Position numbers and translations under genes: made by a program
In this document: piece after piece, positions 1-64,000 of the stretch
Layout: the number at the start of each line of letters is the position of its first letter
Position numbering within the stretch: the first letter of the stretch is position 1
Notes under the pieces: generated by a model
What the model saw: the letters and a program-made list of their open reading frames with translations, nothing else
Databases searched by the model: none
Told to the model about the DNA's origin: nothing
Source of the DNA: Rosellinia necatrix
Lineage: Eukaryota > Ascomycota > Sordariomycetes > Xylariales > Xylariaceae
Length of the DNA stretch: 64,000 nucleotides
Direction of reading: 5' to 3'
Assembly: GCA_021209875.1 (NCBI GenBank)
Contig: JAGYVD010000002.1
Location: forward strand, 5,890,001 to 5,954,000

Positions 1-842
1 GCTCGCCAAAGGTGTTGTGCGTACGGGTCGTCATTTTTCGTGCCTCCGTTGCGTTGCGGCTTGTCTACTCTTCCCGATGAAGAGCGGACACTCTTGTCTT
101 CCAGCTTGAATGAAACCGGCACCTGGCCTTTTGCCTCGGGGGAGCCTTCCGGTACGGGGCCAGCCGGGGTTTGCTCTATGGAGGTGGAAACCACTGGGAC
201 CTCGTTGCGACTTCCCAGAGAGGCTGACTCTACTCGTTGTTGGGTTGAAAAGTCCGCGCCGCCATTGTAGCTTGGAAGAGGCATTTGACGCGGGAAGCTG
301 TGGTCGTATGGCTGGGGGTGGTTACCCGTGTTACCAAGTTGTGGGCTGTTGTGTCCGTCCCAACTAAATTGTGGACGATTCAACTGGTTAACGCCAGATG
401 AGGCCCAGTCGGCAGGGCTAACAACGCCGGAGCTGAGACAATAATATTGGCTGGACTGAGCCTCGGCTGGCGGGCCGGTAGACGAATCTAGCTGAAGAAA
501 ACCGTCCGTACCCTCCTGCTTATATGATACTGAGGGAGGAGGCGTAGGGAACATACGGCGGGATGAGGGTATAGCCGACTCTCCCTGTTGCTGTAACTGA
601 CACGGATATGGCGAGTAGTCGGCTCCTGGGGTGAATGAAGGAAGGTCCGACACCGGTGTAAGAAGAGGGTCTGATGCCTCAGTACCCTGAGAAGTTGGGG
701 ACGCAGTATAAGAAAACTCCCTGCCAATAAAATCCAAGGAAGCGGAGGCTGATTGCGTAGGGCAGTACGCACCTGCCTCGGGAGGGGCAGTATACTGGGC
801 GTAGTTGGCGGGCTGCTGCCCGTCATGGGCTGCTTGGTTCAT
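1..842 (-). CDS. N-terminal part of a putative forkhead-type transcription factor (runs off the left edge)
   Basis: An uninterrupted reading frame starts at the ATG at 842-840 and stays open to base 1, about 280 codons, so the gene is cut by the window edge. The visible protein is Pro/Ser/Gln-rich and looks disordered, as in N-terminal regions of fungal transcription factors. The last visible residues, NDDPYAQHLWRA, resemble the start of fungal forkhead winged-helix domains, which open with a (D/E)PYAxLIYxA motif. That match is short and recalled rather than aligned, so the forkhead label is tentative; an unrelated regulator is possible. The long TG-rich tract at 1126-1281 lies in its upstream region. 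No intron is needed in the visible part. Confidence 0.5.
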   Translation of the reverse strand, partial: MNQAAHDGQQPANYAQYTAPPEAGAYCPTQSASASLDFIGREFSYTASPTSQGTEASDPLLTPVSDLPSFTPGADYSPYPCQLQQQGESAIPSSRRMFPTPPPSVSYKQEGTDGFLQLDSSTGPPAEAQSSQYYCLSSGVVSPADWASSGVNQLNRPQFSWDGHNSPQLGNTGNHPQPYDHSFPRQMPLPSYNGGADFSTQQRVESASLGSRNEVPVVSTSIEQTPAGPVPEGSPEAKGQVPVSFKLEDKSVRSSSGRVDKPQRNGGTKNDDPYAQHLWR

Positions 843-1125
843 TCTGAAGATGTGTTGGGTAACGCGGTCGTTACGTGTCGTAGGATGAAGCAATCACCAA
901 GGTAACAACAAAAGGGAAGGGTGGTGACTTTAGCTAATTCCCACAGGATGGTAGACAAGGTTGATAACCAGGATCCGGAGAATTGTGTGTACTAAATGGG
1001 CAGTTTTTTCCCGGGCCGGGACAAACCAAGCCAGGATGGTAGCAGATACCGATTGCTACAAAAGCGAGGACACGCTAATGCTATCCTCTTCTCCCGTGTA
1101 TTGTATTGTTTCTGATGCGTATTTG

Positions 1126-1281
1126 CGTGTTTTGTGTATGGTGTGTGTGCGTGTGTGTGTGTGTGCGTGTGTGTATTGTGTGTGCGTATGCGTAGGTGCG
1201 TGGGTGCGTGCGTGTGTGTATATGTGTGTGTGTGTGTGTCTGTGTGTAGGTATGTGTATGTGTGGGATGTGTGTGTTTTGT
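1126..1281. repeat. Imperfect (TG)n microsatellite
   Basis: About 155 bases made almost wholly of TG/CG dinucleotides broken by TATG and TAGG steps. It is a simple sequence repeat upstream of the left-edge gene; the Thr/His or Val/Cys frames that run through it are artefacts of the repeat. Confidence 0.95.
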
Positions 1282-1831
1282 GCGGAAAGGGAGAAGAGAG
1301 AAAGACAAATGCCCGAAAGGGAAACAAAACGGCGCGAGAATGAATGAGATGACCAAGTATGCAGGAACCTGGCAATGGTTATATGTTAAAATGCCAGAAG
1401 GGGAGTAGGTGGGTAGGCGGGGAAGGGAGTTGGGTAGAGGACGAGTTCAGGAAGAGGTGGAGGAGAGGACCAGTCCCGGGGCAGGTGGTTTTGTTGTCGA
1501 CTTGGGCGGCTGAAGTACGAGTGAGCACAAAAACTGTCCCGTGCTATCGTGGACTACTGTATACTGTGCTCCTCGTCCCGGCGTTGTGGTGCTCGATGTG
1601 GTGGGAGCCTTGATCAACCCGGCCGCAAGGTAGAGGTCAGGGAATGCTCAGTCAGGTCGGGACGGGGATGGAAGTGGTGCTGGTCTCATGAGGCGAGCAA
1701 GGGTCTGGTATTGTTGCTATTGTTGCAGGGCGATGCAGGATAAGCACTGCTCTACCACCGCGCTGGGACAGACACCATTACATAGAACATGGGATCGTGG
1801 CGGGTCCCGTGCGAATGCGAATGTGGGTGCA

Positions 1832-1882
1832 GATGGATGGGTGGATGGATGGGTGGATGGATGGATAGATGGGTGGATGGAT
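1832..1882 (+). repeat. GGAT/GGGT minisatellite
   Basis: A tandem array of four-base units, GGAT alternating with GGGT, about 50 bases long. Confidence 0.9.
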
Positions 1883-2399
1883 ATCGGAGGTACCTACCTA
1901 CCTTGTGCCCAGGTATGGGAGGTGCGAGTGAATGCGGTGGCCGTGGGTGCTGCCGTTTATTACCTCGATATGCCCGTCCCATGTGGTTGTTTTCTGCTTG
2001 GCCTCTGGTTGGTCTCTGGTTGGCCTCTGGTTGGTCTGTGGCCGGGCCTCTCGCTCTTGAGCTCCTGCCCTGCTCCCCCCTTCCCTCCTGTCTGTCCCCC
2101 GGTGCGCTCGCCCGTCCAGTGAATTGGCGTATAACACCGTGCCGACGGATCCCGGATTAGGTAATACGACGAGCTCCAGGAGATTGAGTTAGAGCGAGCC
2201 CTGGGACAACCCAGCGCTCCAAGTATCCCTGTGCTGCCAGCGAGTATGGCGATCCTTGCTCATTAGTGTAGACTGATTACTGCAGCGATTTAGTCTGGGG
2301 AGGCGAAGAGCGTAGCCTGGCGTGGTGATAGTGTGTGGTTAATCCTGTGTAAGTGATCTGGGTGTATACATAGACGTGTCGGCGTATCAACGTTTGAAC

Positions 2400-3270
2400 A
2401 ACACTTGGACAGGTACCCAGGCAGGTAGATGCATACCTACCTAAGGGCAGGGAGGTACCTACCTACTTTTTCAGGTACTTCTAAGAGTACTTGACGTGCT
2501 TTACACACGGTATCCCATACGTTACTTGAAGTACCTCTGTACCTGCGCGAGGGAGGAAGAGGAAGAAGGCCTACACAGTGGCGTGCGCCCAATTGCCTAC
2601 TTCTGAGGCTGGTAACAGGTGGCTACGGGTGATCAAGCAGCAGCTTGGTAGGTAGTACGTACCTACATTGCAGGGAGGAGCGTCTCATGTTCTTCTACTC
2701 CTGACCGATGCTGCAAGGTAGGACAACAGCCATCTAACAGCTCCCTGGGATATATTAATTCAGGCCTGTGTCCACTACGAAGCAGGTAACTTATCGGGAC
2801 CTGGGAGGTAAATTATATAATAGAGCCCGCCAAAATGATGGCCAAACTATCCTTATTAGGGTTTGGAATTGATATACCACCCCCTTCTTGTCTGTTTGGT
2901 GATTGATACCCTGCTACCTTCCCGGGTTAGGCACCTACGTCTAAATTTATCTGTAGCTGCAGCGGATGATCTCTTCTCTTCCAGAAATGTTTCAGGTCCC
3001 TTCTGAACCTAACTTAGTACCTTCTGTCTGTAGCTCCTATGCACTCAAGCTCAGGTACCTAGGTAGGTTGGACACTTCCAGGAAGGTACTCCATGTGGAT
3101 AGTCGATATTAATAACCATCTGGGTAGGTGCTTCAACATGTATACCACCCAAAGTAAAGGTAGGTAGGTAGGTACCTAGGCGGGTAGGGAGGTAAGGAGG
3201 AGGTATGTACCTGTGGGCATGTAGGCAGGTACTTAGGTGTGTAGGTAGGTAGTAGGCAGGTAACTAGCCA
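2400..3270. repeat. Cluster of TACCT / AGGTA palindromic repeats
   Basis: Many copies of TACCTACC, AGGTAGGTA and the palindrome ACCTAGGT are scattered through this stretch, densest near 3160-3260. The same motif recurs at 6780-7010, 40750-40820, 49150-49320 and 61300-61530, always between genes. Confidence 0.85.
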
Positions 3271-4823
3271 TCAAATTTCATCATTGTCCATCCCTATTCC
3301 TATTCGTCCTTATTGTCGCAATTTTTACATCGTTTCGGCCTTCCACCCCCTTGGTTTGTCTCTGCTTTGCCGTCTTCGAAGCCACGCCGATCTACCGTTG
3401 CAGTCCGACCGTCCTTGGTCCCCACTGGCATGTCCCGTCGCATATCATGCCGCAAGTAGGTGGTATGCGCTGCGTTCGTCAGCCAGCGCCCACTCGTTCT
3501 GTACGTGCCTGGGTCGCATGCACGTGTATGTGTCGTGTCTGCGCCTGCATCTAGATGTACATGCGTTTGCAACTACATGGCCATGCTATCATGGTTACGA
3601 CCTAGCTCGATATCTAGTGCGGTCGTTGCGCAAACAGCAGCGCGTTTTGGTGCGGCTCGGAAGGCGTGCCGTGTACACCGCTAAGTCGGGCAGTTCTTTT
3701 CCAAGCTGGCTGGCTGTGTCATCGCCAGAATAAGTGAGTGAGGGGGAAGGAAACGAAACGGGGCTGTTGTGGCCGGGTCGTTGCGCCGTTGCGCCATGGC
3801 AACTCACCCGCTATCAGAATCTGGGGAGGACGAAGCGTCGTCTAGCCCTCCCTGAAGCGCAAGATCGGGAGAGCCTAGACTGTCTCGTGTCAAACCATTG
3901 ACTCAAGGCTCGTAACAACAATGTCGTTGTAAATGTGGCTCTCTTCTCACCCTCTCTCCTTACCACAGTCGTATGCAAGGTTTCCTCTCTAGAAGGCCCG
4001 GCGCACGACATAGGGGCCGCTCTCGGGGCTTGTATTCTGTCCACGGTTACTTGCATCACGCCAGAGGGTTTTGGCATCCATAATCACCATCTACTCGCCA
4101 AAGGTCGCCTCATTAATTGTTACACGGTCGCGGCTGGCCTGGAGATCCCTTCTCCCCCAGCCTTAATCCTAAATTAGGCCCGGATACCAGTGCGGGACGT
4201 GGGTTCTCACCGATGCTACTGCCTGCGCATCGTTCCTCCGTCTTCTAGAAGATCTCGCGGATCGGATAGCCACATGGGGAGCCAGGGGACCGACATAAAG
4301 ACCCATTAATATTCAGAGACGCGGATGAATGTGGGACGGACAGGGATATGCGGGAAGCGCTGCTGCATCGCAGATGGTATCGCGACTCTAGCGAGATAAC
4401 GACCGACCATGGAGGATCCTGTCCGAGATTAGAACCAGTCACCTTGTTCATTGGAGATCCTAGATTCCGTCGAAAATGCTCGCATGAGAGCCTCTAAATA
4501 GCTAACTCTCCATACGGATATGCCTTAGCTATATTAATACATTCGCAGACGCCATTGGACCCATCTGTCCAATCTAAACCCATCATGCTGCTTGACCAAG
4601 CCACAAGTGACGCAGCGGTTCTCAGGTGTTGTGTCACCAAGCACAACAATGATCGTGAGATATGCGGTTGTCAGAATGTTTCTGGCACCGGGTTCGGCGA
4701 CCGTTATGTGCCCCCATGGCCATGCGGAATACTACCCAGTGCTGTAAAAGGCCGTCTACTTTAAGTTGTTTGTCTCGCCGATGCTTGGGGAACATGTGCG
4801 CTCTCCTTGTCGAAAATGTCGGC

Positions 4824-6629
4824 CTACTTTCGGTAATATATCTAACCAGTGTATTAGTTGCGTGGCTGTTACCGCTGGAGGTGTTATACACAAGATGCTT
4901 ACCTTCTTGAATTGGAAATGAAGTTGAAGAATGCCCTGCGGACGAGGTTAGCCGGCTAATAATATATGAATGTGTGGCCCAGCCAAACCTGGGCCCGTAA
5001 GAGGCAAGGGGGCCGGGCTCTGAAACTATGTGGTGCGTGGTCGCACAGCATCCATTGGTGGCTGGGGGCTGGCGTGACAGTTGCTCGAATAATATTCAGA
5101 GCAAGACATGCTGCTTCATCTCGAAGCACGCGACAGGCGATAGGGTGCCATTGGTACCGAGTGGAACGACCTGTAGAAACCAGGGAATAATGAAAGCGAA
5201 ATAAACACAATACCTTATCAAAGCTACTCCTAAATCCTCTGTCCTTTTTCGCACTATAATCCCATTCACGGTCGACGATGCGAAAGGCAATGTCCTCATA
5301 TGGCGGACCGGAAATGAAGCGGATGAGACAAGTGTCTTCCTCACCAGCCGGGGCCAGAGATTCACCCTTTCTCCTCCCGTGTTCCCGGACGATCTTGAAC
5401 GTGGGGGCCTTGGTTTTATCGATGAGATCTGGGTAAAATATGTTGAACTTGTACCCATGAACCACTTTGGGTGGCGGGTTATCGTGGTCGTAGTGAGTTT
5501 GATTATACTTATTCCATTCGTAGCCCATCTGCACGCGATTAAAATAACGCGGCTTTCGTGGTCGGTATTTGTCGGCCCATTGGGGCTTGATCATACTCGA
5601 GACTGATTCCTCCGCCGCGAAAATTTCCTCGTCCTCGTCGACACCCCGCGCAACCTCACGCTCGTACAAAGCCTTGGTGGCCTGGGAGAAATCCTCGTTT
5701 GTGGTAGACGCGAACCTCTCCGTACCTGGAGGTATACTGTCGAGGCTGTCTGGAGGAGGAATCGTCGGTTTCGACCGAGAAATGACAGCGGGAGCTGCAG
5801 GTCGATCCTTCACGGAGCCCTGCGCAGTAGAATTACCGACGGTGACCCCGACGGCTCTCTTCGAGCTTGTTTCCGGCAGCAGCTTGTGTCGGTTGTCCAA
5901 GATGGTAACATAAATCCTTTTGAGGCTCGCCTTGGCCTTGTACACCTGCAGGCCTTTAAGAAGCTGTTCCCAGTAATCCGTATCTACGACTTCGTCGGAA
6001 CGTAGCTTGGCCTGGATTTGGCCTTCCAGCTTCTGCAGCTGCTCGAGACTCTTTGGCCCCAGAATCTTGTCTACGTCGGACGTGACTGAGCTCACAGCGC
6101 GCGCCTCGGGCCCTAAAGGCTTCAGCTTTAACCTACGGTCCGTGAGCAGCATCCGCAACGCGGTCCAGTATTCCTTGTTCCTTGCATTCGTCTCGAGGGT
6201 ATGGTACGACGTCATCTCACCATCCAGCTCCCTCGCGGCTGTTTCGTCGAGCCCTTCTATGACAGAGGTAGGTTCAGGGACTTCGATATGCACATCCGTG
6301 TCGTTATCGTCAAATACATCTCGTTCGGTGTCCAGGTATCGTAGGTTGAAGGCCAAGAGGTCGATGGGTTTGGCTCGACCCTCGCGCACACGGATGTCGG
6401 CCTTCTTCTTCGACTGTTTGAGGACGAACTTGTCTTCGTCGGCTACGAAACGCTGCGACTGCTCATCTTGGCTCAGGTAGGTCTGCCTGGCCGCGCTCGG
6501 GGGTTTCGCTTGGGCCGGCCGTTGACGCTTCGTGATCCTGGTATTGGCATCCCGTCTAGGAGATGTAATGTCACGGCGAGGGGGGGACTTACGGCCAGAG
6601 GCAATCATAGCCTGTCGCCCGGGATCCAT
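4824..6629 (-). CDS. Cactin, spliceosome-associated protein
   Basis: Cactin is a conserved nuclear protein of spliceosomal complexes needed for accurate splicing. Exon 1 (6629-5214) encodes a basic N-terminus, a mid-region with KPIDLLAFNLRY and a C-terminal cactin domain with FKIVREHG, LIRFISGPPYEDIAFRIVDREW and GFRSSFDK. The frame then reads on into non-coding sequence, but a GT at 5213-5212 fits a donor. A 33-nt exon (4935-4903) encoding GILQLHFQFKK follows, and an 18-nt exon (4841-4824) encodes IYYRK and stop; together they restore the family's invariant C-terminus. Introns are 278 and 61 nt. The product is 488 residues. A GTG 18 bases upstream keeps the frame open, but the ATG at 6629 (MDPGRQ) is the likely start. 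Confidence 0.93.
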
Positions 6630-8257
6630 CGTGACAACGGGGGACACTGTGATGGCGCAACAGAAATAGCGAAGGAAATAGCAAAGCCTATAGCGATGAT
6701 GACGGCGAGATTATCGATGAGAGGCCTGTTGCCGAAGACCTCGGGACTGGTGTCAAGTTGGCTATCCACTTTTCATAAGTACCTAGGTAGTTATCGCTAT
6801 TAAAGACATAAGCAAGTACTGAGTGACAGCGTCGGTGCATCACTGCGCTGCTGCGTGTGTGGCTGGACACCTAGGCAGCCCTCAGTGATAAAATTCACCA
6901 CTGCTGCGCCACATCCACTCAATTATAGCGGTACCAGAGGTAACTACCTACCTACCCCCCTACCTACCCCCTACCTACCTCCTACCTACCTACTTACTGA
7001 CCTACCTTATCTGCTTCTACACTCCTCCATCCCATGAAACATTTGGCATCCTGACATCCAATGCCGCGAAATGCTTATGCTGTGCTTTGGTATCTCTATC
7101 ATCTCATTCATATCCGTCTTCTGCCTCTATCATATACAGGCAACCAGCTGTGAAGCTCTATACTGTCTACATCCCCGCTGTACCGGTAGTTGCAGGCACA
7201 GGTCTGCGCGGGTGCCACAGGCGTTACGGATGGTATTACCACGGGCGCACCGTCTCGTGATGCATCCATCTCATTCCCAATCCAGGTGTTAATAAGCGAC
7301 TCCCACCCAGTACCTACTGTTGTTCGCCCTCGACCATGCCGCGTCAGGGCCGCAGTTCAACTCCGCAGCCGTCTTAAATGGTCGAGTTCGTGGCTAGATC
7401 AGCCAGATAGCCTGGCTACTCCGTTATCGGGAATAGAACGGGAGGCTGTCCTTAGGGTACAGCATTTCTTTCAAGTGTATTTCACCGAGATCTATCTAGT
7501 CGAGCATGAAACGAAGACGCCAAGTCGGTCCGAAAGAATGATGTCATTGTACGAGGGCAGACGACGGTACGCGTTCGAGACAAAGACGTTGGATAGCAAA
7601 TCTCGCGCATACCAGCCTGTCGACTACTGCAACGAAGGCATTGCCGACGAGACATGTCAGTCGTTTGCTGGCCGAGTCTAGTATGCACATTAGGTAAGCA
7701 AATATGACTTATCTAAGCTGCAGCAGATTGAGGACTGAAGGCGGAGAGCCCCCTTCGCCGGCTCCTTTATTCAATAGCGCCTCACTTTCAAGTTGGTGAG
7801 TATAGGATCAGGAGGGCCATCTCTACAAAGCTACCTAGGCACATCGCTAGGCTAACACTTGTAATTATGAGCCAGCCAATGTCGAGCACGGATGGCAAGG
7901 CAGCAGCAAGGCCAGCTTCCCGCTCATTGCTTCCCGTTATCTAGTTTGCCAGCTTAGGGCAGTTGGAACACCACAACATGGCCAATTACGAGCTCTATCA
8001 CAGATGACACCCTCTATGTGCGGCCAAAATGGACATATATAAGATAAGGATGACTGGTAGAGGTAGCGTAGCCGGAGTTATGATCGGGGATGGATGTTCC
8101 CGGTCCCACCAAACTACTGAACATACGGTCCTGGGCCTAGGATGTGCATCAACCGTCATTGCTATGCGCTGCCCATTGCCATGCTGAACCGTGTCTGCTC
8201 CGGTATCCCAACCAATTCTCAACCACGGACCCCTAGTTTCAATATTCCAATCGCGGA
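6630..8257. other. Intergenic region, no gene supported
   Basis: It holds the cactin promoter side and the 3' side of the GH62 gene. TACCTACC repeats occur at 6780-7010. A 163-codon open frame at 7190-7681 on the plus strand shows no known domain and I leave it out. Confidence 0.55.
6935..7010. repeat. CTACC repeat tract
   Basis: CTACCTACC and CTACCCCC units in imperfect tandem, the same repeat family as at 2400-3270. Confidence 0.85.
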
Positions 8258-9220
8258 TTATCTCTTCAGTGTCAACAGACCCGGGCGATACGGTAGTAGG
8301 CCGTAGTCGCCGCCGGATGCTGGGGCTTTCCCCTGGTAGAGTAATTGTAGATTGCACGGGTCGATAGTCATTGTTTGGTCAGCGTTGCTGCGGACTAGGT
8401 CGCCATGGCTGATATCGTTGGTCCAGGTCGCGCCGCTATTGGCCTTGCCGGCGAAGGGTGCGCTCTCGGACGTAGCTTGTGGCGTCCACGAACCGCCCAA
8501 ATTGGTCGCTGTGAATGAACGGAAGTACCGGCCGTTGGCTCCAATTGCCTCCACGATCATTAGATACAGGTTTTGGCCCGAAACGGTGTACACTTGAACC
8601 GCTTCAAATAGGTTGTTGGTTGAGTCGCTAAGTACGACGGTCGAAGCTGTGCCGAAGTTGCCTGGGAAATTCCCAATTGGCATGCTAGCTCGATAGATCT
8701 TACCATTATCCCCCGCAAAGAATAGGTACATGTTTGAGCTGTCGCCAATGAGTGTCTGGTCAATCGGCCCCGTGCCAGAGCCGGAGATGGTGCCGGAGAA
8801 TAGTGGCTGCGCAGATGACCACCCGTTCGCATTCGTAGGGTCGCTTGATGTCTTGTATGAGAACGCGGTCGGGCCCCATTGATAGGCCAGAACCCAGATG
8901 TTCTTCGGCGCAAAATAGAAGATGGTCGGCGCAACGGTGGAGGCGCTCATACCGGTTTGGCTCGTTGAGCCCATGTTAGACCAGTCGGAGAAGAGGCCGA
9001 AGTTCATTGAGCCCCAGGTTGATCCAGCATCATGGGTCGTCCCGTACACGAGATGCTGACCATTGTAAGGGACGTGAGTGAAATCCTTAAGGGAGACCCA
9101 GCCCGATTTTGGGTTAGCCAGCAGGTTTGTCGACGTCCAGCTATACGTTGAGGGAAGAGAACACTGGGCCACGACACCAGCCACCGCGGACGACGCGAGA
9201 AGTACGCTATTGAATAACAT
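8258..9220 (-). CDS. Secreted GH62 alpha-L-arabinofuranosidase
   Basis: This 320-residue single-exon protein matches glycoside hydrolase family 62, which releases arabinose side chains from arabinoxylan. Residues 1-19 form a signal peptide, so it is secreted. The catalytic triad of the family can be placed: Asp46 in WVSLKDFT (base), Asp154 in PIDQTLIGD (pKa modulator) and Glu206 in LFEAVQ (acid). Two cysteines, Cys20 and the one in IDPCNL near the C-terminus, fit the family disulfide. The C-terminus [13 protein letters not shown] is a GH62 hallmark. No carbohydrate-binding module is attached. It stands alone, with no other xylan-degrading gene nearby, and is probably not part of the cluster downstream. 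Confidence 0.95.
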
Positions 9221-10521
9221 TGGGCTTATATATCTCTTGCGAATCGTAATATCGGCTCTATGATCGATCCCGCATGAAAGGTAAGTTTTGAAAGCAAGGA
9301 GAATCGATACGAGAATCCAGAGCGATCATGACTGGATTATATATGTGAAACCTTAGTTGAATTCGCGACCTTCCCATTGAGGAACATGCTCAAATCAACT
9401 GTCCCCGCCGGAGCCTCCCTTCCGTTGGATTAAAGCGGAAACGAAAATGAAGCTTTTTTGCATCAATCATGACCGGATGCACCGAGAGGTGCGCATGTAA
9501 GTGTGTCTACTCGGCGTCACCTACTCCCGGAAACTTAGAACTGGCTATTTTAAATAGGGGGTATTTTTACGCTACAACATCGTCTAACAGCTCACATTGC
9601 GGGATAATATTTAGAGTACGTTTTGGTAAGTATATAAAAAGAAAAGAAAAAACAGGATCATATACCTCGATGGTTTAAAAATGTAAGTTATCTTGGTTGA
9701 CAGTTTTACATCTACTTCGCCAATCTCAAGGCTTGTCACTCTTGGCCTGATGAGAACCGATTGGTGCGGCTGCAGTACTGTTACGTCCAATGAGTCAATG
9801 CGGGTTTGAGTTGATGGGCATTGATTGGAGCGGCTTTAAAACACAGGAGGCAAAATGAGAATTACCACACGCATCGCCAACATGTAGGTTATATCGAACC
9901 ATCGATTGATTGATTACGGTTGTTTGCTATCAAAACTATGCCTCGCCAAGCTGAACTATTCCTCAGACACCTACGTATTAGGGACGCCGCTTTCAATTCA
10001 TGTACATGTGTGCTTTATATAATTATAAAATAGAATGAATGTGTGTAATCGAATCACCACACTACAGATTTTATCTATGCTAAAAAGGAGCGTAATAGCC
10101 CCTTAGCTGAGCTTAAAAGGGGCTTCTTTCAAACATGAATCGAGAGTGTTAAAATACGATCTTGAGGGAACCCATTTTGCGGAGCGACCTCAAGCCCTCT
10201 ATGCGACCACATCGTCATCCATATCGTAAAATACGGATATTGTTTTCCTGTACTTCAAGCGGTCCACTGAAGGAGTGCATGTTAGGATTCTACGTAGACG
10301 TACCAATATCATGTCGTAGGCCATTCGTCAGATGTTCACTTGGAGTGGTTAAGGGCATAATTCAAATTTATTCCTACGCAGTCGATATTCATCTCTACAA
10401 TGCCGCCAATGCCACAATAAAGCTTGCCAAATGAATGTCTAAATAGAAACCCGGTACGCCCGAGGCTCATACTTGCTGCACTTTCATCGCAGTGCCCCTT
10501 AATGAAGCCTATTACGACAGA
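9221..10521. other. AT-rich intergenic region
   Basis: This stretch lies between the 5' end of the GH62 gene and the 3' end of the P450. I see no gene. A short inverted repeat (AGCCCCTT / AAGGGGCT) lies at about 10097-10126. Confidence 0.6.
10097..10126. repeat. Small inverted repeat (hairpin)
   Basis: The 8-bp arms AGCCCCTT and AAGGGGCT flank a loop that itself contains AGCT..AGCT. It lies in AT-rich DNA. It could form a stem-loop, but there is no evidence of function. Confidence 0.5.
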
Positions 10522-12298
10522 TTACTCGGGCCTCATCTCGGTATCTATCATCTTCGCCCTAGCAGGGTCCCGTGGGAGAACCCGGGCCTTGAAAGCCTTG
10601 GGGTGCACGGCCAGGCCCTCGGTCAACGCCTCGCCGTCGGGCAGGATGTCGTTGCCCCGCGCGTCCTGCTCGGGGCGGAACTCGAACGCCCACAGCATGC
10701 GGGCGATGGCGATGAACAGGCTGCGCTCCGCGACGTGGACGCCGAGGCAGATGCGCCGGCCGCTGCCGAAGACGAAGTGGTCGCGCGCGGCCGGGTCCGG
10801 GTTCAGCGCGGCCTCGGCGGCGGACTGGGCGTCGCCGAGGAACCGGTCCGGGCGGAAGGCGCGCGGGTCCGTGTACCGGGCCGGGTCCATGTGGATGGCG
10901 TACACGTTGTTGACGACGCCGGCGCCGGCCGGGATGCGGTAGCCCAGGTAGACGTCCTCGCGGGTGGTCGCGTGCGGGACGCCGCCGAGCACGGCCGTCG
11001 GCATCCAGCGCAGCGCCTCCTTGACGCACGCGCGGACGTAGGGGAGCGCGGCTTCGTCGTCGAGCGTCGGCGCGCGCGAGGCGCCGACCACGCCGTCGAG
11101 CTCCCGCTGCGCCGCCGCCTGCACCTCCGGGAAGAGCAGCAGCGCGCACACGAAGCCGTACAGCGTCGCCGCCGTCGTGTCCGAGCCCGCCTCCAGGAAG
11201 CTGCCGGCGACGTACGCCGCCTGCTCGTCCGTGAAGCCCTCGGCCGCCTGCTGCCTGGCCATGTCGGCGCACAGGCACGCCTTGCACGTGCCCGCCTCGA
11301 TGCTGCGCTTCGCCTCCAGCCAGAGGCCGAGGTACATGTCCATCTCCTTCCGGTGCAGCGCCTTCGCGCGCGCCTTCGTCGGGACCATGAAATCCGGGAG
11401 GCGGCGCAGCACGGGGAAGAAGTCGGCGAACGCCGCTGCTCCCGTCTGCGCCAGTAGCCCGAAGTTGTAGAACCCCTCGAACACTTGGAGGAGCCGCGGG
11501 TCGTCGTGTTTCGTGGTCCGCCAGCTGGGGCGTGTTAGATACGTTGGAGATAGGGGCTCGGGCTCTTTGCTACGCACCCGTATATCATGTGGGTTGAGAG
11601 TGAGTTGGAGTAGCGGCGGAAACTCTCCATCAGCATCTCTGGCTGGTGCAGCATCTCGTACAGCAACTGCTTGCTTTCCAATAATTGGTATGGGACATAC
11701 GTCTTGGAAGCCCGGGCATTGAGTAGTTGATGGCCCAGTTTACGGAACTGAAGCAACATTAGACATAACTCCCTACGTTTCTAACTTCACTCTTACCATC
11801 CTCCAATTGTCTCCATATCTCTAACAATCATTAGAATAACTCGCTCACCACACTCAAGCAAAGCACTTGATACTCACAAGCATCAGGAACCGATACCCGC
11901 CACTACACAACGTCTGGCCAATGTACATGTCCAGGCGGTCACTGTAAATGGCGCTCCTCTTGTCGAAGAGCTCCTTAATCGCAACATCGCTCGAGAGAAC
12001 AATCAACACCTGCGTGCCAAGCACGAGACTAAACACAGGGCCATATTCCTCAGCCCATTTCTGAAACTGCTTGTGCGGTTGTGATGTAGGTAACTAGAAT
12101 CTCATGTTAGCGCCCTGTCCTCTCTCATCTTGCGCCAACAGTCACAGCATCACCCACTTGATGAATGTTGCCAATAATCGGCAAAGTCGGGGGCCCTGGT
12201 GGCAGACCCTTTGGCCTCATGCCGAGGCCACTCCAGTAGACATACGCGAATCCGGACAGGACAACCCCCACCGTAACTAATAAAATGTTGATCGCCAT
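10522..12298 (-). CDS. Cytochrome P450 monooxygenase of the putative cluster
   Basis: Five exons join to 517 residues: 12298-12158, 12093-11878, 11820-11797, 11747-11578 and 11524-10522. Exon 3 is only 24 nt (RYGDNWRM, the conserved C-helix region). The protein has an N-terminal membrane anchor, a Pro-rich hinge (GLPPGPP), an I-helix AGSDTTA, the ExxR motif KEALRW and the heme loop FGSGRRICLG with Cys443 as heme ligand. These place it among E-class group I microsomal P450s, resembling fungal secondary-metabolism oxidases of the OrdA type. The substrate is unknown. It is the outermost gene of the minus-strand cluster set. The first four exons have ordinary GC while exon 5 is extremely GC-rich, an abrupt change at intron 4. 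Confidence 0.93.
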
Positions 12299-13761
12299 TG
12301 AATCTAGCGGTTTGGAGAGTGTCTCGGATGATACAGACGGACGCCTTAGTCTCTAATCACTCCCGCGCTGAAAACACAGTACAGTTATTCCTCGCGTAAT
12401 GTTGGCGACTCCTCAAAGGATGAGACAAGAAACGACGGTCGTCATTGCAATCGGAGCTATGTACCGTATCCCCCCGGAACCGGATCCTGGCTCACAAATT
12501 TCGTGACACACCTCTAGCGAATTGCCTAGGGCACAATTATCCATAACGGGAATCTTACCCGATGTATTGATCCTCGTATCATTTTCATTCTCGTAACACT
12601 CTTCTTCCAAGTCGCTCCCGCGGCGCCTCCGCCGGGTATCATAATTACTCGCTGCCGGGGGGGGCTAGATCAGAGAGTCAAGCAGTCTTACATAACGCTG
12701 CCCACGTCCCACTCCGTTCGTTAGTAAGCCTAAAAAAAAAAAAAAACCCCTGGAGTAGGCTATTGACACGTGATAACCTATACACGTCTTATGTCGGTTT
12801 TTGTCATGGGTAGAGCGACTGAATCTTACATGCATCGCTAGCCGGAAGACTACGCCGTGTGGCGGCTGCAAGACGGCAAGGGTAACCGAATGCTTGGGCT
12901 AGTCCCCGCCATGCGAATCATGATGATCTGCGTTATGTATCATGTATGTGTATGTATGTAAGACACAGCAGGCAGGTGCTCAAGGGTCCAAATGGATTTA
13001 GCCCCTCGAAAGTGACCGACTGACGTGAGCATGAATGAAGAGCCTCGCAATAGCCGTGCATATAATCCATGCCAGTTGCCATACGATTATCCCCGGGACT
13101 GAGGCATATACCCCGGACTCCGACGAGTGAGCGTCAGCTGAGATTAATACCAAGGTTCTTACATCCTATGAGTCTGCCTCGCTGCAGGAAAACAAGTAGG
13201 TAGCCAATGACAAAGAGGAGAGATCCTGCTGGTCTAGTAGAAAGTCTATCTACGGTAGCGGCGCCGTGGCGGGCATAAAGTGGTAACAGGGAGCCGCAGC
13301 TCAGCTCGCCGGGATGCAACCATCCTGGCGGTTATCAATATAGTCAGCATCATACATCGACATGTGTAGGCTGACTTGTCAGATTTTGTGATCCTGTGTA
13401 GCATGGTATCAGATAGTAGATTTCTAGTTATGGTAAATGTAAGGAGGCATACAGAGCGTCCCATGTGGTTCTTAAGAATGCGCATCATGGGAGCCGTGAT
13501 GATCTTGGTTAACACATCGTACTCGGTCTCCCACTCTCTCCTCACATAGTAGGCTTGGCCGCACCTAGTCTGTCCTGCTGATCAAGCGGTTTCGGTGACT
13601 ACACTGTCATAATCACTAATCACGGGTCACACGAATCATAAGCCCAAATTGATGGAATAAAATTGAATCATGTTTGGAGGATTTGGATAACGTGTCTATT
13701 TTCCAACACACCACAGCCGCGACGAATGTATCCCCCATTCGCGCTCCATTCGCGCTCCATC
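12299..13761. other. Intergenic region, no gene supported
   Basis: This is the promoter side of the P450 and the 3' side of the aldo-keto reductase. A poly-A run of 14 lies near 12733. Open frames here are short and show no recognisable similarity. Confidence 0.6.
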
Positions 13762-15111
13762 TCAGTTGACTTCCTTTCCCTCTCTCTTCTTCCTCGGCGG
13801 GATTGGCTATACCAGAAATCATGATCAGCACTGAATGTAAACTCTGCTACGTTTGAACAATAAACTTACCTTAGCATCTTGGACATAGTCGTAATGCCCG
13901 GTGTTCTGAATAAGTAGATTGTTGGCTGGGTTAGCACAACCATTAAACCACATCGGGAACCCGATATCAAAGGGGGCTGCGCTCTCGATTATTTCAATGT
14001 CCTGAGGGGTAAGTTCCAGGTTTAGTGCTTCCAAGTTTGTCTTCAAGTACTCTAGCTTGCGGCATCCGATAACTGGGAATACGTATGGCGCCTTGTGCAT
14101 CACGTATGCCAGCGCTACGCTAGTCATGGCCACGCCCTTGATGCGACCAATCTCTTGGAGCACCTTGCCTACTTTAGCGTGGTTGGAGGTATCCATAACC
14201 GGGATATTGCGCCCGGTTTGCTGCTGCTTCTGCGCCACGCGCTCCGCGTCCGTCTTGAAATAGCCCCCGCCGAGCGAGCCCCAAGGCGCGAGCGCCATTC
14301 CTTCGGCCTTACACATCGGGATGATATCCCGTTCGAAATCGCGTGCGGCACAGGACCAGTGGCCCTGGTAGATTGAGAATCCACGCATCCCCTTTTGTCG
14401 CGCATCTGCAAGGATCGGTCAGTTGAGCCCGAATGTGATGACTCTGATGAGGCGTCTGTAGCAAGTGTTCAGGACTTACACTCGTTGGCTTTAGTAACAA
14501 CCCAGGCGGGTGTATCGCTGATTCCGAGATATAGGACTTTGCCGCTCTGAACCAATTGGTTCAGAGACTGCATGACTTCCTCGACCGAGGTCGTAAAATC
14601 GAACCAGTGGACGTAGAGGATGTCGATGTAGTCCGTCCGTAGCTTTTTCAAACTAGCTTTGACGGAGGTGTGCAGACTTTTCGTCGAGTTGCCAGTGAAG
14701 CTGCCTTGAATCACCCCCTTCTCGTAGAAACGAAACCCATTGCTGTATTTAGTGGCAATGACCATCTCGTCACGTACACCGCGCGACTCCAGCCATTCTC
14801 CAATCCAGATCTCGGAGAGTTCGTTCTGGTAGTTGTTCGCTGTATCGATGAAATTACCACCATGCTCTTTGAAATAGTCGAGGATCTTGAAAGCCTCTTC
14901 TTTAGAGCAGTCTCCCAGTAGCTCTGGCCTGTGAAGTCGATTGGTTAGCCCTCTATTCCGGCCTGAGTTCGGTTACCTCCTTGACTTACCATGCATCTCC
15001 AAAACCCATTGTACCAAGACATAGTGGACTGACGAGCATGCCAGCTGTCGGGGACAGAACTCGGTGGACACCGAGGGCCTCCGGCTCCGGGGGTTGGGGA
15101 AAGAAGGGCAT
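13762..15111 (-). CDS. Aldo-keto reductase (aryl-alcohol dehydrogenase/NorB-like)
   Basis: Four exons (15111-14990, 14928-14480, 14405-13870, 13806-13762) join to 383 residues. The protein is an NADPH-dependent aldo-keto reductase of the fungal AAD/norsolorinic-acid-reductase type, which interconverts aldehydes or ketones and alcohols. The catalytic tetrad is visible: Asp69 and Tyr74 in FIDTANNY, Lys101 in IATKY and His148 in YVHWFDF. The last exon of 45 nt supplies PIPPRKKREGKEVN; without it the frame would run on into intron sequence. It sits between the P450 and the GST in the same orientation. An enzyme of this class could process an aldehyde released by the reductase domain of the neighbouring NRPS-like protein; that link is inference. 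Confidence 0.93.
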
Positions 15112-15594
15112 CTCGTCAGTGGTGTTCTACGTAATGTGGATTATTGGGATGGTGTCAGTACTTTGTTCCGTTGCGAAATGTGGTATTAAGTCTGGTGCTT
15201 TGGGCTTCATATCTAAGAAATTCGCGAAGACAATATGGCTGGCGTCAGCTGACACTATTTTCGTCTGGAACCCGGAGTAGGCTGTTACAAGACACTCCAC
15301 CTGTATACACCGTGCCCTTATATTTTGGCATCAATAAATCCCGGTCTAGGTCCTTACTAAAGCCAAGGTATTACTTAAGCAGCGTAATTGGTACTGACAA
15401 AGGTGATGAGGATTGCCCAAACTAAATGGGAGATAACCGAGTGGAGGTCGTAAGCACATAATATCCTGCTAGACATCTGCGGTATACCCATGCCCCCTAG
15501 ACTAGTCTTCCTGCTCTAAGGCTTGCCGAGGTGACGGGGTAGACCTAGCGTGGATTTTCCATGAAGCACCCCAGGTACAAGCCTCTCAATTACA
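15112..15594. other. Short intergenic region
   Basis: About 480 bases between the 5' end of the aldo-keto reductase and the 3' end of the GST gene. Nothing recognisable. Confidence 0.6.
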
Positions 15595-16257
15595 TTATGC
15601 AGGGACCTTGGCACCGAACAGTGCAAGGGCTACAGAGCTAGCTTTTCGGCCGTCCATCCTCTCAAAGTACGCCGTCACATTTTTTCTGCCCGGCAAAAGC
15701 ACCCAAGCAGCAGGGCCCATAACCATCATTTTCAGGAGACCGTAAAAGTGTATATCGGCGGCAGTGAAACGGTCACCGCACAGGTGCGACTTCCCCTCCA
15801 GCTCATCATCGAGCAGGTTCAAGAATTTGTTGATAGTGACCTTGTCGTTCACTTGAGCGGCCGGCGTAGGCAGCCGATTGCCCTTGTAGAAGTCGATGGT
15901 GCTGGGGTCGTTTCGCCACCAAGAGATGACAGGCTGGGCGATCTCTAGGTCCATGCGCCGTAGCCACATCCGCGTCTCGGCCCTCTCCACGGCGGTCTCG
16001 CCGAAGAGGCTCTTGCCGCCTTTCGCCACTTCGTCAAGATACTCGCAGATGGCTGTGATCTCTGTGAGCACGAAATTCTCGGAAATGCGCAGTGCGGGAA
16101 GTTCGCCTCGGGGATTCACGTCACGCCGGTAGGCCAGTCGACGATTCTCTAGGGTCATGATGTCCACCTGCTCTACATCGAGCTCGATACCGCCGCGCTC
16201 AAGGACGAAGAGTCTCACCACGTAGGGGTTAGGGGCTGCGGCGTCGTAGAACTTCAT
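15595..16257 (-). CDS. Glutathione S-transferase
   Basis: A single-exon frame of 220 residues from the ATG at 16257 (MKFYDAAAPNP). It has an N-terminal thioredoxin-like GST domain, with GELPAL where the family has its cis-Pro and TEITAICEYLDE as the glutathione gamma-Glu site. An all-helical C-terminal domain includes the N-capping-type GDRFTAADIHFYG. Cytosolic GSTs conjugate glutathione to electrophiles; in fungal metabolite clusters they either build C-S bonds or protect the producer. It lies in line with the AKR and NRPS-like genes. The exact class and substrate cannot be told from the sequence. Confidence 0.93.
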   Translation of the reverse strand: MKFYDAAAPNPYVVRLFVLERGGIELDVEQVDIMTLENRRLAYRRDVNPRGELPALRISENFVLTEITAICEYLDEVAKGGKSLFGETAVERAETRMWLRRMDLEIAQPVISWWRNDPSTIDFYKGNRLPTPAAQVNDKVTINKFLNLLDDELEGKSHLCGDRFTAADIHFYGLLKMMVMGPAAWVLLPGRKNVTAYFERMDGRKASSVALALFGAKVPA

Positions 16258-17046
16258 TGTGTCCTTCTGGGAATTATCAGGTAGCAAGAGAGTGGGTTAT
16301 AATGTGGATTTTATTCTTCTTGAAGAGAGATGCAAATGTGCTTTCTGCCTTTGCTTCTTCCTCCGATAAGAATAAAGCTAGGATATAAATACAGTTCCAA
16401 AGCAGCTCCAACCTAGCATCACGAATCCAAGTTACGCGTGATATTCGAGCGTATTTCGCAGCATCGCCATAGCTTCGAACACTAACACTGCTAGATACGT
16501 GGAGCTAGCGGCCTGATTTTCCACCGTTGGCGTCGATGTCGACACCAAAAGGTGAAAAGTCCAATAAGCAGGTTGCATGAACTTCCGCCGCGGAGGTAGT
16601 GCTTCACCATCCATCTAAATGAAGTTCATCCGATAACTTTGCTAAACCACACTAGCCAAGACTGGAGTTTGGGGTTATCCCCGTACCTAGGCCCGCTAAG
16701 AATGTCACTTCCGGCACCCGCTGTAACGGATATCGGTTCTTATCCCCGGGAATATTTGGTAGGGCACACAGGCTATTGCCAAGCCCACGCACTATTGCTC
16801 TTCTGGTGATACATGTTTAGTTCACAGCCAGCGAAGCAAATGGTGCTGTGAGGCTCTGTTATAAATTTAGACACTTTCCCTAGATCTCACGTTACTTGAT
16901 GCCCGTAGGACCGAGACGGGAATGGGATGAAACGCTTGTATATTATAAAAGGAAATAAACGTGTGCATGAGACTGTATCTTAAATGTACAAGACGCAAAT
17001 CGTCAGCGGTGACCAAAGGAAACATTTCGTTATGAGGGGCGGGGAA
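16258..17046. other. Intergenic region between GST and NRPS-like gene
   Basis: This is GST promoter and NRPS-like 3' flank. No gene is seen; a 60-codon frame at 16432-16614 is too short and featureless. Confidence 0.6.
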
Positions 17047-20000
17047 CTATGAGACGCAAGTATTCCACGACTGTATCCAATGCTCCATCCAAACACCCTG
17101 TACTGGTTCTATGTTGGCCAAGGTCTTAGATACTGCGAGGGTACGCGTGACGTCGAGGACTGGCATCCGTGCCTCTGGGTTTGAAACCATGCCTTTGTAA
17201 AAGGGGAGGATTTTAAGCGCCGAAAACCTCCGAATATCGTAATCACTAGATGCTTGCTTCTGTAGTTGGTTTACCCATTCGGGGAACGGCACTAATCTTA
17301 CATCTCTGCCAAGCGTCCGGCATACGGCGGGCAGTAAGGCTGACCATGTGGTCTTGTAAGGGTTCGCAAGATGGTAAACCTGGCAGTCATTTCCGGACTT
17401 GCTGTTGAGTTCATGGCGCAGCACGTCCGTGAAGACCTCTGCCGCTAGGTCGATAGGTACCCAGTCAATATCATCGCCAGTTCCAAGCGACTTCGGGAGC
17501 ACGCCAAGGGCTTTACTCGTGCTGACCAGCATAGGCAGCCACTCCGAAGTACTCCATGCGCCAGGCGAATGAACCGGGCCAGCCAGCTGACCGACCCGCA
17601 GGATAGCCACGGCCAAGCCAGCAGATTCTGCCACCTTTTGTAATATCTGTTCCGCCGCGTTTTTGGACTGGGCATATCCGCTGTCGCCTATGGCGGACTC
17701 ATCCGTATGAATCAACTCCGGTACATCCCCAAGACTAGCATCCCAATTCATGACACTAGCAATAGAAGAGACGAAGATAAATCTCGGCTGGTGTTGGCAA
17801 TTAACAGCGAGGTCGGCCAGATAGCGCACGCCGGCGATGTGCATCTCGAACGAATTGAGGTGCTGATTGAAGTCAACACTCCAAGCATTGTGGATGATGG
17901 CATGAGCATTCTTCTGAATGTCGGAGAGCTGGCCTGGCGCGAGGCCCAAGTCACTGCGCGACAGATCAATCTGAAAGAAGTCGACAGCTGTGTTCTCCGG
18001 GCTGAATGGTAATCCTCGCTTCCGGCTCGCGATCTCTTGTCGTTGCTGACCATCCTCCCCGCGGTGGAGACAGATTATCCTTGCGATGGAAGGCTCACGC
18101 ATGAGGCACTCGACCAGGTAGCATCCCAGCGATCCCGTGGCCCCAGTCAGGACCACGGTCTTGGCGCCGGTCGGAACAGACCGAGTAAGATCCGCCGTAT
18201 ATCGTTCAAGCAGCCCTGCCACACTAGCGCTCACCCGCAGAGCCTTATGCGGTCTATCGAGATTGGCGGGCTGCGTCTTTGAGTCATTTGCACTAGGGCG
18301 CGATTGGACGAGGTTCGTGATGCCATGGACGGAAGGATTCGCATAGAGTTGCTTGAGGCCGGCTTCTCGATCCTGTGGCCATGAGATTGACATTTCTCGG
18401 AGCTTATCCGCCATCTCCGTAGCCTGGAGGGAGTCCATCCCTAGCTCAAACAAGTCTTTCTTGTCAGAAGGAGGACGAATGTTGCACACAGCGGACACAA
18501 GATCCCGTATCGTCTGGGCAGGAATCGCCCCCTCTGTTGCTGAGACTTTCTCTGTCTCCCCATTGACAAGGGAAGTGGCTATTTTCGGCTTCCTGGGCAG
18601 TTTTACCCGAGCAGAAACAGGGTCAGCCTCCCCAGTTGCTTCTATGCGGATCTCCACAGATGGTTTCGCCAATTGTTGAGGTATGGTGTCAGCCTTGGAG
18701 CCAGCGTACATCGCGTTAAGCTCGGCTTCAAAGTTTCTTATGGTAGGCTTGCGTTGCAGGGTTCCTTTTGCTGACCGAGAGAAAGGCTTGTGTGATGACG
18801 TGACGAGGATCAGATTCCTAACGATCCTTGCGTGCGAGGACGTTGTCTTATTCGCCATTTCGACAAATGGCCATAATGCTTCGACAATATCGGCATCTGG
18901 TACATCATCTGCAGTCTCCGGGTTTTTTTCGACTAACAGGGCAGCCTGGAACCTTCCTTCGCCAACTATCACCACGTCTTTGACATGATGACACGATCTC
19001 ATTACCTCTTCCGCGGGGATGGGATTAAACTTCTCGCCATTTGACAGGACAGCGAGATCGTCCATACGGCCTCTATGTGTCCACAGGTTGTCTTTCACGG
19101 GATGCCTTGAAATCAAGTCTGGTGGGACGAAAAGTAAGCAATTAAAACAAGCCGAAATCCCAAATTGAATTTTAAATTCTTTCAAGAAAGAGAAAACGCT
19201 GTTAGAGACTTCTTACCTCCAGGTGAATACTCCGTTAAATCTGGGAGGATCCTAAAACAACTTTGGATAGACTCATACGTGGGATTCTTTGTGAATGTCA
19301 TCATGTAGAGGTCGTCGTGGTGATGCTTGGCGGTAAACCCAGATGCTGGGTGAAACTCAAAGTAGTTCCAGTCCTCTGGGTCCATCACGAATCTCGGTGG
19401 CGCGCTCGCTTCTGTAAATCCAATGAAGTTGTGGAGTGTGGTGATGCGAGAAATCTTATCACCTGCTGATTTAGAAAGAGCTCCGCCACCATAAGCAGCG
19501 AATTTCAGATCATGCAACATTTCAAGACTGGACGGTGTCTTTGACAGGTCTTCTAGGATCGATGGCGGATAAATGCCGCCTTCAATCCTCCCAGACGATA
19601 TACCTGCTAAAGCGACATCACTTGTCAATGGTCTTGTTGCAGGCCCATATACAACTGTGGATCCAAAATATACTGGCATGAACAAGGCAAACCAGATTCC
19701 CGCAGACTAAGATTTTTGTTAGCATCAGGCTAAAAAGAAGAGAATGGCATAGGGGATTGCTTACATGAAAACATGGCATGCCTAGAAAATAGCGCCTATG
19801 TGCGAATAATCGCCACCATAGCCGATTAGAGGGGTCATCGAGGGACTGATGAACGTCTTCTGTCGTAGTGCTCTCAATAGAGAAATTTATGGGTTTCGGT
19901 GGCCCTAGGTAAATCAGTCGTCGGATCGAAGATTCGTTCATTTGGTTGACTCACCTGTTGATCCAGACGTATGCAAGATCATGAATTTATTCTTACGAAT

Positions 20001-20574
20001 CTGAGAAAACGATTTACTAAACGGGTATACAGGCACTTCGGTATCCTCTAAGATTTCAGAGAGCTCCGGGATGACTGCAAAGAAGAGGTCAAGATCATCT
20101 TCACTTTGAATCTCTTCAAAGTGCCTGATATGACTTCGTGCACAGAACATAGTCCTGCACTCTGTGCGCCGTAGAAGCTCAATTTGGTAGTCTCTACTAT
20201 TTCGAGGCGATGGAAGCATCATCTACAGATATTGTGAGGTTCTCATACTTTTCTGCTTCGCACTTTCAACTTACCTGATACCCACACTTCATTGTAGCCA
20301 CGAGGAAGATAGCGTATCGCAAATCGTTTGGTCCCATGTATGAAAAGACCTCTTGCGTGTTTGCCAGGCCGAGATTATCCGAGAGCCACCAGCTAGCCCG
20401 GTTGATGGCGTTGGCCACTGTCTGGTAAGAAACATCCAAATATCCATCGTTGAGATTTTCTGAGAGCGGGATTGAAGCAAATACTCTCAAAGGCTCAAGG
20501 GCGGCGACATCATCAATGATGTTGGGAATTAGCCGTTGGCCGTATTTTGGCGTTCCTCCGTTGATGTAAGGCAT
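17047..20574 (-). CDS. NRPS-like A-T-R enzyme (carboxylic acid reductase type)
   Basis: Five exons (20574-20275, 20222-19955, 19904-19765, 19706-19217, 19118-17047) give 1089 residues. The order is adenylation, thiolation, thioester reductase. The A domain has the core motif HTSGSTGPPKP, GGGALSKS, FTEAS and the late motif RGRMDDLAVLSNGEK. The T domain has FELGMDSLQ with phosphopantetheine Ser629. The R domain has the Rossmann motif LTGATGSLG (from about residue 723) and the YxxxK pair Tyr881/Lys885 of short-chain-dehydrogenase type reductases. Such enzymes activate a carboxylic acid, load it and release it reductively as an aldehyde or alcohol. There is no condensation domain. It is the natural backbone partner for the isocyanide synthase 2.2 kb away, which is divergently oriented. 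Confidence 0.95.
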
Positions 20575-22825
20575 GTTTCGTGAACTTCTAGATGAAATTT
20601 GAAGTCTGATCGTGTAGACAGAACATTCAATCCAAGACTAAAATGAAAATCTAAGATGAAAGCAACAGCCCAAGCCTCATCGGCTTGTCAAATACGCCCG
20701 TCTGTAGTTTTGCACGTTTAAAAAGAACAACTAAGATCTCGAAGTATAATACGCAGACGAATAATCTTGGCGTGTCCTTTCATCATGCTTGTCGTGCCTT
20801 TGCTCACTGTACTAATAAGCCTTAATCCCCATCTCATATCTATTGTCAGACACTGGGCGCGTAGTAGTGCCTTACACAAGCTCATCATCCCGTAGGGTCT
20901 ACATGTAGTCTAGCATTAACCCCAGCAAGTAATCCCAGTACATATCAATAATTTCCACTTATAGACCATTGGTCAGCGGTGTTAACAATCCCTGTCTCGA
21001 ACTAGCGGGTTCCACAAAGATGCGTTTGTCAGCGGCGTGGTTGACACGATGTGAGGCGTTGTCGCGTAGTTACCCAACCCTGTATACTAAAATCCTTCAT
21101 CCCTTGATTATTCCAAGGAGCCGGTTTAAACCCCCGAAACGTTGATGGTTTACTACCGAAGCAAGGTTATCATTCTTTTTTTATTCCTTTTTCTCGTACG
21201 CTTGTTACCTATCGACCTCACCAGGGCGAGAACTACACTATAATATTACACACTGGCACATTTGGAATTACGGGTTTACTGGCACGCTGAGAGCAACCTA
21301 CCTCTTTTCTGACGCGAATCTATTTTATAATATGCAGTCATATCGCGAATGGCCAAACCTATTTCCGATTCAGCTAAGCTCATTTTGGACCTTTCAGATA
21401 TGTATGTTAACTAGTTATTCCTCCTCCAGGATCGTGAATGCTGACTTAAAAGGTACAAGACTAGGGCCAGGGAATGTTCCAGGTGTTCTTAACCAGGATC
21501 ATTTTATGAAGCTTAAGCCTCATTAGGCAGAATATGGGGCTCGTATGTAAACTAGAATTTCTAGTTCCGGAGAAGGACTGTAAGAAGGCGTGGCGCGTTG
21601 CCAAGAACGCCTAAATACCAAGGTAGGCGATGGTGGGTGATCGGCAATACAACGCGCCCCCGGGTCCCCCACTATCTCGATATTAACGACAATCGGTAGT
21701 TGAGTATATATATGCATTATTAGGCTATTAATGTTCCTTGATCACCCATTGTCCGCATTGATTCGCAGTACTTTTACATAGCACCATCGTATGTGCTACA
21801 TAAATAGAGAGGCAAACAGTATTGAAAGGCTTTTAAATGCTGGGCGTCATGCTCTTCTAACCGTCCTTGTAATTATGCAGTATGTACCCAGGGCACTAGG
21901 TTAGGTAAGTAGGCTAAGCGGCTGAGAAATGACTCGAACTACACATAGGGGGAGGAGCATCAATAAAAAAAGGGTTGCATAGCACCAGTATCCTCGCACG
22001 GCGTTTCCGAAGCACGTGTTCGCAACAAATCCTGCTTAGAACTACGAAGAGCGAAATCTGGCGCTGAGTACAGCACAAGTAGAAACTCCTGCAGACACAC
22101 CCATAGCTGGATAAATCTGGGTTGATCTCCCTGCGTTCTACCGGCCACAGACTAGGCAGGTAGGCTCGGCGACTAACTGCCCTGATCACCGCCAACGCGT
22201 CAACATGAAAGACACCCAGGAAATAAAACTAGCATAAAGTCAATACACTACATAGTATTCAACCTTTGCACTGTGATTTCCTTGGCAACTGTTTGGACGG
22301 TCAAACGCTGATGCTAGCATGACCTCCTGCTCCTATCCCAAAATCGCAATCACGCCGAACGGGTCTTTCTGGATTCCGGCTAATAATAGAAGTGCCAGAA
22401 TAAGCGACCAGTGTACGGGGTCACACAGCGTGAGGCCTTTGCTGCCTATCCCAGCGATCCGTCGCGCTTCGCTTGGTCCGAAGCCACCGCGATCCGAGGT
22501 TTTCGGACCTGGTATCAAGGGCGGTAATCTTGCGTAGTAAGTGGTCTAGTGTGGGGAAACGTACCCTGTGCCGCATCTCACGAATTACAGCATAATAAAA
22601 TATCGTACTCGTCTTGCTGTAACAGGCGTCAAGTATTATGTAAGTAAAATTGACGGCTAACAAGTCTCAAATTCGAATCCATTCGAGATATTAAATGGAG
22701 AAGCAACCACTACACCTGTTTTGAGGAATCAAGTTCATCCCAGCCGAGACTTTTCCTTTTCTGCTGTAGGAATCGTTTCGTTCTCCTAGATACTCCTGCC
22801 TTCGTACGAGGTCCCAACAATCACC
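20575..22825. other. Divergent promoter region between NRPS-like and isocyanide synthase genes
   Basis: A 2.25-kb, fairly AT-rich interval from which the two central cluster genes are transcribed outwards. No gene is supported. Frames at 21332-21526 and 22319-22537 are short and unlike known proteins. Shared cluster regulation from here is plausible but no binding site is identified. Confidence 0.55.
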
Positions 22826-25178
22826 ATGTCTGTTGCTTCGATTCAAATCCAACCTCCAACCTCCCCCCACCTTTATCATACCATAGGTGGCCAACCCAAT
22901 AGGTTTCCTTCATCTTCTATCAGGAGAGAGGAGCCCTCGTCGCAGCCGGTTAATGGAGTACAACAGCCGGTGAATGGGGCGCCGCAGCCGATTAATGAAG
23001 CGCCGCCGCCAATCAAAGGAGAGCCAAAGTCTAAGGAAGTCGGGAATGTCCGCGACCCTGAACCTACTATTAAGCCACTGGCTCTCATTTCGCCTCCGGT
23101 GAAGTCAATCAGTGAGCGAGCTAGGGCAGCGGCGATCGTGCTTAACCGATATCGTATTGAATATAAGAATGATTGGGACTTTCCCGAGTCGATTATTTAC
23201 GCGCAGGGGCAGATTCAGAAAGCCCTTGAGCGAGAAGCCGCGATCGAATTTGTAATTCCCGCATTTCCCTTTAAATCTTCAAATCGCTCGAAAAAGGTTT
23301 TGGGTCCGCTACCAGATGAAGCCGAAAGGCTTTCGCTATTACATCTCAATGGACTCTGTTTAGCAATCAAAGATGCCACAAATTCTGATACATTCCTAAC
23401 CATAGTTTCCGATGGCATCACATATAATGGTAATTAGCTACTTCCCCCTAATTTTACTTGCTGATTGCTAACTCAAACCTAGACATACTCGGAGTCTCAG
23501 ATCAGGAGGTGTGGAGGTATGGTCAACAATTAAGGCAGATGGCACAGAAAAACGGTTGTCACCACATTCGGTTTTCACGCATCTGCGACCTTGTTGATGC
23601 CGAAGATGAATCGGAAAAGCTCGATGAAACGCTCTATCTTGAGAGGGTTTCAGAATATCGCAGGCTTCTCGAGGCGAACACGCCTGACGGCTTTGACGTG
23701 TTAGATGCCATCTCAAATGACCCGGACATCTCGAAAACATACAAAGGCTACAAGAAATTTTTGATGAGTGAGCGGGACGATCGCAACAACCGTTCTCGCT
23801 CTCAAACCGAGAGAGAAAATAGCGGGATCGCCAAAGAAATGATAGTGAGAGGCAAGGTTAGTAGAAACCCAGCGCCATGTGAGGATCATCTCAGCTAAAG
23901 TGAAACAACAAGGCTTTCGCCGAGACCGTAAAAGCAAAGTATCCAGACTTCGTTCGTCTCTCAATTCACCCCTCAAATGACACAAATAAGGTATCTATCA
24001 CCATGCTACCGCAAGACAATGAGGTTGTCATGACCCCCTGGCATGGCGCCGTAGTGCGAGGTGCGGATGGAAGTGTCTCCATGTCACACGCCATCTTGGT
24101 ACCTGCAATGACGCACGATATTGTCTACATTGACGGACAGCCAAGCTACTTCCGCGAGAGATCAGATGTTTTTAACTGGCCTGCTATGGATGTCACCTTC
24201 GAGTACCTGTATCCTTGTGGCATCATGATCAAGCCAGTGAACCCGGCTTCCGTTTACCCCCTATCTATGGTCGACATGCAGAAGATTCGCAAACTTGCAA
24301 TGACGTGCTCTCCTATCGTTCTTCGGGGTTTCTCAAACACCAAAGATCGTCGTACGTTTATCGCTAAGGCACACGACCTGGGCCCAGTACTGCCTTGGAA
24401 ATCGGGCGTCATTCAGGAGGTCAAAGATGAGTCTAACAATGATCCTCAAAGCAACAGCGGTAAGCCATGCTTAAGCCCTTTTTTTTTTCTGAACTTGTTG
24501 AGACTGTAGTGGTGTACTTTCCGCCTGAATATTTTGAATTGCATTTCAGACACTTCATGCCCCAAATAACTCATAAGTCATCGATCTTGAGAACTAAATT
24601 CTAGTCTTTTAGTGGTTTCTGCTGAAGCGATGCCTATGCATTACGACGGCATGTTTAAGATCATGATGGTTCGCGACGAAAAGACAGGGAAGGAAAAGAA
24701 GATCTCAGACACCCCTCACTTCCAATATTTCGTCTCTCAATCGGCGGCCCAACCAGGTGACGGCTATACGCTTTTCGCGTCTTCGGACCTTTTCGCGCGT
24801 TACCTACCCCAAGCCTACAACATCAATAAGCTTGAGAAGATCAGGTGGACATGCCGCAGCCACGGGTTCTTCCACCATATCATGGAAGACGTCCCATTAG
24901 TCGTTAGACACCCAACGCGGAACTCGCCATGCATCCGGTGGCACCAGCCTTGGCCCAAATGGCGGACGTCTTACGGCTTCGCTGATATCAGCATTGATAA
25001 CGGGTCGCAGAGCTTGATCCCAATGGTAGACAGCTTGTTGTTTGATCGCCGGGTATGTCTTAGGTTTTCATGGCAGGAAGGCGACGTCTTGGTCTCCGAT
25101 AACTTCGCTATGTTACACACGAGGACCTCATTCAGCACAGAACATCCGAGGGAGCTATGGCGAATTCATACAGCATGA
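22826..25178 (+). CDS. Isocyanide synthase (DIT1/PvcA) fused to Fe(II)/2-oxoglutarate dioxygenase
   Basis: Four exons (22826-23429, 23483-23856, 23913-24459, 24613-25178) join to 696 residues. After a repetitive Pro/Asn-rich leader (QPVNG, APQPI units) comes a DIT1/PvcA domain from about residue 85, with the family signatures VSDGITYNDILGV, YPDFVRLSIHPS and TPWHG. Such domains convert the amine of an amino acid, classically Tyr or Trp, to an isonitrile. The C-terminal half is a TauD-like dioxygenase with the iron triad His518-x-Asp520 (MHYDGM) and His677 (MLHTRTSF), plus Arg692 for 2-oxoglutarate. The same fusion is known in fungal XanB-type enzymes, where the second domain desaturates or decarboxylates the isonitrile. 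All key residues are present, so it looks active. The ATG has a good context (CACCATGTC). Confidence 0.93.
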
Positions 25179-27359
25179 GGCGGGAAAAGCATAGTTTTTA
25201 GTGTACTGTACTGGTCCTGATTTGTCGTTTCTCGTATTTGTTTATAGAGCATTGTAGTTTCCAGGGTCCCTTATTTATTGAGCTTGCGTTAAACATTATG
25301 CGTGGTCCGCTTGATGATCTGTGAGCGATACGCATTATTACCATTCACCTCTCGCTACATAAAAGTATTTCTCTAATGTCAAATTTCTCGTCCCGTTATT
25401 ACTTTTCTTTTTATCCTACCTACTCTTCCTCTCACGCGTGAGGGTTTAGGCCCGCGGTCATCCATTTATCCCTATTCTTATTTTAAATGCATAATATGGG
25501 ACACCACTGAACGCAATAATGTGAAGACCAAAAATATGCAGCAATTGAAAAGACAAATATTAGGTCATCGTGTTCCAAGCTGTATCATTGGTTCTCTCGG
25601 GTGTTGTGGCAGCACTGTTTGGGACAGTCAGATACCCTATCAGAAGCATCGAACAGCATTGCGCTTCGCGCCGCTACTAAATGTGAGTGAATACAAGTTG
25701 TCGAGCTACCTCGATATAATATGAACTTTGATCTCCCTATCAAATCAAAAAGAAACGAAAACCCTGTTATCCATCCACCTATATATGTTTTGTTTAGTGA
25801 AGAGGAATGAAACGGCGAAATGCAGACTAAGGTCGGTATAAAGGGGTAAATCTAGCTGACATCATCAGACATTCGAGGGGCTTTGCCACTTATAAGTTAA
25901 CGCCCCAAATTTAAGATTCAGGTTGTTTCATTTCATAAAATTTAGTTTTCATTATATCCGTTCCCCCGGCGAGAAGTGACTTTCAAGTTCTGGTTCGGAG
26001 TGTGGTATCTTCCCCATCCCCAATCGAGATGAGAGTCACTGCTTGAACACCCGATTATCGCGCAATGCAGTGCCATATAAAGCTATCATCTTTCGATTGG
26101 GTTCTCAATTGAAAGGTCCCAGGGTATGGCTCTCACAACCAAGGCCATTGCCTAGGTGTATTTGAACTGAGTAGTATGCAGATTCGGGTGCCATCGCTGA
26201 CACCAAGAATGAACACGAAGTTGCCCCAAATATTGCTCATAATTCTGATCCGGGGTCCTTGATTACTTTTCCAACCGGTGTAAGCGCCCCCAAGCAGGAC
26301 ACGGGAAACCATGGTACAACAAAATAGGGGCTCCGTATGAGATCTTCACGCAAAACCATGATTGGAGGCTTGCCTTGCCCAATCACTCCTTACATGTCAA
26401 TAAAGCCCACGATTTTGCTCGGGCTCAACCATAAGCTGACGGATGCGACGCTAGCCACTGATTGCCCCGATTTTCTTGAAGATGAAGGGGGTTTTATACT
26501 GAAGCGGAGTATTGTGATTGGTAGGGAAGTGGATACTAAGGGGTCAAACTGGCTACAGTGGCATAAAAAGGGGGGCGTAACATTTCCATGTAAATTCGGA
26601 AGCTTCACTTCTACAGACTGATTTTTTGGCGATGTTTTCACCGAAGAATTATCTGTTAATCAATTTCTATTTCCTAGTATTCAATCGATCGTTTCATTCC
26701 CCATTTATTCGAGTATGTTGCCTTATAGTTGGAAGCGTAAGGTCGACTTATCTCTAACAGAACCGCTATTGTTATCCTTTACTAATTACAGGTGGTTCAC
26801 TTCAATACGGAGAATGAACCTCTCTTCATTCGAATCATGCAGGTTGCCGATGTTGTACGTCGCGGTTTCCAATAAAAAATGCTCACGTCACGCACCCGTA
26901 GATGGATAGTCCATATTAGTCTTCGGGCAACATGTGTCCTGGGTTATTCCCTTCCCTCCTCCCCCCAGCTAAATATTCATATGGTTCTGGTTGGTTATGT
27001 TGATCTCGCATAGCTCCTGGCGTTCTGGCAGTGTTCGGAGGTCCACTTCGTATGGTACTCTCTCAATTATTGTCCTCACGCAGCTGATTATCAACCATCA
27101 AAAGGGGACGAATCTTTATCACTATCTCCTTAGTAGCCTACAATTTACCCTTTATCCCCACATCATAAATAGGTGAATATTCGGCCCCGATGGTAAGCAT
27201 GTAGAAAATGAAACGATCCATGTATACACCCCGAAATGTCCCTTATATCATGCCTATCTCGCTGATTGGCGAATCCCCTTTCGACAACCTTGACCCTGTC
27301 GAAGGCGTAGTTCCATGATTAGATGATTCATTTGAGCCCAACCTGACTGTGCTCCTCCC
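25179..27359. other. Gene-poor AT-rich region
   Basis: Two kilobases after the isocyanide synthase with no convincing gene. A 94-codon frame at 26337-26621 has an unbiased sequence and no known domain; it may be a remnant. This stretch plausibly marks the edge of the cluster. Confidence 0.55.
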
Positions 27360-28290
27360 TTATGTCCTCCATTGAGATAATTTGCTAAATCTTGATCCGG
27401 AAGACCTCGCCAAAGCTGCAGATTCGTCAATCTTCCGCTTGGTTCGTTTCGTTGGCCCCTTTTTTCTATCTCTCTCAAAGTAATGCTGTGGTCGTGGCCC
27501 AAAAGATTCTGGGCTATGTCCTCGCGTCATCTCACTCAACGGTGTGTAACTCCCGTATTGCTTGATCTTGGGGCTTTGAATGGCAAGCACGGATAGCCAC
27601 CAAGAGGCCAAATTCATTGTCAATTTGTCGCCTCCTTCATGAGACCAGGGGATTGAGCACCATTCGAGTATGTAGCCGGTGTCGCGACTAGCATCTTCAA
27701 ATGAGCCGTTCGGGTCATTTTCCATCGAAAGTCGCGGGATTTTAGAACCAGGCTTGAAGGAATCGTCGTCCTCCTCAGGAACAGAAACATCGAAGGTTTC
27801 AGTTGCAATTGTCATTTGGTTGGTGTGGTGATTACCAGTGCGCTTGCCGTCCGCTTTCTTATCCCTAATATATATCGAGAGTCTCATAGGCACCAGCTCT
27901 TCTTCACTAAGTATAAATGAGTAACTAACGCTTATTACCAAGGCTCATGTATTTGGTGACTTGTCTTAAGACCCATGTTGCGTCCTTCCGCGATGTTTTA
28001 TTGTGTTCCTCGAGTCATTCGGATTTCCATTTACTCGCTAGCTTGCAGTCTCCCGGGATGAGATTACCAACTGTGCCCCGGTTCCCTGTTAGGTAGACCA
28101 TCCAATCTGGTCTCTGCTGTTTCCCTTCCTCGTCTACCAAGTCCCCTCTGCCATCGTTCTCGGTAAACTGAACTCTGCCTTCGAAAAATTGCATACCCGG
28201 ATGAGCTCTTAGAATTTCATAAGTGCCGTCCAAAGCGTGCTGCACTACCGGTTCATTCCACAATGCTGCGATCTCATAGCAGGGTATTTC
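27360..28290 (-). pseudogene. Degraded fungus-specific protein gene of unknown function
   Basis: Reading from about 28290 downwards, the protein resembles a family of fungal proteins of unknown function that carry a DW.VY....NLIPGD.K...KW core; PDWMVYLTGNRG and NLIPGDCKLASKW are visible. An in-frame TGA lies at 28017-28015, right after KWKSE, and the same frame then continues with recognisable sequence (TWVLRQVTKYM). A frameshift near 27940 moves the reading to another frame (FILSEEELVPMRL) that stays open to 27360. The TGA could have arisen from CGA by C-to-T change, as repeat-induced point mutation would give. The gene is therefore broken, unless an unusual intron removes both defects. Confidence 0.6.
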
Positions 28291-28469
28291 AAGTAAGTAT
28301 CGAGGGAAAGGTATTCGCGTTAAAATTGGTGAGCGAAGATGACACAGCCCATGCGTCGGACTAGTGGATTAACGTGCCTAGTTCAATTCCTTTAGCATTC
28401 AAGAAATCTGGCCGGTCGTGATCGGAAAAAACCACCTCCTGAAAAAAAAAAAATGTTGTACGGCACCAT

Positions 28470-28970
28470 CTAGACCCTTTTTACGCCGAATGCCTGGCCT
28501 TCGGACTTCTTGTGGAAAACAAGAAGGATGACAAGCTTGCCGTTCGGTGCTATGGCTATGCATTTTTGCCTCATGCCGTGGAACATCAGGTCAAGCAGCA
28601 GTTCGGCATTACCGACTGGAATCGCAAGGCCGAGGATGAGGGCAATCCACTTCGTGTCATCGTCAAGGATTACATCAGATGGAAGACTCTGCGCGGTCGG
28701 AAGAGCTTCGAAACCTTGAGGAAAAACCTAGAGGAGATGAATTATCTAGGTGCCTACAACAAGGATATCCAGAGAGCAAATTACCTCGGCGGTCGGCTTT
28801 TTGACTTCAGCATTGCTGCTACTGTTCCGCATCTTAGCTTTTGGCTAAGGCTCCAGTGCAGAGACAGGATTATTGAGGATATGGAAGACGACCTCGCATG
28901 CTTCGATGAGATGGTGGAAGACGTGAAGGAGGAGGAAGCACAGTCTATGCCAAACCAGTCGTTATCATGA
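28470..28970 (+). pseudogene. 5'-truncated FTA2/kinase-like fungal protein
   Basis: From about 28470 the frame reads DPFYAECLAFGLL, then CYGYAFLP, YNKDIQRANYLGGRLFDFS and a Glu/Asp-rich tail ending at 28970. This resembles the C-terminal two thirds of fungal kinase-like proteins often annotated as FTA2 family, where xxDIxxxNY and (V/F)DFS stand in for the kinase catalytic and DFG loops. No ATG precedes the similarity and the expected N-lobe is not seen upstream; a poly-A run lies at 28442-28453. It may be a decayed copy or a gene whose first exon I could not find. It is divergent from the broken gene at 27.4-28.3 kb. Confidence 0.5.
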
Positions 28971-29632
28971 GAGCAACGGACATGGGCGGGTGCCAAATTA
29001 CAAGAGTCTTGAACAATCGAAGAAGACATCGAGGTATCAAGGTATGAGCCAAATTTGAGCTTCGTTTTAATTCTACTCGAACCGTTCATGGTCATGGTCG
29101 TGTCAACTACACTCACTATTCGCGCAGCGTGCTTGGGGGCAAGGGTTCATCTCAGGCTATAGTAGGGGCGATTTGATCATATACTTAAAATAACATTTTA
29201 CCATAGAACATGTCGTGGATACGCCTGAATTTTCTTTAGTGACATGTCGGAATATAGACATTCATGAGTATCACCGATCCCTATTTCTAAGTTTTAGGCA
29301 TTTATCGTAATCATACCCTTCAACGTGCGAACCAGCGGCAGGATACAGCGTCCGCATACATTCCGAGATGTACTCTGTCGTGGCCCAAAGTAGACGCAAC
29401 AAATAAATAGAAGCAAAATAATCACAACACCTCCGCTGCTCCCGTGAAGAGGCAGTACCCTAATTGAGGACCTAGCTATCTGGACGATGAAGTCACTCTA
29501 TATCGATCCGTACTTAGGGCTTAATCAAACCCGAAACGACGTACATGATAATCGGGAAGGGTCACCCTTGTTGCCTCTACTGCGCTGTCCATTAGTCAAA
29601 CATCGTCAAGTCCTGCATAATTGCACAACCTC
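28971..29632. other. Intergenic region
   Basis: About 660 bases before the glycine tRNA. No gene recognised. Confidence 0.6.
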
Positions 29633-29703
29633 GCATCAGTGGTTTAGTGGTAAAATCCATCGTTGCCATCGATGGGCCCCGTGTTCGATTCACGGCTGAT
29701 GCA
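29633..29703 (+). tRNA. tRNA-Gly (anticodon GCC)
   Basis: A 71-nt cloverleaf with acceptor stem GCATCAG/CTGATGC, D-loop TTTAGTGGTAAA, anticodon GCC at 29665-29667, T-arm around GTTCGATTC and discriminator A. There is no intron. A run of five T at 29715-29719 fits a Pol III terminator. Confidence 0.96.
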
Positions 29704-30089
29704 ATCGGATTACCTTTTTAGTATATCCCAATGATACTCATTAGCCTTTGTCATCACTATGTTTAAATTTTTTTTAACTTAGAGAGGGGCGGTTGGCTGC
29801 GCTACTATGTCCTTAATCGGAACCATTTTTTAATGTACCAATTAAAAGGCTTCAATCTTGTAATCGCGTAGTGACATGGGGTACCTACGTACAAAGCGCA
29901 AGAGTGGGATAGAAAAAGTATTATGTATGTTGAGGTGGGCAGAGGATGGCAGGGAAAACAGTGGCACAATTAGAGCGGGGTTGCCCCTCCAAGGTCAACC
30001 TGCGTGAGCGCCACCGGCGGTCCTGCTAAAAGTTTGCGCTGTATAATCAGCCTTTCTGCCAGAGGATTTCAATAACGCACTAAAGCATT
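29704..30089. other. Spacer between two tRNA genes
   Basis: The Pol III terminator of tRNA-Gly, then AT-rich DNA without a recognisable gene. Confidence 0.6.
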
Positions 30090-30201
30090 GGGAGTTTGGC
30101 CGAGTGGTTAAGGCGCCGTGTTTAGGTCTTGGCAGGTTCATTCCCGCCATACTATAAACCCGCGGTGGGAAACCGCGCAGGTTCGAATCCTGCAGCTCTC
30201 A
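30090..30201 (+). tRNA. tRNA-Leu (anticodon UAG) with intron
   Basis: Acceptor stem GGGAGTT/AGCTCTC (with G-U pairs), D-arm GGCCGAGTGGTTAAGGC and T-arm GCAGG-TTCGAAT-CCTGC are clear. The anticodon stem CCGTG pairs with CGCGG across an intron of about 30 nt that starts just after the anticodon TAG (30123-30125) and the following G. The long variable arm of class II tRNAs is present. T6 at 30206-30211 fits a Pol III terminator. Exact intron ends are inferred from stem pairing. Confidence 0.9.
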
Positions 30202-31116
30202 ACAATTTTTTGTTTATTCTTTGCCCATGGTAGAAAGCCGTGCAGTAATAGGTTCTCTGACAGAACTTGATATTAATTATTTCATTTTATCCGATTCAAT
30301 GCCTTACCGGCACAAGATGTTTGAAAACACAATTGCTCCGTCCCGAGATTACGCCGTGGGAGATAGCCCCAAGTTGTTCGATTTGCAACATGAATGTTTT
30401 AGCAATATTTAGTAGCTAGGTAGTAGGTAGCCAGTTAGCTAGATATTGTACTTTTTGGTCAATCTGAAAGTTTTCATAATCAGGGTAGGTTTCTTGTAAA
30501 TCGCGCGACAATTTGTACCACGAACTTAAAGTAAAATGTCTAGTTTCATAAGTAGCTGGAGATGCCCAAGCCTCGATCACTGCGTACGGCACCCTAGGGC
30601 ACAGATATCTCCCAATATCGAGTAGGATCTTTCTTTCCCTTAATAGTAACAGCCGCCCTCATGCATTTTCTATAGATAACATAATCTGTCTGTTCTTATC
30701 TTAGAATAATACGCTACGACCGCGGCTAGTTTATTAGCCGTGCGGTTGCATTGTAGTGTTGATCACACGAGTTGTTCTATGATGAGAAACGTGATTAGGT
30801 GCCAATGAATGTAGAACGCTTGCTTGGTGAAGAGTATGGTCTATTTGTTGTCGCTAGGACACTTCCATGTGCCCCAAACTGCTACGCTGAAAGTTGAGAC
30901 AGAACATGACCTGAGCTAATATGATAGATGACGAAAAAACACAGCTACGCCGGTGAGCTGCTTATATATGTGTTTGTTGAACAAAAACCGAGACATGCCG
31001 ACAAAGGTATTGTTCGTGCGAGTAAAATACAAGGTATAAATAGTTCTCCTGGTGCTCAATATAACGACCATACCCCTTTTCGATTACGCACAACTACCAC
31101 AAAATCGTGAATCATC
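30202..31116. other. AT-rich intergenic region
   Basis: About 900 bases downstream of tRNA-Leu with no recognised gene. It forms the upstream region of the Cys-rich protein gene. Confidence 0.6.
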
Positions 31117-31644
31117 ATGGCACCAACACGACCCCGTGAGTGTAAGAGGGTGAGGTGTGCCGATCCAGCAACCGACGGCCGCTATTGCGATCTGCACGCA
31201 GAAGAGAGTCGGGCCGTTCGAGAGCGCCAGAAAAGCCGCGCCGATAGATTGCGTGCCGAAGGCCGATGTACTCGATGCACCGGGCCCATGGAGCCGCGCG
31301 CGGCCTCGACAAGCGGCCAACCGTCACGTCAGTCTAGCTCGGAATGCGTAAATTGCAGGCAAAGGATCAACAGACAGATGACGGAGAGGCGGAGGATGAA
31401 CAGGGAGAGGGGGTTATGCAAATGTGGGCGAGAGCCGATCGCAGGTTCCGCGTGGTGCGAGCTGTGCTCAACCATTGCTTTAAGATACCGTCAGCGTAGG
31501 CGGGAGCACCAACGGGTTCTGGAGGCGGCCGAAGCCCTCTTGGAACTAGCTGCGCAGGAACGAATCAACCCGCCTCCTCCCAGACAAGAGGCAACTCCGG
31601 ACCAGACCTCCAACCGCATGAGTATTTCCAGCCTGCTGAATTAA
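31117..31644 (+). CDS. Cys-rich basic protein with three possible zinc-binding modules
   Basis: A single-exon 175-residue frame. I do not recognise the family. Twelve metal-ligand-type residues fall into three groups of four: Cys9/14/24 with His27, Cys51/54/77/80, and Cys101/103/114/117. Each group is followed by an Arg-rich, probably helical stretch (about 31-50, 81-99 and 118-135). The spacing suggests three small zinc modules in tandem, as in nucleic-acid-binding proteins, but that is inference. The C-terminus is a Glu/Ala helix and a Pro/Ser tail. The coding character is good and it is not a shadow of another gene. It lies 0.9 kb after tRNA-Leu, at the edge of the gene-poor stretch. Confidence 0.65.
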   Translation: MAPTRPRECKRVRCADPATDGRYCDLHAEESRAVRERQKSRADRLRAEGRCTRCTGPMEPRAASTSGQPSRQSSSECVNCRQRINRQMTERRRMNRERGLCKCGREPIAGSAWCELCSTIALRYRQRRREHQRVLEAAEALLELAAQERINPPPPRQEATPDQTSNRMSISSLLN

Positions 31645-31931
31645 ACAGGCAAAAATAGGTAGAAGGGCACCATCATTATGTTGCCTCGGGCATGTTTTAG
31701 GACTGTCCTAGTAGGTAAGATAGAAAGCTTGTAGAGTTAGTAAATCACACCTTATCCCAAACAACTAAAATATAATTGACAAGTCCCGAAATGTGATAAT
31801 ATAGCGAGAATATCGGTAGATGTGATGTGATGTGGTAATGATTTCAAATGACGCATCCATTCTTGGTCTTGCTTGTGAAAGGGGTATTTATAATTACACT
31901 GTCTCCGGCATGCAACTCGCGACCCAGCAAC

Positions 31932-34478
31932 TCAATATCGTTTGCGCTCCTTCCCTCTTGTATTTTGTCGCCAAAGGCAGATAACGCTTTTGCTTTCGCA
32001 CCAGGTCTTTACGTCGGACGGGGATATCTCCTCGTTATATCCTACGCGTGTTAATTCACCGCTATTCAGCCAAGATGCTAGGTCTTCAAGAATGATTGGG
32101 TCATAAAGAAGCATCTTCTCGTGCCATGACGGTTTTGACGGGTCCTGTGAACGAGGTGCGGAGATCACAGCTTTAGTAATGTGTCTAAATAAATCCGCCT
32201 GTTGGTCAGTTAGGGGCATCATCAGAGACATGTCACCTTCGTCCGATACCGCGAGGTCCAACGGAGGAGGAGAGGAGAATACCGAATCCGAGGATAATAT
32301 AGGTGATGGAGTGCTGTCATCGGAGTTTGGAATTTCAATGGAAGCAGTGCTAGACTTTCTTGGACGACCACGTGGGCGTTTTGGGTTTGGCTTTACCGAA
32401 TTGGTGGAAGCTGTCTCGTCCTTTTTCGAGCTGCGGCGAAGCTGTTTGGGAATCTGGGTTTCCGATACGGACGGCTCAGGGACCGACTTTGTTGTATCGC
32501 TATCTTTCTTCGGCCTGCCACGTGCGCGTGGCTTTGAGGGGGATTTATCCAAAGCCGGTTCATGAGCGGAGTTTTGTTGCGTGATAACGGTGCTTCGACT
32601 CGAGGTTGATAAAGGCTGCATTAAAATGGCCGACGTCCCTTGGTGTTTACTTGCCCAACACTGATCCAGTAATGCAATCATTGCAGCACGCTTCTTTACA
32701 GGTTTAAACCCGTATGAACTTATTTGTTTTGCGAGTTGGGCGTCTGTGAATAGTTCATAATTTGGGCGAGGCTTCGAGTTGGTCACATTTGTGGCAACTT
32801 CTAACTCTGAGGATTTCCTATTCAAATCCTCATTGGACACTTGAGAGTGGATGACATGTGGGTTCGATTGCCCAGGGGTCAGGACATGGTGAGCCGAGCT
32901 CACCGGTTGTGGCGAGTCCAGTAAGTCATCGATATCAACAAAGCTTCGACATCCTGGCGTGGTAGTCGAACTTGGCTGCACCATAGGGATAGGCCCATTC
33001 TGCAAGTCGACAACTTCCATGCTAATCAATTCGCCGTCTTCGTCGCGTGCTCCGGCGCACCATAGGTGTTTCCCCATCTCGTCATCAAAGGGGTCAGAAT
33101 TCAGGCTATCAGACGCACGGATCGCAGCTTGGAGGTCCCGAAGCGTTGTGGGGGACTCTTCCCGCATAAGCTGGCTCGATGTCCCAAAGACAAAATCCTG
33201 GTTAGACGATTGTTTAAGCGCGGAGTTTGGAGACAATAGAATCGGATTAGCCTGGGTACCCGTTTTCCTCTTGCGTGTTTTCTTGGGGGCCAATTTCGTC
33301 TCTTTGGCATTGGGTTTCCTTTGAGACATGACGACAGATTGATGTTCAACTAACGCCTTGACAACACCGTCAGAATCGAAATAATCCAACATTGATTCCT
33401 TAGATGCGGGCCCATCGAGTTCAAGGCCAGGCACGGCCGGCACTGCAAAAGGCGCTATTGCCAGCTCAGTGATTGTTCTTATTTTTTTCTTTGGTGCGGG
33501 TGCTTTAGCCCCTGCTCGCTTCTTCTGTTCATTCGACCGCTGTGAATCTTTCGAGGGTAGCTCTTCGGGGGTTTGTTGCCTCCCCGCGTCCCGACCGGTA
33601 GATATTAATTCGATTCGTTTGCGTTTCCCTAAAACTTCTGTCTGAAGGTGCGGATATAACTCCGAGGCCATTTCTGAATCGTGCCTTCCGAATTGACTAT
33701 GTAACGTTTGGAATACGTCCTTTGTTGGTGGTCCTTTATCAAAGGATGAGAAGAGTTCGCGACTATCGGAGTCGGAGCCTAACATAACGGGTTCGTTGGC
33801 TTTCGGGGGTGTCCAATCGGTGCGACGATGGACTACAGGTTCTAATTCTATATTCGCGATGACCTCCCCAGGCAATTCTTTTGCGCCAGTCCTACCTTTC
33901 TTACTCTCAGCTTTGTTACCGGGTAACGAGTCTTCTACTCTTGTCGTGAAATGTCTCGATACCCTCTCCCGGACGTTATTAGGTTGGTTTCTGACGGTTC
34001 GAAGATTGGGGGTTGTTGGGGTTGTTGGGGTTGGGGATAAAGACCGGTTAGGGCCCGGTTTCGAGGAATTGTTCTTGAACCTCAGCCATGGTTGATCCTT
34101 TGGGGATTGAGACCCGATCGAGGTACCCGTTTCGCTCAGACCCTGGCCACTAAGCGAGATATCGGCTGCAAGACCCGTCCGTGCATGGGTTTTGCCTATT
34201 ATTTTGCATCTGCGCGGAGGCGAGCTGGTGATTGTCTCAGTCTCGATGTCGATTTCCGGAACTTCTTGGAGAATGCTTGCAGCACTTGTGAATGCGACCT
34301 GAGCGCCGGCTGGTATGGATGTCGGTCGGCGCTCAGCCCGTAAAGGTGGCTTGTTGGGCGCCTTGCTCAGGAATATCTCATCGAGAGACGGGAGACACGG
34401 CGAAGACGAGGAAATAGATATCGGATCGAGGGCTCGGCGGCGGGACGGAGACGACATGAAAACGTCCGGAGAGGCCAT
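31932..34478 (-). CDS. SLX4: SLX4, scaffold subunit of structure-specific endonuclease SLX1-SLX4
   Basis: A single exon encoding 848 residues from the ATG at 34478 (MASPDVFMSSPSRRR). The upstream in-frame codon at 34541 is TTG. The N-terminal 560 residues are low-complexity and Ser/Pro-rich, as in fungal SLX4. A conserved segment NYELFTDAQLAKQISSYGFKPVKKRAAMI and the C-terminal SLX1-binding domain ending in VKTWCESKSVICLW and RGKERKRY identify the family. Basic RGRP(K/R)-type motifs resembling AT-hooks occur between these. SLX4 recruits SLX1 to cleave branched DNA such as Holliday junctions and stalled forks in the nucleus. It is divergent from the eS21 gene, whose start is 524 bases away. 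Confidence 0.93.
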   Translation of the reverse strand: MASPDVFMSSPSRRRALDPISISSSSPCLPSLDEIFLSKAPNKPPLRAERRPTSIPAGAQVAFTSAASILQEVPEIDIETETITSSPPRRCKIIGKTHARTGLAADISLSGQGLSETGTSIGSQSPKDQPWLRFKNNSSKPGPNRSLSPTPTTPTTPNLRTVRNQPNNVRERVSRHFTTRVEDSLPGNKAESKKGRTGAKELPGEVIANIELEPVVHRRTDWTPPKANEPVMLGSDSDSRELFSSFDKGPPTKDVFQTLHSQFGRHDSEMASELYPHLQTEVLGKRKRIELISTGRDAGRQQTPEELPSKDSQRSNEQKKRAGAKAPAPKKKIRTITELAIAPFAVPAVPGLELDGPASKESMLDYFDSDGVVKALVEHQSVVMSQRKPNAKETKLAPKKTRKRKTGTQANPILLSPNSALKQSSNQDFVFGTSSQLMREESPTTLRDLQAAIRASDSLNSDPFDDEMGKHLWCAGARDEDGELISMEVVDLQNGPIPMVQPSSTTTPGCRSFVDIDDLLDSPQPVSSAHHVLTPGQSNPHVIHSQVSNEDLNRKSSELEVATNVTNSKPRPNYELFTDAQLAKQISSYGFKPVKKRAAMIALLDQCWASKHQGTSAILMQPLSTSSRSTVITQQNSAHEPALDKSPSKPRARGRPKKDSDTTKSVPEPSVSETQIPKQLRRSSKKDETASTNSVKPNPKRPRGRPRKSSTASIEIPNSDDSTPSPILSSDSVFSSPPPLDLAVSDEGDMSLMMPLTDQQADLFRHITKAVISAPRSQDPSKPSWHEKMLLYDPIILEDLASWLNSGELTRVGYNEEISPSDVKTWCESKSVICLWRQNTRGKERKRY

Positions 34479-35002
34479 GGCTCGATGGCGGGACAGAATG
34501 AACGGAGCGCGCCGGGCGCGACCATAGAAACGGCGAATCAATAGGCTGAAGTTAACATGTGATGACCGTCAAAATGGCGGCAATGGGTGAGAAGCGAAAG
34601 AGGGCGGGGTGAGAGATGCGAAAGCCATTCAGCTTCCGGCGGCGCTCTGTCCTGGTTTGGGATTGAAACTTACAGTACCACCATCTCAGTGGCCAAGATG
34701 ACATGGAAGAGGGACCTCGGGAGTAGGGAGGTGCCTACCAAACGAATCGAAGAGCGGGGCCCATAACAAGGGCAGCGAGGCAGCTGGCAGGGAGGGATGC
34801 AACGCGAATCAGGCTCGAAAGCATGTGATCTCGCACGTGACTTTAACCGAGTCCAGAATACAGAGGTACAAACCCCACCACAACGCTCCCACTACCTGGT
34901 GCCCAGGTCAAAATTCCCGAAATTCCTTTGCGACATCACCATCATCTTTCGCATTCCCAGCCTACTCAACCGCCAAACCGCCAACTCACCTCAATTGCCA
35001 GA
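34479..35002. promoter_or_regulatory. Shared promoter region of SLX4 and the eS21 ribosomal protein gene
   Basis: 524 bases between two divergent start codons. No specific binding site is claimed. Confidence 0.5.
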
Positions 35003-35594
35003 ATGGAGAACGACCGCGGCGAACTCGTCGATCTTTACGTGCCAGTATGCTGCCGTTCCTCGCATTTATCCGCATTTGGAGAGACACTGACAGCGATATC
35101 TCTTTAGCGAAAGTGCAGCGCGACCGGCCGTCGTATGTCCGCCATCTTCTCTTTTACGTCAGGGCACTTGCGGCCTCTTCTTTTTACACATGGGATCAAT
35201 ACTGACGATCACGCGCAACAGTGATCAAGGCCACAGACCACGCCAGTGTCCAAATTAGCGTTAGTTACTACTGAACACCTCTAGCCGGCATCCGGCAAAT
35301 AGCTAACTGGCTCGTAAAGGTCGCCAGACTTGACGACAATGGAAGACAGATCCCCGGCGAGAACCACGTGTACGAGGACTCCGAACATTCACTCTTGCTG
35401 CCGCTTGTAGACTGACACAAACCGAAGCTATGCTCTGAGCGGATTCGTACGGGCAATGGTAATTATTCCGCGGACTTGCCGTCTGTGCGGCTCTGCGCTA
35501 AACTGAATCCAAACAGGGCGAGAGCGACGATGCCTTCAACCGCATCACCCAGAAGGATGGCCTCCTAAAGAGCGTCTGGAGCGCTAGCCGATAG
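35003..35594 (+). CDS. 40S ribosomal protein eS21 (RPS21), six exons
   Basis: Short exons separated by small introns rebuild an 87-residue eS21: 35003-35044 ([14 protein letters not shown]), 35108-35132 (RKCSATGR), 35222-35259 ([12 protein letters not shown]), 35320-35369 ([15 protein letters not shown]), 35428-35458 ([10 protein letters not shown]) and 35517-35594 ([20 protein letters not shown], stop). Each junction has GT..AG ends and keeps frame; donors are GTATGC, GTATGT, GTTAGT, GTACGA and GTAATT. eS21 is a small-subunit protein needed for 18S rRNA maturation. Some changes from the usual sequence are visible (Met in VRAM, Phe in [16 protein letters not shown]). Exon size makes this gene easy to miss. 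Confidence 0.92.
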
Positions 35595-36194
35595 AGAATT
35601 TCTTGCTGGTGGTATGTCGAGCTAGGAATTCGGGGTGTTGTATAATTGCTAATCATGCGCTGCACCACCAGGGGCGGCGTTCACGGGAAATTCATGGTTA
35701 GGTTCACATGGCGAGGTACCTGGTATTTGCAGCTTAGTCGATAAAGAAATGCGGCCGTCCTGATGCGACTCCGAATACGATGACAATGCGAACAAAATCG
35801 TACCCAATACCCGAACCTTGAGCCGAATTCTCCCCTTTGGTGGTGACAACGTCTTTCCCCGGCTAGTGAAGCCTTCTCGTGCCCACCGCCGAGTGAATCT
35901 ATGGACGAGGAGTCTGGGGCTACCTTGATAGTCCCCGTGCCGAAGATCAAGTAGTGGCCTTGAAAAAGCCGTGGTGCCCAAGCTATTCGCCGTGGTACAG
36001 ATACGGGTCACACATTTAAAAGAAGAGCATTCTTACCCTACAATTTTGGTCGTGTGCACGTTGCTTGTTTATCCGTAACGGGAGTCCCATATTGTTTTGC
36101 AGGATATGCGCTGTGGTTAATATGCTAGTAAACCTTCTCGCAAATGGATTGCTAACCACTAAACGACTGCACCTAGGGCTTACGTGCATTACTC
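35595..36194. other. Convergent 3' region between eS21 and the ceramidase-like gene
   Basis: 600 bases. Antisense frames at 35649-36011 show no known domain; nothing else is seen. Confidence 0.55.
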
Positions 36195-37508
36195 CTACAG
36201 ATCTTTTGGCAGCCCTCTTATCAACCACCGGATAGTACCCGCCATTGGATCGAGAATGGTCACGAAATGACTATACTCATTGAGCGTCGGGTAGTCGCAA
36301 ATCCATTTGCGCAGCGTCCTCTCCGTAATGCTTGGTTTTGCCATCACCGACGTTTTTGAGCTTCTTGCTTGCAGACTAGGAATGAGACGATCCCACTTCT
36401 GTTGCAGGCATTGCAGCCTATCAACGGATTCCTCTGCCCAGCCCTCAACTGCGAATGCGGATGCGAGCACTTGATGTCGGTCCTGTCGTGATATTCCTTG
36501 GTTTTGCACCGTCTGCTCTCCATGGTGGTAAGGGTCGTGATTTGTCTGAGCGATGAACTCTCGTGTCGATTGGACAGTGCCATTTACGTGATCCTTAACG
36601 ATAACCACCGCTTCTCGGCCGTCACAAAGAATTAAGTAACACGGCGCACATGGTACCGCAGCCAGGGAAGATGCATGTTCTAAAAACCTGGAAACCGCAC
36701 CTTCGCCGGGGTATTCCGTTTGGTCAAGCTGTCGGCGAGGTTGGAATAGTAACGACCTTACAATCGAAGCAACAGATCTACGCCTTCCGAGCAGCACTAG
36801 GAGCTGATGCCAGTGGAGCTGTCTACTAGGGCCGTCGTGACAGGGTCGTTGATTGAGGGATATAGAAAGCCCTGGTCTATAGCAGGGAGTCAGCATCTCG
36901 AGGCTAAACAAGAGATCGGTTCTCCATTTAGCCCACACCTCACGCACATACCTAACACCGGTCAAACAGCCGACGAATCTAGCGTAGGTGATCGATCGCG
37001 CGATAACTTGGCTTCGATCGTCAGATGATGAATCCACGAATTCTAGGACGACGAGCAATTCTCGCAGTCCGTGTATAGTCCAGTCCAAGGTTCTGAAGTG
37101 TAAGAGCCTCGTACAATCCTGGCTTGCCCCGTCGGCAGTGTTCTCCCAGGTTATAGTGGGCTTGACAGGCGCAGCGCCAGATGTGCAGCCTAACAAGCAG
37201 TCTAGGAGGTTATTTAAAGCCACGAGCAAGTAAAGCGGCACACCCGACACCGCTGAAATGCCCCTTATCTCTTCATTCTCTTCTTTATCATAAACCCGAC
37301 GAAGGCATAGCTTCGACAGTACTCCCGCGGTCGATCGCACCCAAGGAGAGATGATAACCTTTGACAATATAGTATCAAAAAGACCGGCAAGAGAACGCAT
37401 ACGTGGTCCAAAAACCCGTACTACCTCATCGTATCGCTCACGAGGTGGTCTGGCCAGATCGATAGTGAAACGCGGAATAGGCTCTAAAGTAGACACTGAG
37501 GTCGACAT
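36195..37508 (-). CDS. Acid ceramidase / N-acylethanolamine amidase-like hydrolase
   Basis: Two exons (37508-36952 and 36876-36195) give 412 residues from the ATG at 37508; the frame's earlier start at 37580 is TTG. The N-terminus PRFTIDLARPPRERY, the segment EENEEIRGISAVSG, and LLGCTSG with the probable nucleophile Cys108 match fungal proteins of the acid ceramidase/NAAA group (Ntn hydrolases that self-cleave before the Cys). LHFRTLDW and LTGVR-PGLSISLNQRP follow the family. The intron (36951-36877) must be removed to bring GVR next to PGLSISLN. The likely reaction is hydrolysis of an N-acyl amide. No clear signal peptide is visible. It is divergent from the photolyase gene. Confidence 0.83.
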   Translation of the reverse strand: MSTSVSTLEPIPRFTIDLARPPRERYDEVVRVFGPRMRSLAGLFDTILSKVIISPWVRSTAGVLSKLCLRRVYDKEENEEIRGISAVSGVPLYLLVALNNLLDCLLGCTSGAAPVKPTITWENTADGASQDCTRLLHFRTLDWTIHGLRELLVVLEFVDSSSDDRSQVIARSITYARFVGCLTGVRYVREVWAKWRTDLLFSLEMLTPCYRPGLSISLNQRPCHDGPSRQLHWHQLLVLLGRRRSVASIVRSLLFQPRRQLDQTEYPGEGAVSRFLEHASSLAAVPCAPCYLILCDGREAVVIVKDHVNGTVQSTREFIAQTNHDPYHHGEQTVQNQGISRQDRHQVLASAFAVEGWAEESVDRLQCLQQKWDRLIPSLQARSSKTSVMAKPSITERTLRKWICDYPTLNEYSHFVTILDPMAGTIRWLIRGLPKDL

Positions 37509-38223
37509 GACGGCGCCTTTGGCAACATAAGTACAAGCATCGCGTAGCAGAATACATTTACTAACAAGCCAATGCTTCAAAGTTGACCACAGCCGGTCGA
37601 GTTAAGCAGGTAGGTACCGACCATCTTCACCTCTGGTAGCAACGTCCATTCACGTGATCTTGGTGAGCAAGAGCGAATTGCTATATTGACAGTAAAAAGT
37701 AAAAAGGTTGCACGATGGCATTCAATTTCTCGTCGTGTTATCAGTAACTTAGAAGATAGAGGTGTCTAAGACATAAAAACATAGGACAGTCAAGCCACAT
37801 TAACCAGATTACCCAATTATTGCCCAGACGCAGAGAAATAGAAGGTCCCGTTTGGGATTCTCGCGTATCGTCGATGCAGGACCCTATTTTGAATGATATG
37901 GTAAAATGAAACTAAACGGACGAGTATTTTAGAGGACTTGGTCATTTCCAGCGCGTGCCGACGGTGCTTAATGGGTAGACATGGCTGTTTTAGTACGAGT
38001 CACTAAACCATATAACGTCATTAGACGGCTCGATCGATGGAACGAGATGTCTCATGCGTCATCGAGGAACAGCGCTTTAGCCACATACAGCAGCTAAAAG
38101 AGAGGACAGGCATAAAAGTTACAATAGATCTCAGGGGCTGTCTGATCCACCCGAGGAAAATATTAAGAATGCGCATTTAGGTAAGAGCAGTCGGGTTTCT
38201 AGATTCCTCTTGTTTTTCTGGCT
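37509..38223. promoter_or_regulatory. Shared upstream region of ceramidase-like and photolyase genes
   Basis: 715 bases between divergent genes. Photolyase promoters in fungi are usually light-induced, but I identify no specific site here. Confidence 0.4.
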
Positions 38224-40234
38224 ATGCTCCGACGCCTGTATATATACTCTCATCGGCTAGGAATTAAACGCCGGATAGTAAAGTATAGCGACAGTTGTAT
38301 ACCTGACCCGTTGCCAGTCCGTTCTTTCCACAACATGCCTCCCAAAAACGACGCCAAGCGAAAGGTGCGGCCTGATAGCGGTTCCAAAGGTGCCGAAGAC
38401 ATCAAGAAGCCGAAACTGGAAAAGGAGATATCCAATCCTCTAGGAACGCCACATCCTTTCTTCGCCGAGGCCGAAGAGAACGGTATCGTACTTCGCAAAT
38501 ACTACCCACGCGAAATGAGCAACGCACGAGCCCAAGCCTACAACAATAATGAGATCCCTCGTCCCATTGAACAGCTCACCACTGCCCTTGAAGAGACAAA
38601 GGAGGTGCGCGCGAATGTGAGGGTCAAGGATGCCATCGTGCACTGGTTCAAGACGGATTTGCGAACCGCGGACAATCGCGCGCTCTGGGAAGCAGGCGAA
38701 AAGGCCCGAGAGGCTGGTGTCCCCTTAATCTGCATATACGTTGTGAGCCCGCAAGATTTCGAAGCGCATCTGACCGCACCGGTACGCGTGGATTTTATAA
38801 TACGGACCCTCCACATTCTGAAGCAAGACCTGGCCGCCCTAGACATTCCGCTCTGCGTCGAAACGGTCGAGAAACGAAAAGAGATACCCGGCCGTATCGC
38901 AGACTTCATGGAGGAGTGGGGCGCGAGCCACCTCTTCGCGAACATGGAGTACGAGGTGGACGAGCTCCGAAGGGAGGCCGGGATGGTGAGGATGTGCGCC
39001 GATCGCGGGCTGTCCATGGAGGTGTTCCACGACACCTGCGTCGTGCCCCCAGGGGCGCTCAGCTCGGGCAGCGGGAACCAATACGCCGTATATACTCCGT
39101 GGTACAAGAAGTGGGTGGCGCACGTGCACGCGGACCCGGAGCTCCTCTCGACGTTCGAGCGGCCGCCGAAGAACCCGCCGCGGGCCCGGGACAGGCTGGC
39201 GGCGCTCTTCGACGGCGGGATACCCGGCGCGCCCGAGAACAAGAGGCTGTCCGATGACGACGCCGGGCGGTTCCGGGCGCTCTGGCCCGCGGGCGAGCAC
39301 GAGGCGGCGGACCGGCTGGAGAGGTTCTGCGAGGAGAGGATCGGGCAGTACGCGGCCCGGCGGGACTTCCCCGGCCAGGCGGCCACGGCGTCGATCTCGG
39401 TGCATCTCGCGGCGGGGACGCTGAGCGCGCGGACGGCGATCCGGACCGCTCGAGACAGGAACAAGACGAAGAAGCTCGACGCCGGGGACGGCGGGATCCA
39501 AACGTGGATCAGCGAGGTGGCGTGGCGGGATTTCTACAGGCACATCCTGGTGCATTGGCCGTATGTCTGGTAAGTCATCCATCCAACTCTCTACTGCACC
39601 GCACCGCACCGCACCGCACTCGACTCATGACAAGCGAGACCCAAACCCGCTCACTAACACCGACACCGCCACCACCACCACCAGCATGAACAAGCCGTTC
39701 AAGCCGGAGTACTCCAACATCGAGTGGTCGTACGACGCGGGGCACTTCGCGGCGTGGTGCGAGGGGCGGACGGGGTTCCCGCTGGTGGACGCGGCAATGC
39801 GGCAGCTGCGGCGGACGGGGTACATGCACAACCGGTGCCGGATGGTGGCGGCGTCGTTCCTGGCCAAGGACCTGCTGCTGGACTGGCGGCTCGGGGAGCG
39901 CTTCTTCATGGAGCGGCTGGCGGACGGCGACTTCGCGTCCAACAACGGCGGCTGGGGCTTCGGCGCCTCGGTCGGCGCCGACCCGCAGCCGTACTTCCGC
40001 GTCTTCAGCCCGCTGCGCCAGAGCGAGCGCTTCGACCCCGACGGCGACTACATCCGCGCCTGGCTGCCCGAGCTCGCCGCCGTCCCCGGCCGCGCCGTCC
40101 ACGACCCCTACGCCCGCGGCGCCGCCACCCAAGCCCGCGCCGCCGGCTACCCCGAGCCCATCGTCGACCACAAGGAGAGCCGCGAGCGGGCGCTGCGCGC
40201 GTATAAGCTTGGCATCGGGCGTGATACGGCCTGA
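38224..40234 (+). CDS. Class I CPD DNA photolyase
   Basis: Two exons (38224-39569 and 39685-40234) join to 631 residues; the junction rebuilds HWPYVCMNKPFKPEY. The N-terminal antenna domain begins at VHWFKTDLRTADNRALW. The FAD/DNA-binding domain includes GTLSARTAIR, WISEVAWRDFYRHIL, GFPLVDAAMRQLRRTGYMHNRCRM and the C-terminal PEPIVDHKESRERAL, all typical of fungal CPD photolyases that repair UV pyrimidine dimers with light. The first 37 residues before MPPKNDAKRK (ATG at 38335) are Arg/Ser/Tyr-rich and may be a mitochondrial presequence; translation could start at either Met. GC rises sharply from about 38900 onward. Confidence 0.95.
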
Positions 40235-41223
40235 TCTATGAACTTCCGATATGCCTTGTTGGGTTATTATTCTGCCTAACCGGCTTACTCTGCCCTATGA
40301 CTATACAGGGCTATGCGTTTAATAGGGACCAATAGGTAGTGATCTGGAGCCATCATACCTCAGGGGCGGGGGAGGGGCAGAACCTCGCTGCGTGATGGTG
40401 GAAGGAACTTCTCCTGGTAATGTCGATGGAGAGTTGATTGTTGGCTGGGTTGTGTAGGTTTTAAATCCGAAACGATTCGTAGGCGAAATAATGCCATTCA
40501 TATACGATGAAGTGTAAAGCAACCGTTGTCTGCCGCGCACTTATGTAGATTGCCGGGAAATACCTGATTTGGGGTCAAGCAGCGAGCAATTGGCCTATTA
40601 CCGGCGGTGAATATAGGCCGCCAACAAATGTCGGAAATAACAATCCTATCCATGACAATATACGTATGCCTCGTCCTTGGGCGATAGACACCCATGCATC
40701 AAACAGCACCATCCTATTCACTTTGCTGTGTTCAAGGCATTGAGCTCAGGTCAGGCTTACACGATTAATTAGGTGGCCTACCTAACATAGCACGATACCT
40801 ACCTAGGTAGTTAGTGCTTTTAACAAGGAGTTAGTGCCGGGTGGATCAACTAACTTTGGTTATTCCCGCTCGCCGTCACCTACGCTATGTATGTGTATGC
40901 TGGACCTCGGCATCTTCTCACCTCACTCCCCATAGCTCCATGCCGCTATAACCCCGGTCCCCCAACCCAATTACAAGGGACCTGACGGAGACATGCAATC
41001 ATTAACGTCGTTGGCCTCGTTGTTGCCTTGTTCAACAAAGGCCAATACGCCGCACATAAGGCATCTTGTGAGTCAAAGAGAGTGGCGGCGGGTCTTGGCG
41101 GGTGGCTTGGTTCACTATCATACGCCGCGGACTTGCACAAGGCAAACGCAGAACGGAACTACAGCGAGCTCCGCCTTGAATACGGGGAAGCGGGCGGTTT
41201 ATATTCATACAATAAAGTCATCA
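40235..41223. other. Intergenic region
   Basis: Nearly 1 kb with a TACCTAGGTA repeat patch near 40750-40820. A frame from 40993 leads into the Nudix gene, but its N-terminal extension has no family support, so I start that gene at 41224. Confidence 0.55.
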
Positions 41224-42539
41224 ATGCCGAAAGGAACCACCCGGGCGTCGAGCTCCGCGGCTCCGGGCCCGGCGAAAGGCAAGACGCCTCCGGAGCCCCG
41301 TCCCAGCTCCAGCATCATCCTACTCTCGCCGACGAACCAGGTCTTGCTGCTCTGCCGAGTCAAGACCTCGACGTCGTTCGCATCGGCACACGTCTTCCCG
41401 GGAGGCAACCTCTCGGACTTCCACGACGGCACCGTCCCGCCACCGGGCGATGCCGGGCGGCACGTGGACTCCCTGGCCTACAGGCTGGGCGCGATCCGGG
41501 AGACGTTTGAGGAGAGCGGGATCTTACTCGCGCGGAAGGGCACCAAGGACAGGCCGCTGCTGAACCTACCCACCTCGGAGCGCGACAAGGCGCGGAAGGC
41601 CATCTACGAGAACGCGATCAGCTTCGGACAATGGCTCGAGAGCGTAGGCGGGGTCGCCGACACGGGTAAGCAAAAGCGCGGATAGCACCCGTCCATTCCC
41701 ACCCACTTCTCTCCTATTCCCGACCTGCAGGAAAAGGAGGCAGTTTCGGGGTACGCAACACGGACGAGCGAACCGGGCTAATGCGGGGGGGGGGGAAATA
41801 CCTAGAGGGCTTGATCCCGTTCACACGCTGGCTAACGCCGCCAGGGCCGCCAAAGCGGTTCACGACGCAGATGTACCTGTACATGCTGCCGCTGTCGTCG
41901 GCATCGTCGTCGTCGTCGTCGGACCCGGTACTGTCGGCGGCGCAGGACGAGGCGCTGGTGCCGACGCCGGACGGGGGCGCGGAGATCACGGCGGCGCACT
42001 TCGACGACACGGCGGCCTGGCTCGCCGCCGAGGGGCGCGGCGCCGTCACGCTCTTCCCGCCGCAGTACTTCCTGCTCCACCTCCTGTCGCGATTCCTCAC
42101 GGGCGCCAGGACATCATCATCATCATCGCCATCGTCATCGTCCGAAGCAGCGGCCGAATCCGGATCCGATCACTACGCCTCGCAGCGCGACCGACTGCGC
42201 GCCTTCCTCGACACCGTCCCGACGTCGACGGACCCCAGGGCCGCGGCGCACCCGACGTCGCGCATCCCGTGGGCGCGCAAGGTCATCAGCCCCGCCGTCA
42301 TCGGCCTGCGGCGCGGCGACCGCAGGAGCATCCTCGCCCTCGACGGGCCCGGCGCCGAGCTCCGCGGCTCCGGCCACGGCGGGGACTGGGAGCGCGTCGT
42401 GCTCGTGGCGTTCGGAAAGGGGGGCCCCTCGAGATGCGAGGTCAGGGATAGGCAGGAGGTTCTCGCCGAGGAGAGGGAGGCCAAGGCCAAGGCCGCGGAC
42501 GAGAACGAGGGGGCGGAAGGTTCCTCGTCGAAATTGTGA
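41224..42539 (+). CDS. Nudix hydrolase, NUDT19-like
   Basis: Two exons (41224-41665 and 41806-42539) join to 391 residues. The joined product reads DTEGLIPFTRWLTPP and RFTTQMYLYMLP, as in fungal NUDT19-like proteins; intron 1 ends in a G10 run then AAATACCTAG. The Nudix region is spread out, with HVFPGGNLSDF followed after an insert by LGAIRETFEESGILL, the insertion being typical of the NUDT19 type. Family members hydrolyse CoA or related nucleoside diphosphates, often in peroxisomes or mitochondria. The C-terminus ends in SSSKL, which resembles a peroxisomal targeting signal type 1 (SKL). Exon 2 carries a Ser-rich low-complexity loop and very GC-rich codons. Confidence 0.93.
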
Positions 42540-42571
42540 TCTGCCTATAGTACTCCAATCCGAAATCTACC

Positions 42572-42572
<1 letters not shown>

Positions 42573-42618
<46 letters not shown>
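42573..42618 (+). repeat. (ATCT)n microsatellite
   Basis: About 11 tandem copies of ATCT just after the NUDT19-like stop codon, in its 3' untranslated region. Confidence 0.95.
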
Positions 42619-43191
42619 ATCTAATCCCTCTCGCCTCGTGGTGTTGTACGGGCAGTGCTCATGTGTATATTTGGCCCGCCGCCCGCGCCACTCGTCAAAA
42701 GGTTGATTGTGGTCTTCGTCTTGTCTCTCGCCAGTGGTGGCGACCCCTCTTAGGTAGTAGACGAGGCGATGTAATTAACCCTAGCGCTTTCAACCGGCAT
42801 GTACCTATGCAATAATACTTCCTGTTCATGTGCGGATAGGATCCGATGTATCTGACATGGTGTATTTGCATCTTGATGAATCATATTCGGTCCGCAATTG
42901 TAGAACGCCAAAGTGTAAAAACACAAAACCTGCCTTGTTGTGGGAAATGCTCTTGTGCCGCAGTCCAAGGCTCCCCAACGACGGCGGCGGTGGCCGGACT
43001 CCACCCACTGTAGTCTGTCTGTACCGCAGTACACGGCGTTAGGTCTTTTAAGCGTTATCCCTGTATAAATACACAGGACTCAATCAGGACGTACTTATTA
43101 TACCATCCCGTCGACTCATTCACACACGGAAACAACTCCTTCATTTCTCTCCCAACTTAGCTACTCAGACGTCCAACAGAAGTTTACAATC
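42619..43191. other. Intergenic region between the two Nudix genes
   Basis: 3' flank of one gene and promoter of the next. Nothing else is recognised. Confidence 0.6.
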
Positions 43192-44039
43192 ATGGCTGCG
43201 ACCGCACCAGCGAAGCCTCAGGTTGGCATTTCGAATATCATACGGAATGCTAGAGGGGAGGTGCTTGTAGGAAAGCGGAAGGGGAGTCACGGGGCCGGTA
43301 AGCATCCCCCGTTTCACACGTTTCTACCACCACCCAAGTCAAGCCTTGTTCCCTACCCATGCACGTAATTCATGGCATGAACGGGGTAGCAAGCCATCCT
43401 GCGACGGACGGAAGAAATAGAGTCTAGGGGGAAGAATCGAGCGCTGACGGAGAGAACGTGGTCGAAAACAGGAACGTGGGCCTTCCCCGGTGGACATCTC
43501 GAGATGGGCGAGTCGTTCTTCACCTGCGCCGAGCGGGAGGGGCTCGAGGAGACCGGGCTGCACATCAGGGGGGTCAAGGTGGTCGCGACGACGAACGACG
43601 TGTTCGATGCGGCCAGCAAACATTACATCACCATTTTCGTGCTGTGCGTGTTGGAAGGGGAAGGGGACGCCGAACCTCGGGTACGTTTGCCTCTTATCTC
43701 CCTCTCTTGTTTGCCCCCCGTTTCTGTCCCATCTATACGTCATGTGGTCGCAATTATCCGGGTTTGTGGCAATCATGAACACGAGCGATGGCCGGGGGGA
43801 CGCGATGCGATGCCCTTGGGAATGGCGAGAATGCGTTTGATATACTATACTGACGCGAGATTCGCTTGTCGCAGACTATGGAACCCAATAAATGCGAGGG
43901 TTGGCACTGGATGGGCTGGAACCAGCTGCGGGAATATTGCAAACACAATGACGACGAGCAAAGCCCCGAGAAGTGTTTCCTGCCGTTGATAAACTTGGTG
44001 AAGGACTATCCGCAATTGGATCTTGCGGGCTCTTTATAG
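43192..44039 (+). CDS. Nudix hydrolase, NUDT15/MTH2-like
   Basis: Three exons (43192-43297, 43472-43680, 43875-44039) join to 159 residues. The start VGISNIIRNARGEVLVGKRKGSHGAGTWAFPGG and the complete Nudix box GGHLEMGESFFTCAEREGLEETGL are visible; the box has the pattern Gx5Ex7REUxEExGU. The tail has EGWHWMGWNQL and ends KDYPQLDLAGSL. Related proteins hydrolyse nucleoside triphosphates, including oxidised or modified ones, in the cytosol. Without removing introns the frame is broken. It lies 650 bases after another Nudix gene of a different subfamily in the same orientation; sequence differences are too great for a recent duplication. Confidence 0.93.
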
Positions 44040-45891
44040 CCCAGTGCTCAATAGTATGTCGATTAGCATCGCATACCCGACGTTAGTGGTTGGGTTGCCA
44101 ATCTTATCTACCTAGATAGTGAGGTAGTAGCAGGAATATCACTTTACTGGTTCAAAGGGGTATCTAAATCTACTGACGTATGTATCTTTACATACAAATT
44201 GTACAATGCATTGCTATTAGGAGGGGAGACTGATAGTGTGTGGTGAGTGTACCTAATTGAAGAACCCCCTGATGGAGGGGCCTAGGTCCTCTTTCTCCAC
44301 CTACTCGGCGCCACTCGGACAAGGAAGCGACTAGATCGACTAAGCCACGCTGGGTCGGGCAGGTACACTACACCATATTAGTGTATACATAAATTCTAAG
44401 CGGAGCCAAGTATCTTCCCAGCATGCTCTATTCCCTACCCTCGATATTAATTAATTGGTGGACGTTTATGTATTCTCCTGTGTTTTTATTCTTAGATGCA
44501 ACGTAGGCAATATTCATCGCATAGCGGGTGCAAATTAATAGGGGATGACGTGAAGCCCGGGGCTATAGATCTGGGTTTCTTCACTGTTTGACATTGGCAC
44601 TTATTCGAGAGTTAGGTGTTATATAAGCCCGACGCTTCAAGAAGTGATCGTGTATCACGAGAGCCGTTACAGCCCATATAAAACCGCCCCGAGCTTCACG
44701 TGATTACTAGTTATGTATAGAGATCGCCTGAATGCTCAGAGTGGTGGATTTTATGGATATGTACTTAGGTACACACTGCCTACTACTTGACAACTGCATA
44801 CTACCCAAGCAATGCACTGTAACTAGGCGTGCTCGGTACCTGCACGTAGTGTAGATATATAGGTGCCGGTAATTAGTTAGTTCCAGATAGTTCCCGCAGA
44901 TCATGATCTGATAGACCGTGACGAATGGTCAGACATCCTGATACCCATACTCAACCGACTAAGTCGAGGAAAGTTTCAAGCGAATTCCGAATTTCCTATG
45001 CACACATTATGCTGAATAGGCCGAATATGCTTATTTGACACTCGACAAAGGGTGCAGAAACCGCGCGTCGACGAGCGAGACAAACTTCGCGTGAAGGTTT
45101 TCCTCTTATACCTGGCAGGCATGCAGGGATAGGATGGCCGAACCAGGGACGTGAAAGGAAGGCAATTTATTTATTTTCAGCCACGTCCAACGCAGAATGA
45201 AAGCCAATAGTGATGTCCCTACCCGCTGTACATGCACACTACACACTGGCTGTACATGCCCACTACTACCCACCTAGTATCCATCGGAAGGATGACAACA
45301 AAACCATAGAGGGCAAGTCAACCACACACACACACACACACACACAGACGATCGCATGTTTCAAGGTCCCTGAACAGGGGGCGAGAAAGGGCGAGACAAG
45401 TGAACAACCAACCGGCAAACTGTGCCGATGCCCTCGTCGCAGATCCGGCCAGACTAATTGGAAACCCCAAAACCGTCATGTAATCAAGCAGTCGAGATTA
45501 GGTGCCCAGGAGGCCCTGGGCTTGCATCGAACAACCAAACACGTCGATGCCGTATAACCGACAAACTTACACGACAAGAGTTATATCTCGGGAGTATATG
45601 GATAGCAACAACTCTCTGCCATGCAAACTTGACTGGTTACCTACGTCATCTTCCCTCTTGGTATTCACCAAACAAACAATGTAGATTCCAAGTCGCTGAC
45701 ACAACGGGGTAATTCATTCATACATTCATTCATTCATTCGACTCTTTTAATCATCTGTTCCCCTGTCTCGTCACTGCCCCTTTGTTCGGCCCAATTGCGC
45801 GCTCTTGTTGATTTTTTTTTTTTTTTTTGGCTCCTATGCCAGCTTCCATTCCCTCGCTGCTACTTGTTCACACTGATTCCGGCGATCCAAG
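44040..45891. other. Intergenic region with simple repeats
   Basis: 1.85 kb with a (CA)n run at about 45321-45346, an ATTC repeat at about 45714-45739 and a T17 run at 45813-45829. No gene is supported. Confidence 0.6.
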
Positions 45892-47253
45892 ATGAGCGAC
45901 TTTGTGAAAGCGCCGCCTCCTCTGAAACGCAGTCGCTTCGCGTTTTTGAAGACCAAACGCGCGATCGCCGTATTGACCGCACTTGTAATTGTGTCGGTCG
46001 TACTCGTTGGTAAATATGACACTTCATTGAAGTCTTTTTGCTTTTTCTTTCTCCAGCACTGTAAATCCACTGACACGTGTGAATCAGTTCTGGGCGCAAC
46101 CAATGAGCTCACGCCTCATAGTGTCAGTCATGATAGTAGCGTGGCGGATAGCATAGGCAGCAATGCTAGCGACGGAAATAGTGTTAGCAATAGTGGCGGC
46201 GCTGTTGGCAACACTGGTGGTGGTAATAGTGATACGATCACTGGCGGCAGTAATAACAGCACCAATAGCAATATCGACGACGATACCAAGGGCGATACCA
46301 AGGGCGACGACACGGACAGCAAGGACGACAACAAAGATGACAAGGGTGACAGTAAGGGCGACACTAAAGGCGGCAGCGAAGGAGATGGCAAGGATGATGG
46401 CAAAGACGATGACAGCAGCAGTGGAGGAGACCCGACAATAAAGCCCGGTACCTGGAAGCCTACCAACTCGAGCAGCATCGCGAGCGGCACGCCGCTACGG
46501 ATCATGTGCCTGGGCGCGTCCATCGTCCGCGGCGAGGTATCCTCCGACAGCAACGGGTTCCGGAAGACGCTGCGGGCGGACCTCGCGGCGCTGGGGGCGC
46601 CCGTCAACATGGTGGGCTCGCAGCGGTACGGGACGATGCCGGACAACGACTTCGAGGCGTACGGCGGGAACCGGGTGAAGCAGATCCACGAGCACGCGAA
46701 GGGCGTGGTGCCGGCGCAGCGGCCGAACGTGTTCGTCATCAACGTCGGCACCAACAACGTGCTGCAACGGCGGGACACGGACGTGGCCGGCGCGCACATG
46801 GAGGCCTTCATCGACTACCTGCTCGCGACGTCGCCGCGGTCGACCGTCGTGCTCAGCACGCTGCTGACCAACACGGTGCCGAACCGCGAGCCGCTGATCC
46901 TCGACATCAACGCGCAGTTCCGCGCGCTGTTCGCCCGCAAGTACGAGAAGAAGGCCGTCGTGCTGGCGGAGCTGCACCCCTACGCCGGCCTGCCCGGCCG
47001 CCCCGAGACCGGCGACATCAGCGGCGACGGCTCCCACCCCACCGACCGCGGCTACGAGATCATGGGCCACCTCCTCGCCGAGGCCATCCAGTACGCCGAC
47101 ACCAAGGGCTACCTGCGCTGGCCGGAGAATGGGCTCGCGTACGATGGTGAGATCGGCCGTCTCGACGAGGAGGTGCCCTCGCCGCCGGAAGAAACCCCGT
47201 CGGCTAGCGGCAACGACGCTTCTACGACGGATGCAGCCGCCGCTACAACGTAA
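45892..47253 (+). CDS. Membrane-anchored SGNH/GDSL-type esterase
   Basis: A 453-residue frame with three parts. Residues 1-22 are a basic cytosolic tail and 23-40 a single transmembrane segment, so a type II membrane protein is likely. Residues 75-200 are low-complexity, first Ser/Asn/Gly-rich, then tandem Asp-Lys-Gly units. An SGNH hydrolase domain follows with catalytic Ser210 in LGASIVRG, the Asn of VGTNNV and Asp379/His382 in DGSHPTD. The domain resembles CE3-like acetyl esterases acting on cell-wall or plant polysaccharides; the substrate is unknown. An intron-like GT..AG stretch (46010-46056) is present, but removing it would break the frame, so I keep it. GC rises steeply from about 46480. 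Confidence 0.88.
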   Translation: MSDFVKAPPPLKRSRFAFLKTKRAIAVLTALVIVSVVLVGKYDTSLKSFCFFFLQHCKSTDTCESVLGATNELTPHSVSHDSSVADSIGSNASDGNSVSNSGGAVGNTGGGNSDTITGGSNNSTNSNIDDDTKGDTKGDDTDSKDDNKDDKGDSKGDTKGGSEGDGKDDGKDDDSSSGGDPTIKPGTWKPTNSSSIASGTPLRIMCLGASIVRGEVSSDSNGFRKTLRADLAALGAPVNMVGSQRYGTMPDNDFEAYGGNRVKQIHEHAKGVVPAQRPNVFVINVGTNNVLQRRDTDVAGAHMEAFIDYLLATSPRSTVVLSTLLTNTVPNREPLILDINAQFRALFARKYEKKAVVLAELHPYAGLPGRPETGDISGDGSHPTDRGYEIMGHLLAEAIQYADTKGYLRWPENGLAYDGEIGRLDEEVPSPPEETPSASGNDASTTDAAAATT

Positions 47254-47669
47254 AAACATAGAATAAACGGGAAAAAAAAAAAAAAACCATATATACCATC
47301 AAGCATGGTATACCGGTGTGGGATAAACGGCTCGGACTTGGGTATTGGTATTGGAAAGAACAGGGTTTTGGTTTCTTCGGAGAACGGTTACCGCATTGTG
47401 GCGACATCGCGAGACTAATAAACCCTCCGCTCTATATATACATATACTATGGTAATTCTCCGAAGGGATCGGTTGCGTGGGTCGGCAAGGCATCTATCTC
47501 ACTCTTGTGTGTAATAGGGTGCATTATAGACATTCGGGTATTCCAACAGCATAGATGCATCGAGCCTACGGAAGGGCCTAGGCCATGGAGATTAATAGGT
47601 CAACAACAAATATTGTTCTTTCTCCCTCCCTCTTGTCTTTCTTCTCTGTACTATTTCTATGTACTACTA

Positions 47670-47701
<32 letters not shown>

Positions 47702-47705
47702 ACTA
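47254..47705. other. Convergent 3' region with trinucleotide repeat
   Basis: It lies between the SGNH esterase and the DapA-family gene. A poly-A run at about 47272-47286 and an (ACT)n/(GCT)n microsatellite at 47660-47708 occur here. Confidence 0.6.
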
Positions 47706-47708
47706 CTA
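47660..47708 (+). repeat. (TAC)n/(TGC)n microsatellite
   Basis: About eight TAC units, then about five TGC units, then TAC again, just after the DapA-family stop codon. Confidence 0.93.
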
Positions 47709-48653
47709 CCTCAAGCTCTCTTCTATCTTGGCCAACTCGGCCATCTGTGCGACGACATCCTGCTTAGCGGCCTCGGTCGGCTCGATATAAGGGCGGCGGG
47801 GCCGCAGCTTCGCCTCGGCACCCTCGATGCCGGCAGCCTTGGCGGTGTGGACGGCGGCGGCGTATTTGGTGGCAGCGATGCCGGACTTGCAGGGCTGCTC
47901 GGCGAGGGCGGCCTTCTGGTGTAAGTCGAGGGCCTCGGCGTGGCGGCCCTGGCGGTAGAGGTCGTAGATACGGACGAGGGTGCGCGGGAAGACGTTGGCG
48001 AAGGCGGCGATGCAGCCGGCGGAGCCGGAGCTCAGGCCGCCGACGAGGAAGTCGGACTGGCCGCCGAAGGTGGCGAAGCGGTCGGGGGGCAGCTCGGCGG
48101 CGAGGCGGGTGATCTTGGCGACGGAGCCGCAGGTCAGCTTGACGCCGACGACGTTGTCGTGGCGGCGGGCGAGGCGGGCGACGGCGGCCGAGTCGAGGTC
48201 GACGCCGTTGCACACGCCGGGGAAGTTGTACACGACGACGGGCAAGGGGCTGCGCGCGGCCACCTCGGCGTAGAAGCCGTCGATGACGGCCGGGGTGGTG
48301 GCCTTGCCGAAGTACGCCGGCGGCAGCACCAGCGCGTAGTCCGCGCCGGCCTCGGCGGCGTCCCCGACGAACTCCAGTACCTGCCGCGTCGAGTGCCCGC
48401 CCACGCCGGCCATCAGCGGGAACCCCGGCCCGCACGCGGCCCGCGCCACCTCCACCAGCTGCCTGCGCTCCTCGCGCGTCAGCAGGAACGTCTCGGCGTT
48501 CGTGCCCAGGATCACGAGCCCCGCGAGCCCCGTCCGCGACAGGTACGCGTAGTACTTGGCCTGGTCGGACGGCAGGAGCGTGTCCGTCTCCGGGTCGAAG
48601 AAGGTGATGGCGGGCGCCCAGATGCCGCTGGGTGGTACCTTGGAGGGGGACAT
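47706..48653 (-). CDS. DapA-family class I aldolase/lyase
   Basis: A single-exon 315-residue TIM-barrel protein of the dihydrodipicolinate synthase family. Lys172 in GVKLTCGS is the Schiff-base lysine and Tyr142 in VVYNFPG the partner tyrosine; GTNAETFLLTREER holds the substrate-binding loop. Fungi make lysine by another route, so this is not lysine biosynthesis. Fungal relatives include 4-hydroxy-2-oxoglutarate aldolases and the L-threo-3-deoxy-hexulosonate aldolase of galacturonate breakdown; I cannot decide between them. No other galacturonate gene is nearby. The gene is very GC-rich throughout. Confidence 0.92.
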   Translation of the reverse strand: MSPSKVPPSGIWAPAITFFDPETDTLLPSDQAKYYAYLSRTGLAGLVILGTNAETFLLTREERRQLVEVARAACGPGFPLMAGVGGHSTRQVLEFVGDAAEAGADYALVLPPAYFGKATTPAVIDGFYAEVAARSPLPVVVYNFPGVCNGVDLDSAAVARLARRHDNVVGVKLTCGSVAKITRLAAELPPDRFATFGGQSDFLVGGLSSGSAGCIAAFANVFPRTLVRIYDLYRQGRHAEALDLHQKAALAEQPCKSGIAATKYAAAVHTAKAAGIEGAEAKLRPRRPYIEPTEAAKQDVVAQMAELAKIEESLR

Positions 48654-49808
48654 GGTTGTGGTGAAGGAGAGGGAGGGTAGGACGGGGTGGGAAGATGGGA
48701 GATAAATATAGAAAGCAGAAAGAAGAAAGAAGAAGAAAAAAAAGAATCTATGTATAGTTATATTTCTTTCTTTTTTTTATTATTTTATTTTACACAAGGC
48801 GGAATACTTTGTTCTTCCAAAGCCATAAATCCAACGGTCGACCGATGGCAGGCCTTATGTATACTTTTGTCGACCCGTTCGATCGCGACATGGCTCGGGG
48901 GAGATGAGCCCGATCTCGCTGTGTCGGAGAGTTGTCCCGCACCAGACTCGGACCCCCATCCGAAGTAACGACTTTTATGTTTTCTCTCGTCACAAAGCTC
49001 TTTGTTACCTACCTCGTACTGATCTCCATCTGCTTCATGTTTAGGGTGACGTGAGGCAATGCTGTATTACTTGAGGCGAACGGAGAGACGGGACACCCAG
49101 CTACTACCACCTATTAGATAGAATAAGTGATAGTACAATAATGCAATAATGAATAAGGTAGTTATAATACCTAGGTAATATCCAGCACCTGCTTAGTGCG
49201 CCTGTCCATCCTATCAAAACTACCTGCCAGGTATCTACCTACCTACCTACATACCTAGGTAGGTAGTTATTCATTCAATATTCAATATGCATGCCTATGT
49301 ATACCTACCTAGGTACAGCTAGGCACAAGGTAACCTTAATATATAGCCCGTTACCTCTATGAGGTAAAGATTATGACAGGAGAAGCAAGTCGCCGTAAGC
49401 GGTAAGAGGGGTAGGTGGTATGGCAGGAGTCATCTGGGCGATCTACATAGGTAGTAGTTATGTACAGGCAATGTCAGGTATGCAGACTTCGCTGTGGGGC
49501 ACGCCTGCCGGTTACAACCCCGAGCCTGGAATCCTCCTTCGCATCTCGCGCTGTATCCTGTATCTCCGGGCCGCGGCTTACGCCATTCCACCTCGCGAAC
49601 GCCTGTGAACGAGCTGCTTGTTTGAAAGCACAGAACATGCGGTAAGGAAGTTGGCATGCGATTGACAACCCGTGGCGTTCTCTCACACACACCATCCAGC
49701 TCGACCCGGTAACCAGTTTTTCCCGCTTCCCGACAAACCGAACGATGACGCCACCTCAACTCGTGTGTCCCCGACTGGCCAACCCGCGCCGTCAACGCTG
49801 CCGTTGCC
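48654..49808. other. Divergent intergenic region with TACCTAGGTA repeats
   Basis: 1.15 kb between the starts of the DapA-family gene and the RTC1 gene. TACCTACC/AGGTAGG repeats lie at 49150-49320. No gene is supported. Confidence 0.6.
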
Positions 49809-52800
49809 ATGTATAATCAAGGCAAGATCATAAAAAGGCTTCTGGGCCGTCCGAACACCGACATCCCCGTCGATGCGGGCCTCGACGCCACGAGCGCTGC
49901 CAACCCCCAGACGTACCGTCCGAAAGAATCGCAAAACGCCGTCTACCCCTCGTCCGTCCCGGTCGCCTGTGTCGACCGGTCGCCCGACGGTCGCATTGCC
50001 GTTCTGGGAGGCCGACACGTGCTCAAGACCATCCATATAGATGGGCTGGATATCAAGGAAGGCATCGATGTGCGAGCGGCCATCACCTCTCAGTATGCGA
50101 ACAAAGCGGGTGCTGCAAGCCTTGCCTCGGAGCAGCTGTCGATCAAGGACGCCAAGGTTGCTTCTCAACATGGTGCCGAGCCCACCATTTTCACCGCATG
50201 CGCCAATGGCAAGGTCTTCATGTATGATGTCAACCGCTTAGCCTCAGGCTTGGGCCTCGATTTCATACAGTCGTCCGAAGGATCGCGACAGGTCAACAAG
50301 CTTGACTTTAACCCGCACAGGGGTACCTGGCTGTTGGCTGGTGGCCAGGATGGCGTGGTGCGCTGCTTTGATGTCGGGGCGCCTGTCCAGGGGCGCAATG
50401 GCCCGACTTTCCGGACATTCCTATCCCTGCGCGGCAACGACGACGGCATTCGCGACCTCAAATGGGCGCCTAATGATGGCATGATGTTTGCTTGTGGAAC
50501 GGAATCGGGTGCTATACTGAAATGGGATATCCGGAGGCCTACCCAGCCCCTGCTCAAGATCAATGCCCACGATCCCCAGAAGGGTGTCTCTTCGATATCA
50601 TGGCACCCTGACGGCGATCACCTCATCAGCTCGGGACTCGATGGGAAGTGCTACGTGTGGGATTTGTCTAAAAACGCCGAGAAGAGGCAGAAGGCGAAAT
50701 GGACCATTAATGCCCCGGCACCCGTGGCGGCTGTCTCGTGGCGGCCTGGGCTGTGGTCTGCTACCGCACGGGGACGACGAGCCGCCCAGGTCGCCGTGAC
50801 CTATGACGACAGTAGCAATCAGAAGAGCGGCATCAGCTCTGTGCACATCTGGGATTTTGCGCGCCCCACCATGCCCTACAAAGAGATTGAGATGTTTGAA
50901 GCCTCGCCGACCGCCCTACTCTGGCATTCTCAAGACTTGCTCTGGGCTGTCGGCCGACACGGCTTTACGCAATGCGATGTTGCCTTTGCTCCTAAAGTAA
51001 TGGATCGTCGTCCTCTTTCAAGCCTCGACTTTTCCCCTCGCGGGGAAGTCCTCATGGTTCTCGAGGAGAGAAATCAGATAGCAAGACCACGGGGCACGGT
51101 AAAACCCCATAGTATAGCTCCAACCCCTTCAGTCAGCTCTAGTCCAAGTGGCCAAATGCTCAGCTTCAGCCGTAGCGACTCCGAAGAAGATGTCATTGGC
51201 AGCTTCCTAGGCCCAAAGCGCCAGTTAGGTGGCAAGCGAAGAAGTGCGCACCGGGCAGGGCCATCGCTCAGTACCACTCCACCTTCAGGTTCCGGCGCGG
51301 AAGACCAAGTCATCTCACTGGAGCACGCAATTAAGTTAACTGTACCCTTCAAGACACAACAAGTCATGGCTATTGGACGTGTCCCCGCCAGTACCAAAGT
51401 CGACACGTACCATTTCCTCTCACAGCAGTATCTTGAAATCCTCGGCAAAGATCTTCCACGGTCTGAAAATACAGGGCCCCTCGATGAGAGAATTTTGGGG
51501 ATCATGAGTAAATATGCACGGGTTGCCGAAAGCGTGAGCCAGTTTCGTCTAGCGCAAACATGGCGTATATTGTCCTATGCTATGAACTTGCTTCTAACTA
51601 GCAGGTCGAAATATCATCTTGAGTGTCGTCTCACTAATACAGAGGGAAACAGCTCCCCCGAACGTCGGGACCACGATGCTAGACCCTTGCCTTTAACGAT
51701 TCACTCTTCTTCATCTTCTCAACTTCGAGATAGCGGGGAAGAAACCCCGAGACGACTCACATCTATACCATCTACAGAATCCCGTTCAACTCCCGGCAAG
51801 TTACGTCTTGTCGAAGAGGTTGACAGCGATTCCGGTGTGCCCACCCCGCTTGCTCGGCCGGTCGAAGACAACAGCTCCGAGGTCGAGGGAACCAGCACCG
51901 CAAAAAGATTAACTCCAGTTCATGAGGTAGAGAGTTTCTCTTTACCGCCAGCCGTTCACCCAGGGGGACTTAGTCCTCGCCGGCGACTTGATTCTACTTC
52001 ATTGTCTATAGTAAGTCAGGACAGTCAGATATCCAGCACGGAAGGCTATGATTTTTATGATGTAAAGGCTGTCGAGACCCTACCGATTGCCATCAATCCG
52101 CCCAAGAAAGAACCGCTAAGGATCGATCCTATGGAACCGAGGTCGCCTAATAGTCGCCGAAAACCGGGAGTGAGACTCGATTCGGATGAAAGTTTTAGCC
52201 AAATGTTCTCACTGTCGGATACAAGTCGCCAGGCTTCCCTAGTTGGGACGTCGTCAAAGGGAAGTGTACAACAAACGGCAAGCCCACTCCCCCGAAAGGA
52301 CTCGAATGATGCAGATAGCGAACATGAATTTGCTAGCAGAATTCGGGGCAAGCAGATTCAGGACTCTCCCAGGCCTCACGATTCGCCACTACCACAACCC
52401 TTTCAGAGATACGGGTCAGATCTAACAGAAGATTTTATGATCTCTCAGGCGACCACTGATACCTTTGAGAGCGGCTCCGCTGATTTTGAGATGCATCAAC
52501 ACCCTGCAGAGGTCAAACCCAGCTTACCGGCTATGCATAGTACAGCGTCTCAGTCCAGTAAAACTGCTCCTCAGCCACGAGATCACAAGTCACCTACCAC
52601 CACGGAAACCGATTTTTTACCTTGGGACGGTGATCCTTCTTACCCGTACCCAATTAACTCCGGCTTGGGCCCTAGGAATAGGCAATCGCCAATCAAACCA
52701 TATGAAATACTGGCACAGGCTGTTGCATTCGAAAGCAGGCGCTCGGCTCTCAACGCCTCTGCTATGGTACTCTTGCTGAAGCCTCTCATGCCTGACAATA

Positions 52801-53750
52801 TCATTGACTCGCACCAAGCTGCTGCTATATTGCGGCAATATCACCAACGTTTAATGAACATGAAGCTTTTCGTCGAGGCCGCAATGCTGCGGAACCTATG
52901 CCTACGTGGCTGGCCTTCCGGCATGGAGTTTTGGGGCGAGAACTACAGTGCCATCTTTCGCCCGGCTCAGGAACGGGTTGTAGGCGGGTTTTCATGCGCA
53001 CAGTGCCACAAACCTCGAGAGATCAGCCGTTCTTCATCCGAAGGCTCGGAAATTTGGAGATGCGAGCGCTGCCGTGCGCTCGTAGCGCCGTGCGCGGTCT
53101 GTGGACACAGAGAGGCGGCTTCAGAGTCGACGTCAGTCACTCTTGATGTAGGATTGGCCTCGGCGTCGACCCAATCGGAGGATTCGATTCTCTCCACTTG
53201 GTGGTATTGCCCTGGTTGTTCGCATGGCGGCCATGCGAATTGTCTCCAGGACTGGCACGCACCCGTCATATCCTCGCAACCAAGCGAGCACCACGAAACT
53301 ACTAGGATAGAGCTATTCGAGGATGACTCGCCGCATACGAACAGCGACGGCTGTTGCCCCTTTGATGGCTGCGGCCACGCTTGCCTTCCCGGGAGATGGC
53401 GCAATGAAAGCACCACAGCACGAAGTGAAGAGCTGGGGCGAGCTGTGCGAGAGCAGTACCGTGGCGTGATCACCGATCTTAAGAAGGTCGACAGCAGACA
53501 CAAGCTAACCAGGGAGGCATCGGCCATTTCCACACCTGCGGGTAGCGTGAGAGGGGATAATCTCGAAATTCCGCAAAGCCGAGCGGTAGAGACCGTTCGT
53601 GAAGTTCTAGCCAATACTAGTCACGACAAGAACGACAAGCCCGGCGGTCTTATGAGCATTCTGAGCTCTAGTCCTGGGCGTGGCGGTAGTTTTGCGACTG
53701 GCGGTGGGGTTGAGAGAGAACGCAGAAAGAGCGTCAAGTTCGCTGGGTAG
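49809..53750 (+). CDS. RTC1: RTC1/WDR24-like WD40 protein of the SEA (GATOR2) complex
   Basis: A single exon of 1313 residues. The N-terminal 440 residues are WD40 repeats, with typical endings such as VFMYDVNR, VRCFDVG, ILKWDIRR and CYVWDLSK. A long Ser/Pro-rich disordered region follows. A helical segment KPYEILAQAVAFESRRSALNA precedes a C-terminal RING-like zinc region with paired Cys/His (CAQCHKPRE, CERC, CAVCGH, WWYCPGCSHGGHANCLQDWH, CCPFDGCGHAC). This order is that of yeast Rtc1/Sea2 and animal WDR24, which regulate TORC1 from the vacuole membrane. The start MYNQGKIIKRLLGR is typical of filamentous fungal copies. Confidence 0.93.
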   Translation: MYNQGKIIKRLLGRPNTDIPVDAGLDATSAANPQTYRPKESQNAVYPSSVPVACVDRSPDGRIAVLGGRHVLKTIHIDGLDIKEGIDVRAAITSQYANKAGAASLASEQLSIKDAKVASQHGAEPTIFTACANGKVFMYDVNRLASGLGLDFIQSSEGSRQVNKLDFNPHRGTWLLAGGQDGVVRCFDVGAPVQGRNGPTFRTFLSLRGNDDGIRDLKWAPNDGMMFACGTESGAILKWDIRRPTQPLLKINAHDPQKGVSSISWHPDGDHLISSGLDGKCYVWDLSKNAEKRQKAKWTINAPAPVAAVSWRPGLWSATARGRRAAQVAVTYDDSSNQKSGISSVHIWDFARPTMPYKEIEMFEASPTALLWHSQDLLWAVGRHGFTQCDVAFAPKVMDRRPLSSLDFSPRGEVLMVLEERNQIARPRGTVKPHSIAPTPSVSSSPSGQMLSFSRSDSEEDVIGSFLGPKRQLGGKRRSAHRAGPSLSTTPPSGSGAEDQVISLEHAIKLTVPFKTQQVMAIGRVPASTKVDTYHFLSQQYLEILGKDLPRSENTGPLDERILGIMSKYARVAESVSQFRLAQTWRILSYAMNLLLTSRSKYHLECRLTNTEGNSSPERRDHDARPLPLTIHSSSSSQLRDSGEETPRRLTSIPSTESRSTPGKLRLVEEVDSDSGVPTPLARPVEDNSSEVEGTSTAKRLTPVHEVESFSLPPAVHPGGLSPRRRLDSTSLSIVSQDSQISSTEGYDFYDVKAVETLPIAINPPKKEPLRIDPMEPRSPNSRRKPGVRLDSDESFSQMFSLSDTSRQASLVGTSSKGSVQQTASPLPRKDSNDADSEHEFASRIRGKQIQDSPRPHDSPLPQPFQRYGSDLTEDFMISQATTDTFESGSADFEMHQHPAEVKPSLPAMHSTASQSSKTAPQPRDHKSPTTTETDFLPWDGDPSYPYPINSGLGPRNRQSPIKPYEILAQAVAFESRRSALNASAMVLLLKPLMPDNIIDSHQAAAILRQYHQRLMNMKLFVEAAMLRNLCLRGWPSGMEFWGENYSAIFRPAQERVVGGFSCAQCHKPREISRSSSEGSEIWRCERCRALVAPCAVCGHREAASESTSVTLDVGLASASTQSEDSILSTWWYCPGCSHGGHANCLQDWHAPVISSQPSEHHETTRIELFEDDSPHTNSDGCCPFDGCGHACLPGRWRNESTTARSEELGRAVREQYRGVITDLKKVDSRHKLTREASAISTPAGSVRGDNLEIPQSRAVETVREVLANTSHDKNDKPGGLMSILSSSPGRGGSFATGGGVERERRKSVKFAG

Positions 53751-54165
53751 TGACCGCGTATTTTTTTTGCTCTGGGTAATTCAAGGATACTGAGAACAGA
53801 TTCAATTTGGATGCATGCGACTGTGGCCTCGAGATGGTCATGCTCTTTGATACCCCTCCTCGCCGGCAAGATGGCATGATGCATTTTTTGTATAAACTAT
53901 ATAGCTCAATAGGCTTATTTATAAATTTAATGTCTCATTCTGTAAAGTGTCAGGTGTCGGATGTCTCGTCCTTTTTTTTTCTTTCTCAATAGAACACTTG
54001 TGACGACCCAGGGTGTCGCAAGGCACAAGTTCTCCTCACGAGTTCATCAATCCATACCTGGTCTAAGCCACTCGTTTGCCATCACATCACATATATACCG
54101 GGGAAAAAAAAAAAAGAAGGAAACGAAGAAGGGTTAAAAAAAAAAAAAAAGAAACTGGACAAAGA
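53751..54165. other. Intergenic region with poly-A tracts
   Basis: 3' flank of RTC1, then A12 and A15-type runs at about 54104-54150 just before the deaminase remnant. Confidence 0.6.
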
Positions 54166-54757
54166 ATGCCAGCTTCTTCAGAAACCCTCACGCCGGCGGA
54201 CCTGGCACACCTACGCCGAGCGATCGCGCTCGCAGCCGAGGCGCTAGAGGCGGGGGACGCGCCGTTCAGGTCGGTGCTAGTGAGCGGAGGAAAGACAGAG
54301 GCGAGAGGAGAGAGGGAGAGGGAGCGCGGGCTGCTGCACGAGGACCGCAACCGGATCCACACGACCGGCGACGGCACGCGGCACCCGGAGCTCGCGCTGG
54401 CGCGCTGGGAAGCGGCGGCCCACGTGCCGTCGGCGCGGAGCGCGGGGCGCGGGCGGCGGCCACCGTTGTACCACGTCCGGCGAGCACTGCGCCATGTGTG
54501 CGCCGCCGCGCACGCGTGGGCCGGGCTCGGCCGCGTCGTCTACGCCGCGAGCACCGCCCCAGCTTGCGCGCCTGGACGGCCGAGTTCCGCGCCGAGAAGG
54601 GACAGGGCGAGGGGGGGGAGAGGGGGAAGAAGAGGAAGCGGTGGTCGTCGCGCCGCTGCCTATCGTCGCCGCCGTCGCCCCCGGCGTCGAGGTCGTCGGC
54701 CCCCGTCTCCCCTGCTCGAGGCCGACGTCAAGGCCCTCCATCGCCGGCGTGAGCTTT
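54166..54757 (+). pseudogene. Frame-broken nucleoside (cytidine/guanine-type) deaminase
   Basis: From the ATG at 54166 the frame reads LTPADLAHLRRAIALAAEALEAGDAPF and then RHPELALARW, the HPE zinc/catalytic motif of nucleoside deaminases. The second zinc motif, TSGEHCAMC, is encoded at about 54474-54503 but in a different frame. AAAHAWAGLGRVVYAAST returns to the first frame, AWTAEFRAEKG reads in another, and LEADVKALHRR is again in the first. Relative to the family several single extra bases, often a doubled base, explain the shifts. So the gene is either a pseudogene or carries clustered errors in a very GC-rich stretch. A purine-rich insert follows VLVSG. Confidence 0.7.
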
Positions 54758-55721
54758 TGCTACTCCTTCCCCCCTTCCCCCCTTCCCCCCCCCCTTTGTC
54801 TTTTGGGTGCGGCGCTTATGGACCATCCATCCATCCATGGCTACGATGATACCACGCTAGCTGGCTGGCTAAGCTAGCTGTACCGTTGTTCGGTCTTGGA
54901 TGGGTCTCGTATTGGGAGATGGGGTCTTGTCTATGTGTGCGAGAGACAAACCCGCGCGAGATTCCGCTATGGTCTATGTATGCTACGCTCCACTGTATGC
55001 GCTCTGCGAGGCTAAACTGAAATACGCTTCTTTCCACTAGTTTTTTGCGTCTGACTAAGTGGTTATCGCCAGCCACGGTATGCGCGATGATGATGATGAT
55101 GGGTGATAACTACGGCATGGCGCTATGGGAGACGCACAGCCTAATACCAAGCCCGACCCCCCTTGTCCTTTGCGGCTCTTCAGCGCCGATCAGGGCGCCC
55201 AGGCCACCGTCGGTGATGTGATTACGTGACCCCATTGGCCGGTGTGGCCTTGTCGAGCTGAGGTCTACAGGTCGTGGCGTCCGTCGAGCGCCCTGTCCCA
55301 ACGGGACACATGATTAACTCGACAAATGCTTTTGCGAGCCGGTTCTTATGAGTGAGTAATACAGGTCTCAAGTGAAAACTAATTGATCGTTCGATCACGT
55401 AACGAGGTTTGCGTCCCCCTTCCCCTCGAACTCGGAAGACAACGCTATGACGAGATATGTCTGTATAACGTTGGCCAATTCCGGCTTAGTCGTTGGGGAA
55501 AATGTCATCCTCGGAAATCACTGTAAGCAGAGAGGGAGGGACATGGTTGTACGGGATACGCGAGGGGGCACTCACCGATCCATGGCTGAGACTCACGTAT
55601 GTATCTGTGCTTCACGGGCACATTATAAAAGAGGAGCGGTGTCCAATATGCCTGAGGATGGGTTTGTCCTCGACGCCTCGTCTGCCATGAAACGAAGCAC
55701 CTCGGGTGCCGATAGAACAAT
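54758..55721. other. Intergenic region
   Basis: About 960 bases before the GMC oxidoreductase gene. A short ATG repeat lies near 55086-55100. No gene is supported. Confidence 0.55.
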
Positions 55722-57783
55722 ATGAAGACCCAGATATTCCGGGCCGCTGCGGCCGCTTCTCTCTGCGCCGTCTCGTTCGCATCCCCCCTCCTGCGGAGGC
55801 AAAATGACACAGACTGGACAAGTCAGGAGTGGGATGCCATTGTGGTCGGGGCTGGCACGGCCGGGATCATCGTGGCGGACCGACTGAGCGAGGCCGGGAA
55901 GAAGACGCTCCTCCTCGAGGTCGGCGGCCCATCGTACGGCATCACAGGCGGCACGGAGAAACCCTCGTGGCTCCGTAACACGTCGCTCAGCCGCGTCGAC
56001 GTCCCAGGACTGTGTAAGTCACCTATCCTATCCTATCCTCTTGTCTCACCAACGTCATCATAAGGAAGCCGGTTGGTGGTGGCGGTAGTGGTGGCGTTGA
56101 TGGTGGTGAGGATAAAAATAAAAAAAAAGAAGCTGACCGGCTCTGGACTGGTTTCTCACAGACAAGAGCATATTCAGCATCGGCAGCGAGACGCTCCTCT
56201 GCCCGCCGGGGATCGTGAACAGCTACCAGGCCTGCGCCGTCGGCGGCAACAGCGCCATCAACGCGGGCCTGCACTTCCAGCCGCCGGCGTCGGACTGGGA
56301 CGACCACCACCCGGACGGGTGGAAGAGCGCCGACGTCGCGGGCGCCACGGCCCGGCTCCTGGCGCGCCAGCCGTCCGTGACGGAGTACTCGCGCGACGGC
56401 AAGTTCTACCTGCAGAGCGGCTACGACGCCGCCGTCGAGTGGCTCGTGGACGCCGCCGGGTTCCGCGACGTCGAGCTCAACGGCGAACCCGACGACAAGG
56501 ACAACGTCTTCGGCCGCCCGGCCTACAACTACATCGACGGCCAGCGGGGCGGATCGGCGCCCACGCACCTCCAGCACGCCCTGGCGCGCCCCAACTTCCG
56601 CCTCCAGACCGGCGTCCGGGTCCGGCGCGTCGAGCACGCCGCCGGCGTCGCCTCCGCCGTCTACGCGACGGTGGGCGGCCGCAACGTCAGCATCCCGCTG
56701 GCGCCGGCCGGGAAGGTGGTGCTCAGCGCCGGCGCCATCGCGTCGCCGGGCCTCCTCATGCATTCCGGCATCGGCCCGTCCGATGTCCTGGCTGGCCTGG
56801 ATGCGGCGGCGGCGGGTATAGCCCCTTCGGACCAGGTCGTCAACGAAGCTGTGGGCGAGGGCCTCTTCGATAACCCCAACACCTTCCTCGTGTTCTCGGG
56901 GCCGACGATCGAGTCGTACACGCATAGCTACGATAACCCCATACCGGCCGACAGAGACTTATACCTAAACGACCGCAGTGGGCCGTATACCTTTGCCTCC
57001 CAAACCTCCGCCTTCTGGCGCATGATGCCTCACCCGGACGGTACCCATACCGGGGTCCAGGGCACGTTCGATGTAAGTGATTAGTCTTCATTTCCTCCTC
57101 CTCAGTCCACAGCCACCCTAGAAGGATAAAGGGTTCTTTTCTCTCTCTGCAGATTCGGATTAAAAATCCTGAAAAAAAGCCCCCTTTTGCGTATTCAAAC
57201 AATACCTAGATATCACCTTAGGAACGAACAACACGAGAACTGACCCCGGGCGTGTCCCCACAAGTCATCGGGATTCGGCGAGTTCCGGGGCAACAACACG
57301 ATCACGCTGAACGTCTACGGGACGTCCGGGCTGCTCTCGTCGGGGCGGGTGGTGCTGGCGGACGACGGGGTGCCGACGCCGAGCGGGGCCATCTACTACG
57401 GGCACGCGCGCGACGGCGCGACCATCGCGGCCTTCATCCACGACCTGTTCCGGCACCTGCCGGACTCGACGCCGTCGGCGCCGGCGCCCTCGGGCCTGAC
57501 GCCGCTGAACCTGCCGCGGCGCTCGACGCTGCGCGAGATCCGCGACTACATCACGACGCCGTCCACGTACGCCGTCGGCGCCGTCCAGCACTGGTCCAGC
57601 TCCTGCCGCCTCGGCCCCTGCGCCGACCCCGCCGACGCCCGCGTCCGCGGCACCGCCAACGTCCACGTCGTCGACGCCTCCATCGTCGCCCCGCTCACCG
57701 TCAACCCGCAGTTCGGCGTCATGGTTGCCGCCGAGAGGGGGGCCGAGAGGATCCTGGCTACCTGGGGGGGCGAGGCGTCGTGA
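55722..57783 (+). CDS. Secreted GMC oxidoreductase, cellobiose-dehydrogenase-like flavin domain
   Basis: Three exons (55722-56013, 56162-57072, 57265-57783) join to 573 residues. A signal peptide of about 20 residues is followed by a dibasic LLRR site. The FAD-binding Rossmann motif VVGAGTAGIIVADRL lies near residue 40, and GGNSAINAGLHFQP and SAGAIASPGLLMHSGIG are GMC signatures. The active-site pair is His510 (VQHWSSS) and Asn548 (TVNPQFG), as in the dehydrogenase domain of cellobiose dehydrogenase (AA3_1). The usual N-terminal cytochrome domain and cellulose-binding module are absent. It probably oxidises a sugar or oligosaccharide outside the cell. Very GC-rich from exon 2 on. Confidence 0.92.
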
Positions 57784-58102
57784 GGTAAAGAGGGAGGGAG
57801 AAGGGGGGGGGGGAAGGCATGGGCATCTATGTTCATATAATCATGTTATGGCGAATTTAATGTGGGATTGTCATCACGTTCTTCTGATGAATTTGTAATT
57901 GAAAAAAAAAAATAAGGATTTAACAATCATTTGTTTTTTTATTCTCTTTTTTTTTTTTATTGAGAAGAGAACTATTACGAGCATCTACTACGTAAGGACT
58001 CACCTACGTGCCTCGGCGCGAGCCGAGAGGGACCTTGCCCCTAATTATCTATGTACGAGCGGTGACAAATTCATCCCAAAAACCTAAATCACGTTAGTAT
58101 CC
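57784..58102. other. Convergent 3' region
   Basis: About 320 bases between the GMC gene and the 58-kb hypothetical gene, with several A and T homopolymers and a G9 run near 57805. Confidence 0.6.
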
Positions 58103-59320
58103 TCACCACGGGCCCTCAGGCTCGTCCCGTTTCAACGTCAGCACGGTGGGCGGCGGCGGGGCGGCCTTCTTCGGGGCCGGGCGGAGGGCTGGCGACGCGG
58201 GGCCGGCGGAGTCGCGGTGGTGCTCGCGTAGGGTGTAGGCGCTCTTGCGGTCCCTGAGGTCGCGCATGGACTCGAACTGGCCCTTCTGGCGCGGGACGAC
58301 GTCGCCGCGGGCGCCGTAGCCGCGCAGCATCTCGTCGTGCTCGCGCAGCGCCGCGAGCGCGCGGTGCTTGGACAGCGTCGCGCTGACGTCGATGCCGGCG
58401 CGCGCGATCTCCGGGCGCGCTTCGGGGTAGCTCGCCGTGAAGTCGGCGAAGAACTCCTCGCCCAGGAACGTCGGGAGGTGCCGCGCCGCCAGCCGCGGCG
58501 CTGGCCGCCGCCGCGCCAGCCGGTCGAGCAGCTCGAAGATGTCCCGCGCCACCGCCCGCACCGCCCGCTCGTTGCTGCCGTCGCCGCCGCCGCCGCCGAG
58601 GTCGCCGACGGCGCGCCGCCGGTGTTGTAGGTACGACGCCGCCACGTTGTCGAGCTGGCTCGCCACCGACAGCACCGTCGCGTTGCTGATGTTCGACCGC
58701 ACGCGCTCCAGGCCCTCGAAGCCCTCGTCGATGTACTTGATCCGCACCCGCCGCGTCGAGCCGTCGCGCAGCGGGATCCCCACCGAGCCCGCGTGCACCT
58801 CGAACCCGCGCGTCGCCGCCCAGGCTTGGATGTTGTCCTTGCTCTCCTGCGGGCAGATGATGGAGATCTGCCGCGCCTTGCGGTCGGTCAGGTCGTGGTC
58901 GATCATCACGCCGAGCCCGCAGATCGCGTACGGGACGTGCTCCAGCGTGTCGTGGAGGATGTTGAACAGCTCTGTGAGCTGCTCCTTCGTCATGAAGGTC
59001 CTCGACCACGCCTCCGCCGCCTCTTGGGATGCTAGACGGGGCTGCGGCGGAGCGGGTCTGTTGTTGTTGTTGTTGTTGTTTCTGCTCGACATGCTGTAGT
59101 CGTTGCTGGTATCTGATGTGCTGTAGTTTTTGCTGTGGTTTGGTATGTACTGATCTGGATGCGCAGCTGGCCGTCTCTCGAGACCGATATTCTCTCGGAC
59201 TCGGTCGTTGAAGTGTACTGCACGACGAATCGGACTGGGTGATCTCGCGCGCTTTTTTGGGAGACAAGACCCAAACCAGGTCGCGAAGAAGGTCTTGACG
59301 GAGTCGAGAGTGCTCGCCAT
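58103..59320 (-). CDS. Hypothetical fungal protein with a possible nucleotidyltransferase-like fold
   Basis: A single-exon 405-residue frame. I do not recognise a named family. After a basic, Ser- and Asn-rich N-terminus (a run of seven Asn encoded by a GTT microsatellite) comes a segment YAICGLGVMIDHDLTDRKARQISIICPQES that resembles the core of small nucleotidyltransferase-like proteins common in ascomycetes (AI.GG.A...hG..R...D.D...). The classic Asp-x-Asp pair is not evident, so any catalytic role is doubtful. The C-terminus is Pro/Ala-rich. Codon use is very GC-rich. Antisense frames are also open here, but this one has the better start and amino-acid make-up. Confidence 0.65.
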   Translation of the reverse strand: MASTLDSVKTFFATWFGSCLPKKRARSPSPIRRAVHFNDRVRENIGLERRPAAHPDQYIPNHSKNYSTSDTSNDYSMSSRNNNNNNNRPAPPQPRLASQEAAEAWSRTFMTKEQLTELFNILHDTLEHVPYAICGLGVMIDHDLTDRKARQISIICPQESKDNIQAWAATRGFEVHAGSVGIPLRDGSTRRVRIKYIDEGFEGLERVRSNISNATVLSVASQLDNVAASYLQHRRRAVGDLGGGGGDGSNERAVRAVARDIFELLDRLARRRPAPRLAARHLPTFLGEEFFADFTASYPEARPEIARAGIDVSATLSKHRALAALREHDEMLRGYGARGDVVPRQKGQFESMRDLRDRKSAYTLREHHRDSAGPASPALRPAPKKAAPPPPTVLTLKRDEPEGPW

Positions 59321-59840
59321 CGAAATAGGGAATGCAACACCTAGGGTATCAGAGAAACTGGTTGTCGAGCCAAATTGTGATCGATGATGGCATTGGGATC
59401 AGCAGCCCGTTTATATATGATGCGAAGGGCAGGGATCAGGTCTGAAAGACAAACTACTCTGTATGAGATGCATCTTTGTCCAGTAGTAACAATATCCTTG
59501 TTCGATCTCTCTTTGTTTGTTACACTAGCTAAGTTAGCCTTTCAATAGAAACAGGATGCATAGCCGAACTTATCGGCCCTGTGTTCGGTAGCCGAGTCGG
59601 ATTAATTCAAACGAATCTAAGCTACCACGAGCCGAAAGACAACAAATCCGATGGTGGAATCCTCACTCGATTGGGCCGTCAAATATAAACAGCATAGCGA
59701 GATGTGTTTGGGTAGAAGTGAAGCTTGGTTCGAAGGCAAGTCATCATTTCTCCTTTAAACTGGATCCCGCTAGCCCGTCCCAACGCCTATGATACATTAC
59801 CACCAGTCTAATATCGTCATGCGATTACCCCTACGTACAC
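59321..59840. other. Intergenic region
   Basis: 520 bases between the hypothetical gene's start and the RPN11 stop. Nothing recognised. Confidence 0.6.
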
Positions 59841-61006
59841 TCATAGCTCATCCTCTTCCATTTGATCGCCGTTCGATTGGCCGTTAGCAGCGGTATCCCT
59901 TTTCGGCATTGTGGCTTCCTTATCGATCATCTGTCGTGACACCGATACGATGTTATCCTCAATCAGCTGCTGGCCAACATCTTCCAAATGCTTCTTCGGA
60001 TCGAGTTTGCCAACGTAGCGAGTCTTGAGCTGATCCTTAGTCAACTCGGTCTCCTCTTTGACCCTCTTCTCGTAGCCTTCAGCAAGTGTGACAAGCCTCT
60101 TGAAATGGTCCTTGTTGCGCTCGCCCTCGTGTCGGAAGTCCTCCATCTGTAGAGCTTCGGTCCAAACATGTTTATGAAGGTTCATGAGCATGTTCTCTTC
60201 TAAGGCGGTTTTCCGGTAATTGATACCAATCGAGTAGTAATGCCGGTTCAGACCGTGAATGAGGGCCTGTATTGAAGGTTTGTTGAGATGACCCATATTG
60301 GAAGTGCTCTGCCTGGGCTCCTGACCCAGCATGAGCGACTGTGGGTTAATAAGGCGAAACGCATCAATGACAACCTTGCCCTTGACCGATTGTATGGGAT
60401 CGACGACAACGGCAACGGCGCGGGGAGTTAACTGTTCGAAGCTCTGCTGGGTGTTGATGTCGACCGAGGAAAGCCAGCAGCCAAAGCCAGGATGCGAATG
60501 GTACCAGCCGACGACCGATTCGGGCCTGGAAAACACGTTAGAATGCGCCTGGCCCGCAAGTGAAACAGCCACGCCCTACCTGCCGGTCTGTGTTAACATA
60601 TCCATCATCTTCTGCTGGAAAACGGGGTCGACAGCCTCGACACTGACGCCAGTACCGCTTTGGGGCATGGCAAAGACATCTACCACGCGGACCGTGAAGT
60701 CGTCGACAAACTCGCCCAGCATGAGACCCATGACTTCCATAGGAACACCGGCTCGGCCATGCCGTAACATCTTCAACAGCGCAAGGGACGAGATATAGAC
60801 CGTCTCCGAATTATCAATCAAGTTTTGGTTATCCTGTTCACACCCCATGTCAGCCCCATGTCAGTCTATCGGCTCGTCGTCCGCCCGCAGCTCCTGCGCA
60901 CTCTGGGCGGACGCAGGGTTTGGGGAATGTCGCATACCGCTCCCGAAGCCCCTCCGAGGCCACCCATGCCCGTGGCACCCGCGAGCATGCGGTTCAACCG
61001 ATCCAT
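59841..61006 (-). CDS. RPN11: RPN11, 26S proteasome lid deubiquitinase
   Basis: Three exons (61006-60938, 60833-60580, 60525-59841) join to 335 residues. The first exon is only 23 codons ([16 protein letters not shown]). The JAMM zinc-protease motif is complete: Glu56 in [10 protein letters not shown], then His117, His119, Ser127 and Asp130 in [14 protein letters not shown]. Strong identity runs through [28 protein letters not shown] and [20 protein letters not shown]11 removes ubiquitin chains from substrates as they enter the proteasome. It is divergent from ROK1, 778 bases away, with a heptamer repeat in its upstream region. Confidence 0.97.
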
Positions 61007-61784
61007 TTTGGCAGACGGATGGAATCTTGATCGGGTGTCCGAGGATCGTGATACGTCGAGCGTGGCGCCGGGCGACTCGTCGGGGTGTGGAATTGGAGTA
61101 TGTGTATATTAAACACCAGGTTGTAATTTGTAATTTGTGGTTTGTGGGTTGCAAGTTGCAAGTTGCAAGTTGCAAGTTGCAAGTTGCAAGTTGTGAGGTG
61201 TAAATTCTACGTCGTCAATGTGTAAATTGATACCTAGCAGTACAGCCGGGTCCTAAAGGTGGGTTAGTGCTTGACGTGACGAAACCCAGGTCTGCCTGCG
61301 ACCGAGTAGCGTAGGTACCTCGCTACCTTAGATAATCCAATAGGTACCCACATCCATACGAAAGCACTAAGATAGCATTGATAGGTAGCTTAAGCGCCAC
61401 AAAGGTACGACATTTATGCATGTACTGAGTAAGTCCCACGACGGTACCTGCGCAGGCTAGGTACCTCCTAACCTTAACGGAGCCCATATGTACCTTGGAA
61501 CTCTAAGACTTTACCTAGGCAGCCATGAGGGGCAAATATGCACCTATGTAGCTACAAAATGGGCAGTTGGCAGGTAGTCGATTTCTTATCTTATCACGGG
61601 AGATCTGACCTACCCATGTCCCATATTTTCCGGTTGCGACAATGTCCCTAGCTTGATCATTGACTATTCGAGCTACATATTCAGTCTTCAGTCGCTACAG
61701 CTATACCGCTGAAGAGGCGACGGCGTTGCGCGCACTAGGGTGGTACCAGGTGCTCGGCGCTCAATCGTATTGCCTTCGCCCGTC
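61007..61784. promoter_or_regulatory. Divergent upstream region of RPN11 and ROK1
   Basis: 778 bases that hold a heptamer array (61121-61197) nearer RPN11 and TACCT/AGGTA repeats at about 61300-61530. No known proteasome-gene control element is identified with confidence. Confidence 0.5.
61121..61197 (+). repeat. Tandem heptamer repeat, 11 units in several variants
   Basis: Eleven adjacent 7-base units: TTGTAAT twice, TTGTGGT, TTGTGGG, TTGCAAG six times, and TTGTGAG. All share TTG at the start. It begins 115 bases upstream of the RPN11 start codon. Confidence 0.95.
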
Positions 61785-63908
61785 ATGGATGTCCTCAAGA
61801 TTCTGTCCCGTGGAACGAAGAGGTCTTCCTCTAGCCAGCCATTCGACTTCAAGCCCGCTCCCAAAGTACAAAATCCCCAGCTATACCACGACAAGGGGCT
61901 GAAACGGAAGAGGATCGAGGAAGATGATCAATTCGCCCGACGGCGCGACGACACGGACGACCCCTCCCCCGACTTTTTTGCCCCGCGGGAATCGAAGGAG
62001 CCCAAGTCCGCCGCCCAGCCCGCCTCCCAGCCCGCCTCCCAGCCCGCCGCTCAACCAACCATAGATGTAGAGTCGTCCATCGAGAATCCCAAGTCTAAAC
62101 CCTCACTTCTTGACGATGACGAGGTACGGCAGGTCTTACGATCACATCGCCTCAAGTTCACCCTACTGTCAAAACACGAAGACAAACCGGCCAAGGTTAC
62201 AAAGTCAAAGAAAAAGAAGAAGGAGAAGGCAGAACCTCAGATGAAAGCGAAGGATACGAAAAAAGTCCTCTTTCCCCAGCCACTGGTCTCTTTCACACAA
62301 CTGCGCACTACGTGGAAGCTGTCGGCTAGATTGGAAGAGAATTTGGCAAGCCAGGGCTACCGGATACCAACAGAAGTGCAATTGGGATCTCTTCCCCTCC
62401 TGATCCAGCCTGAAAATGCCGTCTCTGTTACGTCGGCCGCTGATTTGGGCATAGAACCGAAGGGTGGCGTTCATTTTCTTGCTGTGGCCCCTACAGGAAG
62501 TGGCAAGACCCTAGCCTTCTTGATCCCTGCTATCAACGACGTGCTACGGCGAAGGGCTGAGATCACCAAGGATCGCTTACTAGAAACAATTATTGTGGTC
62601 CCTACAAGAGAACTGGCGGAGCAAATTGCCAACGAAGGCCGGAAACTCACGAAAAATACTGGGGTCAAAATCGTGCTAATGAAGAAGGGAATGAGGATAC
62701 CAGTTGACGAGCGAACAACGAGTGGGGATGACGATGAATCAGATCCGGAAAATGGTGATAACAATAGCTCCACTACCGAAAGTGATATCGATGAGCATGA
62801 TGATGCAAATCCAAAAACGGCCACCAAGACCGATATTCTTATAACGACACCCCTCTTGTTGGGCAACTTTCTAAAGTCTAGGACACTACCCACCGTCCGA
62901 TCATTAATATTAGATGAGGGAGATGTTCTCCTTGAGCAGCGGTTCCTAGAACAAACGTTGCAAATATGGTCTGCCTGCGTCAATCCTTCCCTGCGGTTAA
63001 GATGCTTTTCCGCCACTATGGGGGCACACATTGAAGAGTTAGTGTCGGACCAGTTGAGCAAACGAAATTCTGATGATGGTACCATCCCCCTCGTGCGTCT
63101 TGTGGTGGGCCTCAAGGACACGGCTGTCCCAAGTATCGACCACAAGCTGGTCTATTGTGCAACTGAACAAGGAAAACTCTTCGCTTTGCGTCAAATACTA
63201 CACCCCCAATCTTCGAGTGCCTCGGTACCACATATGAACCTGCCAATCCTCGTCTTCACACAGACGATCGAACGCGCTACAGCCCTACATAACGAGCTAA
63301 AGTTCGACTTCCCAGTCGAAGCTGGTGGGCCGTCGCGTATTGCTGCGCTTCATTCGTCACTCTCGGACTCCGCTCGTTCGGATGTTGTGCGCAAATTCAG
63401 GTCCGGCGAGATCTGGGCTCTAGTAACTACCGATATCCTCATGAGAGGTCTTGATTTTAGGGGTGTTTCGGGTGTCGTAAACTACGATGTACCCACTTCT
63501 GCCGCCGCTTACGTCCATCGAGTTGGGCGAACGGGCCGAGCCGGAGAACAGGGGATAGCTTGCACATTTTACACTAACGATGACATCGCATATCTCAAGA
63601 GCGTTACCAACGTTATCTCTCAGAGCGAGAAGCAAGCTGGGAAAACTGGTGATGAGGGTGTGCCGAAGTGGCTTCTTGATTCACTGCCCAAAATTAGCAA
63701 GGAAGAAAAGAAGAAACTTAAGCAACGGGGGGTCGAGTCTCGACGTGGAAACACAGCCAAGATCACCACGAAAAGTGCGTGGGAGAGACGGAAGGACAAT
63801 AACAAACGCGGAGCAATCGCCGGCAGTAAAAAGCGAAAGTTACAAGGGCTTAATGACGATACCCAGGAAGACAATCGCGAGGACGATGAGTGGGGTGGCC
63901 TTGATTAA
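61785..63908 (+). CDS. ROK1: ROK1/DDX52-type DEAD-box RNA helicase
   Basis: A single exon of 707 residues from the ATG at 61785 (MDVLKILSRG); the frame opens earlier only at a GTG. The basic N-terminus carries AQPASQP repeats. Helicase motifs in order: Q-motif region GYRIPTEVQ, motif I APTGSGKT, PTREL, motif II DEGD (377-380), SAT, a late ILMRGLDFRGV and HRVGRTGRAG. An acidic insert (DDDESDPENGDN) lies between motifs Ib and II, as in fungal ROK1. ROK1 acts in the nucleolus in 18S rRNA processing. Motif II reads DEGD instead of DEAD, a conservative but unusual change. The C-terminus is Lys-rich and ends EWGGLD. Confidence 0.94.
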   Translation: MDVLKILSRGTKRSSSSQPFDFKPAPKVQNPQLYHDKGLKRKRIEEDDQFARRRDDTDDPSPDFFAPRESKEPKSAAQPASQPASQPAAQPTIDVESSIENPKSKPSLLDDDEVRQVLRSHRLKFTLLSKHEDKPAKVTKSKKKKKEKAEPQMKAKDTKKVLFPQPLVSFTQLRTTWKLSARLEENLASQGYRIPTEVQLGSLPLLIQPENAVSVTSAADLGIEPKGGVHFLAVAPTGSGKTLAFLIPAINDVLRRRAEITKDRLLETIIVVPTRELAEQIANEGRKLTKNTGVKIVLMKKGMRIPVDERTTSGDDDESDPENGDNNSSTTESDIDEHDDANPKTATKTDILITTPLLLGNFLKSRTLPTVRSLILDEGDVLLEQRFLEQTLQIWSACVNPSLRLRCFSATMGAHIEELVSDQLSKRNSDDGTIPLVRLVVGLKDTAVPSIDHKLVYCATEQGKLFALRQILHPQSSSASVPHMNLPILVFTQTIERATALHNELKFDFPVEAGGPSRIAALHSSLSDSARSDVVRKFRSGEIWALVTTDILMRGLDFRGVSGVVNYDVPTSAAAYVHRVGRTGRAGEQGIACTFYTNDDIAYLKSVTNVISQSEKQAGKTGDEGVPKWLLDSLPKISKEEKKKLKQRGVESRRGNTAKITTKSAWERRKDNNKRGAIAGSKKRKLQGLNDDTQEDNREDDEWGGLD

Positions 63909-64000
63909 ATCAGTAACATTAATAATGGATAGTTCAAGGCCTAGTGTAGGCTTATCTGCATCAAAGGCATTGTTTATCTCTGTTTGGCGCTTCGGCCTAC
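63909..64000. other. 3' flank of ROK1
   Basis: The last 92 bases are downstream of the ROK1 stop codon. Nothing recognised. Confidence 0.6.

Follow-up and report, generated by a model that had tools for sequence, protein, structure and literature searches.

The locus considered here raises the question of whether five neighbouring biosynthetic genes, among them an isocyanide synthase fused to a dioxygenase and an A-T-R carboxylic acid reductase, belong to one pathway and, if so, which acid the reductase would act on. They occupy positions 10522-25178 of the window, the 64,000-nucleotide stretch of DNA that was analysed (C2:5890001-5954000 of a 49.1-Mb genome in 12 contigs), whose genes are fungal in type. 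All five are intact and most carry introns; four lie on the minus strand, and the isocyanide synthase gene is divergent from them on the plus strand. The gene models, spliced by hand with GT-AG introns, predict five complete open proteins and are listed below with the intergenic region that separates the two core genes (positions are those of the window).

10522..12298, minus strand: cytochrome P450; 5 exons (12298-12158, 12093-11878, 11820-11797, 11747-11578, 11524-10522); 517 aa
13825..15111, minus strand: aldo-keto reductase (AKR); 3 exons (15111-14990, 14928-14480, 14405-13825); 383 aa
15595..16257, minus strand: glutathione S-transferase-like protein (GST); 1 exon; 220 aa
17047..20574, minus strand: A-T-R NRPS-like carboxylic acid reductase (CAR); 5 exons (20574-20275, 20222-19955, 19904-19765, 19706-19217, 19118-17047); 1089 aa
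20575..22825, no strand: CAR/ICS divergent intergenic region; 2.25 kb; single copy in the genome
22826..25178, plus strand: isocyanide synthase-TauD dioxygenase fusion (ICS-TauD); 4 exons (22826-23429, 23483-23856, 23913-24459, 24613-25178); 696 aa

The least certain points of these models are the C-terminus of the AKR and, in the ICS gene, the third intron (153 bases) and the second acceptor (AACAAG). Genes for GH62 and cactin flank the locus on the left. On the right, an FTA2-like fragment and a dispersed repeat of 0.3 kb lie directly past the ICS gene, and a tRNA-Gly and SLX4 are also found on that side. The GC3 of the five genes (0.54-0.85) is uninformative on their origin, since six flanking genes span 0.51-0.89.

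The ICS-TauD protein carries a DIT1_PvcA domain (PF05141, 3e-84) and a TauD domain (PF02668, 1e-21) in a single chain, as in a two-domain isocyanide synthase-dioxygenase. Its synthase domain keeps the PAFPFKS, RLSIHP and TPWHG motifs and matches PvcA (3e59, E 5e-27), while its dioxygenase domain matches 7tcl (4e-17), which by residue numbering is PIsnB, and PvcB (3eat, 2e-14). The two catalytic domains and their conserved motifs are thus those of the bacterial PvcA/PvcB and IsnA/IsnB pairs, although in the fungal protein they are fused. The Fe/2OG site is intact, H518, D520, H677 and R692 aligning with H101, D103, H250 and R265 of PIsnB, in which the His/Asp/His residues are the iron ligands and the Arg anchors the carboxylate of the substrate, according to the parts of the source covered (PMC9467999). 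The same source reports that in enzymes forming vinyl isonitriles the residue at position 107 of PIsnB is K or R and that at position 188 is N or H, whereas PvcB-type enzymes, which keep the carboxylate, have L and C. As read from an alignment of seven TauD domains (an eighth row, of one residue, was left out), ICS-TauD has K524 and H619 at these positions, both of the decarboxylating PIsnB type and not of the PvcB type. The second ICS-TauD of the genome (C11:2131152-2133265, 39% identical) also has K and H, so that both fusions fit the vinyl-isonitrile type, and none of three further bacterial TauD domains (L/Q, V/A and V/A) is a full match to either type. The rule describes a correlation, as the K113L and N194C substitutions in a PIsnB orthologue left the product unchanged (PMC9467999, in the parts covered). 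Because both residues are of the decarboxylating type, the best forecast that the sequence offers for the ICS-TauD product is a vinyl isonitrile from which the carboxylate would have been lost.

The neighbouring A-T-R enzyme shows, in order, AMP-binding (1e-24), AMP-binding_C_3 (3e-37), PP-binding (4e-7) and NAD_binding_4 (4e-35) domains, and its sequence places it among the fungal carboxylic acid reductases. Of the solved structures, the R domain of the Neurospora crassa enzyme, NcCAR, is the nearest to it (8aep, E 2e-74; 37% identity over 393 columns), and the A-T-R enzyme shares with the fungal CARs the domain order and the residues essential for activity (PMC5826065, PMC10168641, PMC9605436, as far as these sources were covered). 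Replacement by alanine of H237, E433, S595, Y844 or K848 abolishes the activity of NcCAR (PMC5826065, in part), and all five have equivalents here in H236, E428, S629, Y881 and K885, which were placed by motif (PxxH, LSxGEK, GxDS and GYxxxKxxxE) and, for the R domain, also through the 8aep alignment. It differs from NcCAR in Leu911, which stands at the position of NcCAR Val874, always Val or Ile in the set of NcCAR-type enzymes listed in the part of the source covered. The genome holds 13 CAR-type AMP-binding_C_3 matches, and 11 of the 12 outside the locus also have a reductase-domain match, L016 being the one without. Two of these, L012 (49%) and L014 (40%), are nearer to NcCAR than the CAR of the window (37%), for which reason we rejected the idea that the latter is simply the genome's copy of NcCAR and regard it as a diverged paralogue.

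The P450 (Pfam p450, 2e-68) has the AGSDTT, EALR and FGSGRRICLG motifs, and P450 paralogues of the same kind occur at several places in the genome, including one on C1 that is separated by about 17 kb from a further CAR. The AKR (Aldo_ket_red, 1e-75) has D69, Y74, K101 and H148, which we take to be the catalytic tetrad. Among solved chains it comes closest to an aryl-alcohol-dehydrogenase-like protein (7utf), and its paralogues in the genome are on C1 only. The GST matches GST_N_2/GST_C at about 1e-8, and no second GST match was found elsewhere in the genome.

The first-pass annotation, which had proposed a candidate new isocyanide cluster at these coordinates, called the ICS-TauD, A-T-R, P450, AKR and GST genes correctly, as judged by the splice models and Pfam, and the genes are indeed adjacent; it had described the active-site motifs as intact, and every motif examined is so. 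It had also noted the lack of a transporter, a regulator and an isocyanide hydratase in the window, and our scan agrees: no transporter, regulator, methyltransferase or hydratase domain was found by Pfam in 25 window proteins (the five of the cluster and 20 flanking ORFs, 8 of the latter having no Pfam match at all), and none of the seven DJ-1/PfpI matches in the genome, the type to which isocyanide hydratase belongs, falls inside the window. Since the Pfam scan covered part of the window's ORFs and the genome-wide MFS search, in which 9 of 373 candidates were scored, was uninformative, it is possible that a transporter was missed.

The reading that we favour, and to which we would give about an even chance, is that the locus is one fungal isocyanide cluster of a known class, in which a vinyl isonitrile is made and the CAR acts on a different acid. 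Judging from its family, the ICS domain would convert an aromatic amino acid, probably L-tyrosine, into its isocyanide, and the fused Fe/2OG domain would, as the two diagnostic residues suggest, desaturate it with loss of CO2 to give a vinyl (styryl) isonitrile. Because the dioxygenase is forecast to remove the carboxylate of the ICS product, the CAR probably reduces another acid; its homology and intact residues point to a carboxylic acid being loaded on the carrier domain and released as an aldehyde. The AKR may convert this aldehyde to an alcohol, and, more as a guess, the P450 and the GST would modify or protect the product.

A single pathway for all five genes is plausible, proximity being the one link between the ICS gene and the CAR block. 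The CAR and ICS genes are 2.25 kb apart, and random placement would give about 0.002 pairs of CAR and ICS genes at a distance of 2.3 kb or less, a figure that was computed post hoc from the 13 CAR-type A-domain matches, 2 ICS loci and 49.1 Mb and that takes secondary-metabolism genes as randomly placed, which they are not. That two rare types of gene lie so near each other argues against the somewhat unlikely possibility that they are unrelated neighbours, with the ICS-TauD acting alone or with distant genes and the CAR, GST, AKR and P450 forming a separate set for an aryl or acyl acid, in biosynthesis or in detoxification. Several observations nevertheless fit the latter better than a single cluster. 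The predicted ICS-TauD product offers the CAR no carboxylate, and the ICS gene is on the opposite strand to the other four, across the 2.25-kb gap. No exact word common to the five 500-base upstream regions was found beyond chance, in what is a weak test: the best 9-mer was present in three of the five promoters and was equalled in 7.5% of 200 shuffles. The TGTGCTCA word, which we take to be the site of a copper regulator, occurs twice in the window against 2.0 expected, and not in the locus. Elsewhere in the genome, the CAR L011 has a P450 (L032) about 3 kb away, and a search of its flanks found no relative of the ICS gene. On the other hand, the block in the window is no copy of that set, as the P450 beside L011 shares only 30% identity with ours and no AKR or GST relative was found in the 9 kb around L011. 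A second copy of the block was not found either, none of the 15 loci L006-L020 having a P450, AKR or GST relative. A search for relatives returned none in viral_contigs and two distant loci in genome_contigs.

A different chemistry was put forward in the first-pass annotation, in which the ICS product keeps its carboxylate and the CAR turns it into an isonitrile aldehyde or alcohol, to be tailored by the P450, AKR and GST. The enzymes on which this route depends (ICS-TauD, A-T-R and tailoring) are intact, the genes are adjacent, and the acid-to-aldehyde release ascribed to the A-T-R enzyme is borne out in so far as the residues needed for reduction are all present, so that the CAR appears competent; moreover, it could act ahead of the dioxygenase, and the selectivity rule is not causal, as the substitutions described above indicate (PMC9467999, in part). 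The idea that the isocyano acid is reduced at its own carboxylate is nonetheless weakened by K524 and H619, both of the decarboxylating type, on which ground we rejected it as the leading route. For XanB, the fungal ICS-dioxygenase for which a pathway has been proposed, the model likewise assumes a product analogous to the one that IsnA-IsnB make in bacteria (PMC5974471, in the parts covered). We therefore consider this route doubtful. More improbable still, and to be regarded as speculation, is a coupling in which the isocyanide carbon of the vinyl isonitrile would attack the aldehyde made by the CAR in a Passerini- or Strecker-like manner to yield an enamide. Fumivaline offers a precedent in kind: for its formation, addition of an isocyanide made by CrmA to an imine has been proposed, the imine being that of an ergot precursor which a different cluster supplies (PMC9381783, in part). 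In the present locus, neighbouring genes would provide both the electrophile and the isocyanide; a literature search for biosynthetic Passerini chemistry found nothing on point by title or start of abstract. The least probable reading is that of a decaying or silent locus with no present product, with which the lack of a transporter, regulator or hydratase among the ORFs scanned and the dispersed repeat and FTA2-like fragment adjoining the ICS gene would agree; it has against it that the five reading frames and all the motifs examined are intact.

Taking the favoured reading of a single isocyanide cluster, the locus can be compared with systems already described. The xan cluster of Aspergillus fumigatus comprises the ICS-dioxygenase XanB, the P450 XanG, the hydratase XanA and the methyltransferase XanE (PMC5974471, in the parts covered). 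An ICS-dioxygenase fusion with a nearby P450, which in xan is the Dit2-like XanG, is common to both, and the decarboxylated vinyl isonitrile forecast here from two residues is like that proposed for XanB; in contrast, a XanA-type hydratase and a XanE-type methyltransferase were not seen in the window, where a CAR, an AKR and a GST are found instead. As none of the DJ-1/PfpI matches falls in the window, we do not take the locus for a xan cluster. With crm the locus shares the association of an isocyanide synthase with an adenylation-thiolation enzyme (PMC9381783, PMC10153163), but CrmA, as described in the parts covered, is one fused ICS-NRPS-like protein that has a transferase domain but lacks a reductase, and here a separate A-T-R gene stands beside an ICS fused to TauD only, so that the locus is not crm either. 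The catalogue of fungal ICS clusters comprises 3,800 clusters in 200 families with three backbone types, ICS-TauD accounting for 36.2%, and reports NRPS-domain genes in 12.8% of the clusters, mostly crm (PMC10153163); in its main text the word 'reductase' is absent, and no A-T-R reductase is named in the parts covered. Our literature search returned no paper pairing an isocyanide synthase with a carboxylic acid reductase, and none with an isocyanide synthase, an NRPS-like enzyme and an aldo-keto reductase, although either combination could still be published, and the catalogue of 3,800 clusters may already include a locus of this type. It is plausible that the locus adds a new member to the known and varied class of ICS clusters.

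Isocyanides bind metals, some of them are antimicrobial, and the fungal ICS clusters with a known product are few. If the genes described here form one cluster, in which an ICS-TauD is paired with a reductase that turns acids into aldehydes, it would provide a tractable test of how isocyanide and aldehyde chemistry are combined in fungi, and the residue-level forecast of a decarboxylated vinyl isonitrile, which corrects the route that had been expected, gives a concrete product to be sought.

Immediately past the isocyanide synthase–TauD dioxygenase (ICS-TauD) fusion gene, the right flank of the five-gene locus carries the following features before and up to the neighboring SLX4 gene:

26495-26808, dispersed repeat of about 310 bases, directly past the ICS gene
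28443-28967, open frame with a match to FTA2 (PF13095), covering profile positions 76-213 of 214
29633-29703, tRNA-Gly (gcc) gene, in the interval separating ICS-TauD from SLX4

Among the 40 of 65 candidates that were scored, the repeat has 34 other matching pieces in about 29 places of the genome, with copies sharing 69-91% identity. The FTA2 match corresponds to the C-terminal part of the profile, and the frame could be either a fragment of a gene or a single exon of a kinetochore-like gene. Within the five-gene locus, the base composition of the P450 gene (10522-12298) is uneven along its coding sequence, with a GC3 of approximately 0.65 over the first 551 coding bases versus 0.955 in the last exon.

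ICS genes or ICS-like matches were also found on bacterial plasmids, one of them as follows:

Burkholderia stagnalis plasmid plas1 (L027), approximately 5884-7779, ICS-TauD-like match

This match, which has no annotation in the plasmid table, is split in two pieces, apparently in two reading frames. Plasmid plas2 of B. stagnalis (L029) carries two isocyanide synthase genes within one gene run that also includes an efflux transporter, a methyltransferase, and a prenyltransferase. On two Hymenobacter plasmids (L028 and L030), genes for isonitrile synthase, TauD, and FAD-dependent oxidoreductase lie side by side; in the TauD domain alignment, the residues of these TauD proteins at the selectivity positions, PIsnB 107 and 188, are V and A, respectively, a pair that matches neither the published vinyl-isonitrile type nor the carboxylate-keeping PvcB type.

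The R. necatrix genome itself (G000) harbors another fusion gene on contig C11:

within C11:2124658-2138470 (loci L006, L007, and L008), second ICS-TauD gene

By-eye reading of its surroundings revealed ORFs resembling a P450, an FAD monooxygenase, and an MFS transporter. The encoded protein is 39% identical to the ICS-TauD of the five-gene locus, and its TPWHG motif is replaced by TPWHC. This interval may represent a separate ICS cluster of R. necatrix.
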